NCBI GenBank assembly: GCA_028277395.1
Contig: JANQGJ010000059.1
Coordinates: 52,592-116,591 of the forward strand
Direction: 5' to 3'
Length of the DNA stretch: 64,000 nucleotides
DNA from: Bacteroidales bacterium
GTDB lineage: Bacteria > Bacteroidota > Bacteroidia > Bacteroidales > F082
The notes under the pieces are model-generated. The model saw only the letters and a list, made by a program, of their open reading frames with translations. It ran no database searches and was not told the DNA's origin. Both the position numbers and the translations under genes were made by a program. Below are positions 1-64,000 of the stretch, in pieces (position 1 is the stretch's first letter; the number at the start of each line of letters is the position of its first letter).

Positions 1-2
1 GT

Positions 3-473
3 TCTGGTAATGATGCACATAATACTGATACAATACCAAGATTTCCAAACAGATATTATTCCGATGGAAGTATTTGCAGCACATGGATTGGTGTTGGTTC
101 AACCTCAAAAAATACTGATTCGACCTTGCTATGTGACTTTTCAAGTTATGGTAAAGAAAGTGTTGACCTGATGGCTCCTGGAAATCAGATTAAAACTCTC
201 TACCCGGATAATAACACAATTATAACTGAAGGTACAAGTATTTCAGCGCCCGTAGTAAGTGGAGTAGCTGCTTTGATATGGTCATACTATCCCGGCCTAA
301 GCGCTATTGAGGTAAAGAATATCCTGTTAAAATCCACCGATCATTACGGTGACATTGAAGTAATTATTGCAGGCGACCCTAAAAACAGGATCAAATTCAG
401 CGACATTTCAATAACAGGAGGAGTTGTTAACGCAAAATCAGCCTTCGAACTGGCGAAGAAAACGGATAAGTAG
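3..473 (+). CDS. Subtilisin-like serine protease (S8), C-terminal part
   Basis: The reading frame is open from the first bases of the window, so this is the 3' end of a larger gene whose start lies outside. It opens with SGND, which matches the oxyanion-hole Asn region of subtilases. Further on, GTSISAPVVSGVAAL carries the catalytic Ser in the usual GTS-x-[AS]-xP context. The catalytic Asp and His must lie upstream. The protein ends about 45 residues after the last family-like segment, with no type IX sorting domain, so export by that route is not supported by this end. An internal TTG at 126 is not a plausible start because it would remove the oxyanion Asn. The gene is followed by a convergent GNAT gene. 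The family call is firm; substrate and location are unknown. Confidence 0.9.
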   Translation, partial: SGNDAHNTDTIPRFPNRYYSDGSICSTWIGVGSTSKNTDSTLLCDFSSYGKESVDLMAPGNQIKTLYPDNNTIITEGTSISAPVVSGVAALIWSYYPGLSAIEVKNILLKSTDHYGDIEVIIAGDPKNRIKFSDISITGGVVNAKSAFELAKKTDK

Positions 474-502
474 CTGAAATTACATGCGCTGAACAACCTG
501 AA

Positions 503-1027
503 TTACGCATTCAGATAATATCTGAATCCGAAGACAGGTAACTCAACCTGTATAAAATCAAGGTCTTCAGATCTTACAAAGCCAAGTTTTTCATACATAC
601 GCCATGCAATTTCCATTGCTTTTGTTGAATGTATAATTACCTGTTGGTTTCCATGATCTCTGGATCTTCTTATGCATTCAACAGATAATTCTTTACCTAT
701 CCCCTGCCCTCTGCATGAATTATCAACAGCCAGCAATCTGAAACCACCGGCATTTTTTTCTGAAGTTGCAGTTCCTCCCGATCCATAATATTTCATATCA
801 CTGAAATAAACAACCGCACCACAAACAAAACCATCATCAGTAACGGCCACAATCAATTCTGATTTAGGTTTGGCAGCAGTCAATTCACCAATATTTCTTA
901 GCATATTGTAATACTCAGGCTGCTCCTCTTCTTTAGGGAAACCATCAAGCTGAGAATAAACATCAACCATAAGTTTCCCGATGATAGTAAATTCTTCTGA
1001 CCTGGCATTTCTAATTATAAAGTTCAT
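503..1027 (-). CDS. GNAT family N-acetyltransferase
   Basis: This is a compact protein of about 174 residues with the GNAT acetyl-CoA signature RGQGIGKEL (the R/Q-x-x-G-x-G/A loop) and a C-terminal WRMYEKLGF segment typical of the fold. I chose the start at MNFIIRNA because GNAT beta-1 begins there. An in-frame ATG at 1048 would add seven residues and overlap the upstream gene by 11 nt. It lies directly downstream of the MarR-GNAT gene on the same strand, so the two are probably co-transcribed. The acceptor substrate cannot be inferred. Confidence 0.88.
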   Translation of the reverse strand: MNFIIRNARSEEFTIIGKLMVDVYSQLDGFPKEEEQPEYYNMLRNIGELTAAKPKSELIVAVTDDGFVCGAVVYFSDMKYYGSGGTATSEKNAGGFRLLAVDNSCRGQGIGKELSVECIRRSRDHGNQQVIIHSTKAMEIAWRMYEKLGFVRSEDLDFIQVELPVFGFRYYLNA

Positions 1028-1037
1028 TACTTTTGGT

Positions 1038-1988
1038 TTATAATTCAATACTCATTATCATTTCCGTACGTTCCAACACCTGCATTTCTGAAGGTGGTTC
1101 ATTCTCAGTGAACCCCATGTTATAGTAAATTCTGTGAGCCGGCTTCATGGACATATCAGTTTGCAGCCAAAGTTTGTTTGCTGTATTTTCTTTACACCTG
1201 GAAATGCATCGTTCAATCAAACTGGTTGCTATACCTAAATTACGGAACCTTGGGTCAACAAATAATTTTGCAAACTCAAACGAATCCTCAGCAAGTCTTT
1301 TTAATGCCACACAACCAACAATTTGATCATTATGTTTTGCAAAAAATAAAAAGCCTCCTTTCTCCAGGTATGCTTTATCAGGATTATGCAAAGTAAAAAT
1401 ATCTTCATCCTCAAGATTACCCTTTAGATGTGCATATAGCCAATGACCTGCCAGGTGATAAAAATATTCCTTTAATTCAGGATTATAATCAACTATTACA
1501 GTAGTATTTTCCACTGCATGTAACACCTGCTCATTTAGGGGCGTATTGGTAAGGTTATTATCAATTCTTTTTAGGATATTAATAATATCAGGATGTCCGG
1601 TTGACAGAATAATTCTCAATGTATTGGAAAATTGCTCCCATAAAGGTTCAAGCTCTTCAAGAAGAGAAATCCCGTTTGATGAAAGTGAAATTAACTTCGA
1701 CCTTTTATCATTGGGATTTGGATTTATCACCAGCAATCCGTTACTGCTTAATTCATTAATAATATTTTTTACCGTAATATGTGTAAACGCAATTTGTCCG
1801 GTAATTTCCATAATTGTTTTGGGCTTGTCAGAGTACGCAAGAACATAGAAAACCGGGAACCAGCTTGACTTAAAAGCTATACCTCTGTCTTTATATACTT
1901 TATCACCACCAATTTGAAGTTTTTCATAAATCCTTCGGAATCGTGAACCTCCGGCTAAATAACCAAGTTTATCAATAATATCATTCAT
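1038..1988 (-). CDS. MarR-type regulator fused to GNAT acetyltransferase
   Basis: This 316-residue protein has two parts. Residues about 40-140 form a MarR winged helix (the segment around AFTHITVKNIINELSSNGLL is the recognition-helix region, followed by a wing with NPNDKRSK). Residues about 165-316 form a GNAT domain with the acetyl-CoA loop RNLGIATSL. The MarR-GNAT fusion is a known architecture in Bacteroidota and other phyla, usually annotated as a bifunctional helix-turn-helix/acetyltransferase. It is the first gene of a two-gene minus-strand unit with the GNAT gene at 503. A TATATTTG -7 box and an imperfect palindrome lie just upstream, consistent with self-regulation. The physiological signal and substrate are unknown. 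Confidence 0.9.
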   Translation of the reverse strand: MNDIIDKLGYLAGGSRFRRIYEKLQIGGDKVYKDRGIAFKSSWFPVFYVLAYSDKPKTIMEITGQIAFTHITVKNIINELSSNGLLVINPNPNDKRSKLISLSSNGISLLEELEPLWEQFSNTLRIILSTGHPDIINILKRIDNNLTNTPLNEQVLHAVENTTVIVDYNPELKEYFYHLAGHWLYAHLKGNLEDEDIFTLHNPDKAYLEKGGFLFFAKHNDQIVGCVALKRLAEDSFEFAKLFVDPRFRNLGIATSLIERCISRCKENTANKLWLQTDMSMKPAHRIYYNMGFTENEPPSEMQVLERTEMIMSIEL

Positions 1989-1989
1989 A

Positions 1990-2024
1990 TTTACAATATT
2001 TATAAAACTAATTTTGCAAATATA
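1990..2024 (-). promoter_or_regulatory. Promoter and possible operator of the MarR-GNAT gene
   Basis: On the minus strand TATATTTG (plus-strand 2017-2024) is a perfect Bacteroidota -7 box (TAnnTTTG). Between it and the ATG at 1988 lies the imperfect palindrome TTTACAATATTTATAAA (1990-2006), sized and placed like a MarR operator. I found no clear -33 TTG at the standard distance, so the promoter call is moderate and the operator call weak. Confidence 0.45.
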
Positions 2025-2545
2025 TAAAAGTACTTTCTTTTAATTGTGATTTCCATGTATTTTAATATATAACCTCAATTGGATCAAATAAGTGATACTG
2101 GATTAAGATGTTCCTTGATTTTAGATCGTCTTTCAGTCTGAATAATCCTGATAACTAAGCATAGGAATAGTGTTCTATTGATCTATTCTTGTCAACGCTT
2201 AATATAGTGTATCAGGGATGTTTTTCATTAAGATCATGCCCTAAACAAACCGACTTGCAATTTGGTTTTTAGTATCTGGTCCAACAGTTCAATTGAAATT
2301 TAGTTCACTATGATTTCTTCTTAAAGCTCAATCATACCAAACAGAAATGTGCCGTTATCGGAAATTTATTAAAACTATTGTCAAAAAGACATGCTTACCA
2401 GGCTTTGCAACCGGGATATCAATCAAAACATGGAAATCAATTATTTTCACCATTTACAATACCAGGAGCTATCAACCAACTGTCTTTGTGGTTGTTACAG
2501 ATTTTCAAGATCAAATAACCTACCACATTATGTAGTCATGATTTA
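2025..2545. other. Non-coding or decayed stretch
   Basis: About 520 bases with no convincing gene. Two short overlapping plus-strand frames (from 2347 and 2391) have no recognisable motifs and one runs through the promoter at 2546, so I do not call them. The stretch precedes a locus with clear gene decay and may itself be eroded coding DNA. Confidence 0.5.
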
Positions 2546-2583
2546 TACCCTTTCAGGGTATTGCATTACGATTACTAAGTTTG
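2546..2583 (+). promoter_or_regulatory. Palindromic promoter shared with the MACPF gene
   Basis: TACCCTTTCAGGGTATTG (2546-2563) is a perfect 6-3-6 palindrome running into a TTG, followed by TTACTAAGTTTG, whose TAAGTTTG (2576-2583) is a perfect -7 box. The same arrangement occurs at 22936-22981 upstream of the MACPF gene, where TTG and the -7 box are 20 bp apart. Here the spacer is only 12 bp, as if about 8 bp were deleted, so this copy may be crippled. Confidence 0.5.
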
Positions 2584-2769
2584 TATGTTTGTCTACGGAT
2601 CACAAACAATTGGTATTAAAAGAGTTTGCATCCAATACATTAGCCGGTTAATAAAGTGAAATAAGCACAGAACGTCTTTTTATTTATCAGTACTCTAATT
2701 GGAGAGTATCAACTTTATTAGTGTAAATGTCATGGTTTTGCTACCTGAATAAAAAATAATAAGACCACT

Positions 2770-3081
2770 AACATGAGTTAATATCCGGTTACTGAACAAC
2801 GTGGTGAAACCAGGGAACAATTACATGAGAATAAAAACAGGGTAACATAGTTTATAATGTATGTAAACACACATAAACAAAAAGATACTGTTAGAGAAAG
2901 CATGGGAGAAGGACAGGCAGGAAAACTATGGAAAGATAAAAGAGAAGAACTTACCGGCGGACACAAAGAAACATACGAAGGATCATCATTATTATCAACA
3001 CCACAAATTCAGGGTGCACAGGCAAAAGATGCATTGACAGCATCATGGGCTTCACTCAGCAGAAACTGGGAAAGAAGATAA
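2770..3081 (+). pseudogene. Remnant of an unrecognised gene
   Basis: A frame ending at the TAA at 3079-3081 reads as coding-like protein. It continues upstream of the ATG at 2857 only through in-frame stops: a TAG at 2848-2850 and a TAA about 70 bases before that. The readable piece is hydrophilic and ends in SWASLSRNWERR. I read it as the C-terminal end of a longer decayed gene rather than a genuine 74-residue protein, although a short functional gene starting at 2857 is possible. I do not recognise the family. It sits 33 bases upstream of the intact lipase-like gene and downstream of the palindromic promoter. Confidence 0.45.
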
Positions 3082-3114
3082 GTAATGTAAGATTTATATT
3101 ATCAATTATAATCA

Positions 3115-4530
3115 ATGAATAAAAAATCAACAATAAAAAACAATAATATGCAAATAATATTCGTACACGGCTGGAGTGTGACAAACACATCAACTTATGG
3201 AGAATTACCCGAAGCTCTGTATGCCAAAGCATCAGATTACGGACTTGAAATCGAAATCCGGCACATACATTTGGGAAAATATATAAGCTTTCATGATGAA
3301 GTAACAATGGACGATGTTGGAAAAGCAATGGACAGGGCATTACGTGATCTGCCAGGAAACAGCAACAATCATATTGCTCCCTTTTCATGTGTTACACATT
3401 CCACCGGCGGACCTGTGGTTAGATACTGGGCAGATAAATATTATGGACAGCATGGACTGACTAATATACCTCTGAAACATTTGGTTATGCTTGCTCCTGC
3501 AAACCATGGCTCTTCACTTGCCAAAATTGGTAAAGCAAGACTGGGACGTATAAAAGCGTGGTTTAGTGGTATTGAACCCGGACAAAGAATTCTTGACTGG
3601 CTGAGTCTAGGAAGCGACGGTCAATGGATCTTGAATGAAAAGTATATTGATTATAATTATGAAAATACAGGTTTCTATCCGTTTGTCCTTGTTGGTGAGG
3701 GTATTGATGAAAAATTATATGATTTTCTTAATAGTTATCTCGTAGAAAAAGGTTCTGATGGTGTAGTACGTGTTGCCGGTGCAAACATGAACTACAGGTA
3801 TTTTTCACTGGTTCAGTCCCATGATCAGATAATCAGGAAACGTCCTTTCACCACAAGGTTAGTTCCTGAAAACGGAATGAGAAATCCGGAACGAACAGCT
3901 CTTGGAGTGTATAAGCAATACAGCCATTCGGGTAAAAAAATGGGTATCATGAACAGCATTAAAGAAAACGATACAGATGCACCGGTTGTTACAGATATCC
4001 TGAAATGCTTCCAGGTGGAAAGTCGTGAAGAATATAATATCCGCTCTCAGGAATTTGATCAGCTTACCATTGATAATCAATCAATCGGCGACAGATATTG
4101 TATGCTCGTTGTTAATATACGAGACAAATCCGGTGAGCATATAGCTAAAGATGATTACGACCTGCTGTTACTGGCCGGCAAACTATATCAGCCCCAGGAG
4201 ATGCCTAAAGGATTTCTGGTGGACAAACAGATGAATGATACTACCGGAAGACTTGTATATTATCTGAATACTGATAAAATGTATGAAATAAAGGATGGCA
4301 AATTTGGTCTCCGTGTAATTGCACGACCTAAAAAAGGATTCTCTTATTATGTAGAAGCGGAATTTCGTTCAGAAGGAATACCTGTGGATAATATATTGGT
4401 TCCAAACCAAACCACCTATGTTGATATAAAGTTAAACCGCTTTGTTGACAGAAATGTATTCAGGTTTGGAAAAGTAGCAGATAAACCGGAAAGCTTTAAA
4501 AGGATAAAACCTTCGGGCAGGTTTATATAG
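3115..4530 (+). CDS. Lipase/esterase-like alpha/beta hydrolase with C-terminal beta domain
   Basis: This 471-residue protein starts with a cytosolic-looking tail and no signal peptide (a second ATG at codon 12 gives MQIIFVHGW). FVHGW near residue 17 is the oxyanion-hole strand, and THSTGGP near residue 100 is the nucleophile elbow in the GxSxG position of lipases (with Thr-His replacing the first Gly). LAPANHGS near 125 is the conserved follow-on seen in PGAP1/DUF676-type lipases. After about residue 300 the sequence changes to a beta-rich region, probably an Ig-like or C2-like domain. It lies between two decayed genes under a promoter resembling that of the MACPF gene. No secretion signal plus an accessory domain fits an effector or intracellular phospholipase, but this is inference. 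Confidence 0.75.
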   Translation: MNKKSTIKNNNMQIIFVHGWSVTNTSTYGELPEALYAKASDYGLEIEIRHIHLGKYISFHDEVTMDDVGKAMDRALRDLPGNSNNHIAPFSCVTHSTGGPVVRYWADKYYGQHGLTNIPLKHLVMLAPANHGSSLAKIGKARLGRIKAWFSGIEPGQRILDWLSLGSDGQWILNEKYIDYNYENTGFYPFVLVGEGIDEKLYDFLNSYLVEKGSDGVVRVAGANMNYRYFSLVQSHDQIIRKRPFTTRLVPENGMRNPERTALGVYKQYSHSGKKMGIMNSIKENDTDAPVVTDILKCFQVESREEYNIRSQEFDQLTIDNQSIGDRYCMLVVNIRDKSGEHIAKDDYDLLLLAGKLYQPQEMPKGFLVDKQMNDTTGRLVYYLNTDKMYEIKDGKFGLRVIARPKKGFSYYVEAEFRSEGIPVDNILVPNQTTYVDIKLNRFVDRNVFRFGKVADKPESFKRIKPSGRFI

Positions 4531-4536
4531 AATAAT

Positions 4537-4549
4537 GTAGATTTTCTAC
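4537..4549 (+). terminator. Short hairpin after the lipase-like gene
   Basis: GTAGATTTTCTAC forms a 5-bp stem with a 3-base loop just after the stop codon. It is weak and has no strong T tract, so this is only a possible terminator. Confidence 0.25.
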
Positions 4550-4705
4550 GAATAGCGTGACTCTGAAAAATCCTTACAAACATTTAATCGCATCGTAAGA
4601 AATTATGTAAAAAATAAATCATAAGTACCTAAGAATTGCAATATGTACAAGTAAACAGAAAAGTCAAAACAGAATACAGGTAAAGTAATTGCGAATAGTT
4701 CATAA

Positions 4706-5244
4706 ATCAAGAAGAATGATATCAAACAGGCTATTGAATTTACTGACAATCGTTATTCCGGTCGTTCTGTTCAATTACTCCAAAGGATAATAATATTCGC
4801 GATAACAACACAAAAGAAACCGGATACAGACAAACCATTCGGACAATTAAACACCCGGTAACACAATAGTTTTGCTGCCGAGATGTTTAATGAAGTGGGA
4901 GGAATGACTGATATTGTTGCTTACAACGACAGGAGTAATATGGATTCCATGGGTGAAAATCATAACAAACCTGCATCAAAAAGAACAGTTAAAAGGATAT
5001 GAATTAATCATGGAGTAACACAAACATTTGATCGCTGCTTTAAGAACTTATTACTCACCACAGAAAATTGATGCACGACTAAAAATTCAACCTGATAAAA
5101 CTCCTGAAGAAGTTGCCAAAAAAATCTATCACCTGGGGGGGGGAGATCTGGGGTCATTCGAAAAAACTATTCACCGAGTTCTACGAGCACAACCAAAAAT
5201 TCTACAATGACGATATAGGCCGTTTCAACTTTCAGGCACAATGA
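4706..5244 (+). pseudogene. Frameshifted remnant of an unrecognised gene
   Basis: Three coding-like pieces follow one another in different frames. The first is 4709-4861 (contains QAIEFTDNRYSGRSVQLLQ). The second, around 4880-5010, contains FNEVGGMTDIVAYNDR. The third starts near 5010 and holds an in-frame ORF from 5028. A run of eight G at about 5136-5143 breaks that last piece. Skipping one base there gives a continuation through GEIWGHSKKLFTEFYEHNQK and ending FNFQAQ at a TGA (5242-5244). Stops and at least two frameshifts make it a pseudogene, unless the G run is a sequencing error or a phase-variable tract. The first piece vaguely recalls peptidoglycan-binding domains, but I would not name a family. 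Confidence 0.55.
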
Positions 5245-5345
5245 TTATTCTTAAATAAAATCGTTTATGAGCTATACCCGATTGAACTCAAAACGATAAT
5301 AAATTACTCCTTTATCCACTGCAACCAGCAACTACCAATTCACGA

Positions 5346-6098
5346 TCATGTATCCAGCCACCCCTTAAATCCACTTGCCTTAAGCTTACTGATTACTATG
5401 TCTGATGGTGATTCAGGAACCACTTTTACGATCAGCTTTTGATTGAAATATGGTTCAACCTTAACCACTGATTCAGCTGAGAGTATAAATTTCCTGTTGG
5501 CTCTGAAGAAGTTAGCAGGACTGAGTTGAGATTCCAGATTGTCAAGTGATTCACTTATAATAAACTTTCTTCTGTCTTTAAGCATAATAAAAGATACTCC
5601 GTCTTCAGAGTAAAAATATGCGATCTCCAGTGCATCAACAGGAATAAGTCCGTTACGGTAACTAACTAAAAACCTGTTTCGGTAACTCTGTCCTTTTAGC
5701 TTGTTTATTATGGCATCAAAATTTACAGAAGTGTTGTTTCTTACCCCAAAATCTTTAAACTTATCGATGCTTTTGCTCAACATCTCTATTTTTATGGGTT
5801 TCAATAAATAGTCAATACTATAGTGACGAAAAGCCTCAATTGCGAATTCGTTGAATGCAGTGGTAAAAATTATTGGAGTTTTAATCTGCAACTGGTTAAA
5901 TAGCTCAAAACTAAGGGAATCCGAAAGCTGAATATCTGAAATGATCAGGTCTGGGAGGTCATTATTTTCAAACCATCTGAAACCATCACTAACACTTTCA
6001 ATAACATCAAGAATAATGATATCAGGATCATACTCACCAAGCAACTTGGTAATTTTTCGAGCTGCCGGAGCTTCATCTTCAAAAATTAATACTTTCAT
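5346..6098 (-). CDS. LytTR-family response regulator
   Basis: This 250-residue protein has an N-terminal receiver domain: acidic pocket EDE at 7-9, phospho-acceptor D55 in ISDIQLSD, conserved Thr in FTTAF near 88, and Lys in LLKPI near 107. A C-terminal LytTR DNA-binding domain covers about residues 145-245 (RNRFLVSYRNGLIPV, FFRANRKFILS). LytTR regulators bind pairs of direct repeats upstream of targets. It follows the cognate kinase gene by five bases on the same strand, so both are made from one message. The targets are unknown; the neighbouring beta-barrel gene at 7385 is a candidate only by proximity. Confidence 0.95.
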   Translation of the reverse strand: MKVLIFEDEAPAARKITKLLGEYDPDIIILDVIESVSDGFRWFENNDLPDLIISDIQLSDSLSFELFNQLQIKTPIIFTTAFNEFAIEAFRHYSIDYLLKPIKIEMLSKSIDKFKDFGVRNNTSVNFDAIINKLKGQSYRNRFLVSYRNGLIPVDALEIAYFYSEDGVSFIMLKDRRKFIISESLDNLESQLSPANFFRANRKFILSAESVVKVEPYFNQKLIVKVVPESPSDIVISKLKASGFKGWLDT

Positions 6099-6103
6099 AA
6101 CTA

Positions 6104-7222
6104 TTATTCCATCCCGTGAAGGTCGTGTGTTTTGAATTGAACTTTATTCTTTTCCGTAATAACCGGAACTCTGACAATAAACTCATCACCTGTATTATTA
6201 ATAACAATATCCTTTCCGGAAAGGTACTGATATCTCTCCTGAAGATTCTTCAAACCAAATGAACTTCCATTATCAAGTACATTCTTTACCTGTAAATTAT
6301 TCTGTACAATAATAAAATCATTGTCCCTGTATATCTTTATCCTAAGATTACGTCTTGACGAGATTTCATTGTGCTTTGTTGCATTCTCGATCAACAACTG
6401 GAAAGTTAAAGGTGCTATAAAAATATCCTGATCCATTTCATCCTCAATGATCTCAACATTCAGATTATCCTCAAACCGCATCTTAAGCAAATTAATATAA
6501 GATCTGGCAAAATCCAGCTCATTTTTAATGGAAGCCCAGTTTACATCCTGATTCTCCAGTACATACCTGTAAACATCTGAAAGTTCATTTACAAGCTTTG
6601 ATGCCCTTTCGGGATCTTCATCAATGGTTTCAGATAAAGCATTGAATGTATTAAAAAGGAAATGAGGGTTTATTTTATTTTTCAGATTGTTAAATCTGGC
6701 CTCTATACTGTCTTTTTTATACTTCTCTGTTTTAATTCCTGCTTCTGTAAGTTCTATGAAAAGGAATAATCTTTCATAACTAACATTAATAAAATATACG
6801 AATAAGATAACAAGAAGATAAATATACCTGTGCTCAACTAAAAATACCGATAAAGCTTCTTTGTGAAAAAACAGTTCAATAAAATTGTGAAAAAACAGAA
6901 TATCTGTCCCAACAAGGATAACCGACACTATAAATGATGGTAAATATCTTCTGAATATATTGTCTGCAAGACTATTCTTATGACGGTATCTGGTATAATA
7001 TAATACATTAATAAACCTGTTTGAGATCCACAAAAGAACCACCAGTAAACTAATATTGATGAAATGAAACGGAAACAGTGACCAGTTAATAGGGTAATCA
7101 ATAATTGTGAAAACGGTTATAACAATAAATACCGGTATTGTGATCCTTTTCCACCTCCATTCATTTATCAGGAACTGCTCATTGCAACTATTGCAGGTAA
7201 ATACATTGTTTAACATCTTCAT
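6104..7222 (-). CDS. LytS-like sensor histidine kinase
   Basis: This 372-residue membrane kinase has about four hydrophobic helices between residues 28 and 150 and then the His_kinase domain, with H187 in NPHFLFNTFNAL. That box is diagnostic of the LytS/YehU class (PF06580). The ATP-binding part has the N-box LIENATKHNE and a GLKNLQERY glycine box. The kinase is upstream of its LytTR regulator. An oddity is the N-terminus, which carries a CNSC motif before the first helix; this could bind metal or respond to redox state, or could be upstream sequence if the true start is later. The signal is unknown. Confidence 0.93.
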   Translation of the reverse strand: MKMLNNVFTCNSCNEQFLINEWRWKRITIPVFIVITVFTIIDYPINWSLFPFHFINISLLVVLLWISNRFINVLYYTRYRHKNSLADNIFRRYLPSFIVSVILVGTDILFFHNFIELFFHKEALSVFLVEHRYIYLLVILFVYFINVSYERLFLFIELTEAGIKTEKYKKDSIEARFNNLKNKINPHFLFNTFNALSETIDEDPERASKLVNELSDVYRYVLENQDVNWASIKNELDFARSYINLLKMRFEDNLNVEIIEDEMDQDIFIAPLTFQLLIENATKHNEISSRRNLRIKIYRDNDFIIVQNNLQVKNVLDNGSSFGLKNLQERYQYLSGKDIVINNTGDEFIVRVPVITEKNKVQFKTHDLHGME

Positions 7223-7308
7223 AACATATAATTGAAAGCAAAACTAATAATATTCGGTGTATTCGGGATTGTATGATTCATTTGCAGAGTGATTGCAGAA
7301 AACCCGAT

Positions 7309-7340
7309 TTCCCGTCTCCCCTAACAGAGGGAGCCGGGAA
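7309..7340 (-). terminator. Strong hairpin between the kinase and beta-barrel genes
   Basis: TTCCCG (7309-7314) pairs with CGGGAA (7335-7340) and CTCCC (7316-7320) with GGGAG (7329-7333), leaving one mismatch and an 8-base loop. It lies downstream of the minus-strand beta-barrel gene and upstream of the kinase gene, so it is well placed to separate the two transcripts. No long T run follows, so termination is inferred. Confidence 0.5.
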
Positions 7341-7384
7341 TACTATCAGGTCCAGTAGATATAGTTATAAATCAAATAAATCAC

Positions 7385-7993
7385 TTAAAACTCAAATCCT
7401 AAGTTAATTCCTACTGTTTTGTTTCTCAAGTCGCTGTCATTCTTATCATATGATGTCAATCCAAGTGCAAACCTTACATCAAGAAAAATACTTTGTTTAT
7501 TTATGGGATATTTCACAATAAATCCTCCCATCATTCCAAATTCTGCATTCTCAGTCTGGTCATCCATGTCAATTTCCTGTGAAATACCTTCCACATTACT
7601 CTCAACTTCCGAATTCAGCAATATTCCTGCATAAGGTCCTGCATAAACCCTGAAATTAAGTGCCGAGTTCCGTGTTTCCCCCAATGAATAGTTTGCCAGG
7701 ACAGGGATAGTGAGATAATCAAGTTTGCTGGTTGTTTCACCATTATCACTTCCTTTCTGCTCATAATTCAATTCCGGTTGAAGAGAAAAGCTCTTACTCA
7801 GGCTGTAATTTCCATAAACACCTGCATTAAACCCGGTTCTGATCTCATCGTTATCAAAAATGTTTCCCAAATCCGACTGGGTAGAGAAATTTGCTCCGGC
7901 TTTTACACCATATTTAAAATTCTGGGCATTAAGACTTACAACACTTAACACAACCAATAGTCCGGTAATTACTGTATTTACTGTTGATTTCAT
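7385..7993 (-). CDS. Outer membrane beta-barrel protein (porin family)
   Basis: About 202 residues. I start at the ATG giving MKSTVNTVITGLLVVL because it begins a clean signal peptide ending in LNAQ; the longer in-frame extension to 8053 lacks one. The mature part opens with FKYGVKAGANFST, the hallmark of the Bacteroidota OMP_b-brl family (PF13568), and alternates hydrophobic and polar residues throughout. It ends in the aromatic residue of GINLGFEF, as outer-membrane barrels do. Predicted location is the outer membrane; the function is unknown. It is the nearest gene to the LytS/LytTR pair and may be its target. Confidence 0.9.
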   Translation of the reverse strand: MKSTVNTVITGLLVVLSVVSLNAQNFKYGVKAGANFSTQSDLGNIFDNDEIRTGFNAGVYGNYSLSKSFSLQPELNYEQKGSDNGETTSKLDYLTIPVLANYSLGETRNSALNFRVYAGPYAGILLNSEVESNVEGISQEIDMDDQTENAEFGMMGGFIVKYPINKQSIFLDVRFALGLTSYDKNDSDLRNKTVGINLGFEF

Positions 7994-8190
7994 TTTCTTC
8001 CTTTTTATATAATTCTGATCTTTCATAATAATTACATTGCAAAACTGCATCAACTACCAGTGCCAGGATTAAAAAATCTTATGAAATGGATAAAATACAA
8101 CATGAAATGTATAAAACCGGAACTTGAAAGAAATCGTTATGAATCAACATGATCAATTTATCGTAATTTTAACATTCATTTTATTACGAT

Positions 8191-8682
8191 ATGAAGGATA
8201 TCCAAATCAGAAAAGCAACACCATCCGATTATGATTCAATATGGTTAATTATCAAACAGATAATTAAATCAGGAGACACATATGTATTTGCACCGGATTC
8301 AGATCGGGACAAGATGCTTGATTTTTGGTGCAACAAAAATAATCATACCTATGTTGCTGTGTATGATGACAAAATAACGGGAACTTTCTTTATCAGGGAT
8401 AATAACCCTGACCTGGGATCACATGTTGCAAATGCAGCTTATATGACCATGAAAGAGGCAGCAGGAAAAGGAATAGGTTATGAAATGGGAAAGTTTTCGT
8501 TGAAAGAAGCGAAAAAACTGGGATACAAAGCAATGCAATTCAATTATGTGATTGAAGATAACAAAGGAGCTGTCAAACTATGGAAAAAACTGGGGTTTGA
8601 AATAGTTGGTGAAATCCCCGAAGCTTTCGATCATAGCGAAAAAGGCTATACCGGTATTTACATAATGTGGAGGAAATTATAA
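8191..8682 (+). CDS. GNAT family N-acetyltransferase
   Basis: This 163-residue single-domain protein begins directly with IQIRKATPSDYDS, a typical GNAT first strand. It has an acetyl-CoA loop region (AAGKGIGYEMG) and the closing LWKKLGFEIVGEIPEAF segment common in phosphinothricin/amino-acid-type GNATs. The Crp-family gene begins 48 bases downstream on the same strand and may be co-transcribed. The substrate is not determinable. Confidence 0.9.
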   Translation: MKDIQIRKATPSDYDSIWLIIKQIIKSGDTYVFAPDSDRDKMLDFWCNKNNHTYVAVYDDKITGTFFIRDNNPDLGSHVANAAYMTMKEAAGKGIGYEMGKFSLKEAKKLGYKAMQFNYVIEDNKGAVKLWKKLGFEIVGEIPEAFDHSEKGYTGIYIMWRKL

Positions 8683-8730
8683 ATAAAACCAACTTTACAT
8701 GAATTCAGGCAATCAACAAAAAATAACATA

Positions 8731-9288
8731 ATGAAGGAACAATTACAAAAAATACTTCCCTCTGAGAGAGTCGGGGAATTAATGAATATAGGTTATTTCA
8801 GGAAGATCAATGCAGGTGAGTATTTCATCCGTGAAGGCGAAGTTCCAAACAAACTGGCATTCCTTTCGAAGGGGTTGTTCAGGTATGTGTACATTAGTGA
8901 CAAAGGAAATGAGTATACCAAAGGTATAATAATGGAGATGAACTTTCTCGGTTCTTATTCTGCTCTGATTTCCCAAACGCCGTCTTACTTCTTTGTTGAA
9001 GCACTGGAAGACTCTGAAATCCTTGAAATAAACTACCAGAAGTGGCAAAACCTTGTAAACGATGATATATTTTGGGTTAAATTCCTGCTCAAAAATGTAG
9101 AACGGGCATTCACCATAAAGGAAAGAAGAGAACGTGACCTGTTACTGCTGGATGCAGAAACAAGGTATAACAACTTTCTCAGAGAGTTACCCGGATTGCA
9201 AAACCGTATTAAACAAAATGTAATAGCGTCATACCTGGGAATTCTACCCGAATCGTTAAGTAGAATTCGAAAAAAAGTCCATTCTTAA
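8731..9288 (+). CDS. Crp/Fnr-family transcriptional regulator
   Basis: A 185-residue protein with an N-terminal cyclic-nucleotide-binding jelly roll (YFIREGEVPNKLAFLSKGLFRY, then EYTKGIIMEMNFLGSY) and a short C-terminal helix-turn-helix (VIASYLGILPESLSRIRKK). No cysteine cluster for an Fe-S centre is seen, so it is not FNR-like in sensing. This small form is widespread in Bacteroidota. The next gene, an SDR dehydrogenase 63 bases downstream, is a likely target or partner. Confidence 0.92.
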   Translation: MKEQLQKILPSERVGELMNIGYFRKINAGEYFIREGEVPNKLAFLSKGLFRYVYISDKGNEYTKGIIMEMNFLGSYSALISQTPSYFFVEALEDSEILEINYQKWQNLVNDDIFWVKFLLKNVERAFTIKERRERDLLLLDAETRYNNFLRELPGLQNRIKQNVIASYLGILPESLSRIRKKVHS

Positions 9289-9320
9289 CATAGATCAATG
9301 TACAGGGTATTTTCGTGATA

Positions 9321-9328
9321 TAGTTTTG
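9321..9328 (+). promoter_or_regulatory. Possible -7 box of the SDR gene
   Basis: TAGTTTTG matches TAnnTTTG and lies 24 bases before the ATG at 9352. No good TTG was found at -33, and the site could be served by the Crp-type regulator encoded upstream. Confidence 0.35.
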
Positions 9329-9351
9329 CTTAAAATTTAAAAACATATATC

Positions 9352-10089
9352 ATGAAACTATCAGGAAATACAATATTAGTAACCGGAGGAAGTTCCGGGA
9401 TCGGACTGGAGATCAGCAAACAGTTATTACAAAAAAGTAATAAAGTTATAATTTGTGGCAGATCACAAAAAAAACTTGATGAAGCAAAGAAGCTTAATCC
9501 CGAACTAATTGTTTATCAATGTGATATCTCCCAAAAAGAACAGATCAATGAACTTGTGAACAAAATTGAGTCAGAACATCCTGATATCAATGTACTTATA
9601 AACAATGCCGCCATTGTCCATAAAACAAGCTTTGTTGACAACCCGGAAATACTCCGTTTGGCGGAGGAAGAAACAGCTACAAATTTCCTGGGACCGGTTA
9701 GACTTATAAAAAAACTGCTTCCGGTGTTAAATAACAATGATAAGCCCTGCATTGTAAATGTAACAACGGGGCTGGTATATATTCCAAGAACCATTTATCC
9801 GTTTTACAACGCAACAAAAGCAGCATTACATTCATTTACACAAGGTTTAAGATTTCAAATTGATAATTCGAAAACAGAAATTATTGAAGTGATGTTTCCT
9901 GCTGTTGATACAGCCTGGCATAAAGGAGATCCTCCAAAAATAGCTATCTCCCCTAAAATTGCAGTTGATGCAATGTTTAAAGGAATAAAAAAGAACAGGT
10001 CGGAGATAAGGATAGGTAAAGCCAAGCTTCTTTACAGAATATCACGAATAGCACCGGCATTTGCACTAAAAAAAGTAAATAGTCTCTAG
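9352..10089 (+). CDS. Short-chain dehydrogenase/reductase (DltE-like)
   Basis: This 245-residue classical SDR has the NAD(P)-binding TGGSSGIG motif at 11-18, a CDIS segment for the adenine pocket, INNAAIV in the NNAG position, and a catalytic YNATK (Tyr and Lys) near 150. The C-terminal KNRSEIRIGKAKLLYRISRIAP region is typical of the DltE/YdfG-like group of Bacteroidota. A basic residue pattern after strand two (CGRSQKK) suggests NADP preference. It follows the Crp-family regulator. The substrate is unknown. Confidence 0.92.
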   Translation: MKLSGNTILVTGGSSGIGLEISKQLLQKSNKVIICGRSQKKLDEAKKLNPELIVYQCDISQKEQINELVNKIESEHPDINVLINNAAIVHKTSFVDNPEILRLAEEETATNFLGPVRLIKKLLPVLNNNDKPCIVNVTTGLVYIPRTIYPFYNATKAALHSFTQGLRFQIDNSKTEIIEVMFPAVDTAWHKGDPPKIAISPKIAVDAMFKGIKKNRSEIRIGKAKLLYRISRIAPAFALKKVNSL

Positions 10090-10284
10090 AAAAATGAAAT
10101 TTTTGGTTTTAACAAACATGTAACTATAATTACAAATTACAGGATTAGATACATATTAACCTGAACAATCCAAAGAAATTATCCTTAGGGAATTTTGTGA
10201 TGTCATTGCCAGATACATCAATCATCATACATTAATTAACTTTGTCGATGTTATTAAGAATTAATCGTAAATCATTATAAAGTA

Positions 10285-10904
10285 AATATTTCAGATAACA
10301 TTTTTGCTGAATATCAACCGGCAAATCACAGGACCAAACAATACAAAAACCAATTCACGATACCATTCTTAAGCATAAGTTTGAAATTATTCTTACAAAA
10401 GATCAAACCATGCGGTTAGTATTGCCAGGAGTTGAAGAAATGTTTGGAAATTCATCAGCTGAAACAGATCATTCCCGGAACGTCATACATGAGCAGGATA
10501 ACATAAACAAATCTGAGATCATTAAAATAATTGACGACTACGGACGGCCAGGTAAAAGCAGAGCCGGAGAAAAAGCAAACCAGTGTATCTGGCTTGTAAT
10601 ACATCATATCCCGCTTGAAACACAGGAAAAATATGTTCCATGTTTAAGAAAATCTGTTAAACCTGGTGAATCACAGGGCTGGCAGCTGACATTTTTGGAG
10701 GACAGAAGAAAAATGCGAAAGGGAGAACCTTAAACCTATGGCAAACAGAGAATATATGAAAAGGAAACCGGAAAAGCACACATCTACAAAATAAAGAATG
10801 TAGCAGGTGTAAACAAAATAAGAGTGGCAATAGGACTTTAACCGCCGGAAGAATATGCTAAAATAATGGAGATGTATTCTATCAGAAATCAGATTAACGC
10901 GTGA
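10285..10904 (+). pseudogene. Broken DUF6624-family gene
   Basis: The middle part (frame through 10410-10733) reads ILTKDQTMRLVLPGVEEMFG and later IIDDYGRPGKSRAGEKANQC, which is the core of DUF6624 proteins. The family's usual C-terminal segment follows only in another frame: YGKQRIYEKETGKAHIYKI, then VAIGL, an in-frame TAA where a sense codon is expected, and PPEEYAKIMEMYS, ending at a TGA (10902-10904). Near 10320 another shift joins the upstream fragment NISDNIFAEYQP. At least two frameshifts and one nonsense codon make it non-functional. An intact distant relative is at 18150. Confidence 0.75.
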
Positions 10905-11078
10905 CAGTTAACCCTTTGCGATATTATTTTAGCACCCACTTACCGGAGACAGGCATGCTTCGTATTAAAAATATTTTATCGTAATATTTATTATTCAAAT
11001 CATTTGTTTGGCATACAAATTGCTTGTTTTCAGAGTGTTTAATTGAAAATAATTATCTGTTTATCAAAATTTGTAAAA

Positions 11079-11594
11079 ATGAAAAAGCTATTAATACCTG
11101 CCGTTACAATCATGATTATTGCCATGATTGCCTTTGCCTGTAACAAAGATGAAAATCCTTCAGGTGAAATTACAGGAGGATTAACCTGGAATTCTGAATG
11201 TAAGGACAATCTAAAATCATCAACAACTGTATCCACAACATCTGATTCACTGTCATGTGTAGAATTTCATTATAACGAAAGCACCGGGAAACTAACGTTG
11301 AAACACATTAATGCAGGATTTAACTGCTGCCCCGGAGAGATCACATGTACTGTTTCAACAAACAACGACTCAATTATAATTCAGGAATATGAAGAAGCCC
11401 CGTTATGTAGTTGCAACTGTCTTTTTGACCTTGACATTGAGGTAAATAATGTTGAAAGAAATAAGTACATCCTTAAATTCATTGAACCATATGTTGGAAA
11501 CCAGGAAGAACTAATATTTGAAATCGATCTGATAAAAGATAGTGAAGGTTTGCATTGCGTAACCAGATTGCAATATCCATGGGGAGTGCAGTAA
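11079..11594 (+). CDS. Putative lipoprotein of unknown function
   Basis: I start at the ATG giving MKKLLIPAVTIMIIAMIAFAC; this is a textbook lipoprotein signal with the lipobox FAC and the first mature residues C-N-K-D-E. An upstream in-frame codon at 11043 would place a charged tail before the signal. The mature protein of about 150 residues is cysteine-rich (C-C-P near 75 and C-S-C-N-C near 110) and acidic. I do not recognise the family. It is probably anchored in the outer or inner membrane facing the periplasm or surface. Confidence 0.75.
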   Translation: MKKLLIPAVTIMIIAMIAFACNKDENPSGEITGGLTWNSECKDNLKSSTTVSTTSDSLSCVEFHYNESTGKLTLKHINAGFNCCPGEITCTVSTNNDSIIIQEYEEAPLCSCNCLFDLDIEVNNVERNKYILKFIEPYVGNQEELIFEIDLIKDSEGLHCVTRLQYPWGVQ

Positions 11595-11690
11595 TGATCA
11601 AAAAATAACAAAGTCCCTGGTAGATCTTACGGATTAATATTCTAACAATCCTGTTTGTTCTCATAAACATACCGAATTAAAAAATCTTTA

Positions 11691-11715
11691 TATATTTGCA
11701 TACCGACCGTTCGGT
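11691..11715 (+). promoter_or_regulatory. Promoter and TetR-type operator
   Basis: TATATTTG (11691-11698) is a perfect -7 box. Four bases later ACCGACCGTTCGGT (11702-11715) is a near-perfect palindrome of the kind bound by many TetR-family repressors. Sitting over the expected transcription start, it would block the reductase-TetR operon that begins at 11747, whose second gene encodes a TetR regulator. This makes negative autoregulation a strong inference. Confidence 0.75.
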
Positions 11716-11746
11716 TTGTTTTTGTAATTTTTAATAGCATAATGTT

Positions 11747-12610
11747 ATGAAAAGAGTACTGGTTGCCGGTGCTTCCGGTTATTTAGGTAAATATCTTGTA
11801 AGAGAGCTGCAGAAAAGGGATTTCCATGTCAGGGTATTGATCAGAGATGTTGATCAGAAAATACTTTTCACTGATATAGATGACTACTTCATTGGTAATG
11901 TTACACAGCCTGAAACCATTCAAAATGTAACACAGGATATTGATTACGTTTTCTCAACCATAGGTATTACACGTCAAAAGGATGGGTTAACATATATGGA
12001 AGTTGACTATATGGGAAATCATAATTTGCTAAATGAAGCTATTAAATCGGGCACCAGTCACTTTCTGTATGTTTCAGCCATCAATGGTGATAACATGCGA
12101 AATCTGAAGATATTTGAGGCTAAAGAGAAGTTTGTTGATGAACTCATTAATTCAGGTCTTGGTTATACCATAATGAGACCCAACGGATTTTTCTCGGATA
12201 TGAGGGATTTTTTAAACATGGCAAAAGGAGGCAAAGTTTTTCTATTTGGTGATGGAAATTATCAATTAAACCCAATTGACGGTAAAGACCTTGCAAAAGT
12301 TTGTGTTGACAGCTTATTAGCTGGTGAAAAGGAAGTAATAGCCGGAGGTCCTGATTTACTAAGTCAGAATCAGATTGCAGAACTTGCCCTTGAGGCCTGG
12401 AGTAATGACCCAAATATTATACACCTACCCAACTGGATGAGAAAGTTTACAATCTGGTTACTACGAACAACTACATCTTCCAAAACTTACGGACCAGTAG
12501 AATTTTTCCTGACAGCAATGTCAATTGATAATATTGCAGCACCATTTGGGACTCGCAGACTGGCAGATTTTTTCAATAACGAAGTTAAATCACAAACTAA
12601 AAATGAGTAA
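11747..12610 (+). CDS. NmrA-like / atypical SDR NAD(P)-binding protein
   Basis: A 287-residue protein with an N-terminal Rossmann glycine motif GASGYLGKYL (residues 7-16) and a basic strand end (VLIRDVDQK) that fits NADP binding. The STIGITRQKDGLTYMEVDY and YVSAINGDNM segments are typical of the atypical SDR/NmrA group. The YxxxK catalytic pair of classical SDRs is not evident. The stop codon overlaps the start of the TetR gene by 8 nt, so the two are translationally coupled. Regulation by that TetR through the operator at 11702 is likely; the ligand and substrate are unknown. Confidence 0.88.
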   Translation: MKRVLVAGASGYLGKYLVRELQKRDFHVRVLIRDVDQKILFTDIDDYFIGNVTQPETIQNVTQDIDYVFSTIGITRQKDGLTYMEVDYMGNHNLLNEAIKSGTSHFLYVSAINGDNMRNLKIFEAKEKFVDELINSGLGYTIMRPNGFFSDMRDFLNMAKGGKVFLFGDGNYQLNPIDGKDLAKVCVDSLLAGEKEVIAGGPDLLSQNQIAELALEAWSNDPNIIHLPNWMRKFTIWLLRTTTSSKTYGPVEFFLTAMSIDNIAAPFGTRRLADFFNNEVKSQTKNE

Positions 12611-13151
12611 AAAAGAAAGTAAATCATATATACTGGAGACTTCATTCAGACTGTTTCTTGATAAGGGGTTCAACAATACATCAATGTCAGACCTGGTAAC
12701 TGAAACAGGAATGTCTAAAGGTGCATTCTATCACTATTTTGCAAATAAAGAAGAACTTTACAGAGAAGTCATTGATAAATATTTTCTTTCGTATTACAGG
12801 GAAACCGACTGGAAATTGCTCGAAAACAGCAATTCTGAACAGATAAAGGAGCATATTTCAAATTTTTACTGTTCATTCATTCCTGAGATTATAAGAATCT
12901 CACAAAAGGGTGTATCACGATATTACATTATGTTTTTCGAAGCATACGATATTTACCCTGAATTTAAAAAGGAAGTAATGATATTCTACACACGTCTGAA
13001 ATCAATACTTATTGAGACATTCAGAGAAGAAAACATTGAAAAACCCATATTGCAGGCAACAAATACCATCGCACATTATGAAGGCCTGATGTTCTGGATT
13101 TCTGTGTTTCCGGATAGAGATATTAAAGATTTAATTAAGGGGAAATTTTAA
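12603..13151 (+). CDS. TetR/AcrR-family transcriptional regulator
   Basis: I start at the ATG inside ATGAGTAA, overlapping the preceding stop, which gives MSKKESKSYILETSF; longer in-frame extensions read back through the reductase gene. The N-terminal TetR helix-turn-helix is clear (FLDKGFNNTSMSDLVTETG followed by MSKGAFYHYFANKEELY). The C-terminal ligand domain of about 120 residues is variable, as expected. It is the second gene of the operon controlled by the palindrome at 11702-11715, so it probably represses itself and the reductase until an unknown ligand appears. Confidence 0.95.
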   Translation: MSKKESKSYILETSFRLFLDKGFNNTSMSDLVTETGMSKGAFYHYFANKEELYREVIDKYFLSYYRETDWKLLENSNSEQIKEHISNFYCSFIPEIIRISQKGVSRYYIMFFEAYDIYPEFKKEVMIFYTRLKSILIETFREENIEKPILQATNTIAHYEGLMFWISVFPDRDIKDLIKGKF

Positions 13152-13345
13152 ACTCCACCGGTTCAAAACCTATAGTGCTTATATTGTCGTGAATGAAATT
13201 ATGATATTTACTTAAATACCCGATGGTCATAACATCACCGAAATACTACATAAAAACCAACTACTCGCTATTCATAGCAGTTCATTTCATACCTGAAACA
13301 TGAATACAATGTCAGTACTAAAGATTAAAGTATCAATAGCATTCT

Positions 13346-13377
13346 TTTGTCTTGAAAACCCATTTTACCTAATTTTG
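13346..13377 (+). promoter_or_regulatory. Promoter of the DUF438-hemerythrin gene
   Basis: TTTG (13346-13349), a 20-base spacer and TAATTTTG (13370-13377) form a full Bacteroidota promoter 22 bases before the ATG at 13400. Confidence 0.7.
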
Positions 13378-13399
13378 GAGTCTTAATCAAAACATACAG

Positions 13400-14590
13400 A
13401 TGTCAGAAATATCAAAGACAAAAGAAAGAAGATTGTTCAAACTGCTGGAAGTATCAAAACTCGTACTAAAAACCGGAAATGCACGTCAATTCATTCTTGA
13501 AAACGAGGACTTCATAAACACCGTAATCCCTTCAGATTTTATTGCACTTTTTGATGAGCTGGTTAGAGAAGGATACTCCATCGACGAATTAAAAACATGT
13601 TCAAACAAGATCATTAATATTTTTTATAAACCCATTGATAATTACGATAGATATGAGCCAGAACCAGATTCATTTTTAGGTGTACTGGAACTGAATAACA
13701 GCAAAATGGAGAGTATTCTGGATAAGATAAGACCTGTTTATAAAGCAATGATCAAAAACAAAGGGAACAAAGAGAACATCAATAAACTTCTGGTACTTTT
13801 TAGTTCACTTGAAACATTTGTGAAACATTATACGATTAAAGAAAACGTACTATTTCCCATACTGGAACAAACATGGCCAGACTATCGGTGTTTACAGATA
13901 ATGTGGTCATTTCATGATGATATCAGGAGAAATATCAAGAATATTATTAACGAACTGGAAAATGGCATCACTGATTTTAAGATATTTAACCGATGGGTTG
14001 GAGATGTTTTCTTCAATATGTTAACAATAAAGTTCCGTGAGGAAAAAATACTGTTTCCCTATATATTATCTACCATAGAGGAAGAACATTTAAGTAAAAT
14101 GAACATAGATGGCTTTGAGATCGGATACCCATATATCCAGCCTCAAAAAACACCTGATGTTGTCATTAAAACGAAGCAAAATACCTGTGATATGGATCTT
14201 GGAACCGGTTCACTTACTGTCGACCAGGTAAGACTGGTTTTTAACCACTTACCGGTTGATATAACATATGTTGATGAAAATGATAAGGTTCAGTACTTTT
14301 CCACTCCAAAAAAACGGATATTTCCACGGACGACTGCAATAATTGGTCGCGAAGTTAATAATTGTCACCCTCCTGAAAGTGTTCACGTTGTTGAAAAAAT
14401 AGTACAGTCATTCAAAAACGGAGAAAAGGACAAAGCAGATTTCTGGATAAATATGAATAATGAAACTATTCTGATACAATACTTTGCAGTAAGAGATAAT
14501 AAGCAAAATTATAAGGGAGTTATCGAAGTTTCCCAGGAAATTACAGAGATAAAAAAACTAAAAGGAGAAAAAAGGTTACTCGACTGGTAA
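13400..14590 (+). CDS. DUF438 - hemerythrin - PAS protein
   Basis: This 396-residue cytosolic protein has three parts. Residues about 10-85 match DUF438, the Firmicutes/Bacteroidota domain that precedes hemerythrin. Residues about 95-235 form an HHE hemerythrin-like four-helix bundle with candidate iron ligands in FVKHYTIKENVLFP, SFHDDIR and FREEKILFP. Residues about 265-390 form a PAS domain (LPVDITYVDENDKVQYFS, then ignition-type GREVNNCHPPESV). Proteins of this design are thought to sense oxygen or nitric oxide or to handle iron under anaerobiosis. It has its own promoter and no obvious operon partner beyond the GNAT 29 bases downstream. Confidence 0.9.
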   Translation: MSEISKTKERRLFKLLEVSKLVLKTGNARQFILENEDFINTVIPSDFIALFDELVREGYSIDELKTCSNKIINIFYKPIDNYDRYEPEPDSFLGVLELNNSKMESILDKIRPVYKAMIKNKGNKENINKLLVLFSSLETFVKHYTIKENVLFPILEQTWPDYRCLQIMWSFHDDIRRNIKNIINELENGITDFKIFNRWVGDVFFNMLTIKFREEKILFPYILSTIEEEHLSKMNIDGFEIGYPYIQPQKTPDVVIKTKQNTCDMDLGTGSLTVDQVRLVFNHLPVDITYVDENDKVQYFSTPKKRIFPRTTAIIGREVNNCHPPESVHVVEKIVQSFKNGEKDKADFWINMNNETILIQYFAVRDNKQNYKGVIEVSQEITEIKKLKGEKRLLDW

Positions 14591-14619
14591 CGTAAATTTC
14601 AAAATTAAAAACTGAATTA

Positions 14620-15180
14620 ATGAATATTGAGATAAAACAGCTGTCACCTGAACTAATAAACGATTACCTCTACTTTTTCGATAATATGGTTTTCACCGAG
14701 AATCCTGACTGGTCAAAATGTTACTGTTATTCATACCATTTTACCGGAACTGTCGAAGAATGGACAAGAGAAAACAATCGTAAGGCAGTATCAAAATTAA
14801 TCTCTGAAAACAAAATGCGTGGTTACCTGGCATTTGACGGAGATATACCCGTTGGCTGGTGCAATGCAAACGACAGGAAAAATTACCAGGCTTTAAAAGA
14901 GAACGACGGATATGAAGATAATATATGTTCAATAGTCTGTTTTTTAATAAGCCCTCAGTATCGTGGAAAAGGGATTGCAGGTAAGCTACTGGACGAAGTA
15001 TGTTCTGACTATAACCAAAAAGGCTACAGTTACATAGAAGTATATCCGCGCAAAGGAACACAATCCTGCGAAAAACACTACCATGGTCCACTAAGCTTAT
15101 ACGAAAAACGTGATTTTGAAATCTACAGGGAGTATGAGGACAAGTATGTGCTGAGAAGGAGTTTACAGTCTTTTAGATAA
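14620..15180 (+). CDS. GNAT family N-acetyltransferase
   Basis: A 186-residue protein with the GNAT loop YRGKGIAGKLL preceded by the VCFLISPQ strand and followed by YIEVYPRKG. The HYHGPLSLYEKRDFEIYREYED ending is characteristic of a small GNAT subgroup that acts on unknown small molecules. It begins 29 bases after the hemerythrin gene and is probably expressed with it. After it the intergenic repeat array starts. Confidence 0.88.
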   Translation: MNIEIKQLSPELINDYLYFFDNMVFTENPDWSKCYCYSYHFTGTVEEWTRENNRKAVSKLISENKMRGYLAFDGDIPVGWCNANDRKNYQALKENDGYEDNICSIVCFLISPQYRGKGIAGKLLDEVCSDYNQKGYSYIEVYPRKGTQSCEKHYHGPLSLYEKRDFEIYREYEDKYVLRRSLQSFR

Positions 15181-15200
15181 TGCTAAATAAACAACAATAA

Positions 15201-15950
15201 CTTTGTGATGTACTTCGTGTCCTTCGTGGTTTAAAAAAAACAATGCTAAAACAACCACAAAGAACAAGAATACAAAAAGGTTCAGTATTAATCATGAAAT
15301 AACACATATTCATTTCTTCGCATCCTTCGTGATGTACTTCGCGTCCTTCGTGGTAAGAAAAACAGTACTAAAACAACCACAAAGAACAAGAATACACATA
15401 GGTTAATTATAATCATAGAATGCATATTCATTTCTTCGTATCCTTCGTGATGTACTTCGCGTCCTTCGTGGCAAAGAAAACAGTGCTAAAACAACCACAA
15501 AGAACAAGAATACACATAGGTTAATTACAATCATAGAATGCATATTCATTTCTTCGTATCCTTCGTGATGTACTTCGCGTCCTTCGTGGTAAAAAAAACA
15601 GTACTAAAACAACCACAAAGAACAAGAATACACAAAGGTTAATTATGATCATAGAATGCATATTCATTTCTTCATATCCTTCGTGATGTACTTCGCGTCC
15701 TCCGTGGTAAAAAAACAGTGCTAAAACAACCACAAATAACAAGAATACACAAAGGTTAATTATAATCATAGAATGCATATTCATTTCTTCGAATCCTTCG
15801 TGATGTACTTCGTGTCCTTCGTGGTAAAAAAAACAGTGCTAAAACAACCACAATGAACAAGAATACACAAAGGTTCAGTATTAATCATGAAATAACACAT
15901 ATTCATTTCTTCGTGCCCTTCGTGATGTACTTTGTGTCCTTAGTGGTAAA
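15201..15950. repeat. Intergenic tandem array, seven copies of a ~118-124 bp unit
   Basis: The core CCTTCGTGGT (or variant) recurs at 15221, 15345, 15463, 15581, 15699, 15816 and 15938, a period of 117-124 bases. Each unit has a CTTCGTGATGTACTTCGCG segment, the core, an A-rich spacer, ACCACAAAGAACAAGAATAC and a variable A/T-rich part. CTTCGTGGT and ACCACAAAG are near inverted repeats, so each unit can fold. The outer units have diverged and the middle ones are almost identical. The 87-residue minus-strand frame inside the array is a product of the repeat, not a gene. A related array is at 20270-20695. Confidence 0.9.
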
Positions 15951-16059
15951 AAATCACAAGACTACTTTATCTACAATTAGCCAGTCAAGCAATAGAACAG
16001 TCGAGCATTTAACAATCAAACCACGACCAAAACTTATCAATTTATTAATAGAATTACCC

Positions 16060-16090
16060 TTGTATTATGATAATTTGCACCGTATATTTG
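16060..16090 (+). promoter_or_regulatory. Promoter of the LRR/T9SS gene
   Basis: TTG (16060-16062), a 20-base spacer and TATATTTG (16083-16090) form a full Bacteroidota promoter 45 bases before the ATG at 16136. Confidence 0.65.
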
Positions 16091-16135
16091 TGAACTTGAT
16101 ATGTAATACAAAATACCAAATTAAAATCAGAATTA

Positions 16136-17482
16136 ATGAAACGAATTATCTTACTGCTGATCATTACAATTAATACTTTTACTATTTTAATATCACAATC
16201 CTGTTTACCTGACGGTATCATTTTCAATACACAGGAACAAATCGATAATTTCCAGACAGAATATCCGGGATGTACTGTAATTGAAGGAAATGTTTCTGTA
16301 AGCGGTGATGATGTTACTAACCTTAACGGACTGAATGTCATTACATCAATCGGTGGAGGTATAGCAATTCTTCAGAATTCTCAGTTAGATGATATAACCG
16401 GGCTACAGAACCTGACATCAATAGGCGATTACCTTGTACTATTTCAAAACGACTCATTATCAGAATTATCCGGTCTGGAAAACCTGACATATGTTGGAGG
16501 ATATTTTACAATGTTTCAAAATCATGAGGTTACTGAACTGACACCGCTTGGCAACATTGAATATATCGGAAGCAATATTGATATTACAAACAACAATAAG
16601 CTATTAAGTTTGTCCGGTCTGGAGAACGTTACCTCACTTGCAGGTAACCTGTTGATCTTTGGAAACGAATCACTGGAAAATCTTTTAGGGTTACAAAATA
16701 TAGTTTCAATAGGTGGTTATTTCGAAATATCTCAAAACAACTCTCTCATAAACTTGACAGGATTAAATGGTTTGAATAGCATCGGCGGATATCTGAGGAT
16801 ACTGGAAAATGATTCAATAACTGATTTGAGTGGCCTGAATAATCTGGTTTCAGTTGGCGAATATTTAAGAATAAAGGAAAATCAATTTCTTACAAGCCTG
16901 ACAGGTCTGAACGAGTTAACAACCATAGGTCAGAGTCTTCAGATTGATAAAAACCCTGTGATAAATGACCTGACTCCTCTACAAAAACTAACGTCCATTG
17001 GACTTTCCTTAAATATCGCAGAGAATCAGCAACTAACTTCTCTGGAAGGTCTAGATAACATTGAAGCAGCAACCATCAGCAACTTATACATATACCTGAA
17101 TCCTATGTTGTCTACATGTGATGTAAACAGTATTTGCGATTACTTGGAAACCCCAAATGGTGAAACAGGTATCGGCAATAACTATGCAGGATGCAACACA
17201 ACCTGGGAAATTGAGTATGCATGTTCATTATCGACATCATCTGCAGATAGTGAACAGGAGATTGTTATCTATCCTAACCCTGCCAGAAATATAATTTACA
17301 TAGTAAGTAGTAATAATGACCCCATTTGCAAAGTAAATATTTGCGATTTATCAAGTAATTATATAATGCAATATAATAATGAGAAACAAATTGACGTTTC
17401 AATTCTTAATAACGGGGTTTATGTGGTTGAAATTACAACAGACCGAAATATAGTCAGAAAACTGCTTGTAATAAATAAATAA
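16136..17482 (+). CDS. Secreted leucine-rich-repeat protein with T9SS sorting domain
   Basis: This 448-residue protein has an N-terminal signal peptide (hydrophobic stretch to about residue 20 ending ILISQ). A cap region CLPDGIIFNTQEQIDNF is followed by about 12 LRR-type units of 23-24 residues with the pattern L-x-G-L-x-N-L-x-x-I-G-G-x-L-x-I-x-x-N, the receptor-L-domain-like form common in Bacteroidota. The last about 75 residues form a type A T9SS C-terminal domain (IYPNPARNIIYI at its start, a final VRKLLVINK). It should therefore cross the outer membrane by the type IX system and be attached to the surface or released. A larger paralogue is at 42987. Binding partner unknown. Confidence 0.9.
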   Translation: MKRIILLLIITINTFTILISQSCLPDGIIFNTQEQIDNFQTEYPGCTVIEGNVSVSGDDVTNLNGLNVITSIGGGIAILQNSQLDDITGLQNLTSIGDYLVLFQNDSLSELSGLENLTYVGGYFTMFQNHEVTELTPLGNIEYIGSNIDITNNNKLLSLSGLENVTSLAGNLLIFGNESLENLLGLQNIVSIGGYFEISQNNSLINLTGLNGLNSIGGYLRILENDSITDLSGLNNLVSVGEYLRIKENQFLTSLTGLNELTTIGQSLQIDKNPVINDLTPLQKLTSIGLSLNIAENQQLTSLEGLDNIEAATISNLYIYLNPMLSTCDVNSICDYLETPNGETGIGNNYAGCNTTWEIEYACSLSTSSADSEQEIVIYPNPARNIIYIVSSNNDPICKVNICDLSSNYIMQYNNEKQIDVSILNNGVYVVEITTDRNIVRKLLVINK

Positions 17483-17540
17483 CCACGTTTCGATTTAGTT
17501 ACGGCTAAATACAAAAATTAATTAACTAAATACTATATCA

Positions 17541-18026
17541 ATGGAATTTACAAACGTTACAACAGCCCTGTTGCGCGGCGTTGCAAAATGGGAAACGAGA
17601 TTGATGAATTTAAAGGATACCAGTCTTTTTGAAAAACAAAATGATCAAAACAGGACCATAAAACAAATCCTTGGTCATATGGTTGACTCAGCATCAAACA
17701 ACCTGCACAGGATCATTCATCTGCAATATGAGAAGAACCCGTTAACATTTCCAAATTATGCTATTAACGGTAACAACGACAGGTGGATCGCAATTCAGAA
17801 TTACCAGGATGAAAACTGGGGAAACCTTGTGCAACTCTGGAAATATATCAACATTCACCTGGTCCATACCATAAATAATGTTGATCCTGTCAGGTTAAAG
17901 AATGAATGGATTTCAGGAACAGAATACGGGAATATATCGCTCGAAGAAATGATAACAGATTATCTCAGGCATTTCCACCTTCATCTTGATGAGATACAGG
18001 TAATTATAATCAGAGCAGAACGTTAA
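17541..18026 (+). CDS. DinB-like metal-dependent four-helix protein
   Basis: A 161-residue protein that fits the DinB/YfiT superfamily: an N-terminal helix with an amphipathic WETRL segment, GHMVDSASNNLHR giving the first metal-binding His, and RHFHLHLDEIQVI giving the C-terminal histidines. Members are often thiol- or bacillithiol-dependent enzymes, or stress-induced proteins without known activity. It lies 58 bases after the LRR gene. The family call is good; the reaction is unknown. Confidence 0.85.
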   Translation: MEFTNVTTALLRGVAKWETRLMNLKDTSLFEKQNDQNRTIKQILGHMVDSASNNLHRIIHLQYEKNPLTFPNYAINGNNDRWIAIQNYQDENWGNLVQLWKYINIHLVHTINNVDPVRLKNEWISGTEYGNISLEEMITDYLRHFHLHLDEIQVIIIRAER

Positions 18027-18149
18027 CTCTCCGATAATTTGATCCTTAATAACTACCGGAACGTTAAAGAGTGTAAAATTAGGTTAAAGTATGTGAATAA
18101 ATAAACTATAACCAATTGTTTGCCGTTTGCATAAAAAAACGGAATTCAC

Positions 18150-19076
18150 ATGAAAAGCACTACAACTTTACTGGTAATGATAGCAATATTAACCTTTAAT
18201 TATCAGGCCGAAGGTCAGTTTGTCTTCTCTTATAACAACTTTGAGAAAGAAATAATTGACTACACACCCACACAAAAAGAAAATGTTGAAGACAGGGAAT
18301 ACAATTACGGGCTTATGATCCTTGATGAGATAAAAAACGGCGTAAAAAACGATCCCGATAATTTTAACCTGGCCAATTATTTTAATGCACTGTCAGCATT
18401 TCTCACATTAAAAGAAAGTGATGAAAACATCAAACTGGCATTCACAAAATTCAAAGAATCCGACGGCAGCTGTGAGTATATCGTATCCTTTGAAAACACC
18501 ATATTAAGCAACAGGAAATATGACCCGATAATAATTGAATACAACAAACAACTTGAGATATGTAAATCTATGGCAAACAATGAAATAGAGGAATTCAACA
18601 TATCCGAATATTGCAGAAAACATAGCCTTGATGAAAACCTGGTAATTGCCATTGTCAGGATCTCCGATGCAGATCAGAAATATCGTAAAGATGATACCGG
18701 GAATTTTAAAACAAAGCAAAAATTAATTGACAAACAGAATCAAAAATCAATCGATTCGCTTTTCAATATATATGATACCTATATCGGTAAAGGAAAGGTT
18801 GGAAGTAAGTTTGAAAGTGTAATGTGGGCAGTAATCCAGCATTCGGATGTTGAAACCATGGGTAAATATTTACCAGTTGTACACCAGGCGGTAGTAGAAG
18901 GAGAGCTGGATGTAGTACCGCTCAAAATGTTGATCGACAGATACTACGGATTAAAATACGGATACCAGGTTTTTGGTTCACAAACTGGTTTTGGTTTTGA
19001 AATTGCTGATGAAGACAAAAAAAATGTTATCATAGAGAAGTATGGAATTGAGGAACTAACCAATACCTCACATTAA
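18150..19076 (+). CDS. Exported DUF6624-like protein
   Basis: This 308-residue protein starts with a signal peptide (MKSTTTLLVMIAILTF to about EGQ). The C-terminal half has the DUF6624 pattern: a DKQNQKSIDSLFNIYDTYIG segment, a small-residue turn, MWAVIQHSDVETMGKYLPVV, then an EGELDVVPLKMLIDRYYGL segment. The N-terminal half has no motif I recognise. The family has no established function. A broken relative lies at 10285, so the genome once held more copies nearby. Confidence 0.75.
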   Translation: MKSTTTLLVMIAILTFNYQAEGQFVFSYNNFEKEIIDYTPTQKENVEDREYNYGLMILDEIKNGVKNDPDNFNLANYFNALSAFLTLKESDENIKLAFTKFKESDGSCEYIVSFENTILSNRKYDPIIIEYNKQLEICKSMANNEIEEFNISEYCRKHSLDENLVIAIVRISDADQKYRKDDTGNFKTKQKLIDKQNQKSIDSLFNIYDTYIGKGKVGSKFESVMWAVIQHSDVETMGKYLPVVHQAVVEGELDVVPLKMLIDRYYGLKYGYQVFGSQTGFGFEIADEDKKNVIIEKYGIEELTNTSH

Positions 19077-19184
19077 TAATCCATAACTTCTAAATCCAAC
19101 AACAAATATCCTTTTAACTGTTAAACTAAAGTTAAAACAACCTCCTGATTAACAGTCGTTATCATAATCAGGTATTTTTGACGT

Positions 19185-19661
19185 ATGAAAACAATCAAAC
19201 TGCTTTGTTTCTTTCTATGGGCAACAACACTGTATTCACAGGAAGTACTGATAGTTGATTTTGAAGGATTCAAACCTCATCTTGAAAAGAACAATGATAC
19301 AACATATGTTATAAACTTCTGGGCAACCTGGTGTATACCATGTATAAAAGAATTACCTGAATTTGAAAAGATAAATCAAAAGTTCAGGAATAATAAATTC
19401 AAGATGCTGCTGGTCAGTCTCGACTTTAAGCCTCAGATTGACAGTAAATTACTGCCTTTTATAAAAAAGAATGATATAAAGTCAGAAGTAATACTGCTGA
19501 GTGATCCCAACTCCAACGAATGGATAAACAAGGTAAATAATGATTGGACAGGATCGATTCCTGCAACTGTGATATATAATAACGATTACTATTACTTCCG
19601 TGAAGGAAGCATGACATTTGATGAACTGAACGAAATAATAACCAAAAATTTGAAAAAATGA
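19185..19661 (+). CDS. TlpA-like periplasmic thioredoxin-fold protein
   Basis: A 158-residue protein with a short signal peptide (MKTIKLLCFFLWATTLYSQ). The thioredoxin motif FWATWCIPCIKELPEF has both redox cysteines, and SIPATVIYN provides the cis-proline. This is the TlpA/ResA form, which reduces or exchanges disulfides in the periplasm. The stop overlaps the next gene's start by 4 nt (ATGA), so the two thioredoxin-fold proteins are translationally coupled and may work as a pair. Specific substrate unknown. Confidence 0.92.
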   Translation: MKTIKLLCFFLWATTLYSQEVLIVDFEGFKPHLEKNNDTTYVINFWATWCIPCIKELPEFEKINQKFRNNKFKMLLVSLDFKPQIDSKLLPFIKKNDIKSEVILLSDPNSNEWINKVNNDWTGSIPATVIYNNDYYYFREGSMTFDELNEIITKNLKK

Positions 19662-20257
19662 GACGTACAATAATTTTAACAATTGCAATAATGTTCGGAT
19701 TGACTGCATTCTCCAAAGGTTATAAGGTTGGCGACAAAGCATCTGGATTTAACCTGCTTAATGTTGACGGGAAAATGGTGAGCCTCGAAAACTATGGAGA
19801 AGCAAATGGTTTCATTGTGATATTCACATGCAACCACTGCCCTTTTTCAGTGGCTTATGAAGACAGGATAAATGAACTTAACAGTAAGTTCAGCAGCAAA
19901 GGCTGGCCAGTTATCGCCATAAATCCTAATGACTCCACAATAGTTCCCGGCGATTCATATTCAAACATGCAGATCAGGACAAAGGAAAAAAACTTTACAT
20001 TTCCGTACCTGCTTGACGCAGATCAAAGCATAGCCAAAACGTATGGTGCCACAAGAACCCCTCATGTTTATGTGCTCCAAAAAGAGGACAGGGATCTGAT
20101 CGTAAAATACATTGGGGCCATTGACGATAATCATGAAGATCCGGATCGTGTCAGAGCCAGATTTACAGAAGAAGCTGTAGATGCATTAATAGCCGACAAA
20201 ACTCCCAATCCTGAATTCACAAAAGCAATTGGGTGCACGATTAAATATTCAAAGTAA
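19658..20257 (+). CDS. Thioredoxin-like AhpC/TSA-family protein
   Basis: A 199-residue exported protein (signal MRRTIILTIAIMFGLTAFS). It has the AhpC/Redoxin-type start GDKASGFNLLNVDGKMVSL, the motif FTCNHCPFSVAYEDR with a CxxC pair in the peroxidatic position, and the cis-proline segment TRTPHVYVLQ. The CNHCPF form belongs to a widespread subfamily often annotated as thiol-disulfide isomerase or redoxin-domain protein. It overlaps the TlpA-like gene and is followed by the second repeat array. Probably a periplasmic redox protein. Confidence 0.9.
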   Translation: MRRTIILTIAIMFGLTAFSKGYKVGDKASGFNLLNVDGKMVSLENYGEANGFIVIFTCNHCPFSVAYEDRINELNSKFSSKGWPVIAINPNDSTIVPGDSYSNMQIRTKEKNFTFPYLLDADQSIAKTYGATRTPHVYVLQKEDRDLIVKYIGAIDDNHEDPDRVRARFTEEAVDALIADKTPNPEFTKAIGCTIKYSK

Positions 20258-20269
20258 TTGTCTTCGAGT

Positions 20270-20695
20270 AAATCGAACCACAAATGGACTGCATTTGTTT
20301 ACAAATATTTTAAATATCTCATTACTTCGTGCTCCTTCGTGATACACTTTGCGCTCCTTAGTGGTAAAATTAAACCACAAAGTACACCAAGTATTACACA
20401 AAGGGATCGCTTCTATATTCAAACATTTTAAAGTATCATATCCCTTAGTGCTCCTTAGTGATGCACTTTGAGCTCCTTAATGGTAAAATATAAACCACAA
20501 AGGACACTAAGTATTACACCAAGGGATCGCTTGTATATCCAAACATTTCAAAATAAATTATTTCCTTTGTGATCCTTCGTGATGCACTTTGCGCTCCTTA
20601 GTGGTAAAGTCAAACCACAAAGGACACTAAGTATTACACCAAGGGATCGCTTGTATATTCAAACATTTTAAAGTATCATATCCCTTAGTGGTAAA
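20270..20695. repeat. Second intergenic array, three full ~120 bp units plus a truncated one
   Basis: The core CCTTAGTGGT (one copy CCTTAATGGT) occurs at 20356, 20475, 20596 and 20683; the last unit is shortened to about 87 bases. Units share ACCACAAAGGACACTAAG, an AAGGGATCGCTT block and CTCCTTAGTG, and the CTTAGTGGT/ACCACAAAG ends are near-inverted. It is clearly a diverged relative of the array at 15201-15950 with the same period. It contains no gene. Confidence 0.85.
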
Positions 20696-20768
20696 AAACT
20701 ACCTCCCACAATATCAGATTCCCCCATCTTAAAATTTCCAAATCTTCAAAGTATTCAAATCAATTTCC

Positions 20769-20877
20769 TACTTTTGCACAGAAATGAAAACTTTATAATA
20801 CATAACATCTCCCCTTCCGGGGAAAATTGAGTACCAGAATCAGCTGCTTACCTGCCGGATCAATACCTATCAGGTAA
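20769..20877. other. Leader region with two small hairpins
   Basis: TACTTTTG (20769-20776) matches the -7 box but has no obvious -33. TCCCCTTCCGGGGA (20810-20823) is a 5-bp stem, and TTACCTG (20848-20854) and CAGGTAA (20871-20877) form a 7-bp inverted repeat with a 16-base loop. These lie 100-200 bases before the methyltransferase gene and might form a 5' leader; no known riboswitch is recognised. Confidence 0.3.
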
Positions 20878-20973
20878 TGGTATAATTCAATTAGCTGACC
20901 AATTCCGTGTATTCAAACATTTCATCAATATTTATTAATAATCCTTGTTCTCAAACAAGAAAAAACTGTAAAA

Positions 20974-21816
20974 ATGCAACTATCAGATATAATAAAAAAG
21001 TATGCAGCACCTCCGTTATATGAACCCGGAACAGCATTCATGTGGACTGACAAACATATTTCCAAGCAACTGCTTAATATCCACCTGGATCCGGACCTGG
21101 ATCTCGCCAGTCGTAAAAAATCAACTATAGAAAAAACAGCGGACTGGATACTAAGCACACAAAAACCAGGTAAAACCTTGAAAATACTTGACCTGGGATG
21201 TGGTCCCGGACTCTATTCAGAAATCTTCTCCCAAAAGGGACATGATGTAACTGGAATAGATATCTCAGAAGTATCAATAGAATACGCCAGGAAATCTGCA
21301 CAAGAAAAAAAGCTGGAAATAACTTACAAAAAAGCCAGTTATCTTGACATAACACTCCAAAAGGAAACATATGATCTTGTGGTAATGATATTCACAGACT
21401 TTGGAGTACTTAAACCACAGGACCGAAAGAATCTGTTGGACAAAGTACACCAAAGTCTGAAAAAGAGCGGAATATTCATATTCGATGTGCTTGCAGACAA
21501 AAACCTGCACGATAAAATAGCACCAAAGAAGTGGGAAGCAAGTCAAAACGGATTCTGGAGACCAACCCCTTATCTGGCATTATCACAATCATTCCTATAC
21601 AAAGAGCAGAAGGTAATCCTCTACCAGCATCTGGTAATAGAATCCTTGGGAAAAACCGAAGACTACAGGTTCTGGACACAATACTATTCAACAGAAGATC
21701 TGAAAGAAGAACTGAAACCAGTGGGTTTTTCTAAAACAGAGACCAGGGATGATATCCTTCCACACAGCGATAAGTGGAATGGAGATAATGTCTTGTTTTG
21801 TGTTGCGTTAAAATAA
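20974..21816 (+). CDS. Class I SAM-dependent methyltransferase
   Basis: A 280-residue protein. A roughly 65-residue N-terminal segment (MQLSDIIKKYAAPPLYEPG, then MWTDKHISKQLL) precedes the SAM-binding fold: motif I ILDLGCGPGLYSEIF, motif II GIDISEVSIEYARK, and motif IV around YDLVVMIFTDFGVL. The N-terminal WTDPHIS-like segment is typical of a family of putative small-molecule methyltransferases found in Firmicutes and Bacteroidota. No transmembrane segment. It is followed 77 bases later by an alpha/beta hydrolase on the same strand. Acceptor unknown. Confidence 0.92.
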   Translation: MQLSDIIKKYAAPPLYEPGTAFMWTDKHISKQLLNIHLDPDLDLASRKKSTIEKTADWILSTQKPGKTLKILDLGCGPGLYSEIFSQKGHDVTGIDISEVSIEYARKSAQEKKLEITYKKASYLDITLQKETYDLVVMIFTDFGVLKPQDRKNLLDKVHQSLKKSGIFIFDVLADKNLHDKIAPKKWEASQNGFWRPTPYLALSQSFLYKEQKVILYQHLVIESLGKTEDYRFWTQYYSTEDLKEELKPVGFSKTETRDDILPHSDKWNGDNVLFCVALK

Positions 21817-21893
21817 AATTCCATGTTCATAAAACAAGATATCTTATTGATATATAAACAAATCGTTAATCTTAATTTTCAAAAATTTAAAAA

Positions 21894-22649
21894 ATGTCAT
21901 ACATAAAATACAAAAACCAAAAAGTATATTACCGTATTACAGGAAAAGGGCAGCCACTATTACTGCTTCACGGAAACACAGCATCATCAGCCATGTTCAG
22001 TTCAATATTGAAAAAATACAAACGGGAATTTAAAGTAATCCTGATAGATTTTCCGGGACATGGCAAATCGGAAAAGGTGAAAGAATTTGAAACCGACTTC
22101 TGGTATTATAACTCCGAAGTATGTTATTCATTAATAATGCACCTTGGGTTAACCAAAGTATCCGTTGCTGGAACAAGTGGTGGTGCTCTGATAGCAATAA
22201 ACCTGGCACTTGAACACCCTGAATACATACAATTCCTGATAGCCGACAGCTTTGAAGGAGAATATCCTCTCCCATCATACATAGAAACAATACAATCTGA
22301 CAGGGAGAAAGACAAAAGGAAGCTAATGGCAAAACTATTCTGGTTCTACTGTCACGGTATCCGATGGAGAAAAATAGTTGACATGGACACAAAGGTAAAT
22401 ATTGAATTTGCCCAAACAGGCAGATCATTTTTCCACAAACCGATATCAGAACTAAAGGTACCGACATTAATAACCGGTAGCCTCAAAGACGAATACTGTA
22501 GCAACCTTGATGAGATATATTCAGGGTTAAAAAGAAAAAACGAAAGCCTTGAAATTCATCTGTTTGAAAAAGGAAACCACCCAGCTATGATATCAAACAA
22601 GGAAGCATTTCTGGAATTACTGAAAGACAGGTTAAAAGACTCAAAATGA
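21894..22649 (+). CDS. Alpha/beta-fold hydrolase
   Basis: This 251-residue cytosolic protein has a standard alpha/beta-hydrolase layout: LLLHGNTASS as the oxyanion hole, DFPGHGKSEK, the nucleophile elbow VAGTSGGALIAI with Ser near residue 95, the acid in GSLKDEYCS and the catalytic His in EKGNHPAM. It resembles small-molecule esterases and C-C hydrolases rather than lipases; there is no signal peptide. No operon partner downstream. Confidence 0.92.
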   Translation: MSYIKYKNQKVYYRITGKGQPLLLLHGNTASSAMFSSILKKYKREFKVILIDFPGHGKSEKVKEFETDFWYYNSEVCYSLIMHLGLTKVSVAGTSGGALIAINLALEHPEYIQFLIADSFEGEYPLPSYIETIQSDREKDKRKLMAKLFWFYCHGIRWRKIVDMDTKVNIEFAQTGRSFFHKPISELKVPTLITGSLKDEYCSNLDEIYSGLKRKNESLEIHLFEKGNHPAMISNKEAFLELLKDRLKDSK

Positions 22650-22935
22650 TACTAATTAATTACCCCACATGTCCCTTCACTAATGCCCGTTCTTCAGACT
22701 TGATCTTATCATTGTAAATATCCAAAACTTACGACAATATTTATCAGAATCTCACAAAAACATCAAAACTCACATTGCTACACATTTGCATTACAATAAC
22801 TAAGCTATCCGCGTATTTCCAGCAAAGTTGGCCAGTCAACATACTACAAAAATAAAATTATCTACACAGCTGCATTTCAACAACTTACATTTTACAAACT
22901 GTCAAAATACTACCTCTTTATTAAGGTTTTTCCCC

Positions 22936-22981
22936 TACCCTTTTAGGGTATTGTTTGATAATGAATAAGTTACTAGGTTTG
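22936..22981 (+). promoter_or_regulatory. Promoter of the MACPF gene with palindromic operator
   Basis: TACCCTTTTAGGGTA (22936-22950) is a perfect 6-3-6 palindrome. It runs directly into TTG (22951-22953), which stands exactly 20 bases before TAGGTTTG (22974-22981), a perfect -7 box. The palindrome therefore overlaps the -33 region and should bind a regulator that activates or represses the MACPF gene. The same palindrome with a similar downstream block is at 2546-2583. The rest of the 446-base gap between the hydrolase and MACPF genes shows nothing else. Confidence 0.65.
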
Positions 22982-23095
22982 AGATGTTAGAGATAATAAT
23001 AATGCAGTAACATTTATTATCAGGTTGCCAAAAAGTATCCTGAATGAATATGATATAAGGATCAATTTCAATTTTTACAATTAAAAATATTTAAT

Positions 23096-24673
23096 ATGAA
23101 GAAGAAAAAAAGTAAAGTTTTTAATGAACAGGATGACATTAAAGTCTTACCAGGATTTCAACGTTTGGGCTGGGGATATGACATATTTGGTGAATATGCT
23201 TCACCAAACAGTATGGAACAAAAGGTATTTGATCTAAATACATTTTTAGATGATAAAGATGCCATAGCTGAATTCGAAGGAAAGTCATACAAGTTTCCAT
23301 CAGTTAAATCAGGTTATTTCACTTTTAGCCCTCAGGTAGAAAAAATCTTTATTGCGGCAGCTGGTAGATCCATGGAATCATATCGCGAAAATATTAGTAA
23401 CTCGTTTAATGGTGGAGGAGTAATAGGTGCATTTACCGGTTCATTATCACTTGCCAAAAATACTGAAGTCTATAAAAAAACTTCATCGGCATATTCAATG
23501 GTTTTTTATCTGGAAAATAATTATAAAATTGAGGTTTATTTTAAGGAAAAAAGTCCTGACGACGTCCAATATTTAATAGGTCTTTTTAAAGAAATCGCAG
23601 ATAATGTTGTTACATTACAGGATGGGCTGGATCTTATGAACAGGTATGGTACTCATGTAGTAACCAGCCTAAATGTTGGAAAAAGAAGCACACGATATGC
23701 TTCAACAGAAAAGAGCTTATTCACAAAAACCGATGAGTTCAAAGCAGTAGCAAAAGCCTCATTCGCAGAATCCCTTGATGTATCCTATGATTACGATGAT
23801 AAAACAGAACTTAAGAAGTTTAAGGAACAGTCTGTTTTCTTCACCCGAACGCATGGCAGTGATGCTCAAAATACGATCGTTGAATTTCCTGAGAAAAACT
23901 CTCTTGTTCCTATATGGGAAGTTTATAAAGACAACAATTCCAGTATTTCAAAGGCATTTGACCGCTTAAAAGATGCATACAAATTTATAACTTCTATCCT
24001 GGGATTGAATGAAAAGATCGTAACAGATATTGATTTTTCATATGACACTTCAGACTTAAAAGATAACGATTTTACCATTATAAAAGACAAAGACGGTGAT
24101 TATGCTGATATGCGATATGATCGGGGTGGTGAATACATTTACATGGGTATTAAAAAAAGCAGTGTGCTGGATGTATTAAAAGGAGCGAAACCAGTGGTGC
24201 ATCTTATTAAAACAACATCTGATGACTCAGGCCTGAAAAAGATTGAAGGCTACACAGGTATTGATTGCGATTTTCACAGATCGGTTGACTACACTTATGA
24301 ATATGCATATTACAAGCAAGTAGAAATTGCTTTACCCGAAAACCTTACTAAATTACTTGAAATAGGTCTTTCCCTGGACTATGCAAAAATTAAGGAACAA
24401 GCATATGCATATGCGGCTGATGACAAATTCAAGGATATACAAAAAGGGCTTGCCGTAATCGACCAGATAAAGAAGGCTGAGATTTATGGTGACATGCTAT
24501 TTACTGAAGCTCATTATGAAGTTACATCCCAGGGAGTTGAACTGGGTACAAAATATCCTTATGGAAGAAAGCATTATGAAGACAGGGGTTACAAAATAAT
24601 AAGTGATAACCTGGTTGTCGATGGCTCAAATGATAATTATCGCTATATAATGGCAAAGCCGGCAGTGATATAA
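23096..24673 (+). CDS. MACPF-domain pore-forming-type protein, no signal peptide
   Basis: This 525-residue protein has the MACPF signature YGTHVV at 184-189 followed by a glycine-containing strand (SLNVGKRSTR). It also has the LGWGYDIFGEYAS opening found in bacterial and fungal MACPF proteins. The core would span about residues 20-340, with helical clusters that can become membrane hairpins. Beyond about 345 comes a region with beta-rich and helical parts (CDFHRSVDYTYEYAYY, then YAKIKEQAYAYAADDKF) that I do not recognise. The first ten residues are lysine-rich with no signal peptide, unlike the secreted Bacteroidales antimicrobial MACPF proteins (BSAP). It stands alone with its own operator-bearing promoter. 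Role is unproven: antagonism, host interaction, or an injected cargo are possible. Confidence 0.85.
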   Translation: MKKKKSKVFNEQDDIKVLPGFQRLGWGYDIFGEYASPNSMEQKVFDLNTFLDDKDAIAEFEGKSYKFPSVKSGYFTFSPQVEKIFIAAAGRSMESYRENISNSFNGGGVIGAFTGSLSLAKNTEVYKKTSSAYSMVFYLENNYKIEVYFKEKSPDDVQYLIGLFKEIADNVVTLQDGLDLMNRYGTHVVTSLNVGKRSTRYASTEKSLFTKTDEFKAVAKASFAESLDVSYDYDDKTELKKFKEQSVFFTRTHGSDAQNTIVEFPEKNSLVPIWEVYKDNNSSISKAFDRLKDAYKFITSILGLNEKIVTDIDFSYDTSDLKDNDFTIIKDKDGDYADMRYDRGGEYIYMGIKKSSVLDVLKGAKPVVHLIKTTSDDSGLKKIEGYTGIDCDFHRSVDYTYEYAYYKQVEIALPENLTKLLEIGLSLDYAKIKEQAYAYAADDKFKDIQKGLAVIDQIKKAEIYGDMLFTEAHYEVTSQGVELGTKYPYGRKHYEDRGYKIISDNLVVDGSNDNYRYIMAKPAVI

Positions 24674-24728
24674 AACGAAATCAATAACAAAACTGTGAAA
24701 CAATATACAGAATGTAAAATTTGAAGAT

Positions 24729-24760
24729 GCAACTCCGCTATAAATGTGTGGCGGAGTTGC
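24729..24760. terminator. Perfect 10-bp hairpin downstream of the MACPF gene
   Basis: GCAACTCCGC (24729-24738) and GCGGAGTTGC (24751-24760) are perfect inverted repeats around a 12-base loop. It lies 56 bases after the MACPF stop. A T tract is lacking, and the sequence that follows is much more GC-rich (TAGCGCGCG) than its surroundings. It may be a terminator or part of an inserted structured element reaching to about 24810. Confidence 0.55.
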
Positions 24761-24832
24761 CTCACCCAACTAGCGCGCGTTTAACGAAGTGTAACACGTG
24801 CACTGCTTCAACAAAAATCAAATATTAACACA

Positions 24833-25375
24833 ATGAAAACAACCACCAAACCATCAGTCCTGAGTCTAATCCTACTCACATTACTCCTCTCTACACTCCA
24901 GCTTGAGTCATCAGCCCAAACCCAAACCACAACCCTGTCAAACGGACAAAAGGTAGTACTATATGCAGATAAAACCTGGGATTATCAGCAGGGACTATCG
25001 TATGATTTTGATTTTTCAACACTTGCTGATAATCAAATACCAGAATTTTTACGCCAGGGTATAAACGTTGGTAAACAAACACTGGTAACTGCTGTTGAAA
25101 TGTACCTGCAGGGCTGGAGATATACCATGCCCAGACCAAAAAGTAACCAGGCTGCATGGGGTAATACCGATGGCAGGACTACTTGGTACAATGGCTACTG
25201 GTACAATAACAAAACAAAAAAACACTCCAGATCAACTCCTCTTAAGAAATCCAACGGCTATTACTATGGGGACAAACAAAATGATAAAAACACATGGAGT
25301 AATGGTGGAAGCCCGTCATACCCATCTAAGATAGACTGGTTGCTTTCTTCACATGGAGGAGTAAACCCGTATTAA
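24833..25375 (+). CDS. Exported protein of unknown function
   Basis: A 180-residue protein with a long signal peptide (hydrophobic SLILLTLLLSTL, ending SSAQ). The mature start TTTLSNGQKVVLYADKTWDY is a short strand motif frequent in Bacteroidota exported proteins. A helical stretch follows (GINVGKQTLVTAVEMYLQGW), then a Tyr/Trp/Asn/Gly-rich tail, low in complexity. I do not recognise a family. It is the gene after the MACPF gene but is separated from it by the hairpin. Confidence 0.7.
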   Translation: MKTTTKPSVLSLILLTLLLSTLQLESSAQTQTTTLSNGQKVVLYADKTWDYQQGLSYDFDFSTLADNQIPEFLRQGINVGKQTLVTAVEMYLQGWRYTMPRPKSNQAAWGNTDGRTTWYNGYWYNNKTKKHSRSTPLKKSNGYYYGDKQNDKNTWSNGGSPSYPSKIDWLLSSHGGVNPY

Positions 25376-25500
25376 ATATTACAAACTAATATTCAAAGAA
25401 TAGTGATTGCTGTATAAACCTGATTATACCTGACACACATACAATTGTTTTACCTAAATTTGAGATTTTGTGTTTACCCTTATAATAATTATTAAAGATC

Positions 25501-26049
25501 ATGTGGAAACACTACCTCAATGAACATGAAACCAGTCGATTATTGATCCGTCCGCTTATTTCGGATGACTACCTGGTCTGGCAGGATTTTATAATGGATG
25601 AGACCGCGACAAGGTTTTTCCCCGATGAGTGGAAACTAAAACCTGGAAAATCCACCGAATGGATCAATTCACAATTAACAAGATATAAGGAAAAAAGGTA
25701 TGGATTACAGGCACTAATTGATAAGAAAACAGGTAAGTTTATCGGACAATGCGGTTTGTTAACCCAAACTGTTGATGACAAAAATGAGTTGGAAATTGGT
25801 TATCATTTAATTCCCCGGTATTGGGGTAAAGGATTTGCGACTGAGGCTGCCATGGAATTTAAAAGGATGGGCTTTGAAAACAAACTTGCTGATTCCATTA
25901 TTTCAATTATTAATATTAATAATACTCCTTCCCAAAAAGTTGCTAAAAGGAATGGTATGACAAGAGAAAAAAGAACAAGGTTTTTCGGGCTTGATGTTTT
26001 TATTTACAGGATACTAAAAGAAGATTATTTAAAAAACTCTAAAGATTAA
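25501..26049 (+). CDS. RimJ-type GNAT N-acetyltransferase
   Basis: A 182-residue protein of the RimJ/RimL (Acetyltransf_3) form: the start ETSRLLIRPLISDDYLVW, then LEIGYHLIPRYWGKGFATEA with the acetyl-CoA loop, and INNTPSQKVAKRNGM at the end. This class modifies N-termini or small molecules. A TAAATTTG box (25455-25462) lies 38 bases upstream. It is convergent with the membrane protein gene at 26178. Substrate unknown. Confidence 0.92.
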   Translation: MWKHYLNEHETSRLLIRPLISDDYLVWQDFIMDETATRFFPDEWKLKPGKSTEWINSQLTRYKEKRYGLQALIDKKTGKFIGQCGLLTQTVDDKNELEIGYHLIPRYWGKGFATEAAMEFKRMGFENKLADSIISIININNTPSQKVAKRNGMTREKRTRFFGLDVFIYRILKEDYLKNSKD

Positions 26050-26129
26050 ATATTAACACGTATAAAAACAAAATACACCAACAAAACAATCAATTGAGTT
26101 GTTCAAACAATAATAAACCTAAAAATTAT

Positions 26130-26165
26130 TGAGAACAATAACCAGATTATTGCCTATTGTTCTCA
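26130..26165. terminator. Bidirectional terminator-like inverted repeat
   Basis: TGAGAACAAT (26130-26139) and ATTGTTCTCA (26156-26165) are a perfect 10-bp inverted repeat with a 16-base loop. It lies between the convergent GNAT (plus) and membrane protein (minus) genes and can serve both. Confidence 0.6.
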
Positions 26166-26177
26166 TATTGAATTTAA

Positions 26178-26597
26178 CTACTCAAATATTTCAGTCCTTT
26201 TTATTCCTTTAATAGCATGCCTGCGTGTAATCAGGTAAATTATGAAATGAAGAAGCAAACCGATACCCCAGTACAATATTGTTAAATGAACAACCCTGAT
26301 ATTCTCGTATTCTGATTGCATTCCTGTTAAATACCAGATCTCACCGATCAGGTTACATATCAGATATGTAGCCAGGTGAAACCGAAATCCTATATCATAT
26401 AATGGAAGATGAATTCTGTCGCGCCTTCCAAATATTGCTCCAATTATAAAAACCACTACTCCGTAAGCAACTGCAACAAAAATTACATAGTTGAATTCCC
26501 GGTGTTGAAGCATTGAGCTCAACAAAAACCTGAAAATAATTGTCAATACAACCAGGCTTATTGAAAAATAAAGAAGATTTTTTGTTATAGTTTTCAT
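26178..26597 (-). CDS. Small integral membrane protein paired with PadR regulator
   Basis: A 139-residue protein with four hydrophobic helices (around residues 8-28, 36-57, 70-90 and 105-125) and a positively charged C-terminus. I do not recognise a family. It begins two bases after the PadR gene's stop, so it is in the same operon. Membrane proteins paired with PadR regulators often take part in drug or envelope-stress responses, which is the best available hint. Confidence 0.75.
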   Translation of the reverse strand: MKTITKNLLYFSISLVVLTIIFRFLLSSMLQHREFNYVIFVAVAYGVVVFIIGAIFGRRDRIHLPLYDIGFRFHLATYLICNLIGEIWYLTGMQSEYENIRVVHLTILYWGIGLLLHFIIYLITRRHAIKGIKRTEIFE

Positions 26598-26599
26598 GT

Positions 26600-26971
26600 T
26601 TATTCCTCCGATATAATTAAGTTTTTTATTCGTTTGTTAAAAAATAGATTAATGTTTCGCTCAATAAAACTATCAAGCAACCGATGACCAAGTTCAGTCA
26701 GATAATAATACTTTCGTTCAGGCCCCTTGTTCCCTTCACCTGTTTCAAAATCAACAACACCAACATGCTGGTATTTTCTCAGGTTGCGATAAAGACTCTG
26801 GGCTTCACAGGTCATACTGTTGTTTGACTGCTCTTCAACGAAAGCTTTAATTTCATCGACATACTTTTTGCCATCTTTCAGCGAGAGAAAGACCCACAAG
26901 GTCAACTGACCTTTTTTATAGGTTTCCTCCCACGCTGATAATAATTCCGATAACTGATCTTTTCTGTTCAT
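26600..26971 (-). CDS. PadR-family transcriptional regulator
   Basis: A 123-residue protein with a PadR/winged-helix pattern: LYRNLRKYQHVGVVDFETGEG is the recognition helix and wing, followed by RKYYYLTELGHRLLDSFIE, the Y-x-L-T-x-x-G motif of PadR proteins. It is the first gene of a two-gene operon with a membrane protein. A promoter with an overlapping palindrome lies directly upstream, so it probably represses its own operon. Confidence 0.88.
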   Translation of the reverse strand: MNRKDQLSELLSAWEETYKKGQLTLWVFLSLKDGKKYVDEIKAFVEEQSNNSMTCEAQSLYRNLRKYQHVGVVDFETGEGNKGPERKYYYLTELGHRLLDSFIERNINLFFNKRIKNLIISEE

Positions 26972-26997
26972 GATTTAGATTACTTGTATTAATCATC

Positions 26998-27040
26998 TTG
27001 TATAATACAAAGATAATAGTAATTATTTTAGAAAAGCAAA
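26998..27040 (-). promoter_or_regulatory. PadR operon promoter and operator
   Basis: On the minus strand, TTTG (27037-27040) is followed after 21 bases by TATCTTTG (27008-27015), a full promoter. TTGTATAATACAA (26998-27010), a perfect 6-1-6 palindrome, overlaps the -7 box. A further TTGTAT half-site is at 26984-26989. The geometry fits autorepression by the PadR protein. Confidence 0.65.
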
Positions 27041-27231
27041 TGTTTTTAATAAAAGATCCGTTTTTTATCAATTATTTCGCCTCTGCTCTAACGATTTCAT
27101 ACGTAAAAAACACAAGAAACGGGTTTTCTGTCAACATCAACAATCATAGTTTTGCATTGTAAATAATTAAAAATAAGATTAAAACAACATTCTAAATTAA
27201 TATTACTTAACCAAATGATTGGGAATACTTA

Positions 27232-27259
27232 TTGTGATTTTCAATATGGATTATATTTG
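27232..27259 (+). promoter_or_regulatory. Promoter of the Ada-like gene, possibly leaderless
   Basis: TTG (27232-27234), 17 bases, then TATATTTG (27252-27259). The expected start of transcription is about 5-7 bases further, that is at or next to the ATG at 27265. Confidence 0.55.
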
Positions 27260-27264
27260 TAAAA

Positions 27265-28104
27265 ATGGCAGACACAAAACAATATTATTACAAAAAAGTG
27301 GCTAAGGCTATTGAATATCTGGAAAACAATTTTAAAGAACAACCAGATCTGGAAGCCCTTGCGGATCATGTCCATGTAAGTCAGTATCATTTTCAAAAAA
27401 TTTTTACGGAATGGGTTGGAATATCGCCAAAAAAATACCTGCAGTACGTAAGTCTGGATTACGCAAAAATGGTTCTTTCTCAAAGTACATTATCCAATAC
27501 TGCCTATAATACAGGATTATCAGGCACGGGACGTCTGCACGACATGTTTGTAAATATAGAAGGTATGACTCCGGGAGAATTTAAGAATGGTGGCAGGAAC
27601 CTTTCAATTAATTATTGTTTTGCAGATTCTTGTTTTGGCAGGATTCTCGTTGGATCAACTACAAAGGGAATCTGTCACATTAGCTTTTCCGATGACAATG
27701 ATCATATTGTTACCCGTTTACGCAAATGTTTTCCCAATGCTTATCTTCAACATAAAACCGACGAAATACAACACACTGCAATAAACTTTTTTAATGCCGA
27801 CTGGAGTAACCTGTCAAAAATAAAGCTACATTTAAAAGGAAGCAACTTTCAGTTGAAAGTATGGGAAGCACTGTTAAAAATACCTTCCGGCAGATTATCA
27901 ACTTATGGAAAAATTGCAACCAATATTAGTAATCCAAAGGCATCCAGGGCAGTTGGAAGGGCAATTGGTACAAATCCTGTTGCTTACTTAATACCATGTC
28001 ACAGAGTTATAAAAGCTTCCGGTAGTTTTGGGCAATACCACTGGGGCAGTACCAGAAAGAAAATTATAATTGGTTGGGAAGCAGCAAAAGCAGGTAATCT
28101 TTAA
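27265..28104 (+). CDS. AraC-type activator fused to O6-methylguanine-DNA methyltransferase (Ada-like)
   Basis: This 279-residue protein has an AraC helix-turn-helix pair at about 8-105 (LADHVHVSQYHFQKIFTEW and the second HTH to MTPGEFK) and an alkyl-transferase domain from about 115. The active-site motif is IPCHRVI, with C245 accepting the alkyl group, and GTNPVAYLIPCHR is the standard context. The N-terminal zinc domain of E. coli Ada, which senses methylphosphotriesters, is absent, so regulation must differ. The gene is followed 10 bases later by an AlkA-like glycosylase, giving an alkylation-damage repair operon. Confidence 0.95.
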   Translation: MADTKQYYYKKVAKAIEYLENNFKEQPDLEALADHVHVSQYHFQKIFTEWVGISPKKYLQYVSLDYAKMVLSQSTLSNTAYNTGLSGTGRLHDMFVNIEGMTPGEFKNGGRNLSINYCFADSCFGRILVGSTTKGICHISFSDDNDHIVTRLRKCFPNAYLQHKTDEIQHTAINFFNADWSNLSKIKLHLKGSNFQLKVWEALLKIPSGRLSTYGKIATNISNPKASRAVGRAIGTNPVAYLIPCHRVIKASGSFGQYHWGSTRKKIIIGWEAAKAGNL

Positions 28105-28114
28105 TAGTATAATA

Positions 28115-28765
28115 ATGCGCACAAAATATTTTAAATATGATCAGATTGAATTAGATTATCTGAAATCGAGAGATAAGAAACTATCTGCTGCAATTGATAA
28201 AATTGGAATCATAAAACGAGTAGTTATTCCTGACCTGTTAAGTGCAATAGTGAACTCTATCATTGGTCAGCAAATCTCCACAAAAGCACATCAAACAATC
28301 TGGAAACGAATGCAGGAATCCCTACCTGTTATTAATACGGATTCAGTGCTATCACTTTCAGATAAGGGTATGCAAAGCCTGGGATTAACATTCAGAAAAG
28401 TTGAATATATAAAAAACTTTGCAACAGAAGTAGCAACCGGGAAACTAGATCTGTTAAAGTTACAGGATCAAAGTGACGACGATGTTTGTAATGAATTATC
28501 AGGGATTGTAGGTATTGGCACCTGGACAGCTGAGATGATCATGATATTTTCCATGCAGAGAAAAAATATTCTTAGTTATGGTGATTTAGCAATACTACGT
28601 GGCATGCGGATGCTTTATCATCACAGAAAAATTACTCCGGTTCTTTTTAATAGATACAAAAAAAGATACAATCCATACGGATCCGTTGCCAGCCTGTATT
28701 TATGGGCAATTGCCGGAGGTGCAATCCCTGAAATGAAAGATTATGTACCAAAAAGAAAAAAATAA
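28115..28765 (+). CDS. DNA-3-methyladenine glycosylase (AlkA-like, HhH-GPD)
   Basis: About 216 residues; I start at MRTKYFKYDQ, since the longer frame reads back through the Ada-like gene. The HhH-GPD fold is seen in IVNSIIGQQISTKAHQTIW, the helix-hairpin-helix GIVGIGTWTAEM, and the catalytic Asp in SYGDLAILRGM. The N-terminal AlkA domain is missing, as in the short bacterial family. It should excise alkylated purines and works with the preceding alkyltransferase. Confidence 0.93.
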   Translation: MRTKYFKYDQIELDYLKSRDKKLSAAIDKIGIIKRVVIPDLLSAIVNSIIGQQISTKAHQTIWKRMQESLPVINTDSVLSLSDKGMQSLGLTFRKVEYIKNFATEVATGKLDLLKLQDQSDDDVCNELSGIVGIGTWTAEMIMIFSMQRKNILSYGDLAILRGMRMLYHHRKITPVLFNRYKKRYNPYGSVASLYLWAIAGGAIPEMKDYVPKRKK

Positions 28766-29298
28766 TTCCGTGTTCTTTTACCGACTTTTTTATCTCATAA
28801 TAGTTAATTAATTATTACGATGATTTTCCAAAGAATCCCAAAAATGAAAACTATGTTATATTTTTAAGTTTAATTGTATGGCAAGGAATCAACTATGATC
28901 AATACTCGCAAATTTAGAAGAAAACAATGAAAAAAAGCAACTACCTGCCTGAAGCTGTAATACAATAATAAAGATATAAAGGGTTTATGTAAAACGGTAA
29001 ATGTTACAGGAGTCTGTACAGGATATCTGTACAGATATGAAAACCTCCAATTATTATATAGCTTGTATTCCGATCGCAAGTCAACTTAGTTATTCTGCAA
29101 TCCACCTAAACTACTAAGGTCAGTAATATAATCAATGTTAAAGATTAGTGAATTTGCTGACTTTATAAATCTTCAAACTATGATTTGTTTTATTTTTGCC
29201 GACTATTATTTGTTAAGTCATTTATTAACTGGCGAAAACTAATATTTGTTATCTTCGAAATATCTTTCGATTAAAAACGTACGCATAAAGAATAATAT
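28766..29298. other. Intergenic region with a doubled CTGTACAG palindrome
   Basis: No gene is supported in these 530 bases. The palindrome CTGTACAG occurs twice, at 29014-29021 and 29027-29034, with centres 13 bases apart. It is a candidate operator, but it is about 265 bases from the Usp start. I see no clear promoter next to it. Confidence 0.4.
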
Positions 29299-30444
29299 AT
29301 GAAGATCTTTGATAAAATACTATGGGCTGTCGATCTGCAGCAAAACTATGAGTTATCAGTTGCAAAACTCATCCAAATCAGCAAACAATTTGGAAATGAC
29401 ATAATAATACTAAAAGTACTTCCGGATGATTTGAAGAAGTCATCCTATAACAACCTTGTTAACAAATCAGTACAAAAGGAAATTAGTGAGCTGGCAGATA
29501 GTTTCTCTTCGGAAAAGGGGCTAAAAGTTTCAACCAAAGTTGTTTATGGCAGCCTTATTGACAGTACAATCGCACTGGCCGAGAAAGAAAATGTTAACGC
29601 TATCTATCTTAATCAAACTAAATCCGATAACGATAAGTATGGCAAATTAGGTAAGAATGCCTTCAATATTGTACTTAATTCAACCAAACCGGTTGTAATT
29701 ATGTCTAACGATCCCATATCTGAAAAAAGTGAGATCGTATGTCCGGTGGATTTCTCTGATGCATCGGGTATGGCTTTGAAGGATGCAATATTACATGCTA
29801 AAAAAGCTGGTAATAAACTCAATGTTATATCAGTATTTACTCCAATCAATATTACTTCACCCAGAGTGGTATATCTTGGAGTTGACGTAAATGAGGAAAA
29901 CGAGAAATTGTATAGCAATTACAAAACCGATTTCGATACATTTTTAAAGGGATTTGATTTTCTGGATATTGAATACGAAACCATATGTCTGAAAGGTGAT
30001 CCGGCTGTCGAAATAGTAAATTTTGCAAAGAACCATGATATCCTTTACATGGGAAGTACAGGTAAATCAGGGCTAAAACGGGTAATTATGGGTTCGGTGA
30101 CAGAACAGGTTATTCAGGATGTTCCCTGCAACATGGTTATTACAAAATCTGTTGACGTGTTTAAAATCAAAGCACCGACCAATATTACCGATATAAACAA
30201 TCATTTTGAACTGGGTAAACAGCTTAGTGAACTGGGACAGTACAATGACGCGATCAAACATTTTAAAGAATGTCTGAATATAAACAGCATGCATATCCCG
30301 TCAGTAGTTGAATTAGCAAATATTTTTACAAAGCTTGGTGAGGATGACAGGGTTAAGTACTACGATGAATTATATAAGAGTATAATGGCGCAGTTCAATA
30401 ACTGGAAAATTGAAGAAGAAATAAGAAAAAATATAGGACTATAA
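29299..30444 (+). CDS. Tandem universal stress protein with C-terminal TPR
   Basis: A 381-residue protein. Two UspA domains cover about 1-140 and 145-290. The second has the ATP-binding motif G-x2-G-x9-G-S (within GSTGKSGLKRVIMGSVTE). The first lacks a comparable full motif. After residue about 300, NNHFELGKQLSELGQYNDAI and the following repeat are TPR-like helices, an unusual addition that suggests protein contacts. It ends 25 bases before a P-type ATPase gene on the same strand, and the two are probably co-expressed; Usp proteins next to ion pumps are seen elsewhere and may control them. Confidence 0.9.
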   Translation: MKIFDKILWAVDLQQNYELSVAKLIQISKQFGNDIIILKVLPDDLKKSSYNNLVNKSVQKEISELADSFSSEKGLKVSTKVVYGSLIDSTIALAEKENVNAIYLNQTKSDNDKYGKLGKNAFNIVLNSTKPVVIMSNDPISEKSEIVCPVDFSDASGMALKDAILHAKKAGNKLNVISVFTPINITSPRVVYLGVDVNEENEKLYSNYKTDFDTFLKGFDFLDIEYETICLKGDPAVEIVNFAKNHDILYMGSTGKSGLKRVIMGSVTEQVIQDVPCNMVITKSVDVFKIKAPTNITDINNHFELGKQLSELGQYNDAIKHFKECLNINSMHIPSVVELANIFTKLGEDDRVKYYDELYKSIMAQFNNWKIEEEIRKNIGL

Positions 30445-30469
30445 CAGATCAAACAACAATTCAGGTATT

Positions 30470-33187
30470 ATGGATCACAATAAAATAAACTGGCACCATT
30501 TTGAATGTGGAGAGATCTTTTCCATACTGGGTACCAACCCATCAGGTGGAATACGAGGTTCAAAACTTGATGAATTAAGGAAAAAGTATGGTTACAATAG
30601 TCTGTCAAAAAAGAAATCAGAAAGTTTGTTACTTCTTTTCCTTAATCAGTTTAATCAACCTCTTGTATATATACTGCTGATAGCAGCCATAGGGGTTGGA
30701 CTGTTACAGGAATGGGTAGAGATGTGGGCTATTATTGGCGTTGTGCTGGTAAATGCTATAGTTGGTTTTGTTCAGGAGTCGAAGGCAAAAAAAGCTATTG
30801 AGGCATTATCGGCAAACCTGAATGAGCAGGCAACAGTTATCAGGGATAGTAAGGAAATAAAAGTTCCGGCATCCGAGTTAATTCCGGGTGATATTGTCAG
30901 TCTCCAGTCAGGCGACAGAGTACCAGCTGATTTACGCCTGTTTAAATGTCGTGATCTGCAGGTCACTGAAGCCGCATTAACCGGCGAATCACTACCAGTA
31001 GAAAAACAGACAGATGTCCTTCCTGCACAGACTACATTGGCTGACCGTACGAATATGGTTTACTCATCAACCCTTGTTACTTATGGTACCGGTTCAGGAA
31101 TAGTGGTCGAAATTGGTGACAACACTGAAATTGGTAAGATAAACCAGATGATTTCATCTGCTGACATACTGGATACACCATTAACTCAGAAAATAAATAA
31201 ATTCAGTCACCTCATGGTATGGATAATTCTGGGGCTTGCCGGATTAACAATTGTTGCAGGCTTATTACGTGGATTACCATTAAACCAGATATTTATTGAA
31301 GCTGTTGCATTAGCAGTTGGTTCCATACCTGAAGGATTACCGGCAGTAATTACAATTACACTTGCTATCGGTGTATCACGGATGGCAAGTCGAAAAGCAA
31401 TCATCAGAAAGCTTCCAGCAGTAGAAACATTGGGAAGCACTACGGTTATTTGTTCAGATAAAACCGGAACTCTCACTCAGAATGAGATGACTGTACAGTA
31501 TATACAATCTTACAAAACAACCGTAAATGTACTTGGCACTGGTTATCAGCCTGAAGGGGAATTCCTTGTTGATGGTATTGAGATCAATGTTAATGAAAAT
31601 CCTTTACTCGAAAATATTCTGAGATGCGGATTATTATGTAATGACTCAAAACTTGTAAAGAATGAAGAAGGTTGGTTTGTTGAAGGTGACCCAACCGAGG
31701 GAGCCCTTCTTTCATCTGCTTTAAAAACAGGAGTTACATTAAGTGATCTGGAAAAAGAATATCCGAGAATTGATACTATCCCGTTTGAATCTGAATACCA
31801 GTATATGGCAACGCTTCATAGCTCTGGCGACAAAACCATTGCTTATGTGAAAGGTTCTGTTGAAAAACTGCTGTCGGTGTGCGACACAGCGTTATCAGAA
31901 AATAATGAAAAGGTTGATCTGGATGAGGAGTATGTAAAAAACAAGGTAGATTCATTTGCAACAAAGGGGCTAAGGGTACTTGCATTTGCATGTAAAGAGT
32001 TTGATGATGACAAAAAAGAAATATCTCATGATGATATAAGAAGCGGCTTACAATTCCTGGGACTTCAGGCCATGATAGACCCTCCGCGTCCTGAGGCAAT
32101 TACTGCAATAGCAACAAGTCATGATGCACAAATATCTGTAAAGATGATCACAGGCGATCATGTTGGCACTGCCGTTGCTATCGCTGAAAAGCTGGGCATT
32201 ATTGAGGAAGATGAGAACAGTAATCTGATCGAGAAAGGAATAACCGGTGTTGAACTTGATAGTCTTTCTGCAAAAGAATTTGATTCGGCATCAAGAGATT
32301 ACAATGTATTTGCCCGTGTTAGTCCTTCACAGAAACTGGCACTTGTAAAATCTCTGCAGGAGTATGATGAAATTGTAGCTATGACCGGTGACGGAGTAAA
32401 CGATGCCCCTGCACTGCGACAGGCAAATATTGGAATTGCAATGGGGATTGCCGGCACTGATGTAACAAAAGAAACTGCCGACATGGTACTTACTGATGAT
32501 AATTTCGCAAGTATTGAAGCTGCAGTTGAAGAAGGACGGGGAGTGTTTGACAACCTGATAAAATTCATATCATGGACACTCCCGACAAACATTACTGAAG
32601 GTAGTGTTATACTTATAACTGCACTTTTTGGTATGACATTGCCATTGCTTCCACTGCAGATATTGTGGATAAACATGACAACTTCAATATTCCTGGGAGC
32701 TACCCTTGCATTTGAAAAGAAAGAGCCCGGGATAATGAATCGCCCACCTGTACAACCAGGCAATTCGGTACTTTCACAGTCAACGGTAATTAGTATTTTA
32801 CTGAAAAGTGCATTATTACTTCTTGCTGTATTTGGGATATTCGAACTTGCATTAAATAATGGAGCCGGAATAGATACTGCCAGAACCAGTGCTGTTAATA
32901 TGATCGTTTTTGGTGAGATATTTTACCTGTTTGCTGCAAGATCATTAAAATATTCACTATTCAAGATTGGATTTTTCTCAAATGTATATTTAATCTACGG
33001 AGTATTGATAATGATATTACTTCAGATAGGTATTACTTACATACCTGTTATGAACACAGTGTTTGAGACTACTCCGATGGGATTAAAACCATGGATAGCC
33101 ATAATTGGTGCAGGATTTGCCCTTTATGGAATAATTGAGCTTGAAAAATCCATCCGCAGATGGAGAGAAGATAAGGTATTGGAGTAG
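30470..33187 (+). CDS. P-type cation-transporting ATPase (P2-like)
   Basis: This 905-residue membrane pump has an N-terminal cation-ATPase domain, the A-domain motif TGES, the phosphorylation site DKTGTLTQNE (D330), TGDGVNDAPAL in the hinge, and the M4 motif PEGLP found in Ca2+ and related P2 pumps. About ten membrane helices are expected. In M6 the sequence is INMTTSIFLGATLAFE, so the Asp of the SERCA-type NxxTD cation site is absent. This places it in a subgroup often left as generic cation ATPase, and the ion is uncertain. It is likely co-transcribed with the Usp-TPR gene. Confidence 0.92.
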   Translation: MDHNKINWHHFECGEIFSILGTNPSGGIRGSKLDELRKKYGYNSLSKKKSESLLLLFLNQFNQPLVYILLIAAIGVGLLQEWVEMWAIIGVVLVNAIVGFVQESKAKKAIEALSANLNEQATVIRDSKEIKVPASELIPGDIVSLQSGDRVPADLRLFKCRDLQVTEAALTGESLPVEKQTDVLPAQTTLADRTNMVYSSTLVTYGTGSGIVVEIGDNTEIGKINQMISSADILDTPLTQKINKFSHLMVWIILGLAGLTIVAGLLRGLPLNQIFIEAVALAVGSIPEGLPAVITITLAIGVSRMASRKAIIRKLPAVETLGSTTVICSDKTGTLTQNEMTVQYIQSYKTTVNVLGTGYQPEGEFLVDGIEINVNENPLLENILRCGLLCNDSKLVKNEEGWFVEGDPTEGALLSSALKTGVTLSDLEKEYPRIDTIPFESEYQYMATLHSSGDKTIAYVKGSVEKLLSVCDTALSENNEKVDLDEEYVKNKVDSFATKGLRVLAFACKEFDDDKKEISHDDIRSGLQFLGLQAMIDPPRPEAITAIATSHDAQISVKMITGDHVGTAVAIAEKLGIIEEDENSNLIEKGITGVELDSLSAKEFDSASRDYNVFARVSPSQKLALVKSLQEYDEIVAMTGDGVNDAPALRQANIGIAMGIAGTDVTKETADMVLTDDNFASIEAAVEEGRGVFDNLIKFISWTLPTNITEGSVILITALFGMTLPLLPLQILWINMTTSIFLGATLAFEKKEPGIMNRPPVQPGNSVLSQSTVISILLKSALLLLAVFGIFELALNNGAGIDTARTSAVNMIVFGEIFYLFAARSLKYSLFKIGFFSNVYLIYGVLIMILLQIGITYIPVMNTVFETTPMGLKPWIAIIGAGFALYGIIELEKSIRRWREDKVLE

Positions 33188-33913
33188 TTGCATACTTTGT
33201 CAATTACTCGTAATAATATTGTGAATAAGAATATTCCGTTTTATAACCATGTGTATATCTGTCTTTAATGAATTGGAGGATAGAATAACTGCTGTTACGG
33301 TTTGTTTTAATCTAAAGAAGAACTTAAGGACATGGGTATGATAATCAGGAAATATAAAGATCAGGTCAATTACCTGAAATCAAAATAAGTCAAATGAGTT
33401 TATTTCAGTAGTGGAGTAATAGAGTACTGTCCCGGACTCGAATATCCACAGCTTTTCATTTAGTTATAAGTCCAATGGAGTACAGAAATGTGAATTAATA
33501 GTAAATATGAGATTTCTGTGTTTTCCTGAATCTCATAAAACAGTGTACAAACATAATTATCAGTTTATCTCATCAATTTTAAGCACAACAAATAAACAGT
33601 GCACATTCTAAGTTATATCTAACTATATTCCTGTATAGTGAAATCAATTTACCCGGAACCAACAACTTTTACAGTGTTTTAACTGTATAGTTAAGTTTTT
33701 TAATATTCTTAATATATCTTTGCTATACAAAAGCATACAGGGTTTGCCACTTAGACAGAATGGTGTATATTTCGCAGTCACACCTAGCATAACACATATT
33801 GAATCAATACAGTATTGAGGATAAATATCCAAACATAGAAATGATATTAAACAGAAGTTCTTTACAAATGAATTTAATGACTCACTTAATGAAGTATAGT
33901 TAAACTGATAATT
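33188..33913. other. Intergenic region, possible gene remnant
   Basis: These 725 bases hold no supported gene. A short plus-strand piece ending in EELKDMGMIIRKYKDQVNYLKSK (about 33317-33388) looks coding but has no start or upstream continuation, so it may be a remnant. TATCTTTG (33715-33722) matches a -7 box about 190 bases before the GapN gene but lacks a -33 TTG at the right distance. Confidence 0.35.
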
Positions 33914-35530
33914 ATGAAAACACAAATTGAAAACATATTCCCTGAGAAGAATGATCTGCCTGATAACATAGATCTGCCATTTCCCATAAACCAGACACAG
34001 TATCTGATAAATGGTGAATTACATGAATGGGCCGGCCCTTGTGAAGAGGTATATTCTCCCGTTTACATTGAAGAAAAAGGATCTGCCGGAAATGTAATTG
34101 GATCATATCCATTAATGGATGAGGAAACATCACTGGAAGCACTGAAGGCAGCAAAAGAAGCTTACAACAACGGTCAGGGTGAATGGCCTTTGATGACCAT
34201 AAAAGAAAGAATAGAGTGTTTCAGGAATTTTACCCTGAAAATGAAAGAGCAGAGAGACATTGTTGTAAAGCTGCTTATGTGGGAGATAGGCAAAAGTCTG
34301 GCTGATTCCGAAAAGGAATTCGACAGGACAGTAGAATACATCAATGATACAATAGACGCATTAAAAGACCTTGACAGGAATTCATCAAGACCGGTAATAA
34401 AGCAGGGAATTATAGCACAGATAAGGCGTGCACCCTTGGGTGTGGTGCTGTGCATGGGGCCTTTTAATTATCCCCTGAATGAAACATTCACAACATTAAT
34501 ACCAGCAATGATAATGGGGAATACAGTGGTATTTAAGCCACCAAAACTTGGGGTATTGTTACATTCACCGCTGCTTGAGGCATTTAAGGAGTCATTCCCA
34601 AAAGGTGTTGTAAATACAATTTATGGTGAAGGACAGAAAGTTGTGGCACCAATAATGCAATCCGGAGAAGTAAATGTACTTGCCTTTATCGGATCTTGTA
34701 ATGTTGCCGACATACTGAAAAAACAACATCCTCAACCTCATAAATTGAAATCAGTATTGGGACTGGAGGCCAAGAACCCTGCAATAATTCTGGAAGATGC
34801 CAACCTTGAAAACACAGTGAAGGAATGCATAACAGGATCATTATCATACAATGGCCAGCGCTGCACTGCCTTGAAAATAATATTTGTACATGAAAATATA
34901 GTTGAGGAATTCATTGAAAAATTCACAGCAGAAGTAGAGAAACTAGTAATTGGCATGCCATGGGATAAAAATGTAGCAATAACTCCACTACCTGAACCAA
35001 ATAAGTCAGAGCAGTTAACTGAACTTGTAACAGATGCAATTGAAAAAGGAGCGAAACTATGCAATCCATCCGGTGGGATATACAATAAGTCATTCTTTTT
35101 CCCTGCAGTACTATCTGATGTTAACAGCAGCATGAAAATTTATCACGTTGAGCAATTCGGACCAATTGTACCAATCGTAAGCTATTCCGATATTCAGGAG
35201 CCATTGGATTATGTTGTACAGTCGAACTATGGTCAGCAGGCCAGCATTTTCGGAAAAGAATCCAAAGAACTTGGTATTCTGATAGACACTCTGGTAAACC
35301 AGGTATGCCGTGTAAATATAAACTCCCAATGCCAGCGCGGCCCCGACATATTCCCATTCACCGGCAGAAAAGATTCGGCTGAAGGGACTTTATCGGTAAG
35401 TGATGCACTGCGGGTATTTTCCATAAGAACACTTGTGGCATTGAAGGAAAACGATTTCAATAAATCAATTTTTACGGATATTACACAGAATAAGGAGTCT
35501 GATTTCTTATCGACTGATTTTATTTTGTGA
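33914..35530 (+). CDS. gapN: NADP-dependent glyceraldehyde-3-phosphate dehydrogenase (non-phosphorylating)
   Basis: A 538-residue aldehyde dehydrogenase. The catalytic Cys is C317 in NGQRCTALK, and the general base is E285 in GLEAKNPAII, where the usual GG after Glu is replaced by A-K. MGPFNYPLN and VVFKPPK are the NADP-binding segments. The N-terminal extension and the overall length match GapN enzymes, which oxidise glyceraldehyde-3-phosphate to 3-phosphoglycerate with NADPH formation and without ATP. It stands alone and converges on the terpene operon. A related aldehyde dehydrogenase of different specificity cannot be excluded. Confidence 0.85.
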   Translation: MKTQIENIFPEKNDLPDNIDLPFPINQTQYLINGELHEWAGPCEEVYSPVYIEEKGSAGNVIGSYPLMDEETSLEALKAAKEAYNNGQGEWPLMTIKERIECFRNFTLKMKEQRDIVVKLLMWEIGKSLADSEKEFDRTVEYINDTIDALKDLDRNSSRPVIKQGIIAQIRRAPLGVVLCMGPFNYPLNETFTTLIPAMIMGNTVVFKPPKLGVLLHSPLLEAFKESFPKGVVNTIYGEGQKVVAPIMQSGEVNVLAFIGSCNVADILKKQHPQPHKLKSVLGLEAKNPAIILEDANLENTVKECITGSLSYNGQRCTALKIIFVHENIVEEFIEKFTAEVEKLVIGMPWDKNVAITPLPEPNKSEQLTELVTDAIEKGAKLCNPSGGIYNKSFFFPAVLSDVNSSMKIYHVEQFGPIVPIVSYSDIQEPLDYVVQSNYGQQASIFGKESKELGILIDTLVNQVCRVNINSQCQRGPDIFPFTGRKDSAEGTLSVSDALRVFSIRTLVALKENDFNKSIFTDITQNKESDFLSTDFIL

Positions 35531-35661
35531 TATGTATTTGAGTGTTGCGATTGTAGTGTTTGAGCCTTAATTTTGTGATGATATATCTGACTTATTTAAT
35601 TTAGTTACAGAGGATGCATTGGGTTGTTTCTTTGGGCAATGCTAACAAGAAACTAACCAGT

Positions 35662-37455
35662 TCAACTTTTCTGCAAATCAATGTATAAAGCATTGAGTGC
35701 AAACACCAATCCATACATCTCCTCAAAATACCACAAAGAAGCAAAATACAACCCAATCGGCTCTGAAGGCAGATCGGAATCCTTGTATTTTTCAATCTGA
35801 TCAAGCAAATATTTTGTTCCTGAGCCAATACACTTAGGATATTTGCTCAATCGCAGTGCCCTTAATGCCAGCGAAGTCTCCTCAATACTTGATCTCACTC
35901 CTACGTTCGCTCCCCATCCTCCATCATCGTTTTGAGCTGATTCAAGGAAATTTATACCAGATTCTATCTGCTTTTCAAGGTCAGGGATACCATGTTTTCT
36001 GGCTTCCAGCAATCCAATCAACACCAGTGATGTTCCATAAACCGGGTTCTGGTGATTTTTATCATTTTCATTTCCAAACCACAGTGGCAGCCATGAACCA
36101 TCTGTGCGTTGCTTCTTTTGCAGGAATAATATGGATTTTTTAACTGACAGCTTTATTTTTCCTGAAAGTTTTGAGCTCACCTGCTCCTTCCAGGTTAACA
36201 TTGCCCTCATAGCATGTGAGGTTATATCAGCACAACTGGCATCAAAAGGAAGTTTTCCCCAGCCTTTACAGAATGTGGGGAAACCACCATCAGAATTCTG
36301 ATTGTTTATGAGCCAATTTATGCCCTGAGACACTCTGTCGATGTCAACATCAACATATTTTGAAAGCCTGTGAATTGCCAGCAATGCTCCCGAGGTATCA
36401 TCACCATCAGGCACTCCGCCTTCTGTATCAATCCATGCCCAGCCTCCTGGTTTGCTTTTTGTAAACGGATGCGTTTTCCTGTGCTGTTGTTGAAGCAACC
36501 AGTTATAAACGCCTGACTTCCAACTATTATCCAATCCGATAAACGTTTCATCACTTAAGGCATTTATTGACAGAGTTGTAACCCATGTCGTAAGACTAGT
36601 GTCTATGGGCCAGCTTCCATCAGGGCGTATTGACATTTGTAAAAATCTTTCTGCCTTATTGCACACAATATTGTCTTTCTGTCCTGCACCAACCAGGGTC
36701 ATCAGCACGAACCCTGTCAATGGGGTGGCCTCCAGAAACCCTCCGTTTGCAGGCTGTTTTTCTGCTAATATCTTCAATACTTTGGGAATAACCAGTTTAT
36801 TGATCATTCTGATGAGTAATCCCGGTTTATGGTTATGTTGTTTCGCCAGCCCCATAGATATTAATGCCGGGATTGCGTAACTTACTACCGACAGGTTCAG
36901 CCATTTAAATAACCTGTCAGGGAATACAGCAAACTGAAACGGAAGCTGTGGGACATATTTCCAGCCATCAGGTCCTAATCGTCCGGACAGAGCACACATT
37001 GCAAGTATGGGAACAGAGAAAGTCCTGTCAGCACTATAATGCCTTAATATTGCATTGCTTATATCTTCAGGTTCAAGTCCACCGAGTTTTTTTGTTAACC
37101 ACTGCTCTACCCTATTGATCAAATGCATATGATCCTGATCTTCTTTAACTATAGATAAAGCTGACCAGCACAATAGTGTTGTACTCAGGTTACTTGAACT
37201 TACTATGGTATCTCCAAATCCGCCATCTGCATTTACATTATCCTTTAACCATTTCAGTCCTTTATCAATTATCTCACTGTTTCCTTCCGGTTCATAACTA
37301 TGTAAACCAAACACTGCAACTGCAGTGGAAAGCGCACTGCTTGACAAACGTCCTTCCCATATTCCTTTACTATTACGTTTTGCAAGCAACTTCTGTTCCA
37401 GCAGACTATGGGCTTCTTTTATATCATTAATTAACTTCTCTTCCATTTTCATCAA
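35662..37455 (-). CDS. Class II terpene cyclase (squalene-hopene cyclase-like)
   Basis: This 597-residue protein has the double alpha/alpha-barrel of the squalene-hopene cyclase family. The protonating acid motif DGDDT is at 350-354, close to the DxDD of hopene cyclase. QW-type repeats are seen at ADGGFGDT (77), PDGSW (278), NSDGGF (388), TDGSWLPLWFG (451) and NDDGGWGA (509). FDASCADITSHAM near 404-416 matches the conserved cyclase segment. It is a little shorter than hopene cyclases. The DxDD identifies protonation-initiated cyclisation; the substrate (squalene, or a free or diphosphorylated polyprenyl chain) is unknown. It is the last gene of the five-gene operon, overlapping the previous one by 4 nt. 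Confidence 0.9.
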   Translation of the reverse strand: MMKMEEKLINDIKEAHSLLEQKLLAKRNSKGIWEGRLSSSALSTAVAVFGLHSYEPEGNSEIIDKGLKWLKDNVNADGGFGDTIVSSSNLSTTLLCWSALSIVKEDQDHMHLINRVEQWLTKKLGGLEPEDISNAILRHYSADRTFSVPILAMCALSGRLGPDGWKYVPQLPFQFAVFPDRLFKWLNLSVVSYAIPALISMGLAKQHNHKPGLLIRMINKLVIPKVLKILAEKQPANGGFLEATPLTGFVLMTLVGAGQKDNIVCNKAERFLQMSIRPDGSWPIDTSLTTWVTTLSINALSDETFIGLDNSWKSGVYNWLLQQQHRKTHPFTKSKPGGWAWIDTEGGVPDGDDTSGALLAIHRLSKYVDVDIDRVSQGINWLINNQNSDGGFPTFCKGWGKLPFDASCADITSHAMRAMLTWKEQVSSKLSGKIKLSVKKSILFLQKKQRTDGSWLPLWFGNENDKNHQNPVYGTSLVLIGLLEARKHGIPDLEKQIESGINFLESAQNDDGGWGANVGVRSSIEETSLALRALRLSKYPKCIGSGTKYLLDQIEKYKDSDLPSEPIGLYFASLWYFEEMYGLVFALNALYIDLQKS

Positions 37456-38423
37456 TTAATAAGTCCAAGTGTGAGCAATGCATAGAACGTATATTCACAA
37501 TCTGGTTTCATATCAGCTATACTTCCGAAAAATCCACCACTTTTGTCCCAGTGAAGGTTTATAAATTCAGTTGTTTTTGTAGCATATGATTCCATTGGTT
37601 CTTTCGCCATACTCATGGCAAACAATGCTGTTGCCGTACTTAATATGTCAGCCATTGGCAGATTTTCTCCTATGGTAAATCCTCCCTGCCTGTTGTACAT
37701 TCTTTTCAGCCAGTCAACTGATGAACGGACATGTTTATTTCCCTGTGCCAACTGCATAATTATGCCGGCCGATGCTGCAGATGTTACTCCACTTTTCGAT
37801 GAGATGTCATTTACATATGATCCGTCTTCGAGTTTTAGACCTGATAAACACCTGAATATATTATCATTTTTACCGGCAATACCCATATCTTCATATAAAC
37901 TCCAAACAAGAAATGTGGCATAGATATTTCCAACCGGCATATTCTTTTTCAGCTGGTTATAGCTGCCATCGACTGAGCGGTATTCTTCGATTATTTCAAA
38001 CAGATCAGAATGCACTTTCTTTACTTTTCTTGCAACCTTAGATCTGACAAATGATACTGCCGGTTCTAAGCCTGAAAACAGCCCGGTAAGTGCCTTACTT
38101 TTTTGTTTCAGTTCCAGAACCTCAATTAGAACAGCACATTGAATGATACTTACAGCATGTACCAGATCTATTTTTTGAGATTCCTTCCATCGCTTTACAG
38201 CTTTCTTTTGCATATCTGTATTAACCTCAACATCGAATACATACGCCAAGGAATATCCAAATACTGAATAATAAGGATCAGCATTTCCTGCTCTGTCGGT
38301 AAACCCACCTTCCTTATGGTAACAGGTTTTCAGAAACTCCCTGATCATATTCACGGCTTCATTACTGAGCTTTTTCCGTGATTTCTCTAATGCTTTTATC
38401 ATCTCATCACTTATTCCGGTCAT
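37452..38423 (-). CDS. Prenyltransferase-like alpha/alpha-barrel protein
   Basis: A 323-residue protein built of repeats like those of terpene cyclases and protein-prenyltransferase beta subunits (EGGFTDRAGNADPYYSVFG, EDGSYVND, RQGGFTIG, KSGGFFGS, and PDCEYTFYALLTLGL near the end). It is half the length of a full cyclase, corresponding to one barrel, and has no DxDD. No complete zinc-ligand set of farnesyltransferase is obvious. It precedes the full cyclase with a 4-nt overlap, so the two are made together and may form a complex or act in sequence. A catalytic role is unproven. Confidence 0.8.
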   Translation of the reverse strand: MTGISDEMIKALEKSRKKLSNEAVNMIREFLKTCYHKEGGFTDRAGNADPYYSVFGYSLAYVFDVEVNTDMQKKAVKRWKESQKIDLVHAVSIIQCAVLIEVLELKQKSKALTGLFSGLEPAVSFVRSKVARKVKKVHSDLFEIIEEYRSVDGSYNQLKKNMPVGNIYATFLVWSLYEDMGIAGKNDNIFRCLSGLKLEDGSYVNDISSKSGVTSAASAGIIMQLAQGNKHVRSSVDWLKRMYNRQGGFTIGENLPMADILSTATALFAMSMAKEPMESYATKTTEFINLHWDKSGGFFGSIADMKPDCEYTFYALLTLGLIN

Positions 38424-38434
38424 AGAATTTACTT

Positions 38435-40042
38435 TTAACTCAGAATACGGTTTGCCAGCCTGTAAAGCAGTACTTTTACATTAACATTCTCCAAACCAAC
38501 AAGTACCTCAAGGGTTTGCTGTTTATAATATTCCAGCATTGCCCCTGCTTCATCAATGGCTCTCTGCTCCTTTGCCCAGCTTATAAATTCAGCAACGGAA
38601 TTCTTCTCACCTTTCTGAATTGCGATCATGTACTCATTAGTTTTTGCGGGCATTTTTTCATTGAGAATGGCAGTTATCAGTGATGGATGGTATGCGTTCA
38701 GATCACTGGAATTTTTTTCATCACTGAAATCTTCAAGGTCATCTTTTATCTGATAGGCGATACCCAATGTCTTACTGTAATCACCAAGGATATCCATTAA
38801 TTGCTGACCAGCACCACCAATTACAGCCCCAAATTTCAGAGCTACTTCAAATGCAGGCGATGTCTTATCACTAAATATTTTCAATACTTTTTCAGTGGAA
38901 AGCACCGATGACTTGTTTCTCCATAGCAGCTCTTCACCCTGTCCAAGACAAAGGTCACTGTGTCCTTTTGTCGCAATACTTAATAACTTTGTGATTTTTT
39001 CATCACCGGCTCCTGATCCTGCTATCATCTGATAACCATATCCTGTTAACAGATCTCCCGTATTCAATGCAACCGGTATATCATATTCTTCATGAAGTGT
39101 TGGCTTTCCATATCGCACTGAATCATTATCAGCAATATCATCGTGTACAAGCGATGCTTTGTGAAAACACTCAACTGAAACAGCCAGTTTTCGAATTGTA
39201 TCAGAATTAAGTTGCTTATCACTGCACAATGCCTGACACAACGAAACCATTATCAGTGGTCTCCATCGCTTCCCTCCTTTCGTCAACCAGTTATTGGCAA
39301 TATTTACTGACTCTACACTGTTTCCAAAAAGCTCTTCAAGGCTTGTTAGTTTAAACCACGACTGAATTTTGCTTCTCGTATTATCAAGATTAACCCAGCC
39401 ATTCCACTGAAAATCGTTCTTAACCGGTAATATTTCTTTCAGCCATTCCAGGTCAACCACAGAGTTCTTACAATCGTAGTTGAACAAAGGAATTGCAAGT
39501 GACGGAACTGCTTCTTTAACGGTGAGAGGAAACGATCGTTCGAAAGATTCCAGGCAACCAACACCAATTACGCATTCTACCTGCCCTGATGACAACAATA
39601 GCTTAACCGCTGTTGTACCTTCACTAACAATAACATGATAACCAAGCTTCTCAGCCTGGTTTTTTATTTCACCAATACTGCACAACCCGCATTCCTCACA
39701 TATAAGTCCCAGTTCATCGGTTTCAGCAGGGCAGTCAGTCATATTTTTCATACACTGTGGTAATAGCAGTATTCTACGATTATAGGGAATCCCCGATACA
39801 ACCGGCTTCCAGGCATAATTATTAATTATTACAGCCAGTAATTTTTGATATTTCTCATAATCATGATGCTCCTTAATGAATTCTGCAGATAGCGATAACA
39901 CATCTTCTTTCAGTAAAGGAGGTGTAATATTCTTTTTCGATAGAAATATATCAATCAGAAACCGCATCATTCTGAGTTCCTCCGACTTTTGAGGAACATT
40001 ATTTTCTATCTTCAGATCCTTTATTTCAGTATTTAAAAACAT
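38435..40042 (-). CDS. DUF116 - polyprenyl diphosphate synthase fusion
   Basis: This 535-residue protein joins two domains. Residues about 50-205 match DUF116: LLPQCMKN at 93-100, C104, and the CEECGLC cluster at 115-121, with further cysteines at 157, 163 and 191. Residues about 235-535 are a trans-isoprenyl diphosphate synthase with GGKRWRP (256-262), the first aspartate-rich motif DDIAD (301-305), and the second DDLED (434-438, with Glu in the fourth place). The cysteine set suggests an iron-sulfur or zinc site in the DUF116 part. It should build the polyprenyl chain for the neighbouring cyclase. The fusion is unusual; chain length is not readable by eye. Confidence 0.88.
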   Translation of the reverse strand: MFLNTEIKDLKIENNVPQKSEELRMMRFLIDIFLSKKNITPPLLKEDVLSLSAEFIKEHHDYEKYQKLLAVIINNYAWKPVVSGIPYNRRILLLPQCMKNMTDCPAETDELGLICEECGLCSIGEIKNQAEKLGYHVIVSEGTTAVKLLLSSGQVECVIGVGCLESFERSFPLTVKEAVPSLAIPLFNYDCKNSVVDLEWLKEILPVKNDFQWNGWVNLDNTRSKIQSWFKLTSLEELFGNSVESVNIANNWLTKGGKRWRPLIMVSLCQALCSDKQLNSDTIRKLAVSVECFHKASLVHDDIADNDSVRYGKPTLHEEYDIPVALNTGDLLTGYGYQMIAGSGAGDEKITKLLSIATKGHSDLCLGQGEELLWRNKSSVLSTEKVLKIFSDKTSPAFEVALKFGAVIGGAGQQLMDILGDYSKTLGIAYQIKDDLEDFSDEKNSSDLNAYHPSLITAILNEKMPAKTNEYMIAIQKGEKNSVAEFISWAKEQRAIDEAGAMLEYYKQQTLEVLVGLENVNVKVLLYRLANRILS

Positions 40043-40060
40043 TTAATTCAAAAGTTAAAT

Positions 40061-41254
40061 TTAACCGTATGCACCAAATCCAAAAAACCAGTTTTTCTTA
40101 GCAATACGGTACACAAGGCTTTTTTCCGGAATTTCCTTCCCCTCAATATTATGACCCGGGCAAACTCTCATCTTCGACAATTCTTCATAGGCTGATTGCC
40201 TTCCTGATGTATCTTTAGCATTTAAGTCAACAAGGATTTCCTTCAATATTTCCGGGTCCTCAAGTAGTAAACAACCACGTGTACTGTCTGTTATCCGCGT
40301 TCGCATTTCTCTGATAAAATCAGAATTCTCCATAACAGATATCAAATCTTTTCCATCCCCGGCATTATCACAGGCAAACTGAATGGGCGGACAAAATTCT
40401 ATTGCTCCCAAAGGGTTGATATGATGACTCATTCCAATTGCTCCGGGACACATTGCCCGTCCCTTTTCATCCCAGTAAGTATCAATTATAACGATCGGTG
40501 CTTTTCGGCGGATATTAACCATAAATTCACGCAGTCCGAGTATCTCTTTTTCAGATAGAGCAAGATCTGTAACAGGTTGTGAGCCTACAGGACGATAAAT
40601 ATAATACCAAAGGTAGTGCACTCCCCTGGAAATACAGCTGTTTACAAACTCCTCGCTTACCAGGTCATTGTAATTTGATTTACAAACACTTGTAGCAACT
40701 CCCGTTATCAGTTTATTGTTAACTGCAGCATCGATTCCGGTCATTGTTCGGTCAAAAACACGCTTTGCACCTCTACGTACATCACTCACTGTTTCAAGCC
40801 CTTCAACACTTATCAATGGCGAAACATTACCCATTTTTCTTAATTCAGCAGCTATTTTATCGGTCAACAGACTTCCATTTGTAAAAAGCTGAAAATAGCA
40901 GTCGGGATGCTCATGAATAACATCCAGTAAAGGTTCATACATTAGTGGCTCACCACCAAGAAGTCCGAAAAAATAAGATCCTTTGGCTTTACTGGAATTA
41001 ATAATGTTATTCAGGGTTTCTGGAGACATTCCATTTGAGTCATTGTCAATGGTGATCCAGCAACCCTGGCAGTTATAATTACACCGGTTAGTAACTGATA
41101 TCATCAGGAAAGCCGGAAACAACTCACCTTTTTTAAGTCGTTTTTTAAATAAAGTTATGGCACGCATTCCTTTCCAGCCCATGTTGTAACTAAATTTTAA
41201 CAACAACCTGAGATCCACACTGGTAATCATTCGCTTAGTTAGTTGCAGTATCAT
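40061..41254 (-). CDS. Radical SAM enzyme of the terpenoid operon
   Basis: A 397-residue protein. The radical SAM cluster motif is C58-x3-C62-x2-C65 (within NRCNYNCQGC) and LLGGEPLM is the GGE SAM-binding segment. The C-terminal third has five more cysteines in AMCPGA, EFCPP, FACDN, RGCLL and RVCPGH, with INPLGAIEFCPP recalling SPASM/twitch domains that hold extra 4Fe-4S clusters. It does not show the HpnH motif pattern of adenosylhopane synthesis. A ferredoxin gene lies 15 bases upstream and can supply electrons. The likely role is radical modification of a terpenoid or of a partner protein; this is inference. Confidence 0.88.
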   Translation of the reverse strand: MILQLTKRMITSVDLRLLLKFSYNMGWKGMRAITLFKKRLKKGELFPAFLMISVTNRCNYNCQGCWITIDNDSNGMSPETLNNIINSSKAKGSYFFGLLGGEPLMYEPLLDVIHEHPDCYFQLFTNGSLLTDKIAAELRKMGNVSPLISVEGLETVSDVRRGAKRVFDRTMTGIDAAVNNKLITGVATSVCKSNYNDLVSEEFVNSCISRGVHYLWYYIYRPVGSQPVTDLALSEKEILGLREFMVNIRRKAPIVIIDTYWDEKGRAMCPGAIGMSHHINPLGAIEFCPPIQFACDNAGDGKDLISVMENSDFIREMRTRITDSTRGCLLLEDPEILKEILVDLNAKDTSGRQSAYEELSKMRVCPGHNIEGKEIPEKSLVYRIAKKNWFFGFGAYG

Positions 41255-41269
41255 AAACTCATACCATTA

Positions 41270-42118
41270 TCAACAACATGAACTATCTTTATTTTCACCG
41301 GTATCACCACAACATTCTGATTTGTTGTCCTTTTTAGCCGAGCTATCGTCTGAACAGCAATCAGGATCATCAGTATCGGCGCAGCAACTTCTTCTTTCTT
41401 CTTCTGCAATTTTCAACTGCTCTGTTTTAAGTAAAGAAGCACTAAAAGATTTCCGCCGCTGACTCAGCACCTGGTAAACATCTTCATTCTGTATTTTGTC
41501 CAGAATGGAATCACCATCTGCCACAACTACAACATCATTCTCTCCATTGATAATGCTTTCATGATGTTTGGGAAATATAATAGCCTGCTCGGGACATGCA
41601 CGTGCACAGGCAGGACAAAGGTCCTTACAGTTTGAAGGGTTGGTAACCAGCACTTTCCCGTCCGGATCTTTATCATAAACCCCGAATAAACAGAAGTTCA
41701 TACATTTCATACATGAGGTACATCTGTTATAATCAATTACAGGGTACCAGGGTTTCCAGTCTTCTTTATATTCCACAGTTGTAATCGAATCCTTACCTGT
41801 CTCAAGTTTTGATAGCAGGTTTTCATCTTCCAGAAGTTTATCTGCATTGTAATATTCCATTTCAGTACCACAGGTGCAGAAAATAGCATAGTCCAACAGG
41901 CATTGCATTGCCCTTGGCTGACAGCCTATAATTACTGATCTGTCGCTGTTTTTGATATCTACCAGATCCTGGGGATTTTTTGGAATACATCCGCACATAT
42001 CTTCAATGTATGTGTATCCTGTATTCCGTTCCTCCAGCTTATTTTTTAGTGCAGTTACTGTTTCACGGCTTACTTTGCCTCCACGTTCGCAACCACAAAC
42101 AAATATATTTTGATTCAT
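41270..42118 (-). CDS. Dicluster ferredoxin with HdrA-like N-terminus and Cys-pair tail
   Basis: A 282-residue protein and the first gene of the terpenoid operon. Residues about 1-85 carry scattered cysteines (8, 10, 42, 44, 66, 73, 81, 83), recalling the N-terminal part of HdrA-type proteins (FVCGCERGGKVS, IGCQPRAMQCLLDYA). Residues 128-180 form two 4Fe-4S motifs, C133-x2-C136-x2-C139-x3-C143 and C164-x3-C168-x2-C171-x3-C175. The tail has four Cys-Cys pairs (245-246, 254-255, 269-270, 281-282) in an acidic, lysine-containing linker, ending on the last pair. It is presumably the electron donor for the radical SAM enzyme; the tail function is unknown. Confidence 0.88.
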   Translation of the reverse strand: MNQNIFVCGCERGGKVSRETVTALKNKLEERNTGYTYIEDMCGCIPKNPQDLVDIKNSDRSVIIGCQPRAMQCLLDYAIFCTCGTEMEYYNADKLLEDENLLSKLETGKDSITTVEYKEDWKPWYPVIDYNRCTSCMKCMNFCLFGVYDKDPDGKVLVTNPSNCKDLCPACARACPEQAIIFPKHHESIINGENDVVVVADGDSILDKIQNEDVYQVLSQRRKSFSASLLKTEQLKIAEEERRSCCADTDDPDCCSDDSSAKKDNKSECCGDTGENKDSSCC

Positions 42119-42358
42119 TTATATAAAATCAGATTTTATGAACAAATAATAACCGTCCTGAATATAATCGGTTAATTAGTTTACAAAGAACGAAAAAACA
42201 GCCAGATTATTTATATATAACCTTGATTATTATACGTATGCCACTTAACAGACTACAAATGGATTTCAATTCTCAACCCATGGTTTAGTTCCTGATACTT
42301 CTTATACCCGATTTTGATTAAGATAACCATGTCGGATTCAGCAGGTCATGATATTAAT

Positions 42359-42366
42359 TAATTTTG
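42359..42366 (+). promoter_or_regulatory. -7 box of the VOC gene
   Basis: TAATTTTG is a perfect match 33 bases before the ATG at 42399. It sits inside the longer frame from 42348, which supports the later start. The gap from 42119 shows nothing else. Confidence 0.45.
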
Positions 42367-42398
42367 TTACAGGTATAAATAAATTAAAGAAATCAGAT

Positions 42399-42866
42399 AT
42401 GAAATATATATGCACGCTGATTACGGTATCGGATATTAACAAATCCAGAAGCTTTTATGAAAACATACTTGAATGTGAGGTAAAATACGACTTTGGTGAA
42501 AATGTAACCTTCCATGGTGATTTTTCAATTCATCTGGATTCACATTTTAAAGGGTTAATTGACAGCAAGGAAATAACACATGGAGGAAATAATATAGAAC
42601 TGTATTTTGAGCATGATGATGTTGAACAGTTTGCTGTGGTGCTAGAAGAGAATGGTATTGAGCTTGTACACCCTGTCAGAGAGCAACCATGGAGACAAAA
42701 AGTTGTTAGATTTTACGATCCCGATAAACATATAATTGAGGTTGGTGAATCAATGGAGTTTTTGTCATATAGGTTGAGTTTGGAAGGAATGAATATTGAA
42801 GAAATATCAAAAACCACAATCATGCCTGTGGAGTTTGTTACTGAAGCCATTAAAAAGTTCGGATAA
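42399..42866 (+). CDS. VOC-family (glyoxalase-like) protein
   Basis: About 155 residues, started at MKYICTLITVSD because a promoter box lies upstream of it inside the longer frame. It shows the VOC betaalphabetabetabeta pattern: VSDINKSRSFYENIL, then FHGDFSIHLDSHF with a possible metal His, and EVGESMEF at the end with FYDPDKHIIEVGE as the second metal-binding strand. The family includes glyoxalases, dioxygenases and resistance proteins. The C-terminal extra segment (LEGMNIEEISKTTIMPVEFV) is like a small helical add-on. Function unknown. Confidence 0.88.
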   Translation: MKYICTLITVSDINKSRSFYENILECEVKYDFGENVTFHGDFSIHLDSHFKGLIDSKEITHGGNNIELYFEHDDVEQFAVVLEENGIELVHPVREQPWRQKVVRFYDPDKHIIEVGESMEFLSYRLSLEGMNIEEISKTTIMPVEFVTEAIKKFG

Positions 42867-42946
42867 TACTTTTAGATCTCTAATATTAAGGTTGTAGAAC
42901 AGAATATCATGTTAAATATAATAACTTCAGTTTTCACAGAAATAAT

Positions 42947-42954
42947 TATATTTG
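42947..42954 (+). promoter_or_regulatory. -7 box of the large LRR gene
   Basis: TATATTTG is a perfect match 33 bases before the ATG at 42987. It lies inside a longer frame from 42909, arguing for the later start. No TTG at -33 was seen. Confidence 0.45.
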
Positions 42955-42986
42955 GAATTGCTAACAGCAATCCGAAACCACTTGAT

Positions 42987-45900
42987 ATGAAAATGACGCT
43001 TAAAAAATTATTTACCCGGCTAATTCAAATCTATTTGTTCAAATATTACCCGTTTAGCCACCTGAAAAGTATAATCAGACCATTACTGATATCCTGTTTT
43101 TTTATTCTATTCCTTACCGAATCAATATCTCAGGGATGCTTACCAGATGGTATCCAATTCACAACGCAAACACAAATTGATAGTTTTCAGATCAATTATC
43201 CGGGATGTACAATGATTGAAGGTGATGTTTTGATAATTGGTGATAAAATTACTAACCTTGATAGTTTATCAGTTCTTAAAGAACTTGGTAGTGATTTGAT
43301 TATCGGCACCTACACAAACACGATTGCAAATCTTGAAAGTATTGAGGGTTTGAATAATATTGAAAATATCGAGGGAAATTTTCAGCTCTATGGTAATCTT
43401 GCATTAAATGATTTGAACGCCTTGCAAAACCTTAGATCAGTAAGCGGAGATATTATACTCAAACGTAATGGCTATCTGGAGACATTATCAGGACTTCAAA
43501 ATCTTGAATATCTGGGTGGCAACCTGGAATTAGAAAGTAATTTTGTTTTAACACAATTAACTAATTTCTCGAAACTTTATAATATCGGAGGTTCTGTAAT
43601 ACTAACATATAATCACCAACTAAGCAGCCTGTCAGGTTTGGATAGTATAAGTCGAATTTATCATGATTTAATTATTGATAGATGTCATGCATTGTCAAAC
43701 CTTGAAGGATTAAATAATGTTTCCATTATTGACAGTACTCTTCATGTTTATTCAAATTTAGGATTATCCAGCCTTTCGGGACTTGATAATCTGAATAAGA
43801 TAGGTCAGAACCTGATATTTCATAAAAGTGAGAATCTTAAAACCCTGGATCATCTATCTGAACTGGATTCAGTCTTTGGGGATATACAGATCGACAATAA
43901 TGACTCACTCATAAGTATTTCCGGGTTATCATCTTTAAAGTATATTGGTGCCAGCTTAAGGATCTCATATAATAATTTACTATCAAACCTAAACGGACTG
44001 GAAAATATATCATTTATCAATGATAATATCAGGATTGCAGGAAATGACTCATTATCTGACCTGACAGGACTTCAAAATCTTGAAGGTACTGGTGGATATG
44101 TAAATTTCACTCATAATTCTTCATTAGCAAACCTGAATGGACTAAACAATCTTACATGGGTGGGCGGATCGCTGGAGTTCACATATTTATATGAATTAAA
44201 TGATGTGAGTGCATTATCAAACCTGACAGGTATTGGCAGTAATTTTGTGATCCATAAAATGACTGATTTAGTATATCTGACCGGATTAAATAACTTATCA
44301 ACTATTGGCGGGGATCTTTATTTATCTGAAAACTCAATACTGGATAACATATTTGGATTTGACAACTTATCAATCATAGGGGGAAGTTTATACATTTCTG
44401 AAAATCCTAAACTTGAAGATCTTTCAGGGTTTATTAATCTTTCATCAATAAATGGAGTATTACATATTGAAGATAATGACACAATAAATAATCTCAGCGG
44501 ACTCGAAAATATTGACAGTGGATCATTAACGGATATATACATAGTGAACAATCAGAATTTGTCTGATTGTGATATCACTGGACTGTGCGACTATCTGGCA
44601 AACCCAACAGGAGTAATTGATATTAATAATAATGCTCCCGGTTGTAATTCCACATCAGAAATTGCAGAAGAATGTGGAATTACTTTACCTTGTCTTCCTT
44701 TTGGTAATTATTATTTTAGCACACAAAACGAGTTGGATAATTTCCAGCAAAACTATCCTGATTGTGTAATACTGAACGGTAAAACAACAATATCAGGAAT
44801 GGATATTGAAAACTTATCCGGCTTATCAGTTATAAACAGTATCAACGGTGACATCTCAATTTTCGGCACATCTGTATTACAAAATCTTTCCGGACTGGAT
44901 AATTTAGTTTCAGTATCCGGCGATTTTACCATAGGAGAATCTTTAAACAATAAGAATGAGACTCTTAATTCTCTTGAAGGATTAAGTTCGTTAGATTATA
45001 TTGGAGGAAATCTTATGTTATATTATAATACTGAATTAACCAATATTTCTTCACTAAGTAACCTTGACTCCATCGGTGGGGACTTCAATATTTCAAAAAA
45101 CGACATCCCTGACCTCAATCATATGACAAACCTTACTAAAATTGATGGTAATCTAAGCATTAGTAGGGAAGATAGCATTCAGGATTTATCAGGATTTGAA
45201 TCTTTGGAAACAATTGGAGGAGATCTATATATTTCCAGGAATGATAATCTTGAGGACTTTAACGGAATGAATAACCTCAATTATATTGGGGGTGATCTGA
45301 GTATTTATGGGAACGACAATCTTCTAAGTCTCAACGGACTAAACAACCTTACCAGGATTCAGAACATGCTCGAAATCGGAGATTCATATTATCTTGGAAA
45401 CAACTCCCTGTTGAATTTAACTGGATTGGAAAACCTGGTTTATGCCGGAGGAGTCAGAATTACTCATAATGAATCATTGATGAAACTCGAAGGATTGAAT
45501 AACCTTGATTCAACATCAAGTATTAATATTAGCTATAACCCATCACTAATTTACCTGGTGGGGCTGAATAATATAACAAACCTGAGTGGTTTCCTGCTTG
45601 TCGACGCCAATAGTTCTCTCGAGAGCTTAACAGGCATTGAAAACCTAACTTCAGTAGGAACTAACGTAAATATTAATAGTAATTACGACCTGACAGACGT
45701 TTCAGGTTTAAATAATCTTGAAAGCGTGGGACATAGATTTTCGTTATGCCATAACCATAGTTTAACCTTTCTTGATGAATTAATTAATCTGGATAGTGTT
45801 GGAGAGCTACTAAAAATAAACGATAACCACTCTCTAACTAACATTGAAGGACTTTCCGGTCTTGTATATGCTAAACAAATTAGTATCCAAGATAATGAAT

Positions 45901-46358
45901 CTCTGCCAAGCCTTGAAGGATTGGATAATATTAATATAGATTCGTTAGAATTTATATATATTAACGATAATTCACTACTTGCAATATGTGAGACAAATAC
46001 AGTTTGTGAATACCTTGATGTTTATCCAGAAAATGCTCATATATCAAATAATTACTCAGGATGCGATTCAGTACCTGAAGTTATAGAAGCTTGTATTGAG
46101 GTATCAATAAGAGAAATTGACAATCCGGACTCCAAACTTAATATCTATCCAAATCCTGCTGATCGAAATATTACCATATCCTATAACATGGAAACTGAAA
46201 TAAAGCAGGTTATAGTTTATAACTGCATTGGACAGGTTTTGTTAACCAGGTTTAATTCTTTTGAAAATATTGATGTATCATATTTAGATAAAGGATTGTA
46301 TATTGTTGAAGTAACTACAACACAGAATAAGTTAACAACTAAAATGATTATCAGGTAA
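42987..46358 (+). CDS. Large secreted leucine-rich-repeat protein with T9SS sorting domain
   Basis: About 1123 residues. I start at MKMTLKK, which leads to a long-n-region signal peptide (PLLISCFFILFLTESIS). Two similar modules follow. Each begins with a CLP-x-G cap (CLPDGIQFTTQTQIDSF and CLPFGNYYFSTQNELDNF) and has about 18-20 LRR units of 23-24 residues (pattern L-x-G-L-x-N-L-x-x-I-G-G-x-L-x-I-x-x-N). Each module ends with a CDxxxxCDYLxxPxG-type capping motif. The last about 80 residues form a T9SS type A sorting domain (SKLNIYPNPADRNITI, ending KMIIR). It is a paralogue of the 448-residue protein at 16136, extended by internal duplication. Probably displayed on the cell surface. Confidence 0.9.
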   Translation: MKMTLKKLFTRLIQIYLFKYYPFSHLKSIIRPLLISCFFILFLTESISQGCLPDGIQFTTQTQIDSFQINYPGCTMIEGDVLIIGDKITNLDSLSVLKELGSDLIIGTYTNTIANLESIEGLNNIENIEGNFQLYGNLALNDLNALQNLRSVSGDIILKRNGYLETLSGLQNLEYLGGNLELESNFVLTQLTNFSKLYNIGGSVILTYNHQLSSLSGLDSISRIYHDLIIDRCHALSNLEGLNNVSIIDSTLHVYSNLGLSSLSGLDNLNKIGQNLIFHKSENLKTLDHLSELDSVFGDIQIDNNDSLISISGLSSLKYIGASLRISYNNLLSNLNGLENISFINDNIRIAGNDSLSDLTGLQNLEGTGGYVNFTHNSSLANLNGLNNLTWVGGSLEFTYLYELNDVSALSNLTGIGSNFVIHKMTDLVYLTGLNNLSTIGGDLYLSENSILDNIFGFDNLSIIGGSLYISENPKLEDLSGFINLSSINGVLHIEDNDTINNLSGLENIDSGSLTDIYIVNNQNLSDCDITGLCDYLANPTGVIDINNNAPGCNSTSEIAEECGITLPCLPFGNYYFSTQNELDNFQQNYPDCVILNGKTTISGMDIENLSGLSVINSINGDISIFGTSVLQNLSGLDNLVSVSGDFTIGESLNNKNETLNSLEGLSSLDYIGGNLMLYYNTELTNISSLSNLDSIGGDFNISKNDIPDLNHMTNLTKIDGNLSISREDSIQDLSGFESLETIGGDLYISRNDNLEDFNGMNNLNYIGGDLSIYGNDNLLSLNGLNNLTRIQNMLEIGDSYYLGNNSLLNLTGLENLVYAGGVRITHNESLMKLEGLNNLDSTSSINISYNPSLIYLVGLNNITNLSGFLLVDANSSLESLTGIENLTSVGTNVNINSNYDLTDVSGLNNLESVGHRFSLCHNHSLTFLDELINLDSVGELLKINDNHSLTNIEGLSGLVYAKQISIQDNESLPSLEGLDNINIDSLEFIYINDNSLLAICETNTVCEYLDVYPENAHISNNYSGCDSVPEVIEACIEVSIREIDNPDSKLNIYPNPADRNITISYNMETEIKQVIVYNCIGQVLLTRFNSFENIDVSYLDKGLYIVEVTTTQNKLTTKMIIR

Positions 46359-46490
46359 AAATGTATCATTTCGCTTATTCATGATTTGTTAATTCAGTAA
46401 CATATCTTCTTGCTGAAGAATTCAATATTTATCATTTTTTTACACAAGTATATTAACTAAAAAGCATTATTTTCGACAATGATTTGATTG

Positions 46491-46498
46491 TAGTTTTG
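46491..46498 (+). promoter_or_regulatory. -7 box of the gene at 46542
   Basis: TAGTTTTG matches TAnnTTTG 44 bases before the ATG. No clear -33 TTG was found. Confidence 0.35.
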
Positions 46499-46541
46499 TG
46501 TTTATGAACTCAATAACATGTAAATCCTAATCCTGTTTATT

Positions 46542-47072
46542 ATGAAAACTATAATTTCAACAATACTATTCAGTTTTATTACACTGATATCCACCGCTCA
46601 GACCAGCCCTTTTGAAAAGTTTGATTTTTTAATTGGAAACTGGAGTGGAAATGGTGAAGGATTCGGAAATGAGAAATCAAACATTAATTCATCATTTCAG
46701 TTGATAATGAATGGTAAATATATTGAAGTAAAGAATGAGTCAAAATTTGAACCAACTGCTAAAAATCCTGAAGGTGAGCACCATATTGACAAAGGTTTTA
46801 TTAGTTTTGATGGTAATCGTAAAAAATATGTTTTCCGACAGTTCAATAATGAAGGGTATGTTAACCGTTATATACTGGTTGACTCATTATCCAGCGATTC
46901 ATATCTGGTTTTTGAAACAGAAGATATAGAAAATTTCCTGCCCGGAGGTAATGTCAGGTGGACAATCAGGAAAGTTGATGACAACAATATTGAAACTACA
47001 TTCGAAGTTTCATTTCCTGATAAAGATTATGTTTGTTTTGGAACAAACCTTCTTACCAGACTTGATAAATAA
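46542..47072 (+). CDS. Exported DUF1579/nitrobindin-like beta-barrel protein
   Basis: A 176-residue protein with a clear signal peptide (MKTIISTILFSFITLISTAQ). The mature start FEKFDFLIGNWSGNGEGFG is the GxW turn of the nitrobindin/FABP-like and DUF1579 families, followed by alternating strands to the end. These are 10-stranded small barrels that may bind heme or lipids. No heme-ligand His is apparent, so binding is not asserted. It converges on the large membrane protein gene at 47129. Confidence 0.7.
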   Translation: MKTIISTILFSFITLISTAQTSPFEKFDFLIGNWSGNGEGFGNEKSNINSSFQLIMNGKYIEVKNESKFEPTAKNPEGEHHIDKGFISFDGNRKKYVFRQFNNEGYVNRYILVDSLSSDSYLVFETEDIENFLPGGNVRWTIRKVDDNNIETTFEVSFPDKDYVCFGTNLLTRLDK

Positions 47073-47128
47073 TTGTATCAATATTATAAAAAACAACCCC
47101 GGCATCGTATATACTCTGCCCAGACAGG

Positions 47129-50100
47129 TTAACTCTCATTACTTTTTGTTCGCGACAACAATCCAAGAATACCGGTAATAGCTGCAATACCACCACCAAC
47201 AACAATAAACAGTTGATTGAGGTTATCAAGAAAATCCTGATTTGCCATTGCAATGAAAACAAACAACCCGGATATTATCAGTATCATTGTAAACCTATAT
47301 CCCTGCCAGGTACCTGTTTCCTTACCAATTTTAATCTCCAGCGCAGATGTATCTTTTTTACTCAACCTTGATATAACATATTTCCTGAAACTAATATTCA
47401 TTAGCCTGATCCTGTCACATTTCTTGATTAAAATACCCTTTTCAAGTAAACCATTAATAGCCTTTGCATTTTTTTGATTCATGATCAGATCCTCGGCAAG
47501 ATCATAAAGAACATATTTTTCTTCATCCGAGCAGGAATTAAAGACATCCTCATAATAGCTGTCTGCAAGCGATACAATTTTGGAAATTATCATTTCTTCA
47601 GGGTATTCCATTTTTCTTTCCGCACAATACGTTTCATAATATTCATGCAGTGAATTTTCAAACTGCAACAGGTAATCACTTGCATGTAATTCAGAATCAA
47701 TAAGCTCCGTGTAAGTCATTTTCTTCTTTTCACGATAGCAGAAACTTTCCTCATCTTTCCAGGAAAAATCATATCTGAGTGGCAGATAGTTAACAATGGT
47801 AATTGCTGCCAGGCGTTTGAACTCTGTCAGATTATTAACATATTGTGCTATGTTCATGTCCTTCAGGGTTTCCTTTTCGTATGAATTTGAGGAGTTTTTT
47901 ATGATATTTTGATAATAATCGATAATAATGTTTGGATGTACCTGTGAAAGCATTATCAACCTGACGTCATTACGGTTTACCAGATTCCAGAGAACACCTA
48001 ATTTTTGTTTAAAGATTTCAGGATTATCATATCTCCAGTCGAAGTTTTCTATTAATACAGTGGTGGTTTCATTAAGGATTTCATTTTTACCCTTTTCACT
48101 ATCAATAATGTCGATAATAGTATTTGACTGTTTCTTGTTGTCAATCCCCTTCTTAATTATTTCCAGTGAGCTATTAATAATTTCTTCACGTGACCAGTCC
48201 AGGTAAATATCCTTAAACATATCGTGAATAATTGCCATTGTTTCATCTTTAGCGCTGAGCCTTACAACAAAAATATCTTTATTTGCGAGCATTTGCTGTC
48301 GTATTTTCTCACCAAATGATTCCCGTGAATAGCTTTGTATGATATCAACATTATATATATTTCGAATTCCAAACCTGACGAGGTAGTAAAGAATATACAA
48401 AATGAAGATTATCAAAGTCCAGAAAATTATGTTAGCAATTATTCCTTTACCACCAGTGAATGAAATACCGTGAAATGGCAATAAAAAATTCAGCTTATTA
48501 ACGTGACCAACAACCCTGTTATAAGAAAGAGTTTTGAAATCAGTAGTTTCAGTAGCAGTTAAATATTTCATCACCAGTGAATCATTGCCATATTTATACC
48601 AATTTATTTTGCTGTCTTTCTTTGCACCATAGGCAAGGTATTTGTTTTCAACAATGTCTTCATCGTAATATGGTCTGAAAAAAACAACCAGTGAATCAAA
48701 GATTGAATGCTTATCCGGGTAGTTCTCCCTGGTAACCGAAGGAATGGCATCATCAGAAAACTGTAGCCTGTTTACGAAATTAACATAAACACCTTTATCT
48801 TTTCTATTGTTGAATACTTTTGTGGCATAATCAGATCTGTTTATCTGATTGCTGTAGTAGTTATTCCAGTAGGTGTTCCTTTTTTCCCTTTTCTTCATCA
48901 GGTCAACCTGGTTATGACGTAATCTTAATTCAGATTCGGTATTATAGGCTATTTCATAAAATTTCAGAGTAGGTAAAATTGAGAACAAGAATGTTAGGGC
49001 AATTAAAAATAACACATAATCCCTTATAAATGAAGAGTTAAAATATATTGAGTGATTTTTATGTCTTTTTTCGAATATGACATATGAAATCTCAAGAAAT
49101 ATAACTAACAATATTTGAAAACTGATTATCCCCAGCCAGTCTAAACGTTCCAACTTTGTAATGATACCGATGTTTAAAATTGCCAGGACAATAAAATTTA
49201 TTATTGTAAACCTCTTTCGATGTTTTTCTTTTACTTCATTATGATTAAGAACCCTGTATGAGAATGTAAAGAGGATAATTTCCAGGGAAAAGACTAAAAT
49301 AACCGATTGGAGGCTGTTGGTAAATGAAAGCATAATAGCAGTTACAATAGCAACTATTACATATACCTTTAGTAGATACATATAATGACTACTCAGATGG
49401 ATCATTGGTCTTGTAATCTTCATAATCAGGTTCTTCGAAAGTTTCCATTTCAACCTGTTCTCCATAATCAGAAGCACAATTACCTGTATAAAAATGAATA
49501 GAAAGAAAATACTCAACATTATCAGGGTAAGGGTAAAAACCTGGGCATGAAATGATGTCTCAGCCTTTCTGTTATGAAATGTTACAAGAAACAGTGGAAG
49601 TTTATCAATTGGTCTGATATAGGCCCTGTGAGGTTTATTATAATAATCAACATAAACCGGCTTACTTGTACGGTTGTAAATGGCAGATTTTAAATATTCG
49701 CTCTCATTACATTCGCTGATGAAATTCTCCATCATATTCCTGTTTTTATTACTGTGAAACCACACTTTTCCAGTTTCATCAATAATGCAAAAACCGTAAT
49801 CTTTGGGTATAATGGGATCAATTAGCGAATAGAATTTTGAAGATAATGCAATCACCTCGTTTTCAGAAGTATTACTAGTGGTTGACATGCCAACCTTGTG
49901 ATTTCCCGAAGCTAATGACAGAATTGATTCCATCCTGAACTTTTTTGTACTATCACCAGGAAGGAACCATTCATCTTTATACTTAAAATAATCACGGTGT
50001 TTAAGGTTACTTAATGGTCCGTCTTCTTTGAGGGTTGTTAAATAAGCAGATTGTGTACCTTTTTCATTTATCCAGAAAAGAAAATCAACAAATGGGTAGT

Positions 50101-51415
50101 GTTTGGGGGATGCTGTTTTTGTGGAATCATATCTTAAAATATCAGCCACAACCGGACGAACAGGATATTTAGCTTCGTCATTAAATTCAAATGAAGAATG
50201 TATTGAATCAAAATAAGTTAACTGATTAATTGCATTGTTTATTTCTTTGTTTAAAGTGCTATAAACTGAATTATTAAATTTAAGGAGATAATTATCTGTA
50301 TTATGCAACTTAACTGAATTTTGTGAAGCAAACAGAAAAAACAGGGTTATTACAGATGATCCAAATAATATGGATAGTGCTGAATTTGTGATAATAGAGG
50401 TATTTAAGTGTTCAATCTTTGAAATCACTTTCAATTTAATAAGTGGTAATCCAAGTAGAATTAAAATTAACAGTAAGGACAACAGGATTATAACCCACGG
50501 ACTAATGCTTTTGCTCATGGCCTTAAAATTTGAGGTTTCCATAAGCCCGCATAAATACCATCTTTGATCTCCTACCTTTACCGGTTTTAAAAAGAGTTTA
50601 TATTTCTTGTTTGAAATGGTTATTTCTGAAAACTCACCCGAATAAAGATAACCTGTTACCGGATCATTATCAGATGGCAGTAATAACCTGTCATTTTGAA
50701 TAATTTCTTCCTCCCGTTCTTTTCCTTTGCTATTCGATACAAGGTCGTCAGTTTCTTCACTGATTCCTAAAAATAAGTCGGAATTCAGGGTTGAAAAAAT
50801 GATTGATGTATCATAAACAATAAACATGTCGTCAAATACATCTTTCCTTAACAACCCTGGAACAAGATTAATATATTTTGTACGTACATATACCGAATCT
50901 TTATCACCAAAAGCCTCAACTGTATCTAATGATACTGCTTTGAAATAGTAGTATGTATCCGGGTCTAATTTACTTAATATATTACTCTCACCTTCGTTTG
51001 TTTTAAATGAAAAAGTATCACCTGAATCAATTCTGAATCCATATACTTCCAGGTTTTTATTTAGATAACTACCGATAGTTGAAAAATCCTTTTTTACAAT
51101 TGATTTCTCTATAATACTATTTTTCTGTTCAGTCAGTGTTTTACTATTTTTTTTATCATTATTTTCATTTTGATCTTCAACAAACTGAATATTTGACCCA
51201 AGTTGATTAGCATTTGACTGCAAACTAATCAACTTTGAGTCAATATTATCCCCGATCTGATCCAGTACCCTGAATTGTGTTGAGATAATGCTTTGCTCCT
51301 TTGATTTGATGTAATGATTCAGGTAAAAATAATAGGATATAAACAGAATTGTCAATGCTCCGACTACTATCCAAAAGTTAGTTGATACACTTAGTGATTT
51401 TAGTTTCCACGACAT
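47129..51415 (-). CDS. Large membrane protein: two cache-like sensor domains plus degenerate ATPase/winged helix
   Basis: About 1428 residues, started at MSWKLKSLSVSTNFWIVV, which has a TM segment right after the N-terminus; the 36-residue upstream extension looks untranslated. Layout: TM1, a cache-like extracytoplasmic domain (about 30-310), two TMs, a second cache-like domain (about 370-610; VDFLFWINEKGTQSAYLTTL, GFCIIDETGKVWFHSN), about seven TMs, another extracytoplasmic loop, a TM, then a cytoplasmic part. That part has a Walker-B-like strand TTTVLIENFDWRYDNP but no Walker A, and then a winged helix (SDEEKYVLYDLAEDL, NGLLEKGILIKK). It ends with two more TMs. I do not know a named family; it looks like a sensor with an inactive STAND-type NTPase. 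Confidence 0.7.
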   Translation of the reverse strand: MSWKLKSLSVSTNFWIVVGALTILFISYYFYLNHYIKSKEQSIISTQFRVLDQIGDNIDSKLISLQSNANQLGSNIQFVEDQNENNDKKNSKTLTEQKNSIIEKSIVKKDFSTIGSYLNKNLEVYGFRIDSGDTFSFKTNEGESNILSKLDPDTYYYFKAVSLDTVEAFGDKDSVYVRTKYINLVPGLLRKDVFDDMFIVYDTSIIFSTLNSDLFLGISEETDDLVSNSKGKEREEEIIQNDRLLLPSDNDPVTGYLYSGEFSEITISNKKYKLFLKPVKVGDQRWYLCGLMETSNFKAMSKSISPWVIILLSLLLILILLGLPLIKLKVISKIEHLNTSIITNSALSILFGSSVITLFFLFASQNSVKLHNTDNYLLKFNNSVYSTLNKEINNAINQLTYFDSIHSSFEFNDEAKYPVRPVVADILRYDSTKTASPKHYPFVDFLFWINEKGTQSAYLTTLKEDGPLSNLKHRDYFKYKDEWFLPGDSTKKFRMESILSLASGNHKVGMSTTSNTSENEVIALSSKFYSLIDPIIPKDYGFCIIDETGKVWFHSNKNRNMMENFISECNESEYLKSAIYNRTSKPVYVDYYNKPHRAYIRPIDKLPLFLVTFHNRKAETSFHAQVFTLTLIMLSIFFLFIFIQVIVLLIMENRLKWKLSKNLIMKITRPMIHLSSHYMYLLKVYVIVAIVTAIMLSFTNSLQSVILVFSLEIILFTFSYRVLNHNEVKEKHRKRFTIINFIVLAILNIGIITKLERLDWLGIISFQILLVIFLEISYVIFEKRHKNHSIYFNSSFIRDYVLFLIALTFLFSILPTLKFYEIAYNTESELRLRHNQVDLMKKREKRNTYWNNYYSNQINRSDYATKVFNNRKDKGVYVNFVNRLQFSDDAIPSVTRENYPDKHSIFDSLVVFFRPYYDEDIVENKYLAYGAKKDSKINWYKYGNDSLVMKYLTATETTDFKTLSYNRVVGHVNKLNFLLPFHGISFTGGKGIIANIIFWTLIIFILYILYYLVRFGIRNIYNVDIIQSYSRESFGEKIRQQMLANKDIFVVRLSAKDETMAIIHDMFKDIYLDWSREEIINSSLEIIKKGIDNKKQSNTIIDIIDSEKGKNEILNETTTVLIENFDWRYDNPEIFKQKLGVLWNLVNRNDVRLIMLSQVHPNIIIDYYQNIIKNSSNSYEKETLKDMNIAQYVNNLTEFKRLAAITIVNYLPLRYDFSWKDEESFCYREKKKMTYTELIDSELHASDYLLQFENSLHEYYETYCAERKMEYPEEMIISKIVSLADSYYEDVFNSCSDEEKYVLYDLAEDLIMNQKNAKAINGLLEKGILIKKCDRIRLMNISFRKYVISRLSKKDTSALEIKIGKETGTWQGYRFTMILIISGLFVFIAMANQDFLDNLNQLFIVVGGGIAAITGILGLLSRTKSNES

Positions 51416-51694
51416 GATGTTGAGTTTAATTTTGTTGTTTTTATAGTTGTCTGCCCGGTAGTTACTCCGGATTATATCGTTGTAAAATTGTTGTTTTGCA
51501 CCTGTCACACGTCTACATACCAACTGCTACATGTAGTGATCATTAAAAGCTTGTAATTCAGAAAATGGTTTTGGCTGGTATATTTAAATTAACTGCTTTG
51601 GGAGTCAAATATAATAAAGATTTCAAAAAAGGAAAGAAAATTGGCAGATTTCATCCAACTAACTCATTTTTAGAATGTAACTTCATCAGCATAT

Positions 51695-51755
51695 AAAATA
51701 CTGTTTTGCATTAATTGTTAAAATGCAATTATGATGCAATTACAGATGACTGTGG
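51695..51755. repeat. 61-bp direct repeat, left copy
   Basis: Matches 53361-53421 in the same orientation, 48 of 61 bases by hand alignment, including a 21-base block starting TTTTGCATTAATTGTTAAAA. The two copies flank the 72-residue gene and the RES-Xre pair. Here the TGCAATTA motif occurs twice. The rest of the 420-base gap upstream of 51836 holds nothing else I can name. Confidence 0.7.
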
Positions 51756-51835
51756 GCATATTTCAAATATCTGCCCCTTATTAACCTGTCTAATCTCTCA
51801 AAAAATTGTATTTTTGGATAAATAAAATTAATCCG

Positions 51836-52054
51836 ATGGATACAGAATTATTGAAATTATATAAACAACTTGATGATATGAACCAAACAGATGAGGTGGT
51901 TCAAATTAAAAATCAAATAAAAGAATCATTGTATCACCAGCTAAAGTTTCATTTCCTGGAACTTACAGGAATTGGAAGAATCATAGGATATGATGAACTC
52001 CAGCGTGAACTAATCAAAGCTATAGAGTTACTTGAGATTGAAAAAAACAGGTAG
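51836..52054 (+). CDS. Small hypothetical protein
   Basis: A 72-residue protein started at MDTELLKLYKQLDDM; TATTTTTG at 51809-51816 is a possible -7 box upstream. It is helical, charged, with one hydrophobic stretch (LKFHFLELTGIGRI) and a C-terminal helix ELIKAIELLEIEKN. No family recognised. It lies within the segment bounded by the 61-bp repeats, upstream of the toxin-antitoxin pair but separated by 257 bases. Confidence 0.5.
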   Translation: MDTELLKLYKQLDDMNQTDEVVQIKNQIKESLYHQLKFHFLELTGIGRIIGYDELQRELIKAIELLEIEKNR

Positions 52055-52296
52055 AATTGCCTGAACCCTTCGGTTTCAAAAGTCACGAGGTCTGATATTT
52101 CCCGTACTAACTATATGTATAATCCACTGTATTTAATTGACTCCTTTACTATTACAATATTTTTATTCATGTTGCACCTATGATTTATGCCAAACATTGA
52201 ATACTATGAGTTATGATTGTATTACTTAATGAGATAATCATGAAAATTGTTTGAAAGTGAAACATATTTATATTAATTTCGTTCATTTAATAAAAT

Positions 52297-52313
52297 ATAT
52301 TATTAAATAATAT
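52297..52313 (+). promoter_or_regulatory. Operator overlapping the antitoxin start codon
   Basis: ATATTATTAAATAATAT is a perfect 8-1-8 palindrome whose last bases form the start of the ATG at 52312. A further half-site ATTTAATA is at 52285-52292. Location and form fit autorepression by the Xre-type antitoxin. Confidence 0.55.
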
Positions 52314-52758
52314 GGAGTCAACTACCTTACACTACAAAAAACTAATTGACGTATTAGGTCGTAATTATGTAAAAGAAAAAGTTGAAAGCCCGTTTGATTT
52401 CATTCATATAGCAAATAAAGGTATCAATGCTAATGTTGTTAAAAATTTCAGGGTATACTTTGATCTATCACGGGATAAAACTGCTGACCTACTGAACATA
52501 TCAACACCAACATTGTACCGCTGGACAAAATCAAACAAAAATCTTGAGCGAAACTATTCCATTAAACTTTTTGAGATTGCCGATTTGTTCCTTTACGGAA
52601 TAGAAGTGTTTGAAAACAAGGATAGCTTTTTTAAATGGCTTAATCTTCCGAACACGGCTATAGGCGGATTGGAACCATTAGAGCTTCTTGAGATTCCAAA
52701 TGGAGTATCAAAAGTGAGAGATATCATAGGTAGAATTGAACATGGAGTTTACAGCTGA
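52312..52758 (+). CDS. Xre/MbcA/ParS-type antitoxin of a RES-Xre module
   Basis: A 148-residue protein with an N-terminal Xre-like helix-turn-helix (LSRDKTADLLNISTPTLYRWTKSNK) and a C-terminal DUF2384/MbcA-ParS toxin-binding domain (FFKWLNLPNTAIGGLEPLELLEIPNGVSKV). The C-terminal segment typically inserts into the active site of the RES toxin. The stop is 2 bases before the toxin start. It probably represses the operon through the palindrome over its start codon. Confidence 0.93.
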   Translation: MESTTLHYKKLIDVLGRNYVKEKVESPFDFIHIANKGINANVVKNFRVYFDLSRDKTADLLNISTPTLYRWTKSNKNLERNYSIKLFEIADLFLYGIEVFENKDSFFKWLNLPNTAIGGLEPLELLEIPNGVSKVRDIIGRIEHGVYS

Positions 52759-52760
52759 TT

Positions 52761-53213
52761 ATGTTTGTATATAGAATAGCAGGTAAAAAATATTCAGATG
52801 ACATAACGGGAACCGGTGCTGCCAAATACGGTAGCAGATGGAACAAAAAGGGAACCCCTGTTGTATATACTGGTGAAAGTAAAGAAATAGCTCTGCTTGA
52901 AACGCATGTTCATACTCCGCCAATTATTATCCCAAAACTGGATATTGTAACAATAGAAATTCCTGATCATTCTGTCACAACAATTGAAATTGACAAGTTA
53001 CCCCCAAACTGGAAGTTATACCCGGCACCAACTATTTTGTCTGAAATAGGAGAACGTTGGGTTAATAAATCAAAGACCATCGCCCTAAAAATTCCAAGTT
53101 GTATAATTCATAGCGCATATAACTTAATACTAAATTGCAGACATCCGGATTTTAGTGGAGTAAAAATTGTAGACATAAAGAATTTTGAATTTGATTCCAG
53201 ATTGGTTAAATAA
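52761..53213 (+). CDS. RES-domain toxin
   Basis: A 150-residue RES-domain protein. The RES motifs Arg, Glu and Ser appear in FVYRIAG, then GSRWNKKGTPVVYTGES and the LLETHVH segment, with IIHSAYNLILNCRHPDF in the C-terminal part. Characterised RES toxins (MbcT, ParT, Res) act by NAD+ degradation or ADP-ribosylation, starving or arresting the cell. Its length is normal, so it appears intact. Directly downstream of its antitoxin, and followed by the right-hand 61-bp repeat. Confidence 0.93.
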   Translation: MFVYRIAGKKYSDDITGTGAAKYGSRWNKKGTPVVYTGESKEIALLETHVHTPPIIIPKLDIVTIEIPDHSVTTIEIDKLPPNWKLYPAPTILSEIGERWVNKSKTIALKIPSCIIHSAYNLILNCRHPDFSGVKIVDIKNFEFDSRLVK

Positions 53214-53360
53214 TACATTCCTGATATTTCATTGGAATGTAAACAAACCTTTATCTTCATAACCAATTCACTTCAAAAACCCAACAATGATGTTTAAATC
53301 TATAATTTGAATGATAAATTGCCTGGGCTAGTTTTATTCGTGGATTGTATACAAGCATTT

Positions 53361-53421
53361 AAAATGCTATTTTGCATTAATTGTTAAAATACATCCGCGA
53401 TGCAATCGCGGACGATTGTGG
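53361..53421. repeat. 61-bp direct repeat, right copy, with hairpin
   Basis: Partner of 51695-51755. This copy contains TCCGCGA (53394-53400), loop TGCAA, TCGCGGA (53406-53412), a perfect 7-bp hairpin absent from the left copy. It lies between the RES toxin (plus) and TolC gene (minus), so it could also act as a terminator. Confidence 0.7.
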
Positions 53422-53441
53422 TAAAATTACTGTATTGAAAC

Positions 53442-54650
53442 CTACTCAATCAGTTCCAAACCCGATGATAAATAATTAACATATGGTTTTTTAGATAACT
53501 CACCGGTTAACGAAAGCAGGCTTATATATGTAATAAGGCAGTCCTGATATATTTCATTCTTCAACATCTTTAGTTTTGATGTGTAGTTAATGAGTTCGAC
53601 ATAGTCCCGGGGTCTGTCATAAGTAACTGTATTCCCTAGTTTTACGATACTAATGAGCTTTTCATTTATTAGTTCGTAGCTCTGGAACAATCTGATGAGC
53701 TTTTCATTTAATGATATTCGTTCAAGCTTTGTTTGTTCACGAATGTCCTCAAGATTGCTTTCACTTTCAATCAGCTCCAGTTTCTGTCTCTGAAGTTTTG
53801 GTTTGTCTGAATTAAACACCGGAATTGTAATTCCAAGCTGAAATCCCAAGTGTTCATCCAATTCGTTACCTCTCTCAGTATCGTACTCAGCCTGAATAAA
53901 TCCAATATTACTAAAACTTTCTGCTTTTTCAAGCTTGTACGCTTCTTCATTCAGTCCGTGTAATCTGGAAGCTACAAAGTACTTACCATCAATCTTAATA
54001 GTATCAGAAAATACTACTCGTTCAACTTCACCAGGGCTGATCATTTCAAAGGTTTCCCAATTGATCGAATCTTTAATATTATGGATTGTAATCAATGAAG
54101 ATTTTAATATTGACTTTGTCGACAGAGCTTCTTTTAACTTTAGTTTCTTATCCAGTAATGTTTCATCGGCATCAATCCAGTCTTTCAAAGTGTAATTTCC
54201 TGTTAGCAAGATATTGTTAATAATGATAAGCTGTTCAATATCGGAGTTCAGTTGATTTATGTAATCTATAAGGTAATTATATCTTATAATTTGTTTATAA
54301 CGATTGGCAATTATCAGGTTTGCCTCAAAGCTGTATTTCGTTTCCAGATACTCTTTATGAACAATGTTATACTTATTGTTTCGGTGTTGTTCAAACGGAT
54401 TTAATATCCCAAGCCGCAACCTGAAATCTTCCGGCGAGGCATTAAAATCATTCGACCGCAACCTAACTTCCAGTTCCCTGAATATGGGTGACCGGAAAGA
54501 TTCTGAATTCATATATTCCAATTGAGCCAACAAACCTGATACTTCATTTTTCTGAAAAGGGGATGACAGAAAATCACTAACAGAATACTGACCAAAAGAC
54601 TGATTAGCAACTATTATAATTATTAAAACCAATAACCTGCTATTCTTCAT
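53442..54650 (-). CDS. TolC-family outer membrane protein
   Basis: About 402 residues, started at MKNSRLLVLIIIIVANQSFGQ, a clean signal peptide, which overlaps the HlyD stop by 11 nt; the ATG at 54683 would add 11 residues. The mature part is dominated by long amphipathic helices (about 75-200 and 290-400) around a beta segment GFQLGITIPVF, the layout of TolC-type trimeric channels. It is the last gene of a three-gene operon with HlyD and DUF4956, so it should be the outer-membrane exit duct. Confidence 0.8.
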   Translation of the reverse strand: MKNSRLLVLIIIIVANQSFGQYSVSDFLSSPFQKNEVSGLLAQLEYMNSESFRSPIFRELEVRLRSNDFNASPEDFRLRLGILNPFEQHRNNKYNIVHKEYLETKYSFEANLIIANRYKQIIRYNYLIDYINQLNSDIEQLIIINNILLTGNYTLKDWIDADETLLDKKLKLKEALSTKSILKSSLITIHNIKDSINWETFEMISPGEVERVVFSDTIKIDGKYFVASRLHGLNEEAYKLEKAESFSNIGFIQAEYDTERGNELDEHLGFQLGITIPVFNSDKPKLQRQKLELIESESNLEDIREQTKLERISLNEKLIRLFQSYELINEKLISIVKLGNTVTYDRPRDYVELINYTSKLKMLKNEIYQDCLITYISLLSLTGELSKKPYVNYLSSGLELIE

Positions 54651-55647
54651 CTTCAATAACATATACAAATACCTTTTCACCATTAAGGAAATTGTTTACT
54701 TCAGGAATATTGATGAATATCTCCTGTCCATAGCTCTTTTGATTCAGTAATGGATTTATTTTATCCGGGAATGCTGTTACCCTTGAACCTATTTCTATTA
54801 TTTGACCCTCAACACTGTATTTTCGGTGAATAGATTCAACCTTAACCATGGAACCAATCTGCACATTTTTTACACCATTTTCGTGAACAAACGCTTTGAT
54901 CAGAGTTGGATTAAGATCATAAATGGAAAGTAATGTGCTGTACGGTGGAACCAGCTCATTTAACTGAACAAACAAGTTTCCGATTGTACTTGGTTTTTCC
55001 GCCCTTTTTATAAGCTGATCCTTCTCTTTCTCAAGTTCAAGGATCTCCATTTCAACTAACTCAAGATCAGAATTATATTGAAATATTTCCAATTCATACC
55101 GCCCTTTAAGCTGATCCGTTTCAAGATTGTATTTTGCATTCAAAGCAGTCAATTGGTCTTCAATCACTGATATCTTATTGTTGAACGTTGTAAAATCCGG
55201 TGTATAGGATATATCCGAAAGGCTGTCCATACCTGTTATTCTTGTTTTTTCAAGCATAACAATACTTTCCATCTCCACCTTCTCGGTACTAAGAACACGG
55301 GTGTTTTTTTCAAACTCAGTCTGAAGGATACTAACCGAATTATGAAAATTTATTTCCGATCTTTCTATCTGTTTTTCGATTTGCAGTTTTTCATTGATCA
55401 GCTTATCATAACTCAGTGCAAGATCAGGTCTTTCAACCTCAAGCAATATATCTCCGGAATCTACTACCTGTCCTGGTGACACATAAATCTTCCTTACCAA
55501 AATTGGTTTTCTGTAACTTATTGCTGTAACCTGGCTTTCAACCTGGGCAACCATAGCATCATTACCTCCCTTATAATTAATTGAATAGGTTATAAGTACA
55601 ATAACAACTACTATCCAGACACCATGCAATAAAAACCTCTTTATCAT
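54640..55647 (-). CDS. HlyD-family periplasmic adaptor
   Basis: A 335-residue membrane-fusion protein: one N-terminal TM (about 8-25), the lipoyl-like half-motif KIYVSPGQVVDSGDILLEVERPDL, a long coiled-coil hairpin (about 75-220), the returning lipoyl half near NLFVQLNELVPPYSTL, and a beta-barrel MVKVESIHRKYSVEGQIIEIG. It overlaps the DUF4956 gene by 4 nt. Such adaptors bridge an inner-membrane pump and TolC, but no ABC, RND or MFS gene is in the operon. Confidence 0.9.
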   Translation of the reverse strand: MIKRFLLHGVWIVVVIVLITYSINYKGGNDAMVAQVESQVTAISYRKPILVRKIYVSPGQVVDSGDILLEVERPDLALSYDKLINEKLQIEKQIERSEINFHNSVSILQTEFEKNTRVLSTEKVEMESIVMLEKTRITGMDSLSDISYTPDFTTFNNKISVIEDQLTALNAKYNLETDQLKGRYELEIFQYNSDLELVEMEILELEKEKDQLIKRAEKPSTIGNLFVQLNELVPPYSTLLSIYDLNPTLIKAFVHENGVKNVQIGSMVKVESIHRKYSVEGQIIEIGSRVTAFPDKINPLLNQKSYGQEIFINIPEVNNFLNGEKVFVYVIEDEE

Positions 55648-56321
55648 AGTCGTATCCTTACTTCATTTTTATCGATCCTTGCATTCAGAATTCCATCAGT
55701 GTTAATTAGTTTGTGGTAAAGTTCGTCACTCACTACATTTTTTTTCAGTTTCACTACATACCTCCTTCTCTGATTGACCTCAACATTTCTTTGCATATTT
55801 AATTCCACAGACTTACAATAAAAATTCAGAACATTCTCAATATCTTTAAAACTGGTATTTTCAGCAACATCAATTGTTAGTTCGTAATCGGATCCAGGGA
55901 ATGCTCCATATTTCGAAAAGCTTAGCAAAAATGCAGTAATACAAAACACTACCGTTCCGGCAATAGCAATTGAATAACCATAAACGCCGGTGCCAATTCC
56001 AATAGAAATACCAGCAAACATGAATATGATATTCCTTGGATCACTAATAAGGGTTCTGAACCTGATTATTGCAACGGCTCCTATAATACCAAAACCAACA
56101 GCAAAATTATCGCCAACCGCCATCATTATCATACACGTAACAATCGAGCTGAGTACAATGGCCTGAAAAAGGTGATTCGGGAATATACTACCTTTATAAG
56201 TTGCTTTATAAGTAAATGCAATTACAGAACTTAACACAAAGGAAAGTAGCAGTGAAAAAATCGCAACTTCAAATGAAGGATATTCGTAATATCCTGTGCT
56301 TTCAAAAAGGTCTTCTAACAT
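55644..56321 (-). CDS. DUF4956 membrane protein
   Basis: A 225-residue protein with about four or five TM helices. The conserved DUF4956 core is GDNFAVGFGIIGAVAIIRFRT followed by ISDPRNIIFMFAGISIGIGTG. A cytoplasmic C-terminal domain from about 145 has an alpha/beta pattern. The family is uncharacterised, with some members next to polyphosphate polymerases. Here it is the first gene of an operon with HlyD and TolC, in the slot where an inner-membrane transporter is expected. Role inferred from context only. Confidence 0.85.
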   Translation of the reverse strand: MLEDLFESTGYYEYPSFEVAIFSLLLSFVLSSVIAFTYKATYKGSIFPNHLFQAIVLSSIVTCMIMMAVGDNFAVGFGIIGAVAIIRFRTLISDPRNIIFMFAGISIGIGTGVYGYSIAIAGTVVFCITAFLLSFSKYGAFPGSDYELTIDVAENTSFKDIENVLNFYCKSVELNMQRNVEVNQRRRYVVKLKKNVVSDELYHKLINTDGILNARIDKNEVRIRL

Positions 56322-56731
56322 TTTTCAATCTGATTATTGGCAAATATAGTTACTTTAACTGTTAAATTCTTGTAATCACTTGTAATACATCTATTCTGAA
56401 GAAATTAAAAAGTCTCATTAAAGAATTAGTAAAAGGCTTCGAAAACGATTTCGTTATGACTCAACAGCAGAATAACGATTTGTAGGGTATTAGAAACCAC
56501 ATATCCTGTCGCATGACCTTAGTGATTAATAAACAAACTATTTGGAGCCTTATTTTTTATCTGTATATTTGAACCCCAAATAACAAATTGTTATCAAATT
56601 AATTGAAGCTATAATTAATCTAATACTCTTCCCAGATGTCGGAAAATACACCAACTACAAGTTAATTGTTGTTTGCCATAAATAAATGATTTTTAACAAT
56701 AATCATAATTAATAAACCAAACCACATCACA

Positions 56732-56939
56732 ATGAAAAAACTATCATATGTTTTGATCCTAGCATTAGCATTTAATATACTAAATGCCCAGTTTTCGATG
56801 ATATCACACAAAGAAGCTTTACAGGTTAAAAATTCAATTCTGCTTGTTGCTTTTGAGGAGGAAGATCCAAAAAAAGTTTCAAAATTGTCGAATAAAAAAG
56901 AAACAACTTGAGAAATACGCTGATAATATAGAAAAATAG
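56732..56939 (+). pseudogene. Small exported protein, probably frameshifted
   Basis: An ATG at 56732 opens a 59-residue frame with a good signal peptide (MKKLSYVLILALAFNILNAQ), then SMISHKEALQVKNSILLVAFEEEDPKK, ending at TGA (56909-56911). In another frame the sequence continues as KKQLEKYADNIEK up to a TAG at 56937, which reads like its natural C-terminus, with a shift inside an A-rich run near 56892-56897. Either the gene is broken or the short form is the product. The LLVAFEEEDPKK segment recalls a small Bacteroidota exported family without known role. Confidence 0.45.
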
Positions 56940-56987
56940 TCAATAATATCACTGTATTATTAAAGCAGCCTGAATAAGAATCTACAT

Positions 56988-57287
56988 ATGAGAAAGCTAA
57001 GAGTTCTTTATACGTTTTACAGATCATTTACAGCTATTGGCTTTCTTATAACTTTATCCTGCCTGAGTATTGTCTATCTTAATGGCATTAATACCTTTGT
57101 TTATGTATTTTGGTTAAAGATCATTACCAGTGGAATAATTATTTTATTCATAAATAGTTATAAACGTAAAGAGTTCTATTATTACAGTAACCTGGGTTTT
57201 TCTAAATCAAAACTCTGGCTGATAACTTTGGGCTTTGACATTTTTGTGTTTATGGTATTACTGATAATTATACAATACTACTCATGA
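56988..57287 (+). CDS. Small membrane protein paired with an ABC ATPase
   Basis: A 99-residue protein with three hydrophobic helices (about 15-34, 36-55 and 75-97) and a basic loop NSYKRKEFYYYSNLG between them. Its stop overlaps the ABC ATPase start by 4 nt. It looks like a minimal permease or anchor for the ATPase. No family recognised; too small for a normal ABC permease, so it may oligomerise. Confidence 0.75.
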   Translation: MRKLRVLYTFYRSFTAIGFLITLSCLSIVYLNGINTFVYVFWLKIITSGIIILFINSYKRKEFYYYSNLGFSKSKLWLITLGFDIFVFMVLLIIIQYYS

Positions 57288-57949
57288 AGAATCTCCTTGA
57301 AACAGACAGTGTAATGCTCGAATTTGGTTCAAAGAGAGTTTTGAATGATGTATATTTAAAATGTGAAACAGGAAAAATATCCGGGCTTTTGGGTTTGAAT
57401 GGTTCTGGAAAGACCTGTTTATTAAGAATTATTTATGGTAACCTGAAGAGCAGTGAGAGTTCGGTAAGAATAAACGGTAAGGCCCTGTTAAACAACTTCA
57501 GATCACCGAAACTTATCAGATATCTTCCCCAGTTTAACTTTATTCCGGATTCACTAACTTTAAAAAGGGTAATTAAAGATTTTGGTGTTGATTATAACCG
57601 ATTTATTGAAGATTTCCCTGATTTCAGAAAGTACTATCATACACGATTATCAAAACTATCAACAGGAGAAAGAAGAATTGTTGAAATATATGCAGTTTTA
57701 ATGTCTGATTCGATGTTCTGCATGCTTGACGAACCATTTTCACATATAATGCCTGTACATGTGGAAACAATAAAATCTCTGATCAATGAAGTTAAGATAC
57801 ACAAAGGTATCATTATAACCGACCATCTTTACTCTCATGTAATGAACATTGGTGATTATGTGTATTTGATAGTTGATGGCTGTATCGCACCAATATCATC
57901 ATACAATGATCTGGAGTTATATGGGTATGTGAACAATGTTCAGAGTTAA
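57284..57949 (+). CDS. ABC transporter ATP-binding protein
   Basis: This 221-residue ATPase has Walker A GLNGSGKTC, the ABC signature LSTGERRIVEIYAVL, Walker B MFCMLDEP and the H-loop His in IITDHLY. The Q-loop is RYLPQFNFIPDS. It is translationally coupled to the 99-residue membrane protein upstream and lacks a regular permease in this window. The pair resembles small ABC exporters or regulatory ATPases; substrate unknown. Confidence 0.92.
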   Translation: MKNLLETDSVMLEFGSKRVLNDVYLKCETGKISGLLGLNGSGKTCLLRIIYGNLKSSESSVRINGKALLNNFRSPKLIRYLPQFNFIPDSLTLKRVIKDFGVDYNRFIEDFPDFRKYYHTRLSKLSTGERRIVEIYAVLMSDSMFCMLDEPFSHIMPVHVETIKSLINEVKIHKGIIITDHLYSHVMNIGDYVYLIVDGCIAPISSYNDLELYGYVNNVQS

Positions 57950-58038
57950 TTATGTTGGTTTATAAATTAGAGATACAGTTGCAAAACCAGAATTAACTAT
58001 TACTTTGATTGACTACTACCTTCGAATTTGAAGAATCA

Positions 58039-58094
58039 GTCCGTAAGTATAAACGATGTTTTTTCCGACAAGTCTCAGTAAATACATTACGGAC
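58039..58094. terminator. Inverted repeat between convergent genes
   Basis: GTCCGTAA (58039-58046) and TTACGGAC (58087-58094) are perfect 8-bp arms separated by 40 bases. It lies between the convergent ABC and outer-membrane receptor genes. The long loop makes it a weak terminator candidate. Confidence 0.3.
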
Positions 58095-58101
58095 ATATTG
58101 T

Positions 58102-60852
58102 TTATCTCCTGCTTACATCAATCTCAATACCTGATTTATTATCGAATTTATTCAATCTGTACTTAAAGGTAAGCATGGCATACCTGCCGATGGTATTCGA
58201 TTGACGTTCCAACTGGTAGTTCATCTCCGTTATTCTTTCAACCCCCTTATTCTTATCAAGTATATCAAATAATTCCAGGCTTATTACACCACGCCTGTTC
58301 CTGAGAAAATACCTGGTAAACTCAGCTTTAAGTAATGGTACTGTGATGGAACTTCCGAATGATTCTTCATCATATCTGCTGAGATCAGCAGTTAGCGAAA
58401 AATGCCAGTTATCATTTGGTGTAAACACAACATCGGTAAATACAACAGTATTGTAATAAACCTTATTAAGCGATTCCTGACGCGAATAATTAGCATCTGT
58501 TATACTTATTGACCCTCCAATACTAACATCTAATTTCTCGTTTTTACGATTACTAAAACTAACAAACAGCGAGTGGACAAAGTTTGTATTAATATTCTCT
58601 TCACCGTTTACCATGCTTAAACCCTGGTTCCATGTTTCGTTTAGCCGGGCGTTAAAATCCAGTCCCAGCCATTTAATTGGTGTTGAAAAATCAAAACTTC
58701 CGTCCATTCTGTAATCATGATCTACATTTATAAGGGTATTTACCTCTGAGAGATCAGGATTTACCATTCTGGACCAGTTTATCTTATCAATTGTATAAGA
58801 TGAATTAAGGCTTGCAAAGATCGAAGTAAAGGAGAACTGATCAAAATATATCCAGTTTAACTGAAGACCATGACTATATTCCGGTTTTAGATTTATATTT
58901 CCGGAATGTATGACAAGAGGGTTTATATTATTCTCTACAGGAAGCAACTGGTTTGCAGTTGGAGAAATTACTGAAGAGTTATAATAAACCCCAAACTGAC
59001 GTCCTGTTCCATACTCGTAGTGCCATGAAAACTGTGGTACAAAATATACTTTATTTGTAGTTACATCAGGTCTATCATTCAATAAGTTCTTTAACATTGA
59101 TTTCTCCACACCTGCAGTGAAACTCAGGTGGCTTTTTCTGGTATTACGTTTCATTGAGATTCCTCCTCTTATCCACAAGTATTCTTTAGTAAAATCAGGA
59201 CTAAGAGAGTCAATAATATTTTCACCATCAGGTGGTGTTCCCTGTGTACGATGTATTTCATCCTGAACACCTCCCCCGCTAATAAATGGCACTCCATACC
59301 ATCGTTTCCCCAGTTTTCTGGTAACCGATGTAGTTGCTGAATATTTTACCAGTTTGTTTTCTTCAGTCAGATACCCTTTATACAAACTACTGTCCGGAGG
59401 ATTATAAAAATCTGTCCTGTTAACCCAGTTATTATCTGACTTATCATGACTCATAATCATATTTCCCTTCAATTTGAGTAATCTCCACTTACTATCCCAT
59501 TTTTTTAAATATGATACCGCCAGTTTACCTCCATATTTATCAGCTTTATCATTTGTGATGTTTACAAGACTATTAATCGGAATATCGCCAACTGAGCTAG
59601 TTGAGTTAAGCAATGCTTTCGCTGTTCCTGTACTATAATTTACACCTCCGTTAAGAACCAGATTTTGAGTGGAATCAATCCTGTTTCTCCAGCCAAAATT
59701 TATTCTGTGCGCCCGGTTTGTAGTCTCTTTGTCAAGATCATCATCCTTTATTGATGTTCCGGCATCAAAAAAATTATTGGTAACGGTATTCTGCTGAAGG
59801 TCTTTATTAGCACCGCTACCCAGATAAGAAATATTAAACCTGTTGTCCTTTTTAGCTTCATATGTAAAGTTTGCCCCGGCAGCTCCCGATGTAACCAAAC
59901 CATCAATGCCCTGTCCAAAATCTATGGGAAGATCATCATCACTGGTAATCGTTATCTGACCACCACCGCTCATTAAACTCTGTAATCCACCGTTAAAGTC
60001 CATATAATCGCGAAACGAAAAACCGTATTTATTAACATTGTTCAGCATTGCCAGTGCAGCAAACTGATGTGTTCTGGTAAAACGGTAAACCTTAGCTCCT
60101 GCCTGATATTTCCCGTCAGTTCCAATTCCAGCCCTAATATCACCAAAAACAGCACTTTTCCTGCCATCCTTTAGAATCATATTTATAGTTTTGGAATATG
60201 TACCATCTTCAATACCCGTGAGTTCTGTTTCATCTGATTTTTTGTTATAGACCTGGACCTTTTCAATGGCATCTGCAGGCAGGTTCTTTGTGGCAACCTG
60301 TGGGTCGCTGCTAAAAAACTCTTTACCATCTACAAGCACTCTTTGTACATTTTCTCCCTGGGCCTTTATATTACCTGCCCTGTCAACCTGCACACCAGGG
60401 AGCTTTTCCAGCAATTCTTCAGCTACCGCATCTGGCTTTACCTTATATGACCCGGCATTGTATTCAATGGTATCTTTCTTAATGGTAAAAGGAACCCGCA
60501 TAGCATTAACTTCCACCTCAGAAAGCTTAAATTCAGCGGGTTCCATCACAATTGAACCTAATGAACTACCATCGTTCAGTGGAATATCAATGCTTCTTTC
60601 ATGATTTTGAAAACCCATAAACGATGTTTGCAGTATGTAGTTACCTTTTTGAATATTTTTGATTTCAAAGTACCCCTGCTGATTCGAAATACTATAATAT
60701 TCCATTGTTGAATCAGCAGGATTTAGTAGTACAGCAGTGGCATACAACAAAGGGTTGCCTTCATTATTAAAGAGGTATCCTGACACATTGCTGTTTTGAG
60801 CAATCGCAGAAAAGCAGGTAAACACTAATACTGCTAAAAGTAGTTTTCTCAT
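58102..60852 (-). CDS. Outer membrane beta-barrel protein with CarboxypepD-reg domain (TonB-receptor-like)
   Basis: A 916-residue protein with a signal peptide (MRKLLLAVLVFTCFSAIAQ), an N-terminal carboxypeptidase-regulatory-like domain (SNVSGYLFNNEGNPLLYATAV to about residue 105), a plug-like domain (about 120-230; VDRAGNIKAQGENVQRVLVDG, FFSSDPQVATKNLPADAIEK) and a large barrel to the end. This matches the OMP_b-brl_3 group related to TonB-dependent receptors, common in Bacteroidota. No TonB box is evident. It lies 14 bases downstream of the GLPGLI gene, so both are in one operon, and is likely an envelope or nutrient-uptake component. Confidence 0.9.
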   Translation of the reverse strand: MRKLLLAVLVFTCFSAIAQNSNVSGYLFNNEGNPLLYATAVLLNPADSTMEYYSISNQQGYFEIKNIQKGNYILQTSFMGFQNHERSIDIPLNDGSSLGSIVMEPAEFKLSEVEVNAMRVPFTIKKDTIEYNAGSYKVKPDAVAEELLEKLPGVQVDRAGNIKAQGENVQRVLVDGKEFFSSDPQVATKNLPADAIEKVQVYNKKSDETELTGIEDGTYSKTINMILKDGRKSAVFGDIRAGIGTDGKYQAGAKVYRFTRTHQFAALAMLNNVNKYGFSFRDYMDFNGGLQSLMSGGGQITITSDDDLPIDFGQGIDGLVTSGAAGANFTYEAKKDNRFNISYLGSGANKDLQQNTVTNNFFDAGTSIKDDDLDKETTNRAHRINFGWRNRIDSTQNLVLNGGVNYSTGTAKALLNSTSSVGDIPINSLVNITNDKADKYGGKLAVSYLKKWDSKWRLLKLKGNMIMSHDKSDNNWVNRTDFYNPPDSSLYKGYLTEENKLVKYSATTSVTRKLGKRWYGVPFISGGGVQDEIHRTQGTPPDGENIIDSLSPDFTKEYLWIRGGISMKRNTRKSHLSFTAGVEKSMLKNLLNDRPDVTTNKVYFVPQFSWHYEYGTGRQFGVYYNSSVISPTANQLLPVENNINPLVIHSGNINLKPEYSHGLQLNWIYFDQFSFTSIFASLNSSYTIDKINWSRMVNPDLSEVNTLINVDHDYRMDGSFDFSTPIKWLGLDFNARLNETWNQGLSMVNGEENINTNFVHSLFVSFSNRKNEKLDVSIGGSISITDANYSRQESLNKVYYNTVVFTDVVFTPNDNWHFSLTADLSRYDEESFGSSITVPLLKAEFTRYFLRNRRGVISLELFDILDKNKGVERITEMNYQLERQSNTIGRYAMLTFKYRLNKFDNKSGIEIDVSRR

Positions 60853-60866
60853 TTGTTATACTAATA

Positions 60867-61622
60867 TTATTGGGAAATTGTCATTATAACTGTCTGTGCT
60901 CCTTCTACAGCTCCATCTTCTCCCATTTCTTTGGTTTTTTCTTCCACAATTGCCATGTACTTTTCTTTTGATACTTTTTTCCCTTTTTTGGGCTTCTGAA
61001 GTTTGCTTTCATCAACACTTTTCAATTCAACCGAACTGGCAATAATACTCCTGTCACCATTGTCGGCTTCCATTGCAAGAACAAGACCAGGCAGGTTTGC
61101 ATAATCTCCGGGACCACTTGAAACGGGTATGGCAGGAGTAAACCAAACTTTTGTTTCCTTTTCGCCATCTGTTTTAACAGCTTCCTGACAGGGATAATCA
61201 AGAATCATTTTCTGATTACCGGTAAGCTTCCACTCATCTGATTCATAATCAGATTCAATTAGAAATACACGGGTCATGAACTCTGTCTGTTCAATCATTT
61301 TTTTATCCTTCAGATCACGCCAGACTATATTTTCAGGCTGACTTATCATGATCTGAACAGATCCTCCTTCTGACTCTTCTTCGATGACCGCATCGGTATC
61401 ATTAAGATATTCATATCTTGATACGTCTTCGTTAAAATACAAAACTGTTGCGGTTTTGTTTTCGGTTGGAAGCATTGCCTGCATTTCCGGTGTCATATTT
61501 TCAAGCTGAATATCAAATTTAATTACTTCCTCATATACAACAGTTCCTTCATTATTACTGCTTTGAGTGAATCCTGCAATTGCAGTTAATGTGATCAACA
61601 TTATTAAATAAGTTCTTTTCAT
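60867..61622 (-). CDS. GLPGLI-family protein
   Basis: A 251-residue exported protein (signal MKRTYLIMLITLTAIAGFTQ). The family motif is seen as PGDYANLPGLVLAMEADNG, with the usual preceding KVWFTPAIPVSSGPG segment and the GNQKMILDYPCQEAVK block. GLPGLI proteins are Bacteroidota-specific and functionally undescribed, commonly encoded next to OMP_b-brl_3 proteins, as here. It is the first gene of that pair and is divergent from the sensor kinase gene. Confidence 0.92.
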   Translation of the reverse strand: MKRTYLIMLITLTAIAGFTQSSNNEGTVVYEEVIKFDIQLENMTPEMQAMLPTENKTATVLYFNEDVSRYEYLNDTDAVIEEESEGGSVQIMISQPENIVWRDLKDKKMIEQTEFMTRVFLIESDYESDEWKLTGNQKMILDYPCQEAVKTDGEKETKVWFTPAIPVSSGPGDYANLPGLVLAMEADNGDRSIIASSVELKSVDESKLQKPKKGKKVSKEKYMAIVEEKTKEMGEDGAVEGAQTVIMTISQ

Positions 61623-61705
61623 CTTCTGGATTTTAATTTTATTACAAATAGTTTATCATGCCAAAAATAGATAGCGAAATATTGTCCATAAGTTAATGGC
61701 AGGCC

Positions 61706-61762
61706 AATTAAGGTTAATTAAGGTTAATTGATTGAAAATTAACCATGTTTAATATACATTTG
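61706..61762 (+). promoter_or_regulatory. Histidine kinase promoter with 10-bp tandem repeat
   Basis: AATTAAGGTT is repeated head-to-tail (61706-61715 and 61716-61725), followed by AATTG. The repeat period of one helix turn fits an OmpR-family regulator dimer. Seven bases after the second unit is TTG (61732-61734), a 20-base spacer and TACATTTG (61755-61762), a perfect -7 box ending 11 bases before the ATG. The region is also upstream of the divergent GLPGLI gene, where the minus-strand TATTTTTG (61662-61669) is a possible -7 box. Confidence 0.65.
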
Positions 61763-61773
61763 CAGCCTGTTAC

Positions 61774-63312
61774 ATGAATACAAAGAACCGAAATAAACTC
61801 TCAACCATGAAAGGATTGATGATAACAAGCCAGTTATTATTGACCTTCTTTCTGGGTTATTGGCTATTTACTCAATATGATGAACAAAAACAGTTGCTCA
61901 CAACCGAAATGGAGCGGGGATTAAGGTTAGCGGAAAATGAAGTGATTGATTCATTGCTTGCTACAAGGTATATTGATCCGTTTTTAAGTGATACAGGTAA
62001 TTTTACACTTGTTATGTTTGACTCAATGGACATAGCACCTGGTGATTATCCAATGGAATTTGGTATTAATACGGATTCTGTTCAACATGTTACGATGCAG
62101 ATATCAGCTGATTATATTGATGAGGATAAGGACAGTAACATTGCTGAAACAATTAAGATGATTGAAAGTACAGGCAGACTACCTGATGAAAAGATTCGGT
62201 CAACAATAACGGTTCAGGCAAAACAGGATTCAGGTAATCATATCCTGATGCAGGGAGTAAAGATGCTTATAAATACCGTTGGAAAGTTTGATATTGAAAA
62301 AGGCAATGTTTATACATATTTTACAGAAGACATAGATTCTGTGATGCTACAACGGATATTTAATAAATTCGTTAACACTAATTTTAACGGACTGACAACT
62401 GATTGGAAAATTGAAGATCGAAACCTTAGCAATGGTAAGAAAATAAACGGTATTTTCATAAGAAGTAATCTGTACGAAGATTCTTTAGGTATGAAAATCG
62501 GACATTATAACCTGTACATAATAAAAACCATATTTCCACAAATTATATTTGCTACTATTCTGCTGTTAATTACATCTGTTGCCTTTCTGATGGCTTACCG
62601 AAACCACAGAAACCAGCAAAAACTTATCCTGCTAAAAAATGATTTTATTTCAAATATTACTCATGAGTTAAAAACACCGGTATCTACAGTAAAGGTAGCG
62701 CTGGAAGCATTATTGGATTTTAATCTTCGCGAAAATCCTGATCGCACGAGAAAATACCTGGAAATGGCAAGAAATCAAAACAACAGACTTGACATTATAG
62801 TTAACCAGGTTTTGAATAGCTCTGCATTTGAAAACGGGGGAGATTTTCTTGTAAAATCAAAGATCAACCTGGTAGTCTTAATAAAAGAAGTTCTATCAGG
62901 TATGCGATACCGTTTTACAGAACTGCAGGCCTCGGTCGGATTCTCTGAAACCTCGGATGATATTATAATTGAAGCTGATAAATTTCATCTTCAGGGAGTT
63001 ATTACAAACTTGATTGACAACAGTTTGAAATATAATAATAACATTCCGGAAATTAATATTGGGCTCACTAAAAGTGAAAATAGTATTATAATTACTGTTG
63101 AAGATAATGGTATTGGTATACCAACTGAATATACCGGCAAAGTATTTGAAAAGTTTTTCAGGGTACCAACCGGAAATGAGCATAATATCAAAGGATTTGG
63201 TTTGGGATTGAATTACGCTGCTTTAATAGTGTCATATCATAAAGGAAGTATTAAAGTTGAGAACGGGGACAGGCAAGGTTGTGTTTTTACAATAAAATTG
63301 CCGGTTAGTTAA
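61774..63312 (+). CDS. Sensor histidine kinase
   Basis: A 512-residue membrane kinase: TM1 at about 13-34, an extracytoplasmic sensor to about 250, TM2 at about 252-275, then dimerisation and phosphoacceptor SNITHELKTPVSTVKVALEAL. Catalytic boxes: N-box LIDNSLKYN, G1 VEDNGIGIP, F-box FEKFFRVP, G2 GFGLGLNYA. No HAMP domain between TM2 and the H-box. It is followed 7 bases later by an OmpR-type regulator. It is divergent from the GLPGLI/outer-membrane operon, a probable target of the system. Confidence 0.94.
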   Translation: MNTKNRNKLSTMKGLMITSQLLLTFFLGYWLFTQYDEQKQLLTTEMERGLRLAENEVIDSLLATRYIDPFLSDTGNFTLVMFDSMDIAPGDYPMEFGINTDSVQHVTMQISADYIDEDKDSNIAETIKMIESTGRLPDEKIRSTITVQAKQDSGNHILMQGVKMLINTVGKFDIEKGNVYTYFTEDIDSVMLQRIFNKFVNTNFNGLTTDWKIEDRNLSNGKKINGIFIRSNLYEDSLGMKIGHYNLYIIKTIFPQIIFATILLLITSVAFLMAYRNHRNQQKLILLKNDFISNITHELKTPVSTVKVALEALLDFNLRENPDRTRKYLEMARNQNNRLDIIVNQVLNSSAFENGGDFLVKSKINLVVLIKEVLSGMRYRFTELQASVGFSETSDDIIIEADKFHLQGVITNLIDNSLKYNNNIPEINIGLTKSENSIIITVEDNGIGIPTEYTGKVFEKFFRVPTGNEHNIKGFGLGLNYAALIVSYHKGSIKVENGDRQGCVFTIKLPVS

Positions 63313-63319
63313 TTAACTT

Positions 63320-64000
63320 ATGAATCGTAGGATATTATATATCGAAGATGAACCTTTTTTGGGCAGGATTGTTAAAGAAACTCTCGAAAGCCAGGGATAT
63401 GAAGTAATTCTGATTGCTGACGGTGCACTCGTAATGAATGCCTTCAATAATTTCATTCCTGATATTTGTATACTCGATGTTATGTTACCACATGTTGATG
63501 GTTTTACTCTTGGGGAGCAGATACGCAAAAGATATCCTGACCTGCCAATAATATTTGTAACTGCAAAAATTGAAACAGACGATTTGATAAAAGGTTTTGA
63601 GAGTGGAGGAACTGATTATATCAGGAAGCCATTCAGTACGAGAGAACTTATTGTTCGCATTGAAAATCAGTTAAATATTATTGAATCACGTAAAAAAACA
63701 GGTGATTTCACCAACCATGCAATTGATCTGGGCTGTTACACTTTCTACCAACATAAATATGAACTTCATAACGATAGTAATATCAGGAAGTTATCCAGTC
63801 GGGAATCAGAAGTACTTTTGATGCTTGTACAGAACAAAAATCAAACCATCAACAGGAAAACACTCCTGAAGGATATCTGGGGTGATGACTCATATTACAA
63901 CTCAAGAACCCTTGATGTCTATATTCGGAAACTAAGGAAGTACTTTTCTGATGATCCGGAAATTCAGATAATAACACTAAAGGGTAAGGGGTATCATTTT
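63320..64000 (+). CDS. OmpR-family response regulator, cut at the window end
   Basis: The frame opens with MNRRILYIEDEPFLGRIV at 63320 and is 227 codons long at the window edge. It has a receiver domain with acidic EDE, phospho-acceptor Asp in CILDVMLPHVDG, the Thr in FVTAK and the Lys in IRKPFS, and a winged-helix C-terminal domain (KLSSRESEVLLMLVQNKN, then SRTLDVYIRKLRKYF and GKGYHF). Only a few C-terminal residues should be missing. It is the cognate regulator of the upstream kinase and presumably binds the tandem repeat at 61706. Confidence 0.95.
   Translation, partial: MNRRILYIEDEPFLGRIVKETLESQGYEVILIADGALVMNAFNNFIPDICILDVMLPHVDGFTLGEQIRKRYPDLPIIFVTAKIETDDLIKGFESGGTDYIRKPFSTRELIVRIENQLNIIESRKKTGDFTNHAIDLGCYTFYQHKYELHNDSNIRKLSSRESEVLLMLVQNKNQTINRKTLLKDIWGDDSYYNSRTLDVYIRKLRKYFSDDPEIQIITLKGKGYHF

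Follow-up and report, generated by a model that had tools for sequence, protein, structure and literature searches.

The described systems closest to the locus presented here are the squalene-hopene cyclases (SHC) of the hopanoid pathway, drimenyl diphosphate synthase and other class II cyclases of prenyl diphosphates, MstE-type single-domain class II cyclases, the beta subunits of protein prenyltransferases, and all-trans polyprenyl diphosphate synthases. MstE, a single-domain cyclase, cyclises a prenyl-dihydroxybenzoate, and we know of no radical SAM or DUF116 partner of drimenyl-type class II cyclases. In protein prenyltransferases, the zinc-ligand positions are, as we take it, an Asp, a Cys and a His. 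In all-trans synthases, an Ala-Ser pair at positions -5/-4 before a DDxxD motif without insert goes with chains longer than C20. A passage of PMC5898192 describes DUF116 as a predicted metal-binding protein.

Here we describe a conserved five-gene operon whose predicted product is a polycyclic polyprenoid, neither hopanoid nor sterol, that would be a lipid of the membrane type and would be formed with a radical step, a reading that we hold to be slightly likelier right than wrong. The pathway is most likely undescribed: no published description of the five-gene operon was found in the open-licence literature, which agrees with the ‘possibly undescribed’ of a preliminary description of this DNA, and among the matches listed for DUF116 in the same literature none was on terpenoids by title.

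The operon and its conservation

In the window, i.e. the whole stretch of 64,000 nt that was analysed, five minus-strand ORFs at 35662-42118 encode Fd, rSAM, DPS, cycS and cycL (Table 1), and both coordinates and strand were checked. By the listed starts, the gaps are 15 (Fd/rSAM), 18 (rSAM/DPS), 11 (DPS/cycS) and -4 bases (cycS/cycL); the TTG start of cycL adjoins an ATG at 37452, and from this ATG the cycS/cycL overlap would be 1 base. The layout given in the preliminary description, five genes with gaps of -4 to 18, is thereby confirmed, and the predicted domains of all five proteins score over their Pfam cut-offs. The operon is flanked by aldehyde dehydrogenase and glyoxalase-like genes as judged by Pfam, and, in line with what had been claimed, neither a squalene synthase nor a hopanoid (hpn) gene is found among the two genes adjoining it. 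The count of promoter-like sites was not above that of shuffled sequence, terminator-like sites were ∼1 standard deviation above shuffles, and no Rfam match was found in the window.

Table 1. Features of the operon, in positions of the window
Feature	Position	Strand	Basis
Fd: Cys-containing N-terminal part, 2x[4Fe-4S] ferredoxin domain, Cys-rich tail	41270..42118	-	Fer4_10
Fd 4Fe-4S dicluster domain, residues 126-176	41591..41743	-	Pfam
rSAM: radical SAM enzyme, 397 aa	40061..41254	-	Radical_SAM Pfam match
rSAM CX3CX2C core motif, CNYNCQGC	41060..41083	-	sequence read
DPS: DUF116 + all-trans polyprenyl diphosphate synthase fusion, 535 aa	38435..40042	-	Pfam
DPS DUF116 domain	39428..39844	-	Pfam
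DPS first Asp-rich motif DDIAD	39128..39142	-	sequence read
DPS second Asp-rich motif DDLED	38729..38743	-	sequence read
cycS: single alpha-alpha barrel, 323 aa, protein-prenyltransferase-beta-like, without DxDD	37452..38423	-	Prenyltrans; fold
cycS DILST, at the place of DxDDT (cyclases) or DxC (protein prenyltransferases)	37635..37649	-	sequence; profile alignment
cycL: class II terpene cyclase, 597 aa	35662..37455	-	SQHop_cyclase_C; tree
cycL DGDDT, the DxDD proton-donor motif	36394..36408	-	sequence read

Conservation was examined in 80 fetched DPS loci. All five genes occur together in 38 of them, from six named phyla, and because 35 of these 38 complete loci keep the same gene order, the five-gene arrangement is more than chance; in 7 of the 51 loci that extend far enough to either side, DPS stands alone. 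Of 18 genomes whose fetched DPS locus lacks cycL, 13 carry it elsewhere; the other 5 gave no strong cycL, and in two of these there are no more than short fragments close to the ends of contigs. In the set of DPS genomes, rSAM was not found in 3 of 12 searched (G008, G009 and G011), and G001 and G016, whose assemblies may be incomplete, hold rSAM (∼697 bits) with no strong cycL.

In the host's order, 11 of 247 genomes contain cycL, and rSAM reaches at least 500 bits in the same 11, the next best match being 271 bits (hypergeometric 2.4e-19, a value which ignores kinship). DUF116 is present in all 11, and another 13 genomes of this order have it in shorter frames; cycS is found in 9 genomes, all among the 11, and the 2 in which it was missing at 1e-15 are assemblies of 700 and 800 contigs. 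Moreover, in a second class with 141 genomes, cycL is present in 27 and rSAM in 16, all of them among the 27 (2.7e-14), and the two samples combined give 27/27 rSAM genomes that also have cycL. This nesting holds for the two genome samples only.

Both the co-occurrence of the families, a check proposed in the preliminary description, and their conservation as a unit in other genomes, on which it had made its reading depend, are thus observed. The unit stands as regards gene order and co-occurrence; as regards rSAM it has to be relaxed, since rSAM was not found in 11 of the 27 cycL genomes of the second class, and the radical step is therefore not always part of the pathway. In five Planctomycete loci a B12-type radical SAM takes the rSAM slot, no match to the operon rSAM over 171 bits was found in these five genomes, and the replacement suggests a demand for a radical step in these genomes.

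Domains and motifs of the five proteins

Residue invariance was counted over 27 Fd, 51 rSAM, 80 DPS, 60 cycS and 44 cycL rows, each plus the window, leaving out members that cover <80% of the model's length or have no suitable start; regex motif counts miss a few rows present in these alignment counts.

By its SQHop_cyclase_C domain (113.1 bits, Pfam cut-off 26.1) and its DxDD motif, in which D350, D352 and D353 are invariant in 45/45, cycL belongs to the class II terpene cyclase superfamily. Its assignment as squalene-hopene cyclase (TIGR01507) was rejected, with 88.7 bits against an equivalog cut-off of 431.1 and a separate clade; two relatives reach 93.9 and 94.7 bits, and the cut-off is passed by 7/7 hopene-type cyclases from five searched genomes. 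In a quick tree, where long branches meet, the split between cycL and hopene-type cyclases has a support of 100 by SH-aLRT, the sole support measure; the outside rows of this tree are 13 hopene-type cyclases only, 7 of them scored against NCBIfam, and loci L101-L103 (repeats of L106-L108), L105 and L097 (partial) are omitted. The comparison of cycL with diterpene, oxidosqualene and drimenyl cyclases was by PDB profile search only. In three genomes (G005, G006 and G017) cycL occurs together with a separate cyclase over the hopene cut-off. The preliminary description had named, as the case against itself, a cyclase inside the hopene cyclases with a squalene synthase elsewhere in the genome. The cyclase falls outside, and the one SQS_PSY homologue found in the window's own genome (95% complete) has 49.7 bits and adjoins a CrtI-like ORF, with which it reads as a carotenoid pair.

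The second barrel protein, cycS, has a Prenyltrans domain (40.3 bits, Pfam cut-off 26.5) and a predicted fold nearest to protein prenyltransferase beta subunits, whose alpha-alpha barrel it shares. The pattern D.DD[TS] is absent from all 61/61 family members examined, D259, L261, S262 and T263 are invariant in 61/61, and in a profile alignment with RabGGTase beta DLLST lies over DVCYS. At the zinc positions, the Asp is kept (D259), Cys is replaced by Leu (L261) and His by Tyr (Y311), the latter two invariant in 61/61; the placement of Y311 assumes that the ends of model and chain are offset by 21 residues. Since two of the three zinc-ligand positions are changed in 61/61, cycS was rejected as a zinc protein prenyltransferase beta subunit, and no alpha subunit gene was noticed beside it. 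By predicted fold and motif, cycS resembles a protein prenyltransferase beta subunit without zinc more than it does a working cyclase. Of the earlier label ‘short cyclase-like protein’, the likeness to a cyclase is given up, for want of DxDD and by the fold.

DPS combines DUF116 (102.2 bits, cut-off 25) with polyprenyl_synt (148.9 bits, cut-off 27) in Pfam, and both domains are present in 119 of 120 listed relatives, a search which favours similar length. Its AlphaFold2 model has a pLDDT of 86.5, and in structure searches with whole DPS the matches were filled by the synthase part. In the DUF116 part, Cys 97, 104, 115, 118, 121, 163 and 191 are invariant in 81/81. The first Asp-rich motif is present in 81/81 and the three Asp of the second are invariant in 81/81; domain and both motifs together identify an all-trans polyprenyl diphosphate synthase. 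An Ala-Ser pair precedes the DDIAD of DPS at -5/-4 and the motif has no insert, which, by the rule given above, suggests a product longer than C20. No NCBIfam model calling chain length scored over its cut-off, and the best-scoring synthase models were short-chain ones. The neighbourhoods of standalone DUF116 in four genomes gave no telling partner by eye.

With a Radical_SAM domain (58.8 bits, Pfam cut-off 29.5) and CX3CX2C in 52/52 of its family, rSAM is a member of the radical SAM superfamily, and C269, C288 and C328 are three further invariant Cys beyond the core. As adenosylhopane synthase HpnH (TIGR03470) it was rejected, with 46.9 bits against an equivalog cut-off of 225.05, and a PDB sequence search gave general relatives only (cytosylglucuronate decarboxylase and SkfB). 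Fd scores 32.6 bits with Fer4_10 (Pfam cut-off 25.5), its C8, C10, C42 and C66 are invariant in 28/28 full-length rows, and many loci of other phyla encode its N-terminal part in an ORF of its own.

Proposed pathway and rival explanations

In our model, DPS likely builds an all-trans polyprenyl diphosphate, which cycS would hold or hand over; cycL would protonate the chain at its far end and close it into rings, with no squalene involved, after which rSAM and Fd would alter the ring product. Fd would feed electrons to rSAM and perhaps also to an iron-sulfur site of DUF116. We place the rSAM step on or after the putative cyclase product since every rSAM genome has cycL in the two samples. From linkage we infer that rSAM acts on a terpenoid, and we likewise infer the substrate, chain length, product and radical reaction of the operon.

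A meroterpenoid route modelled on MstE, in which cycS would transfer the chain to a small non-thiol acceptor, cycL would cyclise the bound chain and rSAM would modify the head group, seems unlikely to us: no acceptor-making gene is seen in the shared families (partly identified) of the 80 loci, and the changed zinc-ligand positions of cycS count against a transferase. A sulfur-bearing or lipoyl-protein-bound terpenoid, for which an upstream module would deliver sulfur or a carrier and rSAM would form a carbon-sulfur bond, is given a slim probability. In other phyla, a GcvH-like carrier, lipoate ligase, cysteine desulfurase and CobW-like GTPase indeed lie upstream (of the 80 loci, 29 have a CobW-like, 27 a GcvH-like and 20 a cysteine-desulfurase-like gene, and an LplA-like gene is present in 5/8 Acidobacteriota loci), and the lipoyl lysine is retained in 27/27 GcvH-like rows. 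However, GcvH-like, CobW-like and desulfurase-like genes occur in 0/18 Bacteroidota loci and the genome of the window has a single, ordinary GcvH match (144 bits), hence the module seems dispensable for the core.

Just as slim is the chance that rSAM, Fd and DUF116 do a separate job, e.g. as redox regulator or in cofactor maturation, while synthase and cyclase alone make the terpenoid. The cycL genomes of the second class without rSAM, the two rSAM genomes without strong cycL, and the shorter DUF116 frames of the host's order would fit such a division, but the fusion of DUF116 to the synthase in nearly all listed relatives and the presence of cycL in all 27 rSAM genomes of the two sampled groups oppose it. 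An ordinary hopanoid pathway, i.e. a divergent squalene-hopene cyclase fed by a CrtB-like enzyme elsewhere in the genome, is very improbable, although some cycL relatives are named squalene-hopene cyclase in source annotations and the genome does have one SQS_PSY gene. Against it are the low hopene score and the tree split of cycL, the three genomes which hold both cyclases, and the dedicated synthase, fused to DUF116, within the same operon.

With its order kept across at least six phyla and its co-inheritance in two genome samples, the operon is not a local curiosity. If the non-hopanoid polyprenoid pathway is true, bacteria would make polycyclic lipids by a third route, one that needs neither squalene nor, judged by its enzymes, oxygen, and DUF116 would gain a pathway. 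A more specific form, in which the products of the operon would stand next to hopanoids and sterols as the third class of polycyclic membrane lipids in bacteria, namely radical-capped ring-closed polyprenols of the tricyclohexaprenol type formed without oxygen or squalene, is distinctly unlikely. To our knowledge, petroleum's tricyclic terpanes have no known living source. A passage of PMC10319793 gives the suggestion that they derive from the prokaryotic C30 isoprenoid tricyclohexaprenol. If the more specific form is true, the genes behind these terpanes would lie in Bacteroidota, Planctomycetota, Verrucomicrobiota and Acidobacteriota. If the general reading is true, the long-standing question of their source would become testable, as the genes point to organisms to examine. 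Marinifilum flexuosum, Labilibaculum filiforme, Ancylomarina salipaludis and Acanthopleuribacter pedis are isolates among the organisms named by the operon genes.

Comparison with known systems

The locus shares with SHC and the hopanoid pathway a class II cyclase fold with DxDDT, and SHC is the best PDB sequence match of cycL; it differs in its operon, which has a dedicated polyprenyl synthase and no squalene synthase, and in a radical SAM enzyme that is not HpnH. With drimenyl diphosphate synthase and other prenyl-diphosphate class II cyclases, cycL has the predicted DxDD chemistry in common (PDB matches 7xq4 and 8zg0), but the similarity is low, at ∼50 bits. MstE-type cyclases resemble cycS in single-barrel size (Foldseek match 6sbb), and unlike them cycS is without D.DD[TS]. 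From the beta subunits of protein prenyltransferases (RabGGTase and FTase), cycS differs by its Leu and Tyr at the Cys and His zinc positions. Finally, all-trans polyprenyl diphosphate synthases differ from DPS, which bears a fused DUF116 with seven invariant Cys.

The operon and its synthase

Five ORFs with intergenic gaps of 15, 18, 11 and −4 bases make up the operon on the minus strand, and their domains and motifs are listed below beside three other proteins of the window.

Genes of the operon in transcription order, and further features of the window
Feature	Coordinates	Strand	Residues	Domains	Motifs
Operon (Fd, rSAM, DPS, cycS, cycL)	42118-35662	minus
Fd, 1st gene		minus		two-cluster ferredoxin (domain search)
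rSAM, 2nd gene		minus		radical SAM	CNYNCQGC
DPS, 3rd gene		minus		DUF116 fused to polyprenyl diphosphate synthase	DDIAD, DDLED
cycS, 4th gene		minus	323	Prenyltrans type	DILST
cycL, 5th gene		minus	597	class II cyclase	DGDDT
ORF	47129-51523		1464	many hydrophobic stretches; no Pfam match at 1e-4
Protein	42909-46358		1149	Receptor L domain match, Por secretion tail
Protein	13400-14590			hemerythrin-like and PAS_10 matches

In the proposed pathway, which goes beyond the observed genes, motifs, conservation and co-occurrence, DPS would build the chain, cycL would protonate it and close the rings, cycS may have a helper or transfer role, and rSAM, presumably fed by Fd, would carry out a radical modification. 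A meroterpenoid route and a terpenoid carrying sulfur are less probable alternatives. Under chain-length rules, Ala-Ser before the first Asp-rich motif fits products longer than C20. The motif with this pair before it is found in all 81 DPS rows by alignment (80 by regular expression), and the DPS sequence would fit a product of that length; the nearest NCBIfam models are short-chain synthases, under cut-off. Seven Cys of the DUF116 domain are invariant in 81/81 rows, in line with the metal-binding reading of DUF116 in PMC5898192.

Five genes conserved as a unit, and its variants

A scan of the DPS alignment over named GTDB genomes gave at least 588 pattern matches, 555 of which encode a relative, and loci of the best 80 of these 555 were fetched; because they were picked by DPS similarity, the counts describe close DPS relatives rather than all. 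The complete five-gene set was present in 38 of the 80 loci (Bacteroidota 15, Acidobacteriota 7, Verrucomicrobiota 6, Planctomycetota 6, Armatimonadota 1, Kiritimatiellota 1, unassigned 2), with the order Fd-rSAM-DPS-cycS-cycL kept on one strand in 35 and rSAM placed elsewhere in the remaining 3, so the unit seen in the preliminary description recurs in other genomes. Where a locus reached 3.5 kb or more on either side (51 loci), 31 had all five genes and 7 had DPS alone. Median gaps from predicted starts were 73 bases for rSAM-DPS (n=47), 2 for DPS-cycS (n=60) and 25.5 for cycS-cycL (n=44); for the last two, some loci exceed 1 kb. In source annotations the parts appear as prenyltransferase beta subunit, squalene-hopene cyclase or geranylgeranyl diphosphate synthase, and no description of the unit was found in the open-licence literature searched.

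Outside Bacteroidota, the region upstream of Fd carries a CobW-like GTPase in 29/80 loci and a GcvH-like protein in 27/80 (e.g. L027:5724-6263, L040:5885-6481), the latter with the lipoyl lysine kept in 27/27. A cysteine-desulfurase-like protein occurs in 20/80 loci on either strand, downstream in some, and a lipoate-ligase-like gene is added in 5 of 8 Acidobacteriota loci; the first three family calls were confirmed on representatives. None of these genes was found in the 18 Bacteroidota loci, and a GcvH search of the window's genome gave one, ordinary, match. The GcvH-like gene adjoins the CobW-like and desulfurase-like genes, not glycine cleavage genes. In five Planctomycete loci (Phycisphaerae/Sedimentisphaerales; L020, L032, L042, L050, L076), a B12-domain-type radical SAM protein of 520-650 residues lies directly upstream of DPS in the usual rSAM slot, and no match to the operon's rSAM over 171 bits was found in these genomes. 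The one scored, from L042, reached 87.7 bits against TIGR04013, below the family cut-off.

Co-occurrence of the cyclase and the radical SAM enzyme

Of 247 genomes sampled from the order of the host, 11 carry cycL, and the very same 11 have rSAM at 500 bits or more (next score 271), an overlap with a chance of 2.4e-19 if genomes were independent, although they are related. All 9 genomes with cycS at 1e-15 belong to these 11, as do 11 of the 24 with DUF116 over cut-off; the DUF116 frame is fusion-sized (481-555 residues) in 10 and has 237 residues in one. The other 13 DUF116 genomes have shorter frames (269-461 residues), and four stand-alone neighbourhoods viewed showed no clear partner gene. 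Methanosarcina acetivorans, a control genome, matches both SQHop_cyclase_C and DUF116.

In a second sample, 141 genomes from the same class as genome G004 (which carries Spartobacteria locus L066), 27 have cycL; the 16 with rSAM all fall within these 27 (chance 2.7e-14), leaving 11 with cycL and no rSAM. In both samples the rSAM genomes are thus nested inside the cycL genomes, which fits an rSAM step after the cyclase. Beyond the two samples the nesting is not strict. In 18 genomes cycL was missing from the fetched DPS locus; 13 of them have a strong one elsewhere, and rSAM is present in 9 of the 12 searched from this set. Those 9 include G001 and G016, in which no strong cycL was found. One cycL gene (G398:C138:2373-4022) has an in-frame TAA, a broken copy or assembly error.

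Comparison with hopene cyclases

In the window's genome, cycL is the sole SQHop_cyclase_C protein found; a single squalene/phytoene synthase homologue, adjoining a CrtI-like ORF, and two polyprenyl synthases besides DPS were also found. Against the adenosylhopane synthase (HpnH) model, rSAM scores far beneath the cut-off. Several of the 18 genomes also encode hopene-type cyclases, of which 7/7 scored proteins (five genomes) pass the hopene cut-off, and three of those five carry a strong cycL alongside. With the hopene cyclase model the cyclase of the operon scored 88.7 bits (cut-off 431.1), and with the general squalene cyclase model 117.4 (cut-off 322.7). In a tree of 45 linked cycL, 12 unlinked cycL and 13 hopene-type cyclases, the two groups split with support 100 and branch lengths of 4.7 and 4.9 changes per column. 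Thus cycL was rejected as a hopene cyclase.
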